Positions 1 through 40,147 of a DNA stretch of 40,147 nt are shown one piece after another. Both the position numbers and the translations under genes were made by a program. This stretch comes from an uncultured Ruminococcus sp. Its GTDB lineage: Bacteria > Bacillota > Clostridia > Oscillospirales > Acutalibacteraceae. Within the stretch, counting starts at the first letter, position 1. The number at the start of each line of letters is the position of its first letter. Location: NCBI GenBank assembly GCA_902793125.1, contig CADBCC010000012.1, forward strand, positions 6,159 to 46,305. Reading direction: 5' to 3'. The notes under the pieces are model-generated. The model saw only the letters and a list, made by a program, of their open reading frames with translations. It had not been told where the DNA came from and made no database searches.

Positions 1-86
1 GCAACAGAAGCCTCGTCAAGCACGATACCTTTTTTTTCAACAAATACTCTTGTCCGGCTGCTTCCTAAATCTATACCTATATCCAA
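1..86 (-). CDS. MreB/Mbl-like rod-shape actin homologue, N-terminal fragment
   Basis: Only the first 28 or so codons lie in the window and the gene runs off the left edge. The minus-strand reading begins LDIGIDLGSSRTRVFVEKK and continues GIVLDEASV. This matches the MreB/Mbl N-terminus, with the phosphate-1 loop IDLG(T)xxT and the following KGKGIVLNEPSV-type segment. MreB polymers under the membrane guide elongation-phase peptidoglycan synthesis. The likely start is a TTG at 86-84, 10 nt after an AAGGAG. No in-frame ATG or GTG is nearby. The loop reads GSSRTR where MreB usually has GTANT, so this may be a divergent paralogue. It has its own promoter in the comF-mreB gap. Family assignment rests on a short fragment. 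Confidence 0.6.
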   Translation of the reverse strand, partial: MDIGIDLGSSRTRVFVEKKGIVLDEASV

Positions 87-120
87 AGTCGTAACACTCC
101 TTAATTCTATCTTATCTTAC

Positions 121-149
121 ATTATATTCCATATAACTTTTATTTTCAA
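121..149 (-). promoter_or_regulatory. Sigma-A promoter of the mreB-like gene
   Basis: Minus-strand TTGAAA (149-144) and TATAAT (126-121) are separated by exactly 17 nt. The -35 overlaps the last codons of comF, so the mreB-like gene can be transcribed independently of the recD2-comF unit. Confidence 0.7.
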
Positions 150-805
150 GTATAAATATTATTTTTCGCGCAAACTGTAGCGCAAAGAATTGTTGAGTCG
201 GTATACTTTTCTATAGTTTTAGCGCATTCGCCTAAAGTATAACCCGTAGTAAGTATGTCGTCAATTATAAGGATTGTTTTCCCTTTTATTGTTTCATCCT
301 TTACCGCTTTATATGCGTCCCTTACGTTATCGCGTCTTTTAGCGGGGGAGGCGCACTTGTGCTGTTCGTTATTATTTTTAACTTTAATCAGAAGATTTTT
401 ACAGGGTATGTTGAGTTCTTTTGAAATATCTTTCGCTAAAAGCTCGGACTGATTAAAGCCTCTTTTCTTCTGCTTTTTCGGATGCATCGGAACGTAAGTT
501 ATTATATCTATTTCATCTGTGTTATATCTCTTTCTTATACTGTCGCAAACTACGCGGGCAAGTTTATCGCTGCTTTTTGTGTATTCCTGAAATTTAAACC
601 GCTTAACAGCGTCCGCGAAAATCCCCTGATAAAAGAACGGGGATACGCACGGATAACCGCCGATAACCCTGTTTATACTGTAGGTTTCGGGAAACTTTTT
701 AATGCAATTATCGCAGGCGATTTTATTAAACTCGATCACCTTCGAGCAGTACGGACATCTTTCGGGGAAAAACATCGCGAGGAAAAGGTTGATTATTTTA
801 TTCAT
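146..805 (-). CDS. comF: ComF family protein (phosphoribosyltransferase-like)
   Basis: A protein of about 219 aa with the ComF layout. An N-terminal four-Cys zinc site (CPYC near residue 17, then CDNC) is followed by a phosphoribosyltransferase-type domain whose PRPP-binding loop is ILIIDDILTTGYT near the C-terminus. The middle motif HPKKQKKRGFNQSELLAK is also typical. ComF proteins are needed for DNA uptake during natural transformation in Bacillus and are thought to act with ComFA/PriA on incoming single strands, but many non-competent Firmicutes carry one. The ATG at 805 is chosen over the ATG at 811 because the AGGAG sits only 1 nt before the upstream ATG but 7 nt before this one. The gene overlaps the end of recD2 by 8 nt, which implies translational coupling. 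Confidence 0.88.
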   Translation of the reverse strand: MNKIINLFLAMFFPERCPYCSKVIEFNKIACDNCIKKFPETYSINRVIGGYPCVSPFFYQGIFADAVKRFKFQEYTKSSDKLARVVCDSIRKRYNTDEIDIITYVPMHPKKQKKRGFNQSELLAKDISKELNIPCKNLLIKVKNNNEQHKCASPAKRRDNVRDAYKAVKDETIKGKTILIIDDILTTGYTLGECAKTIEKYTDSTILCATVCAKNNIYT

Positions 806-3005
806 CGTCATTCTCCTGTAAAAAGAATTTAAGTCCGCTGTAACGCTTGTTTTTTCGATTGTTTGTAACCATTTTTTCTATTGTGATTTCGCTGCCGACT
901 ATTATCATAAGGCTTTTAGCGCGGGTTACCGCGGTGTAAAGAAGGTTGCGGTAAAGAAGCATAGGAGCTCCCGTTAAAAGAGGCATAACCACCGCCTCGA
1001 ATTCGTTGCCCTGGCTTTTGTGTACGGTTGTGGCGTACGCTAAATCCAAGTCAACGGCGAAATCAAAATCATAGTTTGCTGTTTTATCGTCGTACCTGAC
1101 TTTTATTATACGCGAGCGTTTATTAATTGTTTCTATTATACCAATCTCGCCGTTAAAAATTCCTTCACCTGTTTCACCGTCGTCTTTAACCCAAAGCAAA
1201 TCGTAGTTATTTCTGATTTGCATTACCTTATCGCCTTCGCGTAAAATCATTTTACCCACGGTAAGCTCGTTTTTATCTTTATCTTTTGGATTTACGACCG
1301 ACTGGAGATTTGAGTTAAGTTCGGTAACGCCGAGCTCGCCTTTTCTTCCGGGAGCGAGAATCTGAATGCTATTAAAAATATCGTAGCCGTAGGCGTTTTT
1401 AAGGCGGTTTTTGCATAAATCCACAATGGTTTTTGTTATAACGTCTTTGTTCTCGCAGCGGAGAAAGAAGAAATCTTTGTCTTTAATCCCGAGCTCAGGC
1501 ATTTCTCCGTGTACGATTTTATGAGCGTTTGTAACGATAAGACTCTCCATAGACTGTCTGAATATTTCGGTAAGCTGTACGACGGGAATCATCTCGGAAC
1601 TGATAAGATCATCGAGAATATTTCCCGCTCCGACCGACGGAAGCTGGTGGCTGTCGCCGACTAAAATAAGTCTGCTGCCCAAAGGAAGCGCTTTCATAAC
1701 GCTTTCGAAAAGCTTTGAGTCGACCATACTTACTTCGTCAATAATAAGCGCGTCGCATTTAAGCATATTTTTTTCGTTGCGTTTAAATTCGGGAATATCG
1801 TTTTTGTTCCAGGCAACTTCCAAAAGCCTGTGGATGGTTTTTGATTCTTCTCCCGTAACCTCGCTCATACGCTGAGCGGCTCTTCCTGTGGGAGCGCAAA
1901 GCAAAACTTTCTGGCCGTTATCTTTAAGTATTTTTATTATAGCGTTAAGAGTAGTTGTTTTTCCCGTGCCGGGACCGCCCGTAAGCACAAGAAGACCTTT
2001 TGTAAGCGCGTTTGTGATCGCTTCTTTCTGCATATCGGCGTATTTAATATTGTTGAATTTTTCTATTAATATAATGTGTTTTTCTATATCGTTTATTTTA
2101 ACCGCTGGGAATCTCATCATCATTTTAAGCCGCGCGGCTATGTAGCTTTCCGAACGGAACATATCGAGCGCGAAAATCAGATCGTTATTATCCGCTTCGT
2201 AGCTGATAAGCGAGTTTTCGTTTATCATTTCTTCAAGCGCGTATTCAACCATAGAATGCTCAAGCCCCAAAAAATCAGCCGTTGTTATAATCAGCTTGTC
2301 CTTAGGCAGACAGGTATGGCCGTTTTGAAGGTTATGAGCAAGAACGTAAGCTATAGCTGCGCGGATTCGGATTTTTTCGTCGGATTTAAAATCAAGCTTT
2401 GAAGCAATATGGTCTGCTTTCTCAAAGCTTATACGAAGCTCCGAATTCACAAGCGAGTAAGGATTCCTCTCAATTTCCGAAATTGAGTTAGAGCCGAAAG
2501 CACGGTATATTTTAACCGCTTCCGACGGCGAAATCTCATACTTTGAAAGGTAAAGCATAAGCTCTCTAATTCCTGTGTTCTCACGTAGCTGTTTGCTTAT
2601 ATCGCTTGCTTTTTTTAGAGAGATTCCTTTTATTTTAGCTACTCTCTGCGGCTCTTTTTCGAGCACATTAAGCGTGTCTGAGCCGAATTCTTTTACAAGG
2701 GTTGACGCAGTAGCCGGACCGATTCCTTTAATTGAGCCCGAGCATAAATAATTTAAAATCCCCGCGATATTATCGGGTAAGGTTTTTTCGTAGGTCGAAA
2801 CCGAAAGCTGCATACCATAGGTTGAATGAGGTTTATAAACGCCGATAAGTTTCACTTTTTCGCCGACGTTTATATCGGGCATAATTCCCACGGCAGTTGT
2901 TTCGTCCTCATCATCAAGCTCGATAACCGTGTAGCCGTTCTGCTCATTTCGATATATAATTGTATCAACGTTAGCTGTAAGCTCCATTAATTCGTTGTAC
3001 TGCAT
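798..3005 (-). CDS. recD2: RecD2-type ATP-dependent DNA helicase
   Basis: A 735-aa superfamily 1B helicase of the RecD2 (RecD-like) class. An N-terminal OB-like region with helix-hairpin-helix segments (GSIKGIGPATASTLVKEFG near residue 93, KIKGISLKKA) precedes the motor. Motor motifs visible are Walker A LTGGPGTGKTTT (about residue 341), Walker B ALIIDEVSMVD, motif III LVGDSHQLPSVG, and the C-terminal UvrD-type motif AYATTVHKSQGNEF with YTAVTRAK. RecD2 is a 5'-3' helicase acting outside RecBCD in DNA repair and replication-fork maintenance. The length matches the family. The start is supported by CAGGAG 5 nt upstream. comF follows in an overlapping arrangement. Confidence 0.95.
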   Translation of the reverse strand: MQYNELMELTANVDTIIYRNEQNGYTVIELDDEDETTAVGIMPDINVGEKVKLIGVYKPHSTYGMQLSVSTYEKTLPDNIAGILNYLCSGSIKGIGPATASTLVKEFGSDTLNVLEKEPQRVAKIKGISLKKASDISKQLRENTGIRELMLYLSKYEISPSEAVKIYRAFGSNSISEIERNPYSLVNSELRISFEKADHIASKLDFKSDEKIRIRAAIAYVLAHNLQNGHTCLPKDKLIITTADFLGLEHSMVEYALEEMINENSLISYEADNNDLIFALDMFRSESYIAARLKMMMRFPAVKINDIEKHIILIEKFNNIKYADMQKEAITNALTKGLLVLTGGPGTGKTTTLNAIIKILKDNGQKVLLCAPTGRAAQRMSEVTGEESKTIHRLLEVAWNKNDIPEFKRNEKNMLKCDALIIDEVSMVDSKLFESVMKALPLGSRLILVGDSHQLPSVGAGNILDDLISSEMIPVVQLTEIFRQSMESLIVTNAHKIVHGEMPELGIKDKDFFFLRCENKDVITKTIVDLCKNRLKNAYGYDIFNSIQILAPGRKGELGVTELNSNLQSVVNPKDKDKNELTVGKMILREGDKVMQIRNNYDLLWVKDDGETGEGIFNGEIGIIETINKRSRIIKVRYDDKTANYDFDFAVDLDLAYATTVHKSQGNEFEAVVMPLLTGAPMLLYRNLLYTAVTRAKSLMIIVGSEITIEKMVTNNRKNKRYSGLKFFLQENDDE

Positions 3006-3047
3006 AAAATCTCCTGAAAAAAATTGTGTAATTTTACTGATGAGTAA

Positions 3048-3076
3048 TTGATAAATTAGTTTTTTTATTATATAAT
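3048..3076 (+). promoter_or_regulatory. Sigma-A promoter of the F420 ligase-like gene
   Basis: TTGATA (3048-3053), a 17-nt spacer, then TATAAT (3071-3076). The start point should fall near 3083, giving a leader of about 40 nt that ends in the RBS CGGAGG at 3109-3114. Confidence 0.75.
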
Positions 3077-3123
3077 AAAGCTGTCAGTAAACAGATTGTA
3101 CTTTAGTACGGAGGTAAAAAATT

Positions 3124-3825
3124 ATGGAATTTTTTGCGAATGAAGGTAAAAATGTAGAAATCACCGTAAACGGTACTACATATATGCGCCACGCTATAAA
3201 AACTCACTTTGTAAAGCAGGGCGAAGATTATATTGAGATATTCAAAAAATATGTATCTCCTTTATATGAAGAAGGGGATATTGTATCCTCAAGCGAGAAA
3301 ATTATCGCGTTATGCCAGAACAGAATCGTAAGACGCGAGGATTTAAAAATCGGATTCTGGGCTAAGTTTCTTTCCAAGTTCGCTTCCCACCCCGAAACCG
3401 CGGGAGTCGGCGTAGGCGAAACGATTAAGATGCAGTACGCTATCACAAAAGCGGGACTTCCCAAGGTTCTTTGGGCGAGCTTTGCGGGCGGAGTTTGCAA
3501 AATTTTCGGAAAGAAAGGCGTTTTCTACGAAATCGTAGGCCAGGATATCGCGGGACTCGACGGTTTCTATAATAAAGTTTGGGATGAGTACGGCGATATT
3601 GGGATTGAAAACCCCGAAAATCCCTCGGGCGTCTGCGACGAGATTAAAGAAAAATTAGGTATGAGTACCATGATTGTCGACGCCAACGACCTCGGACAGG
3701 AAGTATTGGGATATTCTTCGGATATTAATCTTTCCGAGGAAGAACTCCACGGACTTATTTCCGATAATCCCTGCGGACAGGGTAAGGAATGTACTCCTAT
3801 CGTGCTTATTCGTAAGAAAAAATAA
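3124..3825 (+). CDS. Coenzyme F420-0:L-glutamate ligase-like protein
   Basis: A 233-aa protein that resembles the F420-0:gamma-glutamyl ligase (CofE/FbiB N-terminal) family. The segments used are YEEGDIVSSSEKIIALCQ near residue 50 (CofE-like GDVLVIAEKIVA pattern), the middle VGETIKMQYAITKAG, and the C-terminal MIVDANDLGQEVLGYS. CofE adds gamma-linked glutamates to the deazaflavin cofactor F420. Gut Firmicutes of this type are not known to make F420, so the substrate here may be different; many clostridial genomes carry such stand-alone members. The RBS CGGAGG lies 9 nt before the ATG. It is monocistronic, with a promoter at 3048 and a strong terminator at 3864. Fold family fairly sure, substrate unknown. 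Confidence 0.7.
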   Translation: MEFFANEGKNVEITVNGTTYMRHAIKTHFVKQGEDYIEIFKKYVSPLYEEGDIVSSSEKIIALCQNRIVRREDLKIGFWAKFLSKFASHPETAGVGVGETIKMQYAITKAGLPKVLWASFAGGVCKIFGKKGVFYEIVGQDIAGLDGFYNKVWDEYGDIGIENPENPSGVCDEIKEKLGMSTMIVDANDLGQEVLGYSSDINLSEEELHGLISDNPCGQGKECTPIVLIRKKK

Positions 3826-3863
3826 CCGAATTTATTATACTACAATTTTTAACATAAAACAAC

Positions 3864-3898
3864 AAAGGAGAGCTTTTTGCTCTCCTTTTGGTTTTTTA
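3864..3898. terminator. Intrinsic terminator between convergent genes
   Basis: A 10-bp stem (3864-3873 with 3879-3888), loop TTTTT, then a T-rich tract. A-runs flank the other side as well, so it can also stop transcription from the minus-strand gene ending at 3908. Confidence 0.85.
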
Positions 3899-3907
3899 TT
3901 TCTCTAT

Positions 3908-4246
3908 TTATATTCTTTCTATTCTTTCGAGTATTTCTTTTTTTGTGCACATATTCATAAAAGGATATTCGTCGCAAACAAGTCTGCACATCTTTTTGGT
4001 TTCGTTATCCATATTGCAGTCGAGACAAATTACCTTGTCCGGCGCGAAACGTCCCATCCACATAACTTTCCATGCCGCGTTGCGAAGTATGAATTCCGCG
4101 TTTTCCTGATTAGCCGAAATCGGTTTAATAAGTATTATTTCCTTTTTATCGTTTGTGCGCGACAAAGCCTGGACAATTCCTCTGCAAACCTGGCACACTC
4201 CGATTATAGCGAACAGAATAAGTACAATTAAACTGAAATATACCAT
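3908..4246 (-). CDS. Small membrane protein of unknown function
   Basis: 112 aa and not recognised as a named family. One hydrophobic N-terminal helix (VYFSLIVLILFAIIGVCQV, residues 2-20) is followed by a cytoplasmic-looking domain of about 90 residues. That domain has Cys residues at CQVC in the helix end and CLDCN, KMCRLVC and NMC further on, a spacing suggestive of metal or disulphide chemistry. The ATG at 4246 is chosen because the AGGTGAT RBS precedes it; the upstream GTG lies inside that RBS. It is divergent from the DUF1540 gene and shares an 89-nt intergenic region with it, in which both genes have TATAAT close to their RBS. Function unknown. Confidence 0.6.
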   Translation of the reverse strand: MVYFSLIVLILFAIIGVCQVCRGIVQALSRTNDKKEIILIKPISANQENAEFILRNAAWKVMWMGRFAPDKVICLDCNMDNETKKMCRLVCDEYPFMNMCTKKEILERIERI

Positions 4247-4335
4247 AAATATCACCTCTACATTATATTTTTTAAAATATTTTTCGTGAGTATATTTTCA
4301 TGTATTAAGGAAAATATAATAGCGAGGTGAGAAAA

Positions 4336-4521
4336 ATGAATGATACTTCTTTTGCGAATGAAAGCATCCGCTGCACCGTTACCGACTGTAAGTTCCATAA
4401 CTGTGACAGAAATTACTGTTCGCTCGGAACGGTTACCATAGGCACTCACGAGAGCGACCCGAAAGAATGTCAGTGCGTTGACTGCGAAAGCTTTAAAGCA
4501 AAAAACGAGGGGCTTAATTAG
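4336..4521 (+). CDS. DUF1540 small Cys-rich protein
   Basis: A 61-aa protein with the DUF1540 pattern. CTVTDCKFHNCDRNYC comes first, then CQCVDCESF near the C-terminus; seven cysteines in the core suggest metal binding. DUF1540 proteins occur widely in Clostridia, often in one or two copies, with no settled function; some are linked to sporulation by expression. The ATG at 4336 is preceded by GAGGTGAG; the upstream GTG at 4327 lies within that RBS and was rejected. The stop codon lies in the loop of a terminator hairpin shared with the convergent CpXC gene. Confidence 0.8.
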   Translation: MNDTSFANESIRCTVTDCKFHNCDRNYCSLGTVTIGTHESDPKECQCVDCESFKAKNEGLN

Positions 4522-4527
4522 CCCCTC
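4507..4527. terminator. Bidirectional terminator overlapping the DUF1540 stop codon
   Basis: GAGGGGC (4507-4513) pairs with GCCCCTC (4521-4527) around the loop TTAATTA, which holds the TAG stop. A-rich and T-rich flanks serve both strands. Only 10 nt separate the two convergent genes. Confidence 0.7.
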
Positions 4528-4531
4528 ATCT

Positions 4532-5230
4532 TTAGTTGAATCTGTTCTGGCGCGCTACCTGGCGTCCGCGCTTGTATCGGTAAAGTATATTTTCCGCCCA
4601 TTCGCGGTCAATTCTTATAAAGCCTTTAAGCTTTTTATCTTTAACCGCGAGCTCGTTTACAACGCTTACGGACTTGCCGTATATTTCAAGTCTCGCGCTT
4701 TGTACATACGGAGCGCGTTCCTCTCCAATATAGAAGGTAAAGCCCATTGTATTGTTCTCGCTGTTGTACATCGAGAGGTAACCCTCTTTTATTTCGTCGA
4801 CATTATGTTTTTTAGCGACTATTTTTGATATTGCGAGTTTTGTAAGCTCAATCGCCATATCGTCAAGTCCGCTTTCGAAAATAAAGATTTTCTCCTTAAA
4901 TGTGTTAAAATCTGGTACAATGCGTTTATTAATATGTTTAAGGTTTTTGAATTGTTCCTCAAGATCTTTATCCGCAAGCTGAAAGTGGTCGATTCGCGGA
5001 ATAAGATATATCATAAAGCGTTTTTTCATATCATTATAAAGCACGGGATAAGTCAGCCTTGCTTTATATCCGCAGGACTCGCACTTCCATTTAAAAAGGC
5101 TTTCGTCCATTGTTTTTTCTCTCAGCTCTTTATAGTTGGTTACATTTATACTTGTAAAAAGCCTCGCAACTGTAGTTTCGTTGCATTTAGGACATACAAT
5201 TCTTTTTTTAATAATACCGGTGTAAGCCAT
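4532..5230 (-). CDS. CpXC domain zinc-ribbon protein
   Basis: A 232-aa protein that starts with a CpXC-type domain. The first CPKC is near residue 13 and the second pair, CESCGYKARL, near residue 50, is followed by the conserved aromatic stretch YPVLYNDMKKRFMIYLIP. Four Cys are therefore positioned to hold one zinc. The remaining 130 residues form a mixed alpha/beta region without a recognised motif. CpXC proteins are widespread in Firmicutes and uncharacterised. The gene has an excellent promoter of its own at 5284-5312 and is convergent with the DUF1540 gene. Domain call good, function unknown. Confidence 0.75.
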   Translation of the reverse strand: MAYTGIIKKRIVCPKCNETTVARLFTSINVTNYKELREKTMDESLFKWKCESCGYKARLTYPVLYNDMKKRFMIYLIPRIDHFQLADKDLEEQFKNLKHINKRIVPDFNTFKEKIFIFESGLDDMAIELTKLAISKIVAKKHNVDEIKEGYLSMYNSENNTMGFTFYIGEERAPYVQSARLEIYGKSVSVVNELAVKDKKLKGFIRIDREWAENILYRYKRGRQVARQNRFN

Positions 5231-5283
5231 TATTTAACCTCGTTTCTTGATTAAAAGCGGATTTTTACCGCTCTTACCTAATA

Positions 5284-5312
5284 ATTATAGCAATTAGTTG
5301 AGAAATGAGCAA
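5284..5312 (-). promoter_or_regulatory. Extended -10 promoter of the CpXC gene
   Basis: Minus-strand TTGCTC (5312-5307), 17-nt spacer, TATAAT (5289-5284) with TGC directly upstream (extended -10). The leader contains a small hairpin (AGCGG 5256-5260 with CCGCT 5268-5272) before the start codon. Confidence 0.75.
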
Positions 5313-5330
5313 GTAAATTTTAAAAAAATA

Positions 5331-5359
5331 TTGATTTATTGGTGTTTTTCTGTCATAAT
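5331..5359 (+). promoter_or_regulatory. Sigma-A promoter of the 167-aa coiled-coil gene
   Basis: TTGATT (5331-5336), 17-nt spacer, CATAAT (5354-5359). It lies back to back with the CpXC promoter at 5284-5312 and gives a leader of roughly 80 nt. Confidence 0.65.
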
Positions 5360-5446
5360 AAGAGTAGTTTAAAAATTAAGGCTGAATTTAAGATTTAAAA
5401 TTTTTAAATCTGTTTAGAGATTTGCTTAAAGAAAGGATATATTATT

Positions 5447-5950
5447 ATGACTTTTTTAGATTCTATTAAAACCGGACTTAACAGCGCGGCAGATACTGTA
5501 TCGAGCGTTACCCAAGCTATTATTGAGCGTAACCGCCAGAACGCCCAGCTTAACCGCTTGCGTAATATTATGAGAAATGAATGTGAAATGATTAACCGCG
5601 CGTATATTTCGCTCGGTAAAAAATATTACGATAATAAGGTAAGCGGTAAAGAAGGCGCTTACGAAAATGAGGAAGAGCTTTTTAAGGTTATTGAAAATTC
5701 AAAAGCTCAGATTAAAAAAGCCCGCGAGCGTTACATAAAGATTATTGAAAGCCAGACTATCGAGATTACTAAAAAATATGATATAGAGGATTTGGAAGAT
5801 ATTACCGTAGCCTGCTCTAATGAAGACGAATACGGCGAGTCGCCTTTTGTAGGGGATGAGAATATCGACGTTACTCCGGTTACGGCTCCCGAACCGATTC
5901 CCGAGGTTGAGCCCGAGGCTGAGGAAGTAGCGAGCGATGACAGCTTTTAA
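5447..5950 (+). CDS. Coiled-coil protein of unknown function with acidic tail
   Basis: 167 aa, no signal peptide and no membrane span. Residues 1-30 resemble an amphipathic helix (FLDSIKTGLNSAADTVSSV). Residues 25-110 are highly helical and charged, with heptad-like spacing. The last 40 residues are Pro/Glu-rich and acidic (TAPEPIPEVEPEAEE), probably disordered. The pattern fits a self-associating or membrane-surface protein, comparable in build to phage-shock-type or small structural proteins, but I do not recognise a family. AAAGGA lies before the ATG. It is monocistronic and followed by two terminators. Confidence 0.65.
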   Translation: MTFLDSIKTGLNSAADTVSSVTQAIIERNRQNAQLNRLRNIMRNECEMINRAYISLGKKYYDNKVSGKEGAYENEEELFKVIENSKAQIKKARERYIKIIESQTIEITKKYDIEDLEDITVACSNEDEYGESPFVGDENIDVTPVTAPEPIPEVEPEAEEVASDDSF

Positions 5951-5965
5951 TATTTAATAAAGATA

Positions 5966-5990
5966 AGACAGGTTTAAACGCCTGTCTTTT
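5966..5990 (+). terminator. Intrinsic terminator after the coiled-coil gene
   Basis: AGACAGG (5966-5972) pairs with CCTGTCT (5981-5987) across an 8-nt loop and is followed by a T tract. Confidence 0.8.
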
Positions 5991-6010
5991 TTTATGTTTT
6001 TTACCTGAAA

Positions 6011-6045
6011 AAGGGTCTGATGATAAAAATCAGACTCTTTTTATT
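6011..6045 (+). terminator. Second tandem terminator
   Basis: An 11-bp stem including one G-U pair (6011-6021 with 6029-6039) around the loop GATAAAA, followed by a T-rich tract. With the hairpin at 5966 it forms a double stop. The stretch 6046-6237 beyond it is very A+T-rich and I see no gene or convincing site in it. Confidence 0.75.
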
Positions 6046-6237
6046 TTATGTATAAATTAAAAAAATTTAGATAAAATGCGGATTTTGAAAGAAAATGTGA
6101 AAATTATTGAATTTTAGCATAGTGAAATAATATCACATTTTGCTCAAAAATGTTGAAAAATTGATATAGAAGATTAATAAAAGAATTATGCTCTGTATAC
6201 TAAAGTTGTGTAAAGTCCCATAAATACTGGATTCTTA

Positions 6238-6266
6238 TTGACACAAGCCCTGCCGTTTGATAGAAT
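6238..6266 (+). promoter_or_regulatory. Sigma-A promoter of the C39-like peptidase gene
   Basis: Consensus TTGACA (6238-6243), exact 17-nt spacer, TAGAAT (6261-6266). The start point should fall near 6273. Confidence 0.8.
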
Positions 6267-6272
6267 AGACGC

Positions 6273-6374
6273 GTTGCTTAAATCGAATAAAGAATTAAAA
6301 AAGGTTTTGAAAGTTGTGTGTCGGGAGTGATTTACCCGGCCGAAAACCTCATTTGCTAATTGCAAGGAGACTTT
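6273..6374 (+). promoter_or_regulatory. Folded 5' leader of the C39-like peptidase gene, class unknown
   Basis: A leader of about 100 nt between the promoter and the ATG. AGGTTTT (6302-6308) can pair with AAAACCT (6343-6349), enclosing an inner CGGG (6322-6325)/CCCG (6335-6338) hairpin. GTTGC near 6273 and GCAAG at 6362 could close an outer helix that includes the RBS region. I compared it by memory with c-di-GMP and c-di-AMP riboswitches and did not find their invariant cores. Confidence 0.4.
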
Positions 6375-7229
6375 ATGAAGAAAACAAAGATGATTGCAAC
6401 CGCGGCGGCCGCGGCTATTTTAGTGCCCGCTTCCGTTTTCGGTGCTATGGCGTTGGACGCTAACGTTACAAACGGTACAATTGATACCGACGCGGACATT
6501 ACGCCTCAGAAAATTGCCCTTGAAGTTTCTATCGACAGGGACAAGGTAGTAAAAAGCTCAGGTAAGCAGTTTAAGCTTACAGCTCAGACAAGCGATAAGG
6601 ACTACGACGTAACTTATTACAGCAGTGACGTAAAAGTTGCTCAGGTAAGCAGTAACGGAATGGTACGCCTAAGAAAAAAGGGTAAAGCAAAAATTATCGC
6701 CGAGTGTAACGGAGTTCAGAAAAGCTGTGATGTTGTAGTTAAAAAACCCGCCGCAAGAAAAACGGCAGCGGGAGAGGGTATGGCTAATCTAAGCCTTAAC
6801 AATTCTACGATGTCCAAAATCGCTTCAAAAATCGGACACCAGACTCAGCACGCTTATCCCCAGTCTACGATAATGTGCAGCGCGTATTCTTTCGCGTACG
6901 CCTATTATCAGGTAACCGGACAGATGAAACCCGCGGGTTACTTCTGGTCGGGCGCAGGATGCACTTGGAGAGGCGGTACATATCACCGCTACGGTTCTTC
7001 AAGCCAGATGCTTTCAGCTATAAGAAAACAGCTTGACAGCGGAAGAGCCTGCGTAGGTTATCTAAGCACAGGTTCCTCGCCCCAGCATTATGTAACATTT
7101 ATCAGTTACAAAGGTTCGGGCAGCAGTTTAAGTGATTATACTATACTCGATCCCTGGGACGGAGTAATAAGATCCGCTTCGGGATACGGTTACTCCTGTA
7201 TAGGATATCATGTTGCTACAGTAAACTGA
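6375..7229 (+). CDS. Secreted Ig-like (BIG2) plus C39-like cysteine peptidase
   Basis: A 284-aa exported protein. A signal peptide (KKTKM, Ala-rich core, end near residue 26) is followed by a BIG2-type Ig-like domain (about 45-120, ending KGKAKIIAECNG). A C39-like papain-fold domain (about 140-284) completes it. Candidate catalytic residues are Cys168 (in IMCSAYSFAYAYY), His238 (SPQHYVTFISY) and Asp259 (TILDPWDG), in papain order and spacing. There is no transporter domain, so it is not a bacteriocin exporter peptidase but a stand-alone secreted peptidase, perhaps acting on surface proteins or peptides. The ATG at 6375 is chosen for its AAGGAG 6 nt upstream; a TTG at 6360 lies in the leader. 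It has its own promoter and is convergent with the LRR gene. Confidence 0.75.
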   Translation: MKKTKMIATAAAAAILVPASVFGAMALDANVTNGTIDTDADITPQKIALEVSIDRDKVVKSSGKQFKLTAQTSDKDYDVTYYSSDVKVAQVSSNGMVRLRKKGKAKIIAECNGVQKSCDVVVKKPAARKTAAGEGMANLSLNNSTMSKIASKIGHQTQHAYPQSTIMCSAYSFAYAYYQVTGQMKPAGYFWSGAGCTWRGGTYHRYGSSSQMLSAIRKQLDSGRACVGYLSTGSSPQHYVTFISYKGSGSSLSDYTILDPWDGVIRSASGYGYSCIGYHVATVN

Positions 7230-7242
7230 ATATATTTAAAAC

Positions 7243-7277
7243 GGGCTGACTCAACGAGTCAGCCCTGATTTTATTTT
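7243..7277. terminator. Strong terminator between convergent genes
   Basis: A perfect 10-bp stem GGGCTGACTC (7243-7252)/GAGTCAGCCC (7256-7265) with a 3-nt loop, followed by a T-rich tract on the plus strand that runs into the end of the LRR gene. The minus-strand side is A/T-rich too. Confidence 0.85.
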
Positions 7278-8911
7278 TTAACTTTAATTTTACACTTTAG
7301 CTTAATACCGTTTGTTTTTACGGTAATTGTCGCGTTTCCTTTTTTCTTGGCTTTTATCTTGCCTTTTTTGGAAACGGTGGCAATTTTTTTATTGCTCGAA
7401 GAAAACTTCGCTTTACCGACTTTTCCCGTAATTTTAAGCTTAAAAGTTTTTCCTTTTTTCAAAGTTTTCTTTTTAGCGTTTAGTTTTGGGTTTTTAATAT
7501 GAACTTTAAATTTCCAGGTTTTATTACTCTGCGAAAAAGTAATTGTCGCAGTACCTTTTTTTACGCCTTTAATTTTACCGGAGCTGTTAACCGAAGCAAT
7601 CTTTTTGTTGGAGGTTTTATAGCTTACTTTAGCGCTGCCCGAGGCAATTCCCGAAATCTTAGCGGATTGTTTTCGATAAAAATCTGTGTGGAATTCCACA
7701 CCTTTCGGGTTGATAAACGCGCTGTTGAACGCGTATTTAAAAGCGGCGGAACCTACTGCTCCGTAAACTTTAGAACCGCTTATTAATCTGTACTCCGATT
7801 TGTCGGTTTTGCTGTCGTAGTAGAAAGAAAAGCCGTAAGCGTGATCTCCGATTTGTGTTACGGATTTTGGAATTTTAAGTTTTTTAAGAGCTTTGTTTTC
7901 CGAGAAAGCTTCTGTGCCTATTGACTTTACCGTGCTTGGTATGCTTACGCTCGAAAGGCTCGGACAGTTGTAGAACGCGAACGCTCCGATTGATTTTACT
8001 CCGGATGAAATCTTAACTTTTTTAATTGATGTACATCCGTTAAAAGCCTCGTCGCAGATTTTCGAAGTGTTTTTCTTTATTGTAACACTTGCCGGTGAAC
8101 CGCTGAATGTATAAGCCATATTGTTTATATATACAATTCCCGCGGGTTTTCGGTTGAGCCAGGCAGTGTTGGTGAACGCGCCGGGCTGAATGTTTGTAAG
8201 TCCTGCGGGAATATTGATTGTTGCAAGATTGGTGCAGTATCTGAAAGCGCTTCTTTCAATTACTTTTACATTAGAGGGAATAGTAATTTTTTGGAGACTT
8301 TCGCAACCGTAAAACGCTGCAATTCCGATTACTGTTGCCGTGTTGGGAATATTTACTCCCGTAAGACCTGTGCAGTCTGAGAATATTCCGTCGGGAATAA
8401 AGGAGGTTTTGTCGGGAAGTTTAACCGTTTGTAATGCGTAGCATCCCGAAAAAATATTTTCGCCTAAGCTTGTAACGCTGTCGGGGATTGAGGCGGCTTT
8501 AAGGTTTCTGCAGGAGTAAAAAGCCTCTTCGGAAATGCTCTCTAAGGTATCCGCTATTTCCAAAGTTTCAAGGCCGCAGTTGTAAAATGCCGCTTTCGGA
8601 ATTGATTTTACTCCGTTTCCGATTATAAGATTATTAATATCTAAATTGTGCCAGGGATATTTTTCAGCTTCGTTTTCGCTGCCCATATTACCGTATCCGG
8701 AAATTGTGAGCGTTTTGTTTTCAGGGTTGTATTCCCATATGCAATCTCCCGTAAGTCCGCTGTAAACGGGGGCTCCCGTAGGGTTGGTTGTTCCTTCGGG
8801 ATTGTATTCGACAATTGTATCAGCCGAAGCGGTGAATGAGAATACAGACACAATGATTAATAAAACTAAAAACAAAGACAAAGCTGTTTTTGCGTATGAT
8901 TTAAAACTCAT
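7271..8911 (-). CDS. Secreted BspA-type leucine-rich repeat protein with BIG2 domains
   Basis: A 546-aa surface protein. A signal peptide (about 1-31, ending FTASADT) leads to the typical BspA entry segment IWEYNPENKTLTISGYG near residue 60. LRR_5 repeats of about 23 residues run from about 85 to 375, with pattern I..AF..C..L..I.IP..V..I (for example IPDSVTSLGENIFSGCYAL). Two BIG2-like Ig domains at about 400-470 and 475-546 end in a very Lys-rich strand pattern (GKIKAKKKGNATITVK). Such proteins are adhesins or ligand binders in gut bacteria. No LPXTG sorting motif or S-layer domain is visible, so retention on the cell may depend on the basic C-terminus; this is inference. A perfect consensus promoter lies upstream. 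Confidence 0.85.
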   Translation of the reverse strand: MSFKSYAKTALSLFLVLLIIVSVFSFTASADTIVEYNPEGTTNPTGAPVYSGLTGDCIWEYNPENKTLTISGYGNMGSENEAEKYPWHNLDINNLIIGNGVKSIPKAAFYNCGLETLEIADTLESISEEAFYSCRNLKAASIPDSVTSLGENIFSGCYALQTVKLPDKTSFIPDGIFSDCTGLTGVNIPNTATVIGIAAFYGCESLQKITIPSNVKVIERSAFRYCTNLATINIPAGLTNIQPGAFTNTAWLNRKPAGIVYINNMAYTFSGSPASVTIKKNTSKICDEAFNGCTSIKKVKISSGVKSIGAFAFYNCPSLSSVSIPSTVKSIGTEAFSENKALKKLKIPKSVTQIGDHAYGFSFYYDSKTDKSEYRLISGSKVYGAVGSAAFKYAFNSAFINPKGVEFHTDFYRKQSAKISGIASGSAKVSYKTSNKKIASVNSSGKIKGVKKGTATITFSQSNKTWKFKVHIKNPKLNAKKKTLKKGKTFKLKITGKVGKAKFSSSNKKIATVSKKGKIKAKKKGNATITVKTNGIKLKCKIKVKK

Positions 8912-8961
8912 AGTATTAACATCTCCTTCTCCAGAAATCGAGTATAAACTAACTCATTATC

Positions 8962-8990
8962 ATTATATATTGAATAGATATAATTGTCAA
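8962..8990 (-). promoter_or_regulatory. Perfect consensus sigma-A promoter of the LRR gene
   Basis: Minus-strand TTGACA (8990-8985), 17-nt spacer, TATAAT (8967-8962). This is an exact match to consensus in all 12 positions and suggests strong transcription. The leader is about 45 nt. Confidence 0.85.
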
Positions 8991-9058
8991 ACAGCATTAA
9001 AAGGGTAATTATATTATTCTTTCTGATATTTTATCTGAAAAATATGAGAGAAAAATGA

Positions 9059-9089
9059 AGAGTGGTACGTTTTAATTTCGTACCACTCT
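9059..9089 (-). terminator. Terminator of the NSS transporter gene
   Basis: A perfect 11-bp stem (9059-9069 with 9079-9089), 9-nt A/T loop. On the minus strand it is followed by a moderately T-rich sequence, so termination may be incomplete. Confidence 0.7.
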
Positions 9090-9098
9090 GATTATGTA

Positions 9099-10625
9099 TT
9101 AGTCTTTCCAGACAACTTCGTCTTCAACGAAGCCCTTCTTTTTCTTTGAATTAATAATTGCTTTTGCAATAAATCCGCTTAAAAATACGAGTATTGTTAC
9201 AGCCCATCCCGCGGCAATCTGTGCCCAGATCGGATAGTCGGGATTGTATGTACCGCCGTTCTGTACGAAAAGCGTTACAACGTTCCAGATGAAAAGCGCG
9301 GCTAAAAGTAAAGGTGAAACAAACTTAATTGAAGAAGCAAGCCACCAGTACGGAGCTTTAAATCTCTTTGTGTTTTTGTTGACTTCGTTAAGCACTTTTC
9401 TGAGGCTGAATGTCCAGCCGATAGCTACACATTCAAGAACACCTATAACAATAAGGTTGAACGAGTTAGCCCAGTTATCTACGATATCGAGCCATGCAAG
9501 TCCCGACTGAGTTACAAAAAGAAGCGAAATTATTCCCGCGATAATACAAACCGTGATTGTAACCTTTTTCGGTTTAATATGGAATTTATCGGAAACCGCA
9601 GCCGATACGCCTTCAACAATTGAGAACGCCGAGTCAATAGCGAGCGTAATAAGCATTAAGTAGAATATTGCACCGAATAAAGCGTTAAGCCAGCCGATGC
9701 TTGTAAGGTTAACTATAGCCTGCGGATAAACGAGGAACGCTGTTCCTATTCCGCTGGCGGTGATGTCGTCGAGCATACCTGTTCCGCCCATTGTCGCGAA
9801 CATAACTACACCGGAAAGCACGCTTACCGCCATATCCGAGAAAGCGATAATCATAGCGTCGGCCGCCACGTTGGCGTCGTCGCCGACATAAGAGCCGTAA
9901 GCGAACATAATCGCCATCATAATCGACAGGCTGTAGAATACCTGGCCTATAGCGTCGACCAAAAGCGTAGGATCCGATAAAGCGCTGAAATCGGGGATAA
10001 AGAATTTAGCGAGTCCCGCGGCGGCTCCCGGCATTGTGCAGCCCTTTACTGCCATAATTAAAAGCAATACTACCGGGGCGAATACTGTGAATTTTACAAC
10101 TTTACCTACGGATTTAGCGCCGTTTCTTATACAGTAGAAGATAAGTCCCCACGCGATAACCAAACATAAAAGAACAATCCACGGAATGCCGAATCCTTCG
10201 ATTTTTCCTGTGGTTTCGGTAAGTTTAAAGAAAAGTTCCGACGCTTCTTTGGATTTATTAGTCATACCCGCAAACTGCCACGAGTTTACGAACATAAGAA
10301 TAACCCACGCGAATACTACCGAATAGTAGCAAACGATTACAAAAGCGTTGGATGTAGCCGACCAACCGACAAACTCCCATTTTTTACCGATACCGCGCAT
10401 ACTCTCGATAGCGCCTTTTCTGAATTTTCTCGAAATCGAGATTTCCATCATAAGAAGCGGAATACCCATTACCAACATAGCCGCAAGGTAAACCAATAAG
10501 AATGTTCCGCCGCCGTGTTTAGCGGCGAGTCCGGGGAATCTCCATGCGTTGCCGAGTCCTACAGCTGAACCTATAGCCGCAAGGATGAAGGTAAGTCTGG
10601 AGCTCCATTGACCTCTTTCTTCCAT
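9099..10625 (-). CDS. Sodium-dependent transporter of the NSS/SNF family
   Basis: A 508-aa integral membrane protein of the neurotransmitter:sodium symporter family. It has the signature TM1 sequence AAIGSAVGLGNAWRFPG with its unwound Na+/substrate-binding stretch, then GGGTFLLVYLAAMLVMGIP (TM2). TM6 (FYSLSIMMAIMFAYGSYV) and TM8 (LITLAIDSAFSIVEGVSAA) carry the usual Na+-site residues. Bacterial members (LeuT, TnaT, MhsT) import amino acids with Na+. Length and hydrophobicity fit 11-12 helices, and the tail is short and charged. The exact substrate cannot be told from sequence alone. AGGAGG lies before the ATG, and the promoter is at 10672-10700. Confidence 0.92.
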   Translation of the reverse strand: MEERGQWSSRLTFILAAIGSAVGLGNAWRFPGLAAKHGGGTFLLVYLAAMLVMGIPLLMMEISISRKFRKGAIESMRGIGKKWEFVGWSATSNAFVIVCYYSVVFAWVILMFVNSWQFAGMTNKSKEASELFFKLTETTGKIEGFGIPWIVLLCLVIAWGLIFYCIRNGAKSVGKVVKFTVFAPVVLLLIMAVKGCTMPGAAAGLAKFFIPDFSALSDPTLLVDAIGQVFYSLSIMMAIMFAYGSYVGDDANVAADAMIIAFSDMAVSVLSGVVMFATMGGTGMLDDITASGIGTAFLVYPQAIVNLTSIGWLNALFGAIFYLMLITLAIDSAFSIVEGVSAAVSDKFHIKPKKVTITVCIIAGIISLLFVTQSGLAWLDIVDNWANSFNLIVIGVLECVAIGWTFSLRKVLNEVNKNTKRFKAPYWWLASSIKFVSPLLLAALFIWNVVTLFVQNGGTYNPDYPIWAQIAAGWAVTILVFLSGFIAKAIINSKKKKGFVEDEVVWKD

Positions 10626-10671
10626 TTTTCCTCCTTTTGGTCAAAAAAGACCGATTTTTATCGTTAAAAAT

Positions 10672-10700
10672 ATTATATACTTTTAATGTGAATAATTCAA
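10672..10700 (-). promoter_or_regulatory. Sigma-A promoter of the NSS transporter gene
   Basis: Minus-strand TTGAAT (10700-10695), 17-nt spacer, TATAAT (10677-10672). The short leader holds two small hairpins (GGTC/GACC and CGAT/ATCG) just before the RBS. Confidence 0.7.
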
Positions 10701-10731
10701 TATATATGACAGTTTTGTTAGAATAGAAAAA

Positions 10732-10751
10732 GCCGGCTCAGTTGAGCCGGC
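10732..10751 (-). terminator. Terminator of the Cys/Gly miniprotein gene
   Basis: GCCGGCTC (10732-10739) pairs with GAGCCGGC (10744-10751), 4-nt loop. On the minus strand it is followed by TTTTTCTATT. Confidence 0.85.
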
Positions 10752-10764
10752 AAAATTTGAACTT

Positions 10765-10875
10765 TTAGCAGCCGCAACCACAGTTGTCACCGTTGTTACC
10801 GCAACAAGTGCAGATAATGAGAATAAGAAGAATAATCCAGCAGCATCCGTTTCCGCCGAAACCATTGTTACACAT
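10765..10875 (-). CDS. 36-aa Cys/Gly-rich membrane miniprotein
   Basis: A small gene below usual length cut-offs. The protein begins MCNNGFGGNGCCW, has a single hydrophobic helix (IILLILIIC, residues 14-22) and ends CCGNNGDNCGCGC. It has nine Cys in 36 residues. Evidence that it is real: a very strong RBS (AAAGGAGG, 8 nt before the ATG), a clean terminator right after the stop, and its own intergenic slot. The build resembles the tiny Gly/Cys-rich membrane proteins seen in clostridia and Ruminococcaceae, some tied to sporulation, but I do not assign a family. The cysteine clusters flank the helix on both sides. Confidence 0.75.
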   Translation of the reverse strand: MCNNGFGGNGCCWIILLILIICTCCGNNGDNCGCGC

Positions 10876-10953
10876 ATATCTTTCCTCCTTTCGTCTACAT
10901 TACATAATATCCAAAAGGAGGAATTGTGTTACATTTTAGTTAAGACGGATTGA

Positions 10954-13248
10954 TTACCAGGTTTTAAATATTGAGAACATTCTCGCGAATCCTACGAAAT
11001 CCGCCTCGTGGTTGTTGAGGTAGGGCGAGGGGTAATAGTAGGAGAATACCAGAGCGGTATTAACTACTATAGCTAAAAACATCGAAATTACGATGAAAGC
11101 TCTGTAAAGGTGTTTTGCTTCTTCGCTCTTTAAGTTTCTGTATAAGAGGAAGATTACCATAAACGCGCACGCTGTCATCTCCCAGGCGAAATCCATCATA
11201 TATCTTACGCCGTAGAAAGATTCCCAGATTGACTCAATTACTACGAACGGCACAACTACCGCGCATAAAGTGAACAGAATCGCGGTGGTGACTCTCTTTT
11301 TCTTATCGACATATTTTAAAGCGAAAGGCGAAACGAAAATCGCTAATGTCGGTAGAGCTCTGAATAAAATTCCGCAGCCGTTCATTGTCATTACATAGTA
11401 ATATCCGTTGATGTTTAAATTGGATACAGTAGACGTAAAATAGGGGAACTGGCCTGTGAACGAGGGTAAAGCGAAGATGTAGTCAAAGAAACCTACAGCG
11501 GCCGCCTGAGTGTGAAATTCGGTTTTTGTAAAGTCGTTAATAGTTATCGAATAATCAATACCGAAGTCCGTAAACGAGCCGAACCGCGCGTAGTTATAAT
11601 ACATCTGAGCTCCGCCGATTATAATAAACGGTATCAGCGCAGCGGCTAAATAGATAATAATCTGTTTTTTATCGGTATTCTCATTCTTTAATTTCAGCAG
11701 TCCGACAATTATAAACGCGATTGAAACCACGCACCAGATTATTGTTGTCGGACGGCAGGTTACTCCGATTGCCAAAAACAGAGTTGAAAGCAGTACATTG
11801 CGCTTTATTATTTTTCCTCCGCCGATAACATTTGACGCGAGCATAAAGTAAGCTCCCATAGCCGTAAAGCAGAATCCCGACGATTGCGCTATTTCGTAGA
11901 AGTTTACGTTAACCGTACAGTACCAGACTCCGCAGGAAGCGAATATCGTAACAAGCGCGGCGGTGAAAATTCCGATGCTTATATCGGGGAAGAATTTTTT
12001 AATAAGAACATAGAAAGCGAGCCCTATAAACAGAAGACCTATCGAGTTGAATATTATACCTGCCCACGTGCTCGGGAAGTAATGCCCCGTAAACATATGA
12101 TACGGCATAAATAAAAGAACAACAGGTCCGGCGCCGTAGTACGAATAATACTTTCCGTTATAGTATACATGGTCCCAAAGACAGTCGGCATTTTGCTCAA
12201 GGCGAACGCCCCAGTCGTACGGATTTTTCAAATCTTTAAGGCTTTGCGAAGGCTGAGCGTCCAGCTCGACCTTGCCTTTCTCAAACGCGTCTACCATTTC
12301 TTTGGTCATCTGATTTCCCGTGTTCATCGAAAAATCAGACATACCTTTTACATTTGTAAAAGAAAGTGTCATTGAAACTATAATCGCCGTGGCGATAATA
12401 ACCGCGGTAACGCGTTTTAAGAGTACGCCTTTCTCTGAAATCGGACTCCTTAACGCTATAGATTTCTTGAAAAGAAATACAAAAAGAGCGGCTAAAAGGA
12501 ATATCGCAATTCTTCCGTAATTACATTCGGACGGAAAATCATAGTTTATTTTAGCTGAAAAAACCTGAATAATGTCGGTTTGGTTTTCCGAACTTAAATG
12601 AATTTTAAGCTTTCCGACTTTTCCTGAAAAATTACATACAATATATTTTGTTGATTCAATACCTTTTACAACGGAACCTTTTACAAGTCCCGAACGGCAT
12701 CTGTAGGTTTCGGCGGTTTCATCCGTAAAGTCAATACTGTAATCGACTTTATAATGGTTGGAATTTACGTCGAGCAGAATTGTGCCGACGCGTTCGTTTA
12801 TATCCGAAAATTCAAATGTGCCCGAACCCGTAGCGGTATACCCCAGCTGGTTTTTGCTGAAGTTCTGAGCGGAAGCTGTGCTTAAATTCAGGTCTTTTTT
12901 ATTATATTCTCCTCGCCAGAGGTGATAGCTGTTGAAATTAAAAACAACGGCTTCGATTATAAGTATAATCATTAAAGCCTTTGAAATGAAAAGCAGTGTG
13001 TTTTTAATTCCCTCTTTTTTGCCGAATTTTTTAGCGTAAATGTTAATAGCTAAGCTTAAAGCCGCAATGAAAGCCGCTCCGAGCGAAATGCTTTTAAGCG
13101 AATCATTAACCGCAAAAGAAAAAATACAAAGAACAACTGACGCCGCGATGCATATGAAATAAGCTTTTTCCGCAAAATCTTTTTTCAGAAAACTGAAAAC
13201 TGTGCCCGCTGTAAGCGCAATTATTCCGGCAATAAAAATTATATTCAA
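10954..13248 (-). CDS. Large polytopic membrane protein, GT-C glycosyltransferase-like
   Basis: 764 aa. Several N-terminal helices (residues 1-105) precede an extracytoplasmic beta-rich domain (about 115-235). A further set of about ten helices (about 240-764) is interrupted by a loop with ADCLWDHVYYNGKYYSYYG, near residue 355. The layout, polytopic with an exposed loop after early helices, resembles GT-C fold enzymes that use polyprenyl-linked sugars, but I see no diagnostic catalytic motif, so the enzymatic role is inference. The start is a TTG at 13248, with GGCGGAGAT 4 nt upstream and no better ATG. It is divergent from yfhO with paired promoters, suggesting a shared job in cell-envelope polymer glycosylation. 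Confidence 0.6.
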   Translation of the reverse strand: MNIIFIAGIIALTAGTVFSFLKKDFAEKAYFICIAASVVLCIFSFAVNDSLKSISLGAAFIAALSLAINIYAKKFGKKEGIKNTLLFISKALMIILIIEAVVFNFNSYHLWRGEYNKKDLNLSTASAQNFSKNQLGYTATGSGTFEFSDINERVGTILLDVNSNHYKVDYSIDFTDETAETYRCRSGLVKGSVVKGIESTKYIVCNFSGKVGKLKIHLSSENQTDIIQVFSAKINYDFPSECNYGRIAIFLLAALFVFLFKKSIALRSPISEKGVLLKRVTAVIIATAIIVSMTLSFTNVKGMSDFSMNTGNQMTKEMVDAFEKGKVELDAQPSQSLKDLKNPYDWGVRLEQNADCLWDHVYYNGKYYSYYGAGPVVLLFMPYHMFTGHYFPSTWAGIIFNSIGLLFIGLAFYVLIKKFFPDISIGIFTAALVTIFASCGVWYCTVNVNFYEIAQSSGFCFTAMGAYFMLASNVIGGGKIIKRNVLLSTLFLAIGVTCRPTTIIWCVVSIAFIIVGLLKLKNENTDKKQIIIYLAAALIPFIIIGGAQMYYNYARFGSFTDFGIDYSITINDFTKTEFHTQAAAVGFFDYIFALPSFTGQFPYFTSTVSNLNINGYYYVMTMNGCGILFRALPTLAIFVSPFALKYVDKKKRVTTAILFTLCAVVVPFVVIESIWESFYGVRYMMDFAWEMTACAFMVIFLLYRNLKSEEAKHLYRAFIVISMFLAIVVNTALVFSYYYPSPYLNNHEADFVGFARMFSIFKTW

Positions 13249-13311
13249 GTTTATCTCCGCCTTTCTTTTTCATAAAATCAAAAAGATGAAAAAGTATAAT
13301 AATATATTGCT

Positions 13312-13340
13312 ATTATATATTAAAAAACTATATATTTCAA
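13312..13340 (-). promoter_or_regulatory. Sigma-A promoter of the GT-C-like gene
   Basis: Minus-strand TTGAAA (13340-13335), 17-nt spacer, TATAAT (13317-13312). It is the leftward half of a divergent promoter pair. Confidence 0.75.
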
Positions 13341-13412
13341 TAAAAATTTGAGCAAATAAATAAAAATTCATATTAACACCACGGATAATGTGAATTTTTG
13401 TATCTGAAATAC

Positions 13413-13441
13413 TTGAATAATTCGAATGTAAATGATATAAT
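13413..13441 (+). promoter_or_regulatory. Sigma-A promoter of the yfhO-like gene
   Basis: TTGAAT (13413-13418), 17-nt spacer, TATAAT (13436-13441). It is the rightward half of the divergent pair; the two -35 boxes are about 73 nt apart. Confidence 0.75.
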
Positions 13442-13499
13442 TTTAAAGTTAACGCTATTATTCTAAACAGGTAATACGGTTAAATTCGGAGGAATCGGA

Positions 13500-16463
13500 A
13501 TGAAGCTTTCTGCTAAAAACAAACATCCTCAAATCAGGTTAGATAGAATTAAAACTCCTAATTATTGGATTCTTTATACTATTTTTTTCTCGTTGATGAT
13601 TGCTGTTGTTTACCACTATTTTATTTTTACAGGAAAGGTTTCAATATGGATTGACGACGGTAAAACCCAGAATTATACAACGCTTGTATATATGGGTGTA
13701 TGGATAAGGGAAATGATTAGGAATTTTATTCATAATCATTCTTTGAATATTGCGACGTATTCATTCAGCTTGGGTTACGGCGGAGATATTGTCCAGCTTC
13801 TGCATTATTATGTTTTAGGCGATCCGTTTAATATTTTCACAATATTTGTTCCGTCTTCAAAAACTATTTATCTTTATCATTTTCTTATTGCCTTAAGGTT
13901 GTTTTTCGCGGGATTTGTTTTCTCAAAAATGTGTTTTTGTTTTAATAAAAACGCGAATAAAATTGCCGTGCTTGCGGGAGCCTTAGCTTATGTTTTCTGC
14001 GCTTACGCAATGATTTCGGGACCCCGCCATCCTTATTTTATAAATCCGATGATATATTTCCCGATGATTATTATGGGAATTGAAAAAATACGCAAAAAAG
14101 AAACTCCGTTTGTGTTTATTTTAGGCGTATTCTTTTCGGCGCTGAGCAACTTCTATTTCTTCTATATGATCGTTATTTTTACGGTTATGTACGTTGTTTT
14201 AAAGTTTATCTGCGATATAAAGAAAACAACTTTTATCGACGCGGTTATTTACTTCTTAAAGCTGATAATATTCTCCGTGCTCGGTGTAGTTATGGCGGGA
14301 TTAATCTTTTTACCTGTAGTATTGCAGTTTTTAGGCGACCCGAGAATGACGTCGGAAACATATGTCGAAATGTTTTATACAAGCGAATACTATAAATCTG
14401 TTCCGAGACTTTTGGTCGCAACGGGGAAAAGTGTTCCCATGTGGACTCATATCGGTTTCGGAGGTATAATTATCCCCGCGATATTTACGCTTTTTATAAA
14501 ACGCGGAAAAAGGCTTTTCCTTAAAATCGCTTTTATATTAGTAGTTATATTTATGCTTGTTCCGTATATCGGACATATATTCAACGGACTTTCATACGCG
14601 TCAAACCGCTGGATTTGGGTTGCTGCGCCCTTATTTGCGTATATTATTACCGTAACCGCGGAAGATTTTGTTACGCTCGGCCGCAGGGATTTAGTTAAAT
14701 GTCTTATGTTTACCGGTTTTTACTTTGTGCTTTGCGCGGTAGTTCGATATTCCATTGACTCGAATGTAGCTATCCAGTTGTCAATCGCAATTTCCGCAAT
14801 ATTCCTGATTTTCTTAATAAATACTTCGGCTGTAAGATACAAACGCTATGTAACAATGGTGGCGTTGATTGCCGTTATGATAGGAATAGCGGTAAACTCT
14901 TATTACGCAATTTCGCCCTATAATTCGGAGTTTTTAAGCGAATACGACGACGCTCCTCAATTTAACGAAAATTATAGTTCCAATGAAGCCACAATTATAA
15001 AGAAAGAGTACCCCCAAGACGAATTTTTCAGATATACGGGAAGTTCGCTTCAGTACAATGCGTCGCTTTTAAACGGCCTTTCTTCTACGCAGTTTTATTA
15101 CAGTATGTCAAATCCGAATCTTTTTGAGTGGTTTGATGAGATGAATACGAATATCACAATGGGGCAGATGTATAAAGATCTGGACGATTCGGCAATTTTA
15201 AATACTCTTGCCAACGTTAAGTATTTTTCGTCCGGAAGTAATTACAACAGAGAACAGAATATCCATAATATGGATTCGGAAAAACGTGTTCCGTACGGAT
15301 TCGATTTTGAAAACGGAAGGCATTTTGTGTTTAATGACGGCGTTGTGACGGAAACTTTGATGCCCGAAAACAGATATGATGTTGAAAAGAATTCTTACTC
15401 GGTTTACGAAAATAAAAACTTCCTTCCGTTTGGTTACACTTATTCTTCAACTGTTTCGCGTGATGAGTACTCTAAAATGAGCGCTATTGAAAAGCAGGAG
15501 GCTCTGCTTCAGGGGGTTGTGCTTGATAAGGATGAAAACTCCCTTAAAAAAGTTGAAACAGAGTTTTTGAATAAAGATATAAGTTATACAATTGTTCCCG
15601 GAGAAAACGTTACTTATTCCGATAATAAGTTTACTTCTACCGCGGACAGCACTGTTGTAACTCTGTATCTTGATAAAACTTTAAAAAACAGCGAAACATA
15701 TATAGCGTTTAAAAATGTGGATTTTGTCGGTACAAGTGAATATGAGTTGTATAGCGGCAACGCTGCGGTCGATCCCGAAGATAAGTTCAATAAAGAGGAT
15801 TTGGCTGATGTCGGCACATTTGAAACCGAGATTATGAAAACCGAGAATATGGATTTCGCTTCTCCCACACGAGTGGATATCGGCGTATCGGGGCAGATTG
15901 GCGGTTTTAAAAGTTTTGCTTACCGTGATGAAAATAATATGTATTACGAAGGCAGAAAAGACTTTATGATGAACCTGGATTATTCGGAAAAACCGCTTAA
16001 GTCAGTGAATATTTATCTTCCCGTAAGAGGCGTGTACAGTTTTGATGAGCTGAAGATTTACTGCCTGCCGTTTGATAATTACGAAGAAAGGGTAGAGGCG
16101 CTTAAAGAAGATGTTTTGACCAATGTGGATTTCCATGAGTATAAGGATTCGTTCTCGACTAATGAAATCACGGGAGAAATTTCTTTAAAAGAAAATAAAC
16201 TTCTTATGCTTACAATTCCTTACAGCGACGGCTGGAAGGCTTATGTTGACGGAAAAGAAGTTGAAATTTTAAGAGCGAATACTGCTTTTTCCGGTATTAT
16301 GCTCAGCAAGGGCAGCCACAAGATACAGCTTAAATACGATACTCCATGGCTTAAATTGGGAATAAACTTTAGCATTATCGGAGCGGGTATTTTTGTATTG
16401 CTTATTATTGTACTGATATCAATAAAACTGATTAAGAAATCAAAGTCAAGGCGGAGTGCTTAA
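13500..16463 (+). CDS. YfhO family membrane protein
   Basis: A 987-aa protein with the YfhO architecture. About 12-14 transmembrane helices (residues 25-480) precede a large extracellular domain (480-950), and one final helix (about 957-977) ends in a basic KKSKSRRS tail. The family hallmark near the C-terminus is present: TIPYSDGWKAYVDGKEVEI, then GIMLSKGSHKIQLKY. YfhO proteins are GT-C-type enzymes; Bacillus and Listeria members add sugars to lipoteichoic acid or related envelope polymers at the outer membrane face. Usual length is 850-1000 aa, so it is complete. GGAGG lies before the ATG. A terminator overlaps the stop codon. Confidence 0.88.
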   Translation: MKLSAKNKHPQIRLDRIKTPNYWILYTIFFSLMIAVVYHYFIFTGKVSIWIDDGKTQNYTTLVYMGVWIREMIRNFIHNHSLNIATYSFSLGYGGDIVQLLHYYVLGDPFNIFTIFVPSSKTIYLYHFLIALRLFFAGFVFSKMCFCFNKNANKIAVLAGALAYVFCAYAMISGPRHPYFINPMIYFPMIIMGIEKIRKKETPFVFILGVFFSALSNFYFFYMIVIFTVMYVVLKFICDIKKTTFIDAVIYFLKLIIFSVLGVVMAGLIFLPVVLQFLGDPRMTSETYVEMFYTSEYYKSVPRLLVATGKSVPMWTHIGFGGIIIPAIFTLFIKRGKRLFLKIAFILVVIFMLVPYIGHIFNGLSYASNRWIWVAAPLFAYIITVTAEDFVTLGRRDLVKCLMFTGFYFVLCAVVRYSIDSNVAIQLSIAISAIFLIFLINTSAVRYKRYVTMVALIAVMIGIAVNSYYAISPYNSEFLSEYDDAPQFNENYSSNEATIIKKEYPQDEFFRYTGSSLQYNASLLNGLSSTQFYYSMSNPNLFEWFDEMNTNITMGQMYKDLDDSAILNTLANVKYFSSGSNYNREQNIHNMDSEKRVPYGFDFENGRHFVFNDGVVTETLMPENRYDVEKNSYSVYENKNFLPFGYTYSSTVSRDEYSKMSAIEKQEALLQGVVLDKDENSLKKVETEFLNKDISYTIVPGENVTYSDNKFTSTADSTVVTLYLDKTLKNSETYIAFKNVDFVGTSEYELYSGNAAVDPEDKFNKEDLADVGTFETEIMKTENMDFASPTRVDIGVSGQIGGFKSFAYRDENNMYYEGRKDFMMNLDYSEKPLKSVNIYLPVRGVYSFDELKIYCLPFDNYEERVEALKEDVLTNVDFHEYKDSFSTNEITGEISLKENKLLMLTIPYSDGWKAYVDGKEVEILRANTAFSGIMLSKGSHKIQLKYDTPWLKLGINFSIIGAGIFVLLIIVLISIKLIKKSKSRRSA

Positions 16464-16477
16464 AGCTCCGCCTTTTT
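16448..16477 (+). terminator. Terminator overlapping the yfhO stop codon
   Basis: AAGGCGGAG (16448-16456) pairs with CTCCGCCTT (16466-16474), then TTT. The TAA stop lies in the loop. Confidence 0.8.
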
Positions 16478-16502
16478 GCTGTCTTAAATTGTATAAAAAC
16501 TA

Positions 16503-16531
16503 TTGTAATTATTGCTCAAATATGATAAAAT
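16503..16531 (+). promoter_or_regulatory. Sigma-A promoter of the thyX operon
   Basis: TTGTAA (16503-16508), 17-nt spacer, TAAAAT (16526-16531), about 40 nt before the thyX start. Confidence 0.7.
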
Positions 16532-16577
16532 AAAACGGTATAGGATTTTGTAGAAAAATTACGAAAAGAGGATTCTT

Positions 16578-17375
16578 ATGAAACCGAAAGTTAAACTTTT
16601 AGCGCATACCCCGAACGCTGAACAGGTAGTCGCAATGGCGGCTAAATTATGTTATTCCGCGTCGGATATTGAAAACATAAAAGAAGGTCTGGACGAAGAG
16701 AGTACAACCCGTTTTATAAATATGCTTGCGAGCCTCGGGCACGGAAGTCCTGTTGAGCACGCCTCGTTTACATTCGGAATAGAGGGAATCAGCCGCGCCT
16801 GCTCCCACCAGCTTGTGCGCCACAGAATCGCGTCTTATTCACAGCAGTCGCAGAGGTATGTTGACGGAACGAAATTTGAGTTCGTAACTCCTCCCGAAAT
16901 CGAGAAAAACGAGAAGGCGTTCTCCGCCTATAAAAAAGTTATAGATATGCAGTCCGAAGCTTACAGGGAAATAAGAGATTCTCTTATAGCTGGTTATATC
17001 AGAGAAGCGTCTCCCGAAATAAGCGGAAGCGATGATGAAATTATTGAAAGCTTCAGGCAGAGCGACAAAACTCAGTTCAATGCTTTTGTAAAAAAGGCTA
17101 ACGAGGACGCGAGATTTGTTCTTCCCAATGCCTGCACCACTAAGATAATCTGTACTTTTAATACACGCAGCTTAGAAAACTTTTTTGCTCACCGCTGTTG
17201 TAACCGCGCCCAGTGGGAAATCCGCGAAGTGGCTGAGCAGATGCTTTTGGAATGCTTAAAAGTCGCTCCCAACCTTTTCTCGAAATGCGGACCGTCGTGC
17301 CTGTTCGGACCTTGTCCCGAGGGTAAGATGACCTGCGGAAAGGCTAAGGAAATGAGGGAGAAGTATGGCAGGTAA
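16578..17375 (+). CDS. thyX: Flavin-dependent thymidylate synthase ThyX
   Basis: A 265-aa ThyX that makes dTMP from dUMP using methylene-THF as methyl donor and FAD/NADPH as reductant. The signature RHRxxSxxxxSxRY is present as RHRIASYSQQSQRY around residues 81-94. The early SPVEHASFTFGIEG and the late FNTRSLENFFAHRCCNRAQWEIR, shortened here to its anchor AHRCCNRAQWEIR, are also typical of the FAD and dUMP sites. The C-terminus carries a Cys-rich extension (CGPSCLFGPCPEGKMTCG) found in Firmicute ThyX proteins. It heads an operon and overlaps tmk by 11 nt, so the enzymes for dTMP and dTDP are made together. GAGGA lies before the ATG. Confidence 0.96.
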   Translation: MKPKVKLLAHTPNAEQVVAMAAKLCYSASDIENIKEGLDEESTTRFINMLASLGHGSPVEHASFTFGIEGISRACSHQLVRHRIASYSQQSQRYVDGTKFEFVTPPEIEKNEKAFSAYKKVIDMQSEAYREIRDSLIAGYIREASPEISGSDDEIIESFRQSDKTQFNAFVKKANEDARFVLPNACTTKIICTFNTRSLENFFAHRCCNRAQWEIREVAEQMLLECLKVAPNLFSKCGPSCLFGPCPEGKMTCGKAKEMREKYGR

Positions 17376-18024
17376 GTTTATCGTAATAGAGGGGCTGGAC
17401 GGCTCAGGAAAAGCGACTCAGACTGAAATACTGAAAAAAGCTTTTGAGGCTGAGGGAGAAAAAGTTTTAAAACTTTCTTTTCCCGATTATAATAATCCGA
17501 GCAGCGCTCTTGTAAAAATGTATCTGGGCGGTGAATTCGGCGACAATCCCGCCGATGTAAACGCCTACGCCGCCTCTGTTTTCTATACGGTAGACAGAAT
17601 TGCCGCATATTTAAAATTCTGGAAAAAGGATTACGAAAACGGAACGGTTATTTTAGCCGACCGTTACGCGACTTCCAATATTATTTACCAGATGTCTAAA
17701 CTCCCCGAAAATGAGTGGGATAACTTTATCGCCTTTCAGGAAGATTTTGAATACAAAAAAGTAAACGTGCCTAAGCCCGATAAAGTTATTTATCTTGACG
17801 TCGAACCCGATGTATCGCAGAAACTTCTTTCGAAAAGATATTCGGGCGACGAGAGTAAAAAGGATTTACACGAAAAGAATCTGAAGTTTTTGCTTGATTG
17901 CAGAAACTCAGCTATGTATGCCGTGAAAAAGCTCGGCTGGATAAAAATATGCTGTACCGAAAACGGTGAAATGCGTTCTGTTGAGGATATAGCCGAGGAT
18001 ATAAAAACAGCAGTTGAAGGGTAA
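17365..18024 (+). CDS. tmk: Thymidylate kinase
   Basis: 219 aa. It phosphorylates dTMP to dTDP, the step after ThyX. The P-loop is IEGLDGSGKATQTE at the N-terminus; the position after the Lys is Ala rather than the usual Ser/Thr, with Thr following. The DR(Y/S) substrate motif is DRYATSNIIYQ near residue 98. The lid region near 150-160 (LLSKRYSGDESKKDLHE) contains basic residues, as in family members. The start is preceded by GAGGGAG and overlaps thyX by 11 nt. The next gene begins 2 nt after the stop. Confidence 0.93.
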   Translation: MAGKFIVIEGLDGSGKATQTEILKKAFEAEGEKVLKLSFPDYNNPSSALVKMYLGGEFGDNPADVNAYAASVFYTVDRIAAYLKFWKKDYENGTVILADRYATSNIIYQMSKLPENEWDNFIAFQEDFEYKKVNVPKPDKVIYLDVEPDVSQKLLSKRYSGDESKKDLHEKNLKFLLDCRNSAMYAVKKLGWIKICCTENGEMRSVEDIAEDIKTAVEG

Positions 18025-18026
18025 TT

Positions 18027-18929
18027 ATGTTTGATTTTAAAGCGCCGGTTAAAGATGATTTGCCTTACATAAGAAAGATTTGCGAAAAATTCGGAACAAT
18101 GGGCTGTGACTTCAGCCCGGCGAACATCTTTATTTGGAGAAATAAATATAATATAAAAATATGTGTATATAACGGCTTTTTTGTTATGGCTTATTTTAGT
18201 GACGGTAAGCCGTGGGGATACTGTTTCCCTTTGGGAGAAGGCGACCCCACCGCTGTTGTAGCGGAAATTTTTAAAGACGCTAAACAGCGCGGACTCGAGG
18301 CTAATTTCGTTATGCTAACCGAAGCCCAGCGCCAGAAATTAGTTGAAATAACCGGTTACAAATTTTCTTTTAAAGAATTAAAAAGCGACGAGGATTATAT
18401 ATACAGAAATTATGATCTTAGTATTCTTCCCGGAAAAAGATTCCACGCTAAGCGTAACCATATCTCAAAATTCAACCGTACTTATCCTAAATGGAATTTT
18501 GCTATAATCAACAAGAACAATAAGAATGACGCTCTTAATGTCGCCGAAAAATGGTGTAAATCAAAGAATATTAATCCGTACACCAATGATGAATACAAGG
18601 CGATTGAAGAAACTCTGCAAAACTACGAACTACTTAAAATGCACGGCGGTATTCTTTATGTCGAGAAAGAACCCGTTGCTATGACCATGGGCTGCGAAAT
18701 AAATCAGAAAACCTTCGACGTTATCTTCGAGAAAGCTCTCGTTGAGTACGACGGAGTTTACGCTAAGGTTAATAACGAGTTCGTTAAAACGCTTGTTGGT
18801 TTTGAATTTATAAATCGCGAGGAGGATATGGGAATCGAAAGCCTGAGACAGGCTAAGCTCTCTTATCATCCTGTTGTAATACTTAAACGTTATTCGGGAG
18901 TAAAAAATGATAAAGCTGAGGAAAGCTGA
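18027..18929 (+). CDS. DUF2156 (LPG synthase C-terminal-like) protein
   Basis: A 300-aa cytosolic-looking protein of the DUF2156 family, the acyltransferase-like fold that forms the catalytic domain of phosphatidylglycerol lysyltransferase (MprF). Diagnostic stretches are CDFSPANIFIWRNKYNI near residue 30, HAKRNHISKFNRTYP near residue 143, and the final VNNEFVKTLVGFEFINREEDMG and LRQAKLSYHP blocks. It has two GNAT-like halves. Unlike MprF it has no membrane flippase part, so it may transfer an aminoacyl group from aminoacyl-tRNA to a soluble or membrane acceptor; this is inference. It overlaps the next GNAT gene by 23 nt and starts 2 nt after tmk, so it is in the same operon. Confidence 0.78.
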   Translation: MFDFKAPVKDDLPYIRKICEKFGTMGCDFSPANIFIWRNKYNIKICVYNGFFVMAYFSDGKPWGYCFPLGEGDPTAVVAEIFKDAKQRGLEANFVMLTEAQRQKLVEITGYKFSFKELKSDEDYIYRNYDLSILPGKRFHAKRNHISKFNRTYPKWNFAIINKNNKNDALNVAEKWCKSKNINPYTNDEYKAIEETLQNYELLKMHGGILYVEKEPVAMTMGCEINQKTFDVIFEKALVEYDGVYAKVNNEFVKTLVGFEFINREEDMGIESLRQAKLSYHPVVILKRYSGVKNDKAEES

Positions 18930-19719
18930 AGAAAAAGATATTAATTCTCTAAAAGAATTATTTAAAGACGTTTTCTACGAAAATGATGAGGCGTTAGAAT
19001 TATTCTTTAAAAGAATATATAAACCCGAAATCTGTTACGTTTGTTACGAAGGCGACGAGCTTATCGCGATGGTCTATATTATTCCGACAACCTTAAACAC
19101 AAGAAAAGCGGGTTATCTTTACGCCGCCGCTACCAAGGATGAATACAGAGGCGCGGGTGTTATGAAAGGGCTTATCCATTACGCGCTTTCCATTACCGCC
19201 CAGGAAGTTTGTATAACTCTTCCCGCGAGCGATTCGCTTTACGATTATTACGCTAAGCTTGGCTTTAAAGAGCTCAGCGCAAATATCGCCGAATTAAAAA
19301 GAGATGAACTTGAAAAACTCGCGAAACCCTATGAGGTTACCGAAACTGTTGTCGGCGGATACTGCGGGATAAGAAACAGGGTACTGAAAAATAATTTTCT
19401 TTTTTGGAATAATAATTTTATTGATTATGCTTTCGAATATAACGCGCTCTACGGGGCAAAAATTATAAAGAATAATTTCGGTTACGTTATCGCTTACGAC
19501 GAGGGAGATTACTGTTATGTTTCGGAGTTTATATGCGATGATAAAAACGCTCCCTATCTGATAACGGATCTGCTTTCCGAATTTAAAAACGAAAAATTCA
19601 GGTTCCATCTTTCGCCTAATCAGAAATTTGTTGAAAGTAAGAAAGAACGTTTCGCGATGATGAAGTCAATCACGGGGTACAGCCCCGACAGCGTGTATCT
19701 TGGTTTAGGGCTGGAGTAG
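18907..19719 (+). CDS. GNAT family N-acetyltransferase
   Basis: A 270-aa protein with an N-terminal GNAT domain (about 1-145). The acetyl-CoA pyrophosphate loop is seen as AAATKDEYRGAGVMKGLIHY (R/Q-x-x-G-x-G/A pattern) and the closing segment as LYDYYAKLGFKELS. The C-terminal 120 residues form a second, less conserved domain. Acyl acceptor unknown. The AUG follows GGGAG inside the end of the DUF2156 gene; the overlap argues for coupled translation. It is the last gene of the thyX operon: a new promoter starts one base after its stop codon begins. Confidence 0.82.
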   Translation: MIKLRKAEEKDINSLKELFKDVFYENDEALELFFKRIYKPEICYVCYEGDELIAMVYIIPTTLNTRKAGYLYAAATKDEYRGAGVMKGLIHYALSITAQEVCITLPASDSLYDYYAKLGFKELSANIAELKRDELEKLAKPYEVTETVVGGYCGIRNRVLKNNFLFWNNNFIDYAFEYNALYGAKIIKNNFGYVIAYDEGDYCYVSEFICDDKNAPYLITDLLSEFKNEKFRFHLSPNQKFVESKKERFAMMKSITGYSPDSVYLGLGLE

Positions 19720-19749
19720 TTGACAGTTTATAGTTAAATATTCTTATAC
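19720..19749 (+). promoter_or_regulatory. Promoter of the DJ-1/FTHF cyclo-ligase/mltG unit
   Basis: TTGACA (19720-19725), overlapping the last base or two after the preceding gene, then TTATAC (19744-19749) with an 18-nt spacer. Transcription should start near 19755, right at the conserved leader element. Confidence 0.65.
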
Positions 19750-19754
19750 AATGT

Positions 19755-19838
19755 ATAGATGAACGTATCCCAAGTATTTAAACTTCATAGAGCGGGGGAT
19801 ATGATTTTTAAGAAAGGAACGTCCGCGTTTTATGCGGA
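19755..19838 (+). promoter_or_regulatory. Recurrent structured leader element, copy A
   Basis: Conserved blocks shared with copy B before alaS are ATAGATGAACG (19755-19765), CAAGT (19771-19775), GCGGGGGA (19792-19799) and AGGAACG (19815-19821). TATCCC (19766-19771) can pair with GGGGATA (19795-19801), and AAGT/AACTT forms an inner hairpin. A further hairpin, TCCGC/GCGGA (19822-19838), sits between AAAGGA and the ATG of the DJ-1 gene. Class not recognised. Confidence 0.55.
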
Positions 19839-19848
19839 TAAATAAAAT

Positions 19849-20388
19849 ATGGTTTATTTGATGTTAGCTGATGGATTTGAAGTTACGGAAGCGCTGACTA
19901 CAGTTGATGTTTTAAGAAGAGCGGGTTTAGAAGTGTTGACCGTAGGAGTTACGGGAAAATGCGTTAACGCTTCCTGCAATATAAAAGTTGAGGCGGATAT
20001 AACTCCCGATGAGTTGGAAATTGACAGGCTTGACGCTGTGATTTTACCCGGCGGAATGCCCGGTACAACGAATTTAGGCGCTTCCGATTTTGTAAGCGGA
20101 GTTTTGGATTTCGCACTTGAGAACGATAAGTTTATCTGCGCGATTTGCGCGGCTCCCTCGGTTCTCGCTAAAAAAGGAATTTTAGACGGTAAAAACGCGA
20201 CCTGTTTCCCGGGCTGCGAAGTATGTGAGGATAAGGTTAATTACACCGGAGAATTTGCCGTACGCGACGGAAAGGTTATTACCGGAAAAGGCGCTGGCTG
20301 TACAATAAACTTCGCGCTTCTTGTTGCTGAAAGCCTTACCTCGTCTGAAGTTGCCGAAAATGTCAGAAAGACAATGCAATGTCCTTAA
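19849..20388 (+). CDS. DJ-1/PfpI family protein
   Basis: A 179-aa protein of the DJ-1 (ThiJ/YajL) branch. The nucleophile elbow is FICAICAAPSVLAKKG with the reactive Cys near residue 103. PGGMPGTTNLG near residue 65 and the GKGAGCTINFALLVAE close complete the signature. The Glu expected to contact the Cys lies at the N-terminus (ADGFEVTEA). Members act as deglycases/glyoxalases or redox chaperones; the precise activity is debated. No good RBS lies within 12 nt of the ATG. An AAAGGA 30 nt upstream is separated by a hairpin that could bring it close. It overlaps the next gene by 10 nt. Confidence 0.9.
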   Translation: MVYLMLADGFEVTEALTTVDVLRRAGLEVLTVGVTGKCVNASCNIKVEADITPDELEIDRLDAVILPGGMPGTTNLGASDFVSGVLDFALENDKFICAICAAPSVLAKKGILDGKNATCFPGCEVCEDKVNYTGEFAVRDGKVITGKGAGCTINFALLVAESLTSSEVAENVRKTMQCP

Positions 20389-20963
20389 AAAGTGTAGATG
20401 AGCAAAAAAACGAGCTGAGAAAAAAGTATAAAGAATTAAGGAAATCATATTCCGAGTACGAAAAATCGGAACTTGACCGAAAAATCACAGAAAGATTTTT
20501 TGAACTTGATTTTTACAAAAACGCCGATACCGTATTCGCGTTTGTCTCAAAAGATATTGAAGTCAGTACAAGAGCAATAATTCTGAACGCTTTTGCGGGT
20601 AATAAGAAAGTCGCCGTACCGCTTTGCGATACAAGTAAAACGGAAATGAGTTTTTATTACATCAATTCGTTTGATGATCTTAATGAAAAGCATTTTGGTA
20701 TTTTGGAACCTGACGCAGAAAAATGCGTTCCTGCCGAAGTGAATGACGCTCAGCTTATTATAGTCCCGGGGCTTGTTTTCGATAAAAAAGGTTATCGAAT
20801 CGGTTTCGGAAAAGGTTATTACGATCGCTTTATTCCGAATTTTAACGGTATAAAAGCCGGTATATGTTATTCGAATTGTATTGAAGATAAATTACCCTTT
20901 GATACTTATGATAGATCAGTGGATTTAGTTGTTACCGATAAATATATAATTGATACAAGGTAG
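20379..20963 (+). CDS. 5-formyltetrahydrofolate cyclo-ligase
   Basis: 194 aa. The enzyme converts 5-formyl-THF to 5,10-methenyl-THF using ATP, returning stored folate to the one-carbon pool that feeds ThyX and purine synthesis. An N-terminal basic helix (KNELRKKYKELRKSY) is present. The diagnostic C-terminal P-loop-like sequence PGLVFDKKGYRIGFGKGYYD sits near residue 127. The length matches the family (180-200). The ATG lies inside the end of the DJ-1 gene without a clear RBS, so its translation is probably coupled to DJ-1. mltG follows 9 nt later. Confidence 0.93.
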   Translation: MSLKSVDEQKNELRKKYKELRKSYSEYEKSELDRKITERFFELDFYKNADTVFAFVSKDIEVSTRAIILNAFAGNKKVAVPLCDTSKTEMSFYYINSFDDLNEKHFGILEPDAEKCVPAEVNDAQLIIVPGLVFDKKGYRIGFGKGYYDRFIPNFNGIKAGICYSNCIEDKLPFDTYDRSVDLVVTDKYIIDTR

Positions 20964-20972
20964 GAGAGAATT

Positions 20973-22340
20973 ATGGATCGCGATAATAATTCTTACGAAC
21001 AAATGGAACAAAATCAGATAAACGAAATGCGAAAAAGGAAGGTGCAGAACTTTCATCTGAATCTCAACGACGATGACCTTGCCGTTGGGGAGCAGTACCG
21101 CGATATGGGCAACTACGATGACGAAGGTCCTCAGCAGATAAGTTCGTATTCCGATGATGACGTTCGCGAACAGATGAAGCGAAACTCCAGAAATATACGT
21201 AAACGTGAAAAGCGTGAGGAAAAACGTCAGCTTAAATATGCCGACCACCAGAATAAAAGACGTTTCCGCATTATCTGGTGGGGTTCCGTTATACTCGTTG
21301 CTTTGATGTTTTCGATGTTTTTGCTTATCGGCGTAAATGATATGCTCGCGATGAACAGAACCGAAGAAAATAAAGTTACTATTGAAATCCCTGAGAACCC
21401 TTCGCTTGAAGATGTTTCGAAGGCGCTTTGGAATAAAGGCGTAATTAAAGAGGAAATGTTCTTTAATATCTACGCTAAAATTACGAAAAACGACGATGAT
21501 TTTACCCAGGGCGTCTTTAATATGAAAACCAATATGGACTACGAAGCTATAGTGAATTATCTCCAGTCCATCTCCAACCGTACCGATACAATCAAAATCA
21601 CCGTTACCGAGGGTATGAACGTTCAGGAAATCGCGGATATGCTTGTTGAAAAAGATGTTCTGCCCGATACAAGTGAGTTTTTAAAACTTTGTAATTCAAA
21701 TTATTTTGATAAAGATTATGATTTTATATCTGAAATAAAGAATCCCGATAAACGCTACTATAAACTTGAGGGTTATCTTTTCCCGGATACCTATGAGTGT
21801 TATCACAACGAGGATCCTAAACTTACCATAACAAGAATGCTAAACGACTTTGAAACAAGAATTTACGAAAACCAGAATGTTGAGGGTTATAAAAAGATTA
21901 TTAATATCGAAAAGATAGCTAAGAAAAAGAAAATGTCTTTAGATAAGGTTCTTATTATTGCTTCGATAATCCAGGCGGAAGCGGCTAACAAAAAGGATAT
22001 GTATAATATCAGCTCCGTTCTGCACAACCGGCTTAAAGCGGGCAAAGCCTCGGGATTTGCGAAGCTGAGCCTTGACTCAACAAAATATTATCCTTACAGA
22101 AGTAAGAAGAAGGTCCCCGAAAGCGAGCGCAAGACTTTTAAGAGCAGTTATAATACATATAAAATTAAAGGTTTACCGCCCGGACCGATCTGCAACCCGG
22201 GAATGGAAGCCATTTTAGCGGCGCTTTATCCGAACGATACCGATTATCTCTATTTCTGCCATTCCAAGAAGGGAACTCCTTATTACGCGAGAACTCTGTA
22301 TCAGCAGAATCTTAATTTAGCCGAAGCTAAAGGTAATTAA
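20973..22340 (+). CDS. mltG: Endolytic transglycosylase MltG
   Basis: 455 aa. A long charged cytosolic N-terminal region (residues 1-95), unusually Asp/Glu/Arg-rich, precedes one transmembrane helix (IIWWGSVILVALMFSMFLLIG, spanning about 94-116, given here by its core). A LysM-like subdomain (about 130-200) and the YceG catalytic domain follow. The catalytic Glu sits in IIASIIQAEAANKKD near residue 335, and NTYKIKGLPPGPICNPG is the family's NTY...GLPPGPI signature. MltG cleaves nascent peptidoglycan strands at the membrane and sets glycan length together with the elongasome. GGAGAG lies before the ATG. Confidence 0.93.
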   Translation: MDRDNNSYEQMEQNQINEMRKRKVQNFHLNLNDDDLAVGEQYRDMGNYDDEGPQQISSYSDDDVREQMKRNSRNIRKREKREEKRQLKYADHQNKRRFRIIWWGSVILVALMFSMFLLIGVNDMLAMNRTEENKVTIEIPENPSLEDVSKALWNKGVIKEEMFFNIYAKITKNDDDFTQGVFNMKTNMDYEAIVNYLQSISNRTDTIKITVTEGMNVQEIADMLVEKDVLPDTSEFLKLCNSNYFDKDYDFISEIKNPDKRYYKLEGYLFPDTYECYHNEDPKLTITRMLNDFETRIYENQNVEGYKKIINIEKIAKKKKMSLDKVLIIASIIQAEAANKKDMYNISSVLHNRLKAGKASGFAKLSLDSTKYYPYRSKKKVPESERKTFKSSYNTYKIKGLPPGPICNPGMEAILAALYPNDTDYLYFCHSKKGTPYYARTLYQQNLNLAEAKGN

Positions 22341-22365
22341 CTTTTCGGACTCTGAAGGGATATAT

Positions 22366-23586
22366 ATGAAAAAACCTGAAATACTTTCGCCCGCGGGAGA
22401 TTTCGAATGTCTTGAATCTGCCGTAAAATTCGGAGCGGACGCTGTTTTTCTTGCGGGGAAACAGTTTGGAATGCGTACCGCGTCGGCGAATTTTGATAAC
22501 GAACAATTAAAAAAGGCCTGCGATTACGCACATAAAAATGACGTAAAAATTCATCTTACCTGTAATACTCTACCTCGGGAATACGAGCTTGATACTCTTC
22601 CCGGGTTCCTGAGTTTTGCGCAGAGCGCGGGCGTCGACGCTTTTATTATTGCGGATGTCGGAGTAATGGAGCTTGCTAAAAAATATGCTCCCGAAGTTAA
22701 GCTGCACGTCTCAACCCAGGCTGGAGTTACAAATCATCTTACCGCGACCGCGCTTTATAATATGGGTGCTTCGAGGGTTGTTTTAGCAAGAGAGCTTTCG
22801 TTTGAAGAAATAACCGAGCTAAGGGCAAAAACTCCTAAAGAGCTTGAAATTGAGACTTTTGTACACGGAGCGATGTGTGTTTCTTTTTCCGGACGCTGTC
22901 TTATTTCAAGTTATATGACGGGACGCGACGCTAACCGCGGCGATTGCGCCCAGCCGTGCAGATGGAAATACCATCTTTTCGAGGAAAACCGCGAGGGACA
23001 GTTCTTCCCGGTTGAGGAAACCGATAAGGGAACTTTCCTTTACAATTCCCGTGATTTGTGTATGATTGAGCATATTCCGGAACTTGTAAAAGCGGGAATA
23101 ACAAGCTTTAAAATTGAAGGACGCGCTAAGTCGAGTTACTATACCGCGGTGACAACAAACGCTTACCGCCACGCCGTCGATGAATACTTTAAAAATCCTG
23201 AGAATTTTAAACTGCCCGAATGGATAAAAGAAGAAACTGAAAAAATAAGCCATCGTGAATATAACACGGGCTTTTATTTCGGAAACGAGCCGGGACAGGT
23301 TACTGATAACGGCGGATATATAAGAAAATATGATGTTGTCGCTTTTTGCGAAAAAGGCGGAAAAACTGCCGGGATTACCCAGCGCAATAAATTTTATAAG
23401 GGCGATATTCTCGATATTCTTCCGCCCGGCGGAATACCGTTTAATACAAAATGCTTAAAACTTGAAAACGAAAACGGCGAAGAAGTCGAAAGCGCTCCGC
23501 ACGCTATGGAGAAACTGAAACTTACGGCGGATAAGGAAATACCCGCGGGAAGCGTTTTAAGAGTTAAGAGACAAGAAAAGATTTAA
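22366..23586 (+). CDS. Peptidase U32 family protein (tRNA/rRNA hydroxylation type)
   Basis: A 406-aa U32 protein. The N-terminal EILSPAGDFECLESAVKFGA and the signature EIETFVHGAMCVSFSGRC, then the Cys cluster NRGDCAQPCRW near residues 186-196, are diagnostic. The Cys residues of this cluster correspond to the iron-sulphur-binding cysteines known in E. coli TrhP and RlhA. Those enzymes hydroxylate tRNA U34 or 23S rRNA C2501 using prephenate; peptidase activity is doubtful despite the name. The Firmicute member next to mltG is most like TrhP/YrrO. GAAGGG lies before the ATG. The alaS leader starts 21 nt after the stop. Confidence 0.9.
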   Translation: MKKPEILSPAGDFECLESAVKFGADAVFLAGKQFGMRTASANFDNEQLKKACDYAHKNDVKIHLTCNTLPREYELDTLPGFLSFAQSAGVDAFIIADVGVMELAKKYAPEVKLHVSTQAGVTNHLTATALYNMGASRVVLARELSFEEITELRAKTPKELEIETFVHGAMCVSFSGRCLISSYMTGRDANRGDCAQPCRWKYHLFEENREGQFFPVEETDKGTFLYNSRDLCMIEHIPELVKAGITSFKIEGRAKSSYYTAVTTNAYRHAVDEYFKNPENFKLPEWIKEETEKISHREYNTGFYFGNEPGQVTDNGGYIRKYDVVAFCEKGGKTAGITQRNKFYKGDILDILPPGGIPFNTKCLKLENENGEEVESAPHAMEKLKLTADKEIPAGSVLRVKRQEKI

Positions 23587-23606
23587 AAGTAATAGTTAAA
23601 TATTTT

Positions 23607-23685
23607 ATAGATGAACGTTGCACAAGTCTCCAAAACCTGATAGGAAAGTAAATGTGCGGGGGACATCAAAATTAATACAGGAACG
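23607..23685 (+). promoter_or_regulatory. Recurrent structured leader element, copy B (alaS)
   Basis: The same blocks as copy A in the same order: ATAGATGAACG (23607-23617), CAAGT (23623-23627), GCGGGGGA (23656-23663) and AGGAACG (23679-23685). Spacers 1 and 3 are identical in length to copy A (5 and 15 nt); the middle spacer is 28 nt against 16. GCACA (23620-23624) can pair with TGTGC (23653-23657). Upstream, TTTAAA (23582-23587) and TTATAG (23605-23610), 17 nt apart, are a plausible promoter. It is not a T-box: no AGGGTGGNACCGCG-type block is present. Confidence 0.55.
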
Positions 23686-23712
23686 AAAAACTTGACGAGG
23701 AGAAATAAAAAA

Positions 23713-26343
23713 ATGGAATGGACAGGACTTAATGAACTGAGAGAGAAATTTTTATCATTTATGGAGAGTAAAGGATGCCTCAGGCTTCCTTCTTTTCCGT
23801 TAATTCCTAAAGACGATAACAGCCTTCTGCTTATCAACAGCGGTATGGCTCCGATGAAAAAATATTTCACAGGCGAGATTACTCCGCCTAAAACAAGGGT
23901 TACAACCTGCCAGAAATGTATCCGTACACCCGATATTGAGGAAGTCGGAAAAACCGACCGCCACGGAACTTACTTTGAGATGCTCGGAAACTTTTCTTTC
24001 GGAGATTATTTTAAGAAAGAAGCTACTGCATGGGCTTGGGAGTTCTTTACAAAAGTTTTGGAAATTCCCGAGGAAAAGCTCTATGTATCTGTTTATCAGG
24101 ATGATGACGAGGCTTACGATATCTGGACAAAACAGGTAGGCGTAGACGAAAGTCATATGGTGCGCTTAGGTAAAGCCGACAACTTCTGGGAGCACGGCAG
24201 CGGTCCCTGCGGACCTTGCTCCGAAATTTATTACGACCGCGGCGAAAAATACGGTTGCGGCAAGCCTGATTGTAAAGTCGGCTGTGAATGTGACCGTTAT
24301 ATGGAAGTATGGAATTTAGTATTTACTCAGTTTGACAACGACGGAAATAATAACTATACTCCGCTTGAGCATCCGAATATTGATACCGGAATGGGACTTG
24401 AGCGCCTCGCGTGCGTAATGCAGAATGTTGATAATCTTTTCCTCGTTGATACCGTCCAGAATATTATGAATCATATAAGTGATATTGTCGGCGTAAAATA
24501 CGGCGAAAGCGAGAAAACCGATATTTCGCTTCGGGTTATTACCGACCATATCCGTTCAACAACATTTATGATTGCCGACGGAGTTATGCCGTCTAACGAG
24601 GGCAGGGGATATGTATTAAGACGTCTTTTAAGACGAGCCGCCCGTCACGGACACATTTTAAAATATACCAAGCCTTTCCTTTATAAAGTTTGTGAAACCG
24701 TAATTAAGGAGAACGAGTCCGCTTATCCCGAACTCAGAGAAAAAGAGGACTTTATTGTAAAACTAATAAAAGTCGAAGAAGAAAACTTTGCGCGCACAAT
24801 TGCTCAGGGTATGGAGCTTTTGAACTCGCTTATTGATAAATCCACCAACAGAATTATCTCCGGCGAGGAAGCGTTTAAGCTGAATGATACTTTCGGTTTC
24901 CCGATTGACCTTACGCGCGAAATAGCTAAAGAGTCGGGAATTGAAGTTAACGTTGAACGCTTCAGAGAGCTTTTAAAGGAACAAAAAAGCCGAAGCAGAA
25001 AGGCGCGTAAAAACGCGGGAGCTGATGCCTGGATTTCCGATTCCACCGACTTGTCCGATATTAAGGCAACGGAATTTGCAGGCTATAAAGATTATGACGC
25101 GGAGTCAAAAATTCTCGCTATTGTCCGCGACGGAGAGAGAGTAGATATTGTTTCCGAGGGCGAAAGCGCGATTGTTGTAACCGAAAAAACTCCCTTCTAT
25201 GCCGAATCAGGCGGACAGATCGGTGATACCGGTTTTATTACCAACGAAAACTCTGAGGCTGAGGTAACTAATACAACAAAAGACGCTCAGGGAATTTTCC
25301 TGCATACACTTACCGTTAACAAAGGAGCGTTTACGGTTGGGGATAAGGTTAAACTTTCCATTGACAAAAAGCGCCGCGAATCTATCCGCCGTAACCATAC
25401 CGCCGCTCATCTTTTGCAGGCGGCTTTAAGAGAAGTTTTAGGTACTCACGTTGAACAGGCGGGACAGCTTGTAAATGAATTCTACGTTCGTTTTGACTTT
25501 ACACATTTCGAAGCTATGACAGCTAAGGAACTTATTGAAGTCGAATTGCTTGTAAACAAAAAGATTTTTGAGGGAATTGATGTTATAACTCGCGAAATGC
25601 CGATTGATGAAGCTAAAAAGCTCGGAGCTATGGCGCTGTTCGGAGAGAAATACGGCGACGTTGTAAGAGTAGTTAAGGCGGGCGATTTCTCGGTTGAACT
25701 TTGCGGAGGTACTCACGTAGATAATACTTCAAAAATCGGACTCTTTAAAATCCGCCAGGAAGGTTCCGTAGCCGCGGGCGTAAGACGTATTGAGGCGCTT
25801 ACAGGTTTCGGTGTGCTTGATTATCTTAACCGGGCTGTTGAAATGATCGGCAACGCGGCAAGCGTTTTTAAAATTAATGATCCGAGAAAGCTTATGGCCG
25901 CTGTTGTAAAAGTTTCGGATGAACTTAAAGCAAAAGATAAAGAAATTGAAATGCTTAAAAGCAAGTTAGCCGCTTCCAAGCTTAACGATATTCTTTCTTC
26001 GGCGGTTGACGTAAACGGAGTTTCTGTTATGGTTTCTTCCGTTAAGGATGTTCAGGGAGACCAGCTCAAGGATATGTGTAATATGTGCCTTGATAAAAGT
26101 GAGAAAGCGGTTGTTGTACTCTGCGGAATCAACGGAGAAAAAGGCACTTTTGCCTGCGCTTGCTCCAAAGAAGCGGTTGCGCTCGGTCTTAATGCGGGTA
26201 AAATCGTAAAAGCTGTTGCCCAGCTAACAGGCGGTAACGGCGGCGGTAAACCCGATATGGCTATGGCTGGAGCGAAAGACATTTCGAAAGTCAATGATGC
26301 TTTGAGCGAGGTAAAGAATATTGTCTCGGAATCGCTTTCATAA
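23713..26343 (+). CDS. alaS: Alanyl-tRNA synthetase
   Basis: A class II synthetase of 876 aa, full family length. It attaches alanine to tRNA-Ala and edits mischarged Ser/Gly. The N-terminal catalytic domain starts EWTGLNELREKFLSFMESKG, with motif 2 around TCQKCIRTPDIEEVGKTDRH and the motif 3 region MGLERLACVMQ. The editing domain has HTAAHLLQAALR (about residue 560) and CGGTHVDNTSKIG (about 665), the zinc-type HxxxH/CxxxH site. The oligomerisation/C-Ala domain has GGNGGGKPDMAMAGA near the end. The ATG at 23713 is chosen because GACGAGGAG precedes it; a TTG at 23692 is upstream of that RBS. The preceding leader replaces the T-box often found before Firmicute alaS. Confidence 0.97.
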   Translation: MEWTGLNELREKFLSFMESKGCLRLPSFPLIPKDDNSLLLINSGMAPMKKYFTGEITPPKTRVTTCQKCIRTPDIEEVGKTDRHGTYFEMLGNFSFGDYFKKEATAWAWEFFTKVLEIPEEKLYVSVYQDDDEAYDIWTKQVGVDESHMVRLGKADNFWEHGSGPCGPCSEIYYDRGEKYGCGKPDCKVGCECDRYMEVWNLVFTQFDNDGNNNYTPLEHPNIDTGMGLERLACVMQNVDNLFLVDTVQNIMNHISDIVGVKYGESEKTDISLRVITDHIRSTTFMIADGVMPSNEGRGYVLRRLLRRAARHGHILKYTKPFLYKVCETVIKENESAYPELREKEDFIVKLIKVEEENFARTIAQGMELLNSLIDKSTNRIISGEEAFKLNDTFGFPIDLTREIAKESGIEVNVERFRELLKEQKSRSRKARKNAGADAWISDSTDLSDIKATEFAGYKDYDAESKILAIVRDGERVDIVSEGESAIVVTEKTPFYAESGGQIGDTGFITNENSEAEVTNTTKDAQGIFLHTLTVNKGAFTVGDKVKLSIDKKRRESIRRNHTAAHLLQAALREVLGTHVEQAGQLVNEFYVRFDFTHFEAMTAKELIEVELLVNKKIFEGIDVITREMPIDEAKKLGAMALFGEKYGDVVRVVKAGDFSVELCGGTHVDNTSKIGLFKIRQEGSVAAGVRRIEALTGFGVLDYLNRAVEMIGNAASVFKINDPRKLMAAVVKVSDELKAKDKEIEMLKSKLAASKLNDILSSAVDVNGVSVMVSSVKDVQGDQLKDMCNMCLDKSEKAVVVLCGINGEKGTFACACSKEAVALGLNAGKIVKAVAQLTGGNGGGKPDMAMAGAKDISKVNDALSEVKNIVSESLS

Positions 26344-26361
26344 ATGAATAGGATATAAGAA

Positions 26362-26391
26362 AGAGGTCGACTTAGTCGACCTCTTGTTTTT
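26362..26391. terminator. Terminator between convergent alaS and rmuC
   Basis: A 10-bp stem AGAGGTCGAC/GTCGACCTCT (26362-26371 with 26375-26384) and a 3-nt loop, then TGTTTTTTAT. It is near-palindromic, so it can act for both strands. Confidence 0.85.
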
Positions 26392-26397
26392 TATCGT

Positions 26398-27666
26398 TTA
26401 TTCGTCTAATAATTCCGTAGAAGAATTATCTGCAATCTCTATACTTTGGACGTTTTTAAGTTTTCTTTGAATCTGGCGTGTTCTTACGCCGACGAGTTTA
26501 TCGAGTTCAGCGTTAGCCTGATTGATTCTCTGCTGGGTTTGCACGAGCACGTCGTTGAACTTATCGAACTCGGTTTTAACCTCGCCGAGTATTTTCCAGA
26601 CCTCAGCCGAACGCTGCTGAACCGCTAAGGTTTTAAAGCCCATTTGCAGGGAATTTAAAAGAGCGGCCATTGTGCTCGGACCTGCTACATTAACTTTGTA
26701 CTGACGCTGTAATATTTCCACCAACCCGCGGTTTACAACCTCGCTGTAAAGTCCCTCGAAAGGCAAAAACATAATCGCGAACTCCGTGGTGTTGGGCGGG
26801 TCAATGTATTTGTCCCTGATGTCTTTAGCTTCGTTTTTAATGGTTGTTGTGAGCGCTTTCGCGGCAAGGTTGATTTTCTCCTTGTCGCCTTCCTCAATCG
26901 CGTCACGCAGAGCCGCGTAAGTATCGCCCGGGAATTTTGAGTCGATTGGTAAGTATATGAAGCTGTCGTCCTCGGCGGGGAGTTTAACCGCAAATTCAAC
27001 AACATTCTTCGAGCCTTTCTTGGTAGCGACATTTTCGTCGTACTGTTCGGGAGAGAGTATTTCCGAAAGAATCGCGCCGAGCTGAATCTCGCCGACAATT
27101 CCGCGCGTCTTGACGTTCGTAAGAACTTTCTTTAAGTCGCCGACGCCGACGGCTAAGGTCTGCATCTCGCCGAGTCCCTTATAAACCTGTTCAAGCCTCT
27201 GATTTACAAGTTCAAAGCTCTTGTTCATTTTTTCTTCGAGAGTGTTCTGGAGCTTTTCGTCAACAGTTTTACGCATTTCCTCAAGCTGTTTGTTGTTATC
27301 TTCCTGGATATATGTAAGCTTGGTTTCCACAGACTTTCTTATTAAATCGAGTTTCTGCTCGTTTTCGAGCGAGAAAGTCTTTAGCCGTGATTCCAGGTTG
27401 TCCATCTTTTCCTGCTGTAAGCGTGAAAACTGATTCTGGTTTTCCGAAATCATTTCGCCCATACTTTTTACCGACTGCTGTGTTGAGGCTGTAAGTTCCT
27501 GGCGAAGCAGGCTCGACTGCTTTTGCTGTTCTTCTGTAATTTTTGAAATAATCTCCGCTGAATTATCCGAGCTCTTGTTTTTTAAAGCGATAATTATAGC
27601 CGCGAAAGAAAGAACAGCGGTAATTGCCGAAAGAATAATAATTGTTATTAATAATGTATCGTTCAT
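26398..27666 (-). CDS. rmuC: RmuC family DNA recombination protein
   Basis: 422 aa. One N-terminal helix (LLITIIILSAITAVLSFAA, residues 4-22) is followed by a long coiled coil (about 35-190; Gln/Glu/Lys/Leu-rich). The RmuC nuclease-like domain (about 190-380) has signature segments RGIVGEIQLGAILSEILSPEQ, LPIDSKFPGDTYAAL and TTEFAIMFLPFEGLYSEV, quoted here in part. RmuC limits inversion of DNA repeats in E. coli and is predicted to be a membrane-tethered nuclease of the PD-(D/E)XK type. The ATG at 27666 follows GGGAGGTCAGGAT; a longer reading from 27717 would include the promoter and was rejected. Confidence 0.92.
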   Translation of the reverse strand: MNDTLLITIIILSAITAVLSFAAIIIALKNKSSDNSAEIISKITEEQQKQSSLLRQELTASTQQSVKSMGEMISENQNQFSRLQQEKMDNLESRLKTFSLENEQKLDLIRKSVETKLTYIQEDNNKQLEEMRKTVDEKLQNTLEEKMNKSFELVNQRLEQVYKGLGEMQTLAVGVGDLKKVLTNVKTRGIVGEIQLGAILSEILSPEQYDENVATKKGSKNVVEFAVKLPAEDDSFIYLPIDSKFPGDTYAALRDAIEEGDKEKINLAAKALTTTIKNEAKDIRDKYIDPPNTTEFAIMFLPFEGLYSEVVNRGLVEILQRQYKVNVAGPSTMAALLNSLQMGFKTLAVQQRSAEVWKILGEVKTEFDKFNDVLVQTQQRINQANAELDKLVGVRTRQIQRKLKNVQSIEIADNSSTELLDE

Positions 27667-27688
27667 ATCCTGACCTCCCGATAGTTTA

Positions 27689-27717
27689 ATCTTAACATTT
27701 CGTGAGCTAAAAATCAA
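27689..27717 (-). promoter_or_regulatory. Sigma-A promoter of rmuC
   Basis: Minus-strand TTGATT (27717-27712), 17-nt spacer, TAAGAT (27694-27689), about 20 nt before the start codon. Confidence 0.65.
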
Positions 27718-27755
27718 TATTCAAAGTAATATCTGTCCCTTTTTAAGGACAAAGA

Positions 27756-27789
27756 ATTCTAAGTTTTCGCTTCGCGGGAGTTTTTAGAA
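27756..27789. other. Stem-loop in the rmuC/surface-protein intergenic region
   Basis: TTCTAA near 27757 pairs with TTAGAA near 27784, around an inner GC/GU helix capped by TTC. A second small hairpin (TGTCC 27734/GGACA 27747) lies beside it. Both fall between the divergent promoters at 27689 and 27868. Function not evident. Confidence 0.35.
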
Positions 27790-27867
27790 ACAGGGATGAT
27801 ATTTTTAACAGTTTTTTCGATAACTAAAAATGTGCAAATTAGCTAAAAATCAGTCTTGTTTTTTGGA

Positions 27868-27896
27868 TTGCGAAAAGTGTTTACGTATGATAGAAT
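27868..27896 (+). promoter_or_regulatory. Sigma-A promoter of the four-repeat surface protein gene
   Basis: TTGCGA (27868-27873), 17-nt spacer, TAGAAT (27891-27896). The -10 is identical to that of the C39-like peptidase gene. Confidence 0.65.
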
Positions 27897-27926
27897 AATT
27901 ATAAATACAATCTCAAGGAGGTTAAT

Positions 27927-30098
27927 ATGAAAGCTTTTAAAAAATCTTTATGCGTAGTTTTATCCGCTCTTATGCTCGTAAGTGTATTTGCGGTTGGTTC
28001 GCTTACCGCGGGCGCCGCGTCAATTACTTCGGTAACAATCGACGGGATTTTTGAGCCCGCCGAGGGAAACAGATTTGACGATACCGCGAAGTGTGAAACA
28101 GACGGTTATACAATCGATCATATAAGCTGGTATGATTATTCGAATAACAAGTGGATGACCTCGAGCGACAAATTTGTCGAGGGCACCGTATACGAGGTTA
28201 ATGTTAACGTTAAGGCTGATGATGGCAACAGCTTTGCCGATATGAGCTCTGTAACAGGTACAATCAATTCCTATAACGCGACCATAGGCAAGGTTACTAT
28301 GGAGGATCCCGAGCAGTATCTGAACCTTTCCTATAAATTTACAGCTACAAAGGAGAATACCGAAATATCCTCTGTCGCTATTTCGGGATTACACGCTCCT
28401 GTCGCCGGTTCCAAACTCGATTTTTCATATAATGACAGCAGTTCGTTATATAATATTGAAGCTTTTGAGTGGCGTAATCCAGACACAGACGATATTTACA
28501 GTAAAAGCTATATCGCTGAAGTGAATACAACTTATCAGGCGCGTTTCTACCTTACGCCCAAAGAAGGTTATCAGTTTTTCGATAATATTGTCGCGACAGT
28601 AAACGGCGTAAAAGCTGAAGTTTATTCTGTTTCAGGTTATACAGAGTTGGAAAAAGCTGTTGTTATTTGTAATTTTAACGCGGGCGATGTTGTTACGGAA
28701 CCCGAGACAACCGAACCCGCTACTGAACCCGCAACTGTTGAGCCCAAGGAAACTACCGCTCCGATTGATGAAAAATCAATAACAAATATCGGTGTTGTAA
28801 GCGTAGTTGAACCCGAAATCGGCGAAAAAGCGAACGACAAAGCATATCCGTTCTATGGATCACCTTTCAATATCCAGTCGGTAGCATGGTACAATAAAAC
28901 CGACGGATATATGATGATGATTGGCGATGATAAGTTTGAAGCGGATAAAACCTATACCGCGAGAGTATGGGTATCCGTAAAAAGCGGTTACTCGTTTAAT
29001 AATCCTACGGCTACAATTAACGAAAAGACTGCTAAAGTATTCGAGGAAGACGGATACGATAAAGAGATCAGCTTACTTGTTACCCGCGATTTCAGCACTC
29101 CCGCTGAGCAGAGCGACCCCGAGATGATTACCGACGTAAATATCACGGGCGTAGTTGAGCCGAAAGACGGAAAGACTCCGTCCGCGAAAGCTACGGGTGA
29201 GGAGAATTATTTCATCGAATCGGTAACTTGGTATAATTCTACCGATTCAGCCGACATAAAAGCTCCCGATATCTTTGAAAAGGGAAAAGAGTATTGTGTT
29301 AATATATTCCTCCGTCCGCACGCGGGCTACAGGTTTAATTACAACCCGAAAAACACTAATGAGCTAAATATAAACGCTACAGTTAACGGGATTAGCGCGA
29401 ACAGCTTCACTGTTTCTACTTATTCGAAAGGCGAGTATATTCATATAAACTGCAGCTTTATCGCGACAGAAGCCGATATAAAAGAAACTACAGCTCCTGT
29501 TGAAGAAACTACAGCTCCCGAAACTACTGAGCCTCCGACAGACAAGTCGACCGAGCCCGAAGAAACTTCCACCGAGTCGGAAGTAGTTACCACCGAGCCT
29601 CAGACACAGCCTGATACTACATCAACTAATCCTATAGTAATACCCACAATCCCCGAAGTTAATCCAACCGATCCTGTAGTAATTCCTACAACTCCCGAAG
29701 TTAATCCTACTAATCCTGTAGTTATTCCCACAACTCCCGAAGTTAATCCTACCGCTCCTCCCGCGAACAGCGTTACCAAAAAAAGTGCTAATCCGATAAA
29801 GGTAGCCGCTAAAGCGAAAACCGTTAAGGCGAAAAAGGTTAAGAAAAAGAAAGTAACAGTAAAGCCTCTGACGATTAAAAACGCTAAGGGTAATGTGAAA
29901 ATCACTAAGGTTAAAAAGGGTACGACTTCTAAAATCTATAAGAAAATAAAAGTCAACTCAAAGACAGGCGCGATTACTTTTAAAAAGGGTAAGTATAAGA
30001 AAAAGACCTATAAAGTTAAGCTTAAAATTGTTGTAAGCGGAAATGATAAATACAATGCTAAAACAATTTATAAAACGGTAAAAATTAAGATTAAATAA
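27927..30098 (+). CDS. Secreted multi-repeat surface protein with Thr/Pro linker and Lys-rich C-terminus
   Basis: A 723-aa exported protein. A signal peptide (about 1-31, ending LTAGAAS) leads to four related beta-rich repeats of 100-115 aa (about 33-145, 146-255, 287-400, 401-518). Each starts I(T/S)xVxIxGxxEPxxG, has a W(Y/R)N/D motif in the middle, then F(E)xGxxYxxxxxLxxxxGYxF and often a VNG turn. Repeats 2 and 3 are split by a TEPATEPAT linker. A long Thr/Glu/Pro linker (about 520-610) contains three 14-aa tandem units NPxVIPTxPEVNPT. The last 100 residues form a Lys-rich domain (KKGTTSKIYKKIKV...KGKYKKKTYKVKLK, quoted in part) seen on many clostridial surface proteins. No LPXTG or dockerin. 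Probable ligand or polysaccharide binder; function unknown. Confidence 0.75.
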   Translation: MKAFKKSLCVVLSALMLVSVFAVGSLTAGAASITSVTIDGIFEPAEGNRFDDTAKCETDGYTIDHISWYDYSNNKWMTSSDKFVEGTVYEVNVNVKADDGNSFADMSSVTGTINSYNATIGKVTMEDPEQYLNLSYKFTATKENTEISSVAISGLHAPVAGSKLDFSYNDSSSLYNIEAFEWRNPDTDDIYSKSYIAEVNTTYQARFYLTPKEGYQFFDNIVATVNGVKAEVYSVSGYTELEKAVVICNFNAGDVVTEPETTEPATEPATVEPKETTAPIDEKSITNIGVVSVVEPEIGEKANDKAYPFYGSPFNIQSVAWYNKTDGYMMMIGDDKFEADKTYTARVWVSVKSGYSFNNPTATINEKTAKVFEEDGYDKEISLLVTRDFSTPAEQSDPEMITDVNITGVVEPKDGKTPSAKATGEENYFIESVTWYNSTDSADIKAPDIFEKGKEYCVNIFLRPHAGYRFNYNPKNTNELNINATVNGISANSFTVSTYSKGEYIHINCSFIATEADIKETTAPVEETTAPETTEPPTDKSTEPEETSTESEVVTTEPQTQPDTTSTNPIVIPTIPEVNPTDPVVIPTTPEVNPTNPVVIPTTPEVNPTAPPANSVTKKSANPIKVAAKAKTVKAKKVKKKKVTVKPLTIKNAKGNVKITKVKKGTTSKIYKKIKVNSKTGAITFKKGKYKKKTYKVKLKIVVSGNDKYNAKTIYKTVKIKIK
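29628..29753 (+). repeat. Three 42-bp tandem repeats coding NPxVIPTxPEVNPT
   Basis: In-frame units at 29628-29669, 29670-29711 and 29712-29753 encode 14-aa copies with changes at positions 1, 3 and 8. They extend the Thr/Pro stalk of the surface protein and are likely to vary in number between strains. Confidence 0.85.
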
Positions 30099-30100
30099 AA

Positions 30101-30131
30101 TTAAGGGACTGCGTTGCAGTCCCTTAAAATT
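30101..30131. terminator. Terminator between the surface protein gene and potD
   Basis: A perfect 11-bp stem (30101-30111 with 30115-30125), loop GTT, A/T-rich tails on both sides; it serves both convergent genes. Confidence 0.85.
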
Positions 30132-30142
30132 TTGAAAACATT

Positions 30143-31207
30143 TTATTTTGAAATCATTTTTGTGAATTGTTCCTGCATATAAGCGTATGTGTCATCGCTT
30201 ACGTTTCGGAAGGTGTAGCATTTTTCGAGATACTCATCGGGCGGATATACAAGATTGCTTTCTCTCTGTTTTTTCGGAAGAAGTTTCTTAGCGCTCTTTA
30301 CGGGGCTTGCGTAGGTTATATATTTTGAGTTAGCCGCCGAGATGTCAGCTCTCGTCATATAGTTAATAAATTTATGAGCGCCCTCAACGTTTTCGGCGTT
30401 TTTGGGAATACACATAGCGTCAACAAAAAGGTTGGAACCTTCTTTCGGAAGTACACCCACCAAGTTTTCGTTATTTTTCATCATTGTGTAAATATCACCC
30501 GCGTAGTACGGAGCAACAGCCGCCTGGTCTTTTTCCATTTCGGCAAAGACCTGATCCATAACGTATTTTTTTAGAAGCGGTTTTTGTTCTTTTAATTTTA
30601 CGGTCGCTTTGTCTACGCCTTTTTTGTCAAAGTTTGTAGGGTCAACCGAGCATAACTGCATTGCGATAGCATAAGCGTCGCGGTCGTTGCTGAACTGAAG
30701 AATCTTTCCCTTAAGTTTTTTGTCCCATAAAGCCTTCCAGCTGTCGGGAGCGTTTTTAACCATTTTTTTATTGTATACAAGTCCGGTAACATTCCATGAA
30801 TAGGGAACGGAATACTCGCCTTTTAAATCATAAGGAGGTTTTTTAAGGTTATCCATAATGTCGCTTGCGTTAGGGATTTTTTTCATATCAAGCTTCTGGA
30901 GCAAGCCTTCGGTTTTTAATTTCTCAACCATATAATCCGAGGGGATAATTACGTCGTAGCTTGTGTTGCTTGACTTTAAAAGATTGTAAAGTTCCTCGTT
31001 GGTTTCGTAGGTTGTGTAGTTTACTTTTATATTGTATTCTTCCTCGAATTTATCAATTGTGTCGATGTTGCCGTCGCTTCCTTCGGCAACATAATCGCCC
31101 CAGTTGTATACGTTTATCTCTCCGTCATAAGATGAACAGGAAGACATAATCGCCGCGCTCGTAAATAAAAGCGCGCATACAGTTAAAATACAGATAAATT
31201 TTTTCAT
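30143..31207 (-). CDS. potD: Spermidine/putrescine-binding lipoprotein PotD
   Basis: A 354-aa extracellular solute-binding protein of the PotD/PotF family. An N-terminal lipoprotein signal with Cys at AAIMSSCSS (about residue 25) indicates a lipid anchor. The mature N-terminus INVYNWGDYVAEG is the classic PotD opening. YDVIIPSDYMVEKL, APYYAGDIYTMM and the C-terminal FINYMTRADISAANSKYI-type block (in part) also match. It delivers polyamines to the PotBC channel. It is the last gene of the potABCD operon, 5 nt after potC, with AAAGG before the ATG. Confidence 0.93.
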   Translation of the reverse strand: MKKFICILTVCALLFTSAAIMSSCSSYDGEINVYNWGDYVAEGSDGNIDTIDKFEEEYNIKVNYTTYETNEELYNLLKSSNTSYDVIIPSDYMVEKLKTEGLLQKLDMKKIPNASDIMDNLKKPPYDLKGEYSVPYSWNVTGLVYNKKMVKNAPDSWKALWDKKLKGKILQFSNDRDAYAIAMQLCSVDPTNFDKKGVDKATVKLKEQKPLLKKYVMDQVFAEMEKDQAAVAPYYAGDIYTMMKNNENLVGVLPKEGSNLFVDAMCIPKNAENVEGAHKFINYMTRADISAANSKYITYASPVKSAKKLLPKKQRESNLVYPPDEYLEKCYTFRNVSDDTYAYMQEQFTKMISK

Positions 31208-31212
31208 TTTTT

Positions 31213-31998
31213 CTATACCTTTCTTTTTTCTTGATTTTTGTCTTTTATATTAATTATTATCATAAGAATCAGTACGGCGACAAACATAAGCGCCGAAAGC
31301 GCGTTGATTTTCGGCGATATGCGCTGATGAGTCATAGAGTAGATCTGGATTGATAAGGTCTGAAAGCTTGAACCTCGCGTAAAATAGGTTATTACAAAAT
31401 CATCCATCGAGAATGTAAAGCTCATAAGAAATCCCGAGAACATTCCCGGCATAAGCTCGTGAATAACAACTTTCCTGAACGCCTGCCATTGGTTGCAGCC
31501 GAGGTCGAGAGCCGCTTCGTAAACCGCGTAGTCCATATGTCTGATTCTCGGAAGAACATTAAGAACAACGTAAGGCGTGCAAAAAGTTATGTGCGCCAAA
31601 AGCACGGTTATAAATCCCATTTTAAAATGCAGAGCTGTTCCGAGCAAGGTGAACATAAGCATAAGCGCAACGCCCGTTACAATATCGGGTGTTAAAATCT
31701 CAATGTTGCCTGCGTTTTGCAGAAGAATTTTCTTTTTACCTTTAAAGTTATTTATGCCTATCGCTGCCATAGTTCCGAGCACCGTCGCGAATAATGACGC
31801 TAAAAGGGCGATTAAAAGCGTGTTCCACAGCGAACTTATAATCTGACTGTCTTTAAAAAGGTCAGCGTACCAGCGTAAAGTAAAGCCTTTCCATACTGTG
31901 GTTTTTCCGTCGTTAAAGCTGAATAAAATCAGGGTTAGAATCGGAACGTACATAAACAAGATGATTAAGGCGGTGTAGATTTTTGAAAATTTTTTCAT
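31213..31998 (-). CDS. potC: Spermidine/putrescine ABC permease PotC
   Basis: A 261-aa inner-membrane permease with six predicted helices. The EAA loop contacting PotA is YEAALDLGCNQWQAFRKVVI near residue 160, matching the EAA-x3-G-x9-I-x-LP pattern. The opening KIYTALIILFMYVPILTLILFSF resembles E. coli PotC and is quoted here by its core MYVPILTLILFSF. It pairs with PotB to form the pore. The start overlaps the potB stop by 4 nt (ATGA type), so translation is coupled. Confidence 0.93.
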   Translation of the reverse strand: MKKFSKIYTALIILFMYVPILTLILFSFNDGKTTVWKGFTLRWYADLFKDSQIISSLWNTLLIALLASLFATVLGTMAAIGINNFKGKKKILLQNAGNIEILTPDIVTGVALMLMFTLLGTALHFKMGFITVLLAHITFCTPYVVLNVLPRIRHMDYAVYEAALDLGCNQWQAFRKVVIHELMPGMFSGFLMSFTFSMDDFVITYFTRGSSFQTLSIQIYSMTHQRISPKINALSALMFVAVLILMIIINIKDKNQEKRKV

Positions 31999-32789
31999 TG
32001 CGCGATCGCCTCCTCATCTCCGAAGAAATTGAGAATAATAAGGAAGATAAGAATAGCGACCATAAGTATAAGCGCGATTGCGGAGCCTGTGTTTTGATCG
32101 CTCCAGAAAATTCTGTCAATAACGTCGCCTATCATAATGTCGTCAACTCCGCCGAGATACTGAGCTACTAAAAAAGTACTTGCCGACGGTACGAATACCA
32201 TCGTAATTCCCGAAACAATACCGGGAATACTAAGCGGAAATACAACTTTACGCATAACTTTAATTTTATTCGAGCCTAAATCCTCGGCGGCTTCAATCAG
32301 GCCGTTGTCGATTTTAGCCATAACCGAATAAAGCGGAAGCACCATAAACGGCAGGTATTCGTAAACCATACCGAGTATTACGGCACCCTGGTTTCCGAGT
32401 AAGGTCGTATGGATGCCGAGAAAGGAAAGCATTGTGTCAACAGGCCCGCCGTTTTGCAAAAGCGTAAGCCACGCGTAAATTCTGAGCAGGAAATTCATCC
32501 ACATAGGAATCATTATAATCATTGTGAGAGCGTTCTGTACGTTCCGTTTCTGACGGCTCATAATATAGGCGATAGGGTAGGCTAAAATAAGGCAGATTAA
32601 GGTTGAAATAAAGGCAATCCAAAGGCTTCGCAGGAATACATCAAAATAACCGAAAGCTTTTGAAAACGCCTCGAGCGAAAAAGTTCCGTTTCTGTCGGTA
32701 AAAGCCGAGAAAAGAATAAGCAGAAGCGGAATCATCGTAAATACAACCATCCAGATTATATACGGAATAGAAGGGCGTTTAAGTTTCAT
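31995..32789 (-). CDS. potB: Spermidine/putrescine ABC permease PotB
   Basis: A 264-aa six-helix permease. Opening [20 protein letters not shown] and EAA loop [19 protein letters not shown] near residue 165 are those of PotB. The ATG at 32789 follows GGAGGG with a 6-nt gap and overlaps the potA end by 11 nt; the longer reading from 32855 lies inside potA without an RBS and was rejected. It forms the transmembrane channel with PotC. Confidence 0.92.
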
Positions 32790-34197
32790 TTTTACCCTCC
32801 GCGATTTTAAATTCGGCTTTTGTGAAGTCAAATTTAAGCGGAACATAAGTTGCAACCTGCTCGTCTACATAGCTTTGCATAAGCCACTTCTGTTCGTCCG
32901 ATTCCAAAATAATCTCGTTGTGCTCACCTTTAAAGATAACCGACTCTATGTAAACGTCGTCGATGTGACCTACGCCGTCGCCTGCAATTGAAAGCGCGCT
33001 CGGCGGAAGCGAGATTTCGAGTCTTGTACCTTCCTCAAAGTAACGGTTTTCAATTTCAAATTCACAGTCCTCAACCTTAACGGTGATTGTGTTATTCTCC
33101 TTGTCGGAAGAAATAACATCCGCGTAAAATGTGTTTTTCTCGGCTAAGAACATCTTGTTCATAATCTGGATATTAAAAGGAATAACTTTCATTCCGATAG
33201 TTGTGCCTACAGGCTCACATTTTGTTGAGTGGATTATCCATTCGCAGCCTTTGCACATTACAGTCATCTCGTAGTGAACGCCTTTAAAAACAACTTCGGT
33301 TACTTCTCCTTTAAGCTTCGCTTCTTCGGGTTTTACAACCTCAATATCCTCAGGACGTATTACAATATCAACCGGAGTGTTCTGACCGAAGCCTTTATCA
33401 ACGCATTCAAGTTCTTCGCCCAAAATTCTTACACGGCAGTCGTCGATCATAGTTCCGTTAATAATATTCGCTTCGCCGATAAAATCCGCTACAAAGGCGT
33501 TGACAGGTTCGTTGTATACGTCAGCTGGAGTTCCGATTTGTTCTATAACGCCGTTGTTCATTACTACAACGGTATCCGACATTGTAAGCGCTTCTTCCTG
33601 GTCATGTGTAACATATACAAAAGCGGTGTCTGTTTTTTGTTGAATCTGCTTAAGCTCCCACTGCATATTTTTTCTCAGCTTTAAGTCAAGCGCGCCGAGA
33701 GGTTCGTCCAAAAGCAGAACTTTAGGGTCGCAAACAAGCGCTCTCGCGATAGCTACGCGCTGCTGCTGACCTCCCGAAAGCTTTGAAACGCTTCTTTTTT
33801 CATAGCCTTTTAAGTCAACGATTGAAAGCATTTCTTTAACACGTTTTTTTATCTCATTCTTCGGAAGTTTTTTAATACGCATTCCGAACGCGATGTTTTC
33901 AAAAACATTAAGGTGGGGGAAAAGCGAGTATTTTTGAAAAACCGTATTTACATTACGCTTATACGGCGGAAGTCCGTTTATTTTTTTGCCCTCAAAATTA
34001 ACGGTACCCTCTTTGGGCTCTAAAAATCCGCCGATAATTCTCAGCGTTGTGGTTTTACCGCATCCGCTGGGCCCGAGGATTGTAAGAAACTCTTTATCCC
34101 TTATATCCAAATTGATATGATTAAGGATAACTTCGCCTTCGAACTCGACGAAAATATCCCTTAATGATACAATTATATCGTTTTTTGCTTCTGCCAT
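32779..34197 (-). CDS. potA: Spermidine/putrescine ABC ATPase PotA with extra C-terminal domain
   Basis: 472 aa, about 100 longer than typical PotA (350-380). The ATPase domain (1-245) has Walker [13 protein letters not shown]-loop [10 protein letters not shown], signature [16 protein letters not shown], Walker [13 protein letters not shown] and H-switch [11 protein letters not shown] first TOBE-type regulatory domain (about 265-350) has [13 protein letters not shown] second region (about 355-460; [20 protein letters not shown], then a beta-rich segment to [14 protein letters not shown]) looks like a duplicated TOBE/OB fold. It energises polyamine uptake. First gene of its operon, with a strong promoter upstream and CAGGAG before the ATG. 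Confidence 0.93.
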
Positions 34198-34251
34198 CTA
34201 TATACTCCTGTAAAGGTAATTTATATTAATAGTATATTAACACCGCTGATT

Positions 34252-34280
34252 ATTATAATTTTTTTTAGCCTAAAAGTCAA
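34252..34280 (-). promoter_or_regulatory. Sigma-A promoter of potABCD
   Basis: Minus-strand TTGACT (34280-34275), 17-nt spacer, TATAAT (34257-34252). The leader is about 50 nt. Confidence 0.8.
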
Positions 34281-34383
34281 TAAAAAATGATTTGCTCGAG
34301 GCAGTTTGTATCATTTTAGCAAATTATACAAAATATCTTTTATTTATTGGTTGAAAAAAGATATATACAGATGTGATTATTTT

Positions 34384-34392
34384 TGGTATAAT
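34384..34392 (+). promoter_or_regulatory. Extended -10 promoter of the CBM26 amylase gene
   Basis: TGG followed by TATAAT (34387-34392) is an extended -10. No good -35 lies 17 nt upstream, which is common when an activator helps or the extended -10 compensates. Confidence 0.6.
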
Positions 34393-34403
34393 ATTTATGA
34401 TAA

Positions 34404-34430
34404 AACGTATACAGTAAAAAGTATAGCGTT
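34404..34430 (+). promoter_or_regulatory. Inverted repeat just downstream of the amylase promoter
   Basis: AACGTATAC (34404-34412) and GTATAGCGTT (34421-34430) form a 9-bp inverted repeat with one bulged base and an 8-nt A-rich centre. It covers the start of the transcript, ten bases before the RBS AGAAAGGAG. It could be a repressor operator (LacI-type sites have a central CG) or an RNA hairpin. The amylase on the other strand has no obvious copy. Confidence 0.45.
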
Positions 34431-34454
34431 AATTTTAGAAAGGAGTTTTGAAAT

Positions 34455-37001
34455 ATGAGAAAACTCAAAGGTATATTAAGCATATTTATGGTGCTTGCTT
34501 TACTTTGTACAACTTTTGCTTTTGCTATGTCAGCTCAGGCTGCCGATACAGCTAAAAGCAAAACAGAGCTTGAACCCAAGCTACAGGATGATATTTCCAA
34601 CGGCGTAATTTTACAAGCGCTTTGTTGGAGCTATTCAGCAATTGAAAAAAATATTCCGGCTATAGCGGCCGCGGGCTATTCGGCGGTACAGGTTTCTCCT
34701 GTTCAGCAGCCCAAGGACGTAAGTTCCTCAACAAACGTATCCGGACAGTGGTGGAAACTTTACCAGCCCGTTAGCTTATCGCTCGCGCAGGAGAGCTGGT
34801 CAGGTACACCCGCGCAGCTGAAATCGCTTTGTACTACAGCCCACAAGCATAACGTAAAAATTATCTGTGACGTAGTTACAAACCACCTCGGCGCTACAAG
34901 CGACAAATCTTTAAAAAATACACCGTGGTTAAAGCTTGCGGACGAAGTTAAGACTTACGAATCCACTTTATGGAACGGCAACGGAGCTGTTGAAAACAAC
35001 CCCTATTTCCATAATCCTTCAGGTCAGGCTAATGACAGCAACGCAAACTCCGTAACTCAGCTTGTTTCCTCTATGTGCCCCGACCTTAACACAGGTAATA
35101 CAACTGTCCAGAATAAAGTAATCAGCTTGCTTAAACAGTGTATCGACGCCGGTGCGGACGGCTTCCGTTTCGACGCGGCTAAGCATATTGAGACACCTTC
35201 CGACTCAGGTATCTCACCCAATAATTACTGGACAAACGTAATCAGCGGAGCTAATTCCTACGCTCAGGGCAAGGGCAAGACATTGTTCTACTACGGCGAG
35301 GTTCTTAATACTCCCGGCGGCGGAAGAAATATTTCGGGTTATACAAGCCTCAACGGAGGTAAGTACCGTGTTACCAATAACAAATTCGGTAACGGAATCC
35401 GTAAAGCTATTGTAAACAAAAACGCTTCAGGAGCGGCTACAACAACGTATCCCTCCGAGTTAGGCGGAGCTAAAAACGCTGTAATATGGGCTGAGTCTCA
35501 TGATACATATTTGAATACCGATGACAGTGATTACTCCGCAGGAGTTTCTAACGAAAACATCTTAAAGGCATGGGCTATGGTAGCTTCCCGTAAAGACGCC
35601 ACACCTCTGTTCTTTGCCCGTACAAACGAAATGAGAATGGGCGAGGCTGCTGTAAATACTTCTTACAAGAGCGTTGCGACTGCTGAAATTAACAAGTTCC
35701 ACAACAACTTTGTAGGTCAGTCCGAAAAAGTCGGCACAAGCGGCAACTACGCTTATGTAGCAAGAGGTACTTCCGGCGTTGTTATCGTTAATGTTAATGG
35801 CACATCAGGAAACGCTTCCGTAAGCGGTACAGGTCTTGCGAACGGCGAATATAAAGATATGATTACCGGCGGAAAGTTTACTGTATCAGGCGGTACTGTA
35901 AGCGGTAATATCGGTTCAACAGGTATTGCTGTTGTAGTTCAGAGCTCAGCAACTCCTATGGCTTTCGCCGATCAGGAATCAAAAACATTCCAGAGCGATA
36001 CAATTACAATCGGTCTTTCGCTCTCCAACGCTACAAGCGGTACATACCAGCTTGACAACTATACTCCCGTTAAATTCACAGGTTCGCCTAAAATAAGAAT
36101 CGGTTCCGATTATAAAGCGGGCGATACAATTAAGTTAACTCTTACAGCAACCGACGGCTCTTCAACAACTTCCAATGTTTACGAGTATACGAAAGCCGAA
36201 GCGGCTTCATCGGGTGTATATATTATATTCCCCGCGTCGGTTATCAAACAGAATAACTGGAAAACTCCTGTATTCGCTTATATCTATGACGAAACAACAG
36301 GAAACGGTAAACAGGTAGGCGGTAAGGTATACATGAATGCCGCTTGGCCCGGTGAGGAACTCGAGTATGACTCAAAGTTAGACGCCTATTATCTCGAAGT
36401 TAACAGCAAAGAATGCCGCGCCGAGACGGTTATTAAGTATCAGAACAACGTTGCCGAGACTTCAAGCGGAGTAAGATCCGACTTCAATCTCGCGACTTCC
36501 GCGAATACCCGTGTAATTCTCAGCGATTCCACACAAACTACCGAAGGCGGAAAACAGTATCCGCTGCGAGGAGCTAAGAAACCGATTACTTTAGCGGGTA
36601 AAACTCATAAACTTACCGCGCTTACCGAATCGGGTTGGCAGGTTTCTTCTGAGATTCCCGGTCAGTCCACTACTCCCATTGCGGCTACAGAAGTTACAAA
36701 GGGCAATGTTGTACAGCCGACAACCGAAGCTCCAACTTCAGCGCCTCCTGTATCCGGCGGACTTTACGGCGACGTTAACGGAGATAAAGCCGTTACAATT
36801 AAGGACGCGACATTAATCCAGAAACATTCCGCTTTAATTGAATCGATTGACGAAGCGCGCAGAACTCTGGGCGATGTAAATAACGACAAGAGTATTAATG
36901 TTAAGGACGCTACAGCAGTCCAGAAATATTTAGCTCAGCTGAGCGGTTCGTATAACGTAGGTAAAAACTACGACGGAGCTAATAACTCAAATAAATATTG
37001 A
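34455..37001 (+). CDS. Secreted GH13 alpha-amylase with CBM26-like domain and dockerin
   Basis: 848 aa. Signal peptide 1-29; GH13 catalytic domain about 48-430 with AmyE-type (GH13_28) motifs. Region I is DVVTNH, nucleophile Asp240 lies in DGFRFDAAKHIE, acid/base Glu282 in YYGEVLN, and His349-Asp350 in WAESHDTY. A beta C-domain follows to about 505, then an Ig-like linker module (about 510-580). A starch-binding CBM26-like domain (about 583-690) contains FAYIYDETTGNGKQVGG and AAWPGEEL. A Thr/Pro linker leads to a type I dockerin (about 770-832) with two Ca2+ loops, DVNGDKAVTIKDATLIQKH and DVNNDKSINVKDATAVQKY. It breaks internal alpha-1,4 bonds in starch outside the cell and should plug into a cohesin scaffold. 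All catalytic residues are present. Confidence 0.93.
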   Translation: MRKLKGILSIFMVLALLCTTFAFAMSAQAADTAKSKTELEPKLQDDISNGVILQALCWSYSAIEKNIPAIAAAGYSAVQVSPVQQPKDVSSSTNVSGQWWKLYQPVSLSLAQESWSGTPAQLKSLCTTAHKHNVKIICDVVTNHLGATSDKSLKNTPWLKLADEVKTYESTLWNGNGAVENNPYFHNPSGQANDSNANSVTQLVSSMCPDLNTGNTTVQNKVISLLKQCIDAGADGFRFDAAKHIETPSDSGISPNNYWTNVISGANSYAQGKGKTLFYYGEVLNTPGGGRNISGYTSLNGGKYRVTNNKFGNGIRKAIVNKNASGAATTTYPSELGGAKNAVIWAESHDTYLNTDDSDYSAGVSNENILKAWAMVASRKDATPLFFARTNEMRMGEAAVNTSYKSVATAEINKFHNNFVGQSEKVGTSGNYAYVARGTSGVVIVNVNGTSGNASVSGTGLANGEYKDMITGGKFTVSGGTVSGNIGSTGIAVVVQSSATPMAFADQESKTFQSDTITIGLSLSNATSGTYQLDNYTPVKFTGSPKIRIGSDYKAGDTIKLTLTATDGSSTTSNVYEYTKAEAASSGVYIIFPASVIKQNNWKTPVFAYIYDETTGNGKQVGGKVYMNAAWPGEELEYDSKLDAYYLEVNSKECRAETVIKYQNNVAETSSGVRSDFNLATSANTRVILSDSTQTTEGGKQYPLRGAKKPITLAGKTHKLTALTESGWQVSSEIPGQSTTPIAATEVTKGNVVQPTTEAPTSAPPVSGGLYGDVNGDKAVTIKDATLIQKHSALIESIDEARRTLGDVNNDKSINVKDATAVQKYLAQLSGSYNVGKNYDGANNSNKY

Positions 37002-37036
37002 CGCTCAGTCTAATCAAACCAATATAAAATTATTCG

Positions 37037-37065
37037 AGGCCGGTTCTTTTGAACCGGCCTTTTGT
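37037..37065 (+). terminator. Terminator of the CBM26 amylase gene
   Basis: A perfect 10-bp stem (37037-37046 with 37051-37060), loop TTTT, then a T tract. Confidence 0.9.
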
Positions 37066-37146
37066 ATATCGGATTGAATAATGCGCTTGTTAATATTTTA
37101 TATAAAATCCGAATTACTTCTCTATATATAAATGAATAAATAAAAA

Positions 37147-37173
37147 ACCTCTGTCCATAATAACGGCAGAGGT
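37147..37173 (+). promoter_or_regulatory. Hairpin that covers the RBS of the M23 gene
   Basis: ACCTCTG (37147-37153) pairs with CAGAGGT (37167-37173), extended by one G-U and one C-G pair. The 3' arm is the ribosome binding site itself (GAGGTGA), 6-7 nt before the TTG start. Translation should be low unless the hairpin is opened. Confidence 0.55.
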
Positions 37174-37179
37174 GATTTT

Positions 37180-37914
37180 TTGAGATACAGCGAAAAGAAA
37201 AGAAGAAGTAAAAAGGAAAGAATCGGTTTTTATACCGCTCTTTCTATTTGTATTGTTGCCGTCGGAATGGCAGCGTATTCTACCTATACGAGTCTGTCGG
37301 GAGTTTTCGGAGATAACGAGAACGAATCGTCTTTAGCGGTGAATAATATTGTAACAGGCGTAGCGCAAACCGAAAAGGAAACAGTGCCTGTAACAGAAAC
37401 AAAAGAAAAGCCAACCGAAACCGAGGCTAAAAGCACAGAAACCGAATTTATCGAAACCGTACCGCCGCAAACAAAAACAGCTCTGCAAACTATGACAGCG
37501 GTAAAAACAAGTCTTTCTTATCCGCTTGATAAACGAAAAGTAATTAAAGAATACAGCGAGGAAAGTGTTTACAATAAAACGCTGAATCAGTGGCAGGCTC
37601 ATACGGGCGTTGATTTCGCCTGCGAGAAAGGCGATAATGTTTATTCGATGGGGGACGGCGAGGTAAAAAGGATATATAATGATGACATGCTCGGAAAAAC
37701 AATAGTAGTTGAATCGTCGGATTATACCGCCTATTACAGCGGATTCTCAGGCAACGTTAAAGTTGAAAAGGGAAGTATGGTAAAAGAGGGAGATGTACTC
37801 GGTACAGCAGGAACGGTTCCGTGTGAGGATTTAGAAGAAAGCCATATCCATATCTCGGTTAAAGTTGACGGTCAGTTTACGGATGTTTTATCTCTGATTA
37901 ATAACGATGAATAG
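37180..37914 (+). CDS. SpoIIQ-like M23 family peptidase
   Basis: 244 aa. A basic N-terminus (RYSEKKRRSKKERIG) is followed by one membrane helix (about 17-37), a Thr/Glu/Pro/Lys-rich stalk (about 60-115) and a C-terminal M23 domain. M23 zinc-site residues are present: HTGVDFAC (His and Asp of HxxxD) near 145 and HIHISV (HxH) near 228. Size, topology and lack of LysM repeats match SpoIIQ, the forespore membrane partner of SpoIIIAH in the engulfment channel; clostridial SpoIIQ keeps zinc-site residues, as here. A general septal M23 hydrolase is the alternative. The start is TTG (37180) after GAGGTGATTTT, with no in-frame ATG. It sits alone between two amylases. Confidence 0.75.
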   Translation: MRYSEKKRRSKKERIGFYTALSICIVAVGMAAYSTYTSLSGVFGDNENESSLAVNNIVTGVAQTEKETVPVTETKEKPTETEAKSTETEFIETVPPQTKTALQTMTAVKTSLSYPLDKRKVIKEYSEESVYNKTLNQWQAHTGVDFACEKGDNVYSMGDGEVKRIYNDDMLGKTIVVESSDYTAYYSGFSGNVKVEKGSMVKEGDVLGTAGTVPCEDLEESHIHISVKVDGQFTDVLSLINNDE

Positions 37915-37965
37915 CTTATAACATCTAAAAAAGCCCTCGTTACGTTTTAGGGGCAATACAAATTT

Positions 37966-38063
37966 TTATGTGATAGAGATTTATTGGCGTGTTAAAATAA
38001 CAACCCCGAAATTAGCGGTAGTTGACATTTTTGCAGAAAGCCTGAAATTTACTATCACAAAAT
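37966..38063. repeat. Imperfect inverted repeat flanking an empty 60-bp core
   Basis: AATTTTTATGTGATAGAGATTT near 37961-37982 (core TGTGATAG) faces its near reverse complement AAATTTACTATCACAAAATT near 38045-38064 (core CTATCACA). Inside are TGTTAAAATAACA and a TTGACA, but no ORF. It looks like a degenerate small mobile element or a regulatory remnant. Confidence 0.4.
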
Positions 38064-38064
38064 T

Positions 38065-38094
38065 ACCGGCTCAAAACTTTGGTTTTGAGCCGGT
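38065..38094 (-). terminator. Terminator of the second amylase gene
   Basis: A perfect 13-bp stem ACCGGCTCAAAAC/GTTTTGAGCCGGT (38065-38077 with 38082-38094), loop TTTG. The minus-strand continuation TAATTTTGTG is T-rich. Confidence 0.85.
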
Positions 38095-38119
38095 GAATAC
38101 TTTATCAATATTTTAAATG

Positions 38120-39973
38120 CTAATTAACTTGAATTCCCGCAACGATGTATTGTATTCGCGTAGCGTCTTTTATACTTACGCTCTTGTCATCGTTTACATC
38201 AGCTAACTTAAGCTGCTCGTCATCAAGATTTACTAAGAGTACAAGATATTTCTGAATCATTGTAGCGTCCTTGATATTTACAGCCTCGTTTCTGTCAACG
38301 TCGCCGATTTCATATTTAGAACCTTCTGTAGTCGGTTCAACAGTAGTGGGTTCAACTGTTGTGGGAGCTACTGTTGTAGGAGGCTCTGTGGGAGGATTTG
38401 TCGGTTCCATAGATTCGGGATAGATTACAGCGATACCTGTGCCGCCTATAGAGCCGGATATTTTGCCGCTGCTTACTGTGAAGGAGCCGCCGCCTACAGC
38501 GTCTTTATATGTGCCGTTAGGAACTTTTTTCTTCTGTAATGTAATATTAACGCTCTTTGTTGTGCCCTGCATATTAACGAGGAGAACACCGCCGTTGCTT
38601 TCGTTTGTTCCTCTTTCAATTACGGTTACGCCGTTTGAATTGCTAATATATTCGCCTTTATCGGCGTAGATGTTGTTTAATTTGTTGATTCCCGCTACAG
38701 CCTTGGATGTTGCCCAGTCTGTTTCTTTAGCGTCACCCATCTTAATGCTCTTAAGACCGTTTTTCAATGATGCTTTGTTACTTACTACTGTAGTTGTCGG
38801 GCGGGCAAAGTACATTGAAGTGATGCCGTCACGTCCCGCTGTAATTGCCCAAAGCTTATTTCTCTTTTCTAAGGTGAATCCGCTTGTGTTAGCGTCCATA
38901 TATGTATCATGAGATTCATCCCAAATAACAGCCTGAGCTTTTGTAGCTCCGGACATTTGTATGTTCTGAGGAATAGCCGCGTTTCTATTATTTATAGCGT
39001 CGGAAAGCTGCCAGAACAAACTTGAATCGGTTACTTTCATAAGGCTGCAATATGTGCTCCAGGGACGTCCGACACCACAAGTGTTAAGGATTTCGCCGTA
39101 AGCTAATAAATCCTTTTTATATGTATTTTTAGCGTAAGTTTTAACCTTGTTTAAAGTGTTTGTCCAGAAACTGGATTTGAGTGAGTCAATATCGGTCGGA
39201 GTTTCAATATGTTTAGCAGCGTCAAAACGGAAACCGTCGATTCCCGCATCTACTAATTCCTCGAGATAATCGTAGATAGCTTTCTGAACTCTGCTGTCTT
39301 CTGTCTTGAGGTCGGGGAGACGTGAAGTACAGTTTCTTGTAAGGTCATAAGTACTGTCGTATCTGCTGTATTTGGAAGCGTCTTCTAAATACTGCATGTT
39401 TTTCCACGGTGAATGGAAAAGCTTATTTTTTACGATTTCTTCCTCAAATTCAGCGGCTTTGGGAGTAAGGTGATCCATCGGATTTGTTGAGGTTATTGAG
39501 GATTCATTGTTGCATGTACCCATATGGTTGATAACCGCGTCGGCGATTACGCGAACACCGTACTTATGAGCTTCTTCTACCATATCGATAAGCTCTTCTT
39601 TTGTACCGAGAGCGTTGTCTGTGCTTTCGTTAATCTGGAAGCCCGCGGGCTGATAGAACATCCACCAACCGTTTGTTTTCTCGCCTGTAACCTTATGACC
39701 TACAGTGCCTTCTTTGATTTCGTTGGGAGGCGAAATCTGTACAACCGAGAATCCCTGCTCAGCGATTTTCGGTATTTTATTCTTTAAGTTCGTGTAGCTC
39801 CAGTTCCAGCACTGGAGAATAGTAGCGTTGTCATTCGAGTTAGTGATTCCGTTGACTAAAGTACCTGCTTCGTGTTTTTCTGTTGTTGCAGCTGACGCTG
39901 TGTACTGTAACGCGATAAAGCATGTAGACAGTATACAGAGAGAAACTACAACGGCGATAATTCGTTTTTTCAT
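38120..39973 (-). CDS. Secreted GH13 alpha-amylase with dockerin
   Basis: 617 aa. Signal peptide 1-28 (ending TASAATT). GH13 domain about 48-440 of the AmyE type (GH13_28): region I DAVINH, nucleophile Asp251 in DGFRFDAAKHIE, acid/base Glu294 in AYGEILN, His355-Asp356 in WDESHDTYMD. The C-terminal beta domain ends GIAVIYPES near 515. A Thr/Pro linker with TTVEP repeats follows, then a type I dockerin (about 556-617; DVDRNEAVNIKDATMIQKY and DVNDDKSVSIKDATRIQYI). Unlike the amylase at 34455 it has no starch-binding module. It hydrolyses starch extracellularly and should bind the same cohesins as its neighbour because the IKDATxIQ helix residues match. GGAGG lies before the ATG. Confidence 0.93.
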   Translation of the reverse strand: MKKRIIAVVVSLCILSTCFIALQYTASAATTEKHEAGTLVNGITNSNDNATILQCWNWSYTNLKNKIPKIAEQGFSVVQISPPNEIKEGTVGHKVTGEKTNGWWMFYQPAGFQINESTDNALGTKEELIDMVEEAHKYGVRVIADAVINHMGTCNNESSITSTNPMDHLTPKAAEFEEEIVKNKLFHSPWKNMQYLEDASKYSRYDSTYDLTRNCTSRLPDLKTEDSRVQKAIYDYLEELVDAGIDGFRFDAAKHIETPTDIDSLKSSFWTNTLNKVKTYAKNTYKKDLLAYGEILNTCGVGRPWSTYCSLMKVTDSSLFWQLSDAINNRNAAIPQNIQMSGATKAQAVIWDESHDTYMDANTSGFTLEKRNKLWAITAGRDGITSMYFARPTTTVVSNKASLKNGLKSIKMGDAKETDWATSKAVAGINKLNNIYADKGEYISNSNGVTVIERGTNESNGGVLLVNMQGTTKSVNITLQKKKVPNGTYKDAVGGGSFTVSSGKISGSIGGTGIAVIYPESMEPTNPPTEPPTTVAPTTVEPTTVEPTTEGSKYEIGDVDRNEAVNIKDATMIQKYLVLLVNLDDEQLKLADVNDDKSVSIKDATRIQYIVAGIQVN

Positions 39974-40031
39974 AAGATATCCTCCTGTTATTAACTTCTA
40001 ACAAGGTATAATAACCTTTTTATCACATACT

Positions 40032-40060
40032 ATAATAAAATATTTTTGAAAAAAATGCAA
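40032..40060 (-). promoter_or_regulatory. Sigma-A promoter of the second amylase gene
   Basis: Minus-strand TTGCAT (40060-40055), 17-nt spacer, TATTAT (40037-40032). The leader (about 50 nt) contains AAGGT/ACCTT, a short hairpin before the RBS. Confidence 0.6.
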
Positions 40061-40147
40061 TTCGTGTTTTGTACAAAATTTTACTATAATATATGTATAT
40101 AATGCTATTATATAATTGCATATTAGAAAAAAGAGTTTCCTTATCAT

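Follow-up and report, generated by a model that had tools for sequence, protein, structure and literature searches.

The window, a 40,147-nucleotide stretch of DNA from an uncultured Ruminococcus sp., contains a conserved run of genes lying in the same direction. Within this run two leaders 3.85 kb apart, one before a DJ-1/PfpI-family gene and one before alaS, resemble each other. The features concerned are given below.

16578..26343, + strand: conserved co-directional gene run thyX, tmk, LPG-synthase C, GNAT, DJ-1, FTHF cyclo-ligase, mltG, U32, alaS
19755..19847, + strand: element copy 1, between the GNAT gene and the DJ-1 gene, diverged and lacking 12 nt in mid-unit (model match 19762-19847, 72.1 bits, this copy being one of the 24 that built the covariance model)
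19822..19838, + strand: 3′ hairpin of copy 1, TCCGCG-TTTTA-TGCGGA (from sequence, predicted fold and retention of the hairpin before start codons)
19849..20388, + strand: DJ-1/PfpI-family gene (PF01965, 1.2e-34)
23607..23710, + strand: element copy 2, between the peptidase-U32 gene and alaS (model match 23614-23710, 69.1 bits, likewise a copy used to build the model)
23697..23702, + strand: Shine-Dalgarno GAGGAG at the 3′ end of copy 2 (from sequence)
23713..26343, + strand: alaS, ATG at 23713 (PF01411, 1.6e-202)
19755 and 23607: block 1, ATAGATGAACG (from sequence)
19771 and 23623: block 2, CAAGT (from sequence)
19792 and 23656: block 3, GCGGGGGA (from sequence)
19815 and 23679: block 4, AGGAACG (from sequence)

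The initial annotation had described four blocks shared by the two leaders. Their positions and order were verified in the sequence, as were the gaps between them (5 nt, 16 vs. 28 nt, and 15 nt), and the start of the homology, TAGTTAAATATT, was located upstream at 19731 and 23593. The unequal middle gap had been ascribed to a variable hairpin. The lengths stand, with a correction to this reading of them: the copy before DJ-1 lacks 12 nt of the middle of the unit, so that the variable gap is partly a deletion. The predicted position at the start of a transcript is not supported, since the elements, like DJ-1 and alaS, are internal to the conserved run. Both copies are diverged members of their family, with a block 1 unlike the commoner form GCAGAACC. 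The 3′ end of the model match is 1 nt from the ATG of DJ-1 in copy 1 and 2 nt from that of alaS in copy 2; the alternative alaS start in the list of open reading frames, a TTG at 23692, falls within the element. A weak Shine-Dalgarno, GCGGA, is found inside the 3′ arm of the copy 1 hairpin, and the 5′ arm of the copy 2 hairpin is degenerate (AAAAA).

The strict pattern ATGAACG-N5-CAAGT-N(10-35)-GCGGGGGA has two matches in the 2.0-Mb source genome (G000), both in the window, and none in the backward control; thus the similarity of the two leaders is not due to chance. A looser pattern for the 3′ half, GCGGGGGA-N15-AGGAACG with up to two mismatches, gave 27 matches compared with 4 in the backward control. 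With a covariance model built from 24 copies, 64 matches (E up to 0.1) were found in the source genome, in 44 arrays of 1-4 units. The repeated 5′ element is therefore real and more extensive than was first noted. The proximity of the two leaders is the sole point in favor of a chance likeness or a local duplication, an explanation which is ruled out, for practical purposes, by the 64 genome-wide matches and by many others in 20 further genomes. Altogether 134 arrays of 1-6 units were collected across genomes, units less than 220 nt apart being grouped into one array. The unit of about 100 nt consists of GCAGAACC, two copies of UAUCC, AAAAC, a small stem, CGGGGGAUAU, AGGAACG, a short end hairpin with the consensus UCCNCG-NNUGA-CGNGGA, and an A-rich end. 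A recurrent upstream module was seen by eye in genomes G179 and G183.

No Rfam family covers the element, in agreement with the statement of the initial annotation that it matched no known riboswitch or T-box. Rfam 15 gave nothing at the gathering threshold in the window, and only meaningless matches up to E 10 in both leaders; searches of 13 further loci (E up to 1) yielded three matches, all outside the element. The c-di-AMP riboswitch (ydaO), of which one shared block had been reminiscent, is absent among the matches up to E 10 for both leaders. A T-box remnant in the alaS leader was rejected, RF00230 being unmatched in the window; as a control, a T-box was found before alaS of genome G031 (locus L241). 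In other members of the genus T-box-like leaders precede alaS, that at L241 being the one confirmed by Rfam and the rest seen by eye.

Copies with covarying helices had been named as evidence for a structured RNA, and here the outcome was mixed. The inner stem and the 3′ hairpin show some covariation; the outer stem is conserved, but covariation was not found in its helix (5-10:47-52). RNAalifold applied to the 24 copies gave a weak outer helix and nothing else. The end hairpin was supplied in the model structure and the inner stem was not, so that the fitted alignments A2 and A3 are biased towards the end hairpin; alignment A1 excludes the chance matches L082 and L088 and the partial copy L085. 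The strongest signals in a scan of mutual information (193 of 213 distinct rows kept) were mostly non-Watson-Crick and resembled linkage within subfamilies. As a test for the transcribed strand, G-U pairs showed no excess over independence. A two-state switch, in which CGGGGGA would pair with the anti-Shine-Dalgarno arm, was rejected: there was no covariation, and 294 of 300 shuffles paired equally well or better. Copies with more than 8 gaps were dropped from the mutual-information, G-U, switch and nearest-neighbor analyses.

Further copies in related genomes had also been sought as support, and of the 161 genomes of the genus 21 carry the element, seven of them with at least 25 matches. In an order-wide sample of 394 genomes, matches under strict filters were confined to G000 and G033, both of this genus. 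With the queries used, no match was found in viral contigs, phages or plasmids. Eighty regions of relatives, chosen from the best-scoring matches and the gene-run loci rather than from all copies, were examined. In relatives the element is found at different junctions of the thyX-alaS run; a comparison of the junctions in eight genomes showed that one species may have the element where several others have a gap of 2-6 nt or overlapping genes. Among relatives' arrays with a downstream gene, 24 of 64 precede the same gene as an array of the source genome (two of the 24 were retrieved by gene homology), which exceeds the expectation for random insertion and indicates that sites are retained or are hot spots. 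There are genome-specific subfamilies: when its own array is disregarded, a copy has its nearest neighbor within its own genome for 20 of 24 copies of G155 (2.9 expected), 6 of 6 of G018 (0.2 expected), 7 of 8 of G033 (0.3 expected) and 18.2 of 29 of G179 (4.2 expected). The excess is moderate in G000 (26.3 of 52; 13.8 expected), where mean identity is equal within and between genomes, and neither G082 (0.8 of 15; 1.1 expected) nor G168 (0 of 5) shows it. Copies at shared sites were rarely the best match in the partner genome; they ranked first in 4 of 24 scored pairs, which were chosen by eye, the gap filter having removed 4 of 29.

In the source genome 35 of the 44 arrays lie between co-directional genes, and most are in the sense direction. 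Two of the 134 arrays had too little downstream sequence for the analysis of their 3′ ends; in 89 of the remaining 132 the end is flush with the start of a coding sequence, the stop codon of a convergent gene, a hairpin or a promoter, as opposed to 11% of 1315 shifted positions and 10% of 87,315 other intergenic positions at the same loci. The start codon is the commonest partner (61 of 132 arrays). Of the 43 arrays that fail all four tests, five end 3-6 nt upstream of a tRNA-Arg or tmRNA gene, and some appear by eye to abut a native Shine-Dalgarno. In G179 and G183 none of 22 arrays touches a start codon, and 10 of the 22 are at the stop codons of convergent genes. A role as a leader only, as was first supposed, is not supported by this range of sites, which takes in tRNA and tmRNA genes, promoters, terminator-like hairpins and convergent stop codons.

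If the element were a module for the processing or stability of RNA, such as a site of RNase cleavage or stalling, set between the genes of operons and at the ends of transcripts, this would account for the predominance of co-directional junctions in the source genome, for the copies that stop 3-6 nt short of tRNA-Arg and tmRNA genes, and for those at convergent stop codons in G179 and G183. Such roles have been reported for ERIC and Correia elements, according to the background section of one study (PMC3049150). This explanation is nevertheless improbable, as it leaves unaccounted for the behavior of the Shine-Dalgarno core. Its GGA is kept in 56 of 58 copies that touch a start codon (lost in 2); 18 of 52 last copies for which no start codon was found, and 45 of 79 internal copies, have lost it. 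A hairpin over the GGA, with at least 4 of 5 pairs, is present in 43 of 58, 20 of 52 and 30 of 79 copies of these groups, respectively; arrays with other offsets were left out. The GAGGA form is not enriched before start codons (19 of 58 vs. 13 of 52 last copies without one, p 0.41), nor are matches of at least 4 nt to AGGAGGT (27 of 58 vs. 21 of 52). The enrichment is limited to the GGA core and the hairpin, which makes the reading of the element as a source of ribosome-binding sites slightly less secure.

Retention of the core and its covering hairpin before start codons, the sense orientation of copies before genes, covariation in the inner stem and end hairpin, and the relatives' arrays before the same genes could all be consequences of a true cis-regulatory RNA, either a riboswitch or a protein-binding leader, often in tandem, which would expose or hide the Shine-Dalgarno of a large regulon in response to one signal. 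Glycine riboswitches occur as tandem units, which the arrays recall. We consider it a fairly unlikely reading. The initial annotation had named functionally linked genes as support, but the 28 proteins encoded after 28 of the 44 source-genome arrays have no functional theme, and include proteins of the cell wall, DNA replication, tRNA synthetases, amino-acid synthesis, ribosome maturation and others. Further points against it are the presence of copies ahead of promoters, hairpins, tRNA and tmRNA genes and convergent stop codons, the rarity of best matches among shared-site copies, the alternative pairing without covariation, and the failure to find the element in 140 of the 161 genomes that represent the genus. 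CsrA was rejected as a partner: none of the 15 element-bearing genomes examined has it, by a search that detects it in E. coli and B. subtilis.

Four characteristics of an interspersed repeat of the BOX/BIME class are seen here: many dispersed intergenic copies, a modular build with a variable number of tandem units, restriction to close relatives, and presence or absence at orthologous sites. Both leaders probably belong to a small interspersed repeat of Ruminococcus that is BOX-like, high in copy number and specific to its clade; its 3′ end would serve as a ribosome-binding site. New copies would arise within intergenic gaps, presumably by movement or gene conversion, and the 3′ end would settle directly beside whichever functional feature follows, most commonly a start codon. 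In that position the element would replace the native leader, and the GNGGA of the 3′ arm of the hairpin would become the Shine-Dalgarno, about 9-12 nt upstream of the ATG and covered by the end hairpin. If the element is transcribed, as is presumed, translation of each gene before which it has landed may be reset, probably dampened, with no common physiological signal. Since the end of the element at the start codon resembles a ribosome-binding site, it may tune the amounts of many unrelated core proteins. A bolder and rather doubtful extension is a portable translational control element: a mobile family that would position its 3′ end precisely on gene boundaries and provide a hairpin-covered ribosome-binding site, which might bring dozens of core genes with no relation to one another under a common, possibly regulated, initiation module, and which the sister clade (G179, G183) might use at transcript 3′ ends.

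In 83 single-copy arrays terminal inverted repeats were not found (no excess over mixed pairs) and target-site duplications did not rise above background. The element is therefore not a classic MITE. A RAYT-type transposase (Y1_Tnp, PF01797) was also rejected as a partner; it has no match in the source genome and is commoner where the element was not found (10 of 15 genomes) than in element-bearing genomes (6 of 15).

No title or abstract in the open-licence literature was found to describe this Ruminococcus repeat. Like translational riboswitches and T-box leaders, it occupies a 5′ leader position with a Shine-Dalgarno under a hairpin; it differs in having no Rfam match, no shared pathway, and copies outside leaders as well. 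Such repeats can pass for riboswitch candidates and are thus relevant to annotation. REP/BIME elements, which are moved by RAYT transposases, are likewise interspersed, mosaic and intergenic; the difference is that the source genome has no PF01797 match. The usual view is that interspersed repeats are tolerated where they lie clear of regulatory sequence. The Ruminococcus family is often exactly at the translation start, whose signal it seems to provide. Related species in which one and the same gene has the element in its leader or lacks it thus offer matched leaders, a natural test set for the rewiring of translation by repeats among co-directional genes.

BOX of Streptococcus pneumoniae, treated together with RUP and SPRITE, is judged parasitic, with a possible effect on co-transcribed genes (PMC3049150). 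As described there, it too consists of many short intergenic copies in close relatives only, is modular with one module in tandem, and has a predicted fold if transcribed. The pneumococcal repeats are over-represented between convergent genes, as opposed to the co-directional setting of most source-genome arrays, and many Ruminococcus arrays run up to a start codon and finish in a Shine-Dalgarno-like sequence. BOX also has terminal inverted repeats (PMC3049150), and the two are likened by description. The TAACTGA heptamers of marine Beggiatoaceae are direct repeats in intergenic regions, most of them oriented towards a start codon, and in the largest class the last repeat ends 1 nt before it; the downstream genes, some of them essential, show no pattern of function, and a translational role has been proposed (PMC4679880). 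The Ruminococcus element shares the intergenic location, the ends at start codons and the unpatterned downstream functions. The Beggiatoaceae unit is 7 bp with little Shine-Dalgarno character (PMC4679880), whereas that of Ruminococcus is about 100 nt and brings a hairpin and a Shine-Dalgarno core of its own.

The two leaders, before the DJ-1 gene and alaS, carry the four blocks in the order and with the spacings of the initial annotation. In the 2.0-Mb draft genome (G000), in which the window lies on contig 12, a search for the joint block pattern gave two matches, both within the window, and none when the pattern was read backwards; the exact pattern is absent from 58 relatives. With the 3′ half and up to two mismatches there were 27 matches vs. 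4 in the backward control, many of them about 100 bp from one another. The window copies are diverged: block 1 is GATGAACG, a less common form than GCAGAACC, and 12 nt of the middle are missing from the DJ-1 copy. A covariance model of 24 aligned copies and 12 base pairs found 64 matches in G000 at E ≤0.1, grouped in 44 arrays. In the genus, where at most 25 matches per genome were scored under strict filters, 21 of 161 genomes had matches at E ≤0.01, so that the further copies on which the earlier proposal had depended are present in relatives. Among 394 genomes sampled across the order, matches occurred only in G000 and G033, both of this genus. The 3′-half motif is present in five named assemblies: RUG14250 and two red-deer MAGs, all three under the label uncultured Ruminococcus sp., and two labelled “uncultured Clostridia bacterium” and “bacterium”; the names suggest a ruminant origin. 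The exact motif was not found in viral contigs, and searches with one array each detected no similar DNA in phage or plasmid records.

The window gave no match to a known riboswitch or T-box, and the element itself falls within no Rfam family; of three Rfam matches found next to it, one is a tRNA, another an L21 leader and the third scores below its cut-off. Terminal inverted repeats and target duplications, as in MITEs, were not above background. A Y1 transposase had no match in G000, CsrA was absent from the 15 element-bearing genomes searched, and searches of an open-licence library yielded no title or abstract describing the element.

The 3′ end of most arrays is flush with a feature. In 61 of the 132 arrays for which sufficient sequence was available, a start codon opening a frame of at least 60 codons lies within −1 to 6 nt of the 3′ end. 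The end meets a convergent stop codon in 16, a sigma-70-like promoter in 11 and a hairpin in 8; 89 have at least one of these. At control positions the rate was 11% for 1315 shifted positions (8% for the 528 lying in the element, 13% for the 787 downstream of it) and 10% for 87,315 intergenic positions taken from the same loci outside elements. In G000 a start codon abuts 23 of 44 arrays and any feature 31, and in the related genomes G179 and G183 a start codon abuts 0 of 22 and a convergent stop codon 10. Five of the 43 remaining arrays end 3–6 nt before a tRNA or tmRNA gene, and by eye some others precede a native Shine-Dalgarno sequence (e.g., L188, L250; L-numbers denote sequence regions analyzed).

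L123, L172, L193: arrays before a tRNA-Arg(CCG) gene
L134, L175: arrays before a tmRNA gene
L126 1480-1679: tandem element pair, its end directly ahead of a promoter-like TTGACA/TATAGT, then the Rfam L21 leader
L091 1686-1764, equivalent to L126 1707-1785: Rfam L21 leader

The 5′ side is mostly non-flush. In first copies the similarity often extends about 15 bases further, terminating in GTCTACAGCAG or CATAGATG. By eye, their flanks are often short low-complexity repeats, seemingly species-specific (AATTCGTAATGCG in G082, GGTAATAGGTAATAAG in G160, AATTAAGAATTAAAAATTAAG in G179; examples at window 23586-23606 and in L184, L246 and L213), which recall the TAACTGA repeats of Beggiatoaceae. In G179/G183 (L212-L229), also by eye, several arrays are preceded by a recurrent module whose inverted repeat is AACTTTTATTTCCTTTTC...GGAAAAGTTT, with CTCCCTATCTAAAGTTAGATAGGGAG as a further recurring hairpin close by; these surroundings appear to be a mosaic of several repeat modules.

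If the end of the element serves translation, copies followed by a start codon should retain its GGA. Of the 58 copies that touch a start codon, 2 lack it, compared with 18 of the 52 last copies for which no start codon was found (Fisher p 3e-5) and 45 of the 79 internal ones (p 5e-12), p values that are optimistic because the copies are related by descent. A hairpin with at least 4 of its 5 pairs covers the GGA in 43/58, 20/52 and 30/79 of these classes, with mean predicted pairing of the GGA of 0.66, 0.36 and 0.40. Without G179 and G183, the hairpin is found in 43/58, 15/34 and 20/47, and GGA is missing in 2/58, 13/34 and 34/47. The DJ-1 copy has the hairpin and a weak site, GCGGA; the alaS copy has a strong site, GAGGAG, and a degenerate 5′ hairpin arm. 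Before start codons, neither GAGGA (19/58 vs. 13/52 other last copies) nor a match of at least 4 nt to AGGAGGT (27/58 vs. 21/52) is enriched. Since the GAGGA enrichment is missing, confidence in the main reading, and in the more novel one of portable translational control, was lowered slightly, and two rivals, a cis-regulatory RNA such as a riboswitch and an RNA processing or stability module, were raised slightly. Judged from sequence, the repeats form a real and unnamed family within a Ruminococcus clade, probably BOX-like and with its own ribosome-binding site at the 3′ end.

The riboswitch reading is less probable and ranks second. An alignment of 193 distinct copies has the consensus AACCUAUCCUCUCUAUCCAAAACUUGAUAGAGGAAUAAACGUACGGGGGAUAUGAAAUUUCAGAUAGGAACGUCCACGUUUGACGUGGAGAUAUAAAA. 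The initial annotation had looked to covarying helices: covariation exceeds that of shuffled columns in the inner stem (23-28/41-46) and in the end hairpin (73/74-78 with 84-88/89), and the outer stem (14-18/48-52) is conserved without it. The covariation score of the three-helix structure exceeds that of its slid versions. Because covariation is partial, the most strongly coupled columns are mostly not Watson-Crick, and the end hairpin was built into the model structure, which biases its counts in that direction, support for RNA structure is moderate, not strong. Functionally linked genes were also to have favored a regulatory leader. Proteins scanned downstream of 28 of the 44 G000 arrays revealed no common theme: MreC, biotin ligase, PLP-dependent enzyme, MurG-like, FtsW-like, glycosyl transferase family 4, homoserine succinyltransferase, TatD, NifU, GdpP-like, DnaB, HisS, RuvB, V-ATPase D, RbfA, NFACT, radical SAM, biotin-lipoyl, MIP, HMGL-like, hydroxyacid dehydrogenase, amino-acid kinase, histidine phosphatase, transpeptidase, aldehyde dehydrogenase, AlaS, DJ-1 and one without family.

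Position speaks against the predicted transcript starts. The co-directional run thyX, tmk, LPG-synthase C, GNAT, DJ-1, FTHF cyclo-ligase, mltG, U32, alaS (Pfam names) was compared across eight genomes, with alaS of G033 on a separate contig. The element occupies the GNAT/DJ-1 and U32/alaS junctions in G000, tmk/LPG-synthase C in G082 and LPG-synthase C/GNAT in G015; G033 has one diverged copy before DJ-1 and four tandem copies before alaS. Elsewhere the tmk/LPG-synthase C gap is 2–6 nt (G000, G018, G005, G031), 32 nt (G033, G015) or 113 nt of other sequence (G059), and the LPG-synthase C and GNAT genes overlap in 6 of the other 7 genomes, G033 having 270 nt of other sequence. These are thus internal junctions of an operon-like run, occupied in some species only. 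A second repeat family, with CGCCCACGGTAAGGT...GTGGGCGGAAAGGCTATGG, likewise terminates at start codons of this run. Searched as an exact pattern, it was present in 14 of the 161 genus genomes, G000 not among them, and no part of it in L236 or L241 reached an Rfam gathering score.

L236 16012-16181 (G018): second repeat family
L241 8405-8600 and 10082-10261 (G031): second repeat family
L241 8615-8815: Rfam T-box upstream of alaS
L013, L014, L015, L017-L020, L029, L031, L033, L034: alaS upstream regions with T-box-like GGGTGGTACC, by eye (at least 11 of 28 in the genus, the T-box of L241 being one more)

Because the repeat stands before alaS in G000 and G033 vs. T-box-like leaders elsewhere, alaS control may have changed in this clade.

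Copies may have turned over. Of 64 arrays of relatives with a downstream gene, 24 precede the same gene as a G000 array, two of them (both G033) fetched by gene homology; random hits would give about 2% (36 of roughly 1,900 genes, an estimated number). Shared-site copies are seldom mutual best matches: in 4 of the 24 pairs scored the partner is the top match, and in some others it comes last or nearly so (a 97% identical G059/G110 pair was counted separately). Nearest neighbors lie mostly within the same genome in G155, G018, G033 and G179, and in G000 for 26.3 of 52 (13.8 expected), where mean identity is the same within genomes (0.642) as between them (0.643); G082 and G168 show no such excess. 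This pattern would fit any of three histories: saturated ancient copies, gene conversion, or insertion repeated at preferred sites.

It is doubtful that the family amounts to portable translational control, in which a mobile repeat would supply a hairpin-covered ribosome-binding site to many unrelated genes. The nearest published systems found are the BOX repeats (PMC3049150) and the TAACTGA repeats (PMC4679880); ending at gene starts with its own putative ribosome-binding site is the unusual trait of the present family.
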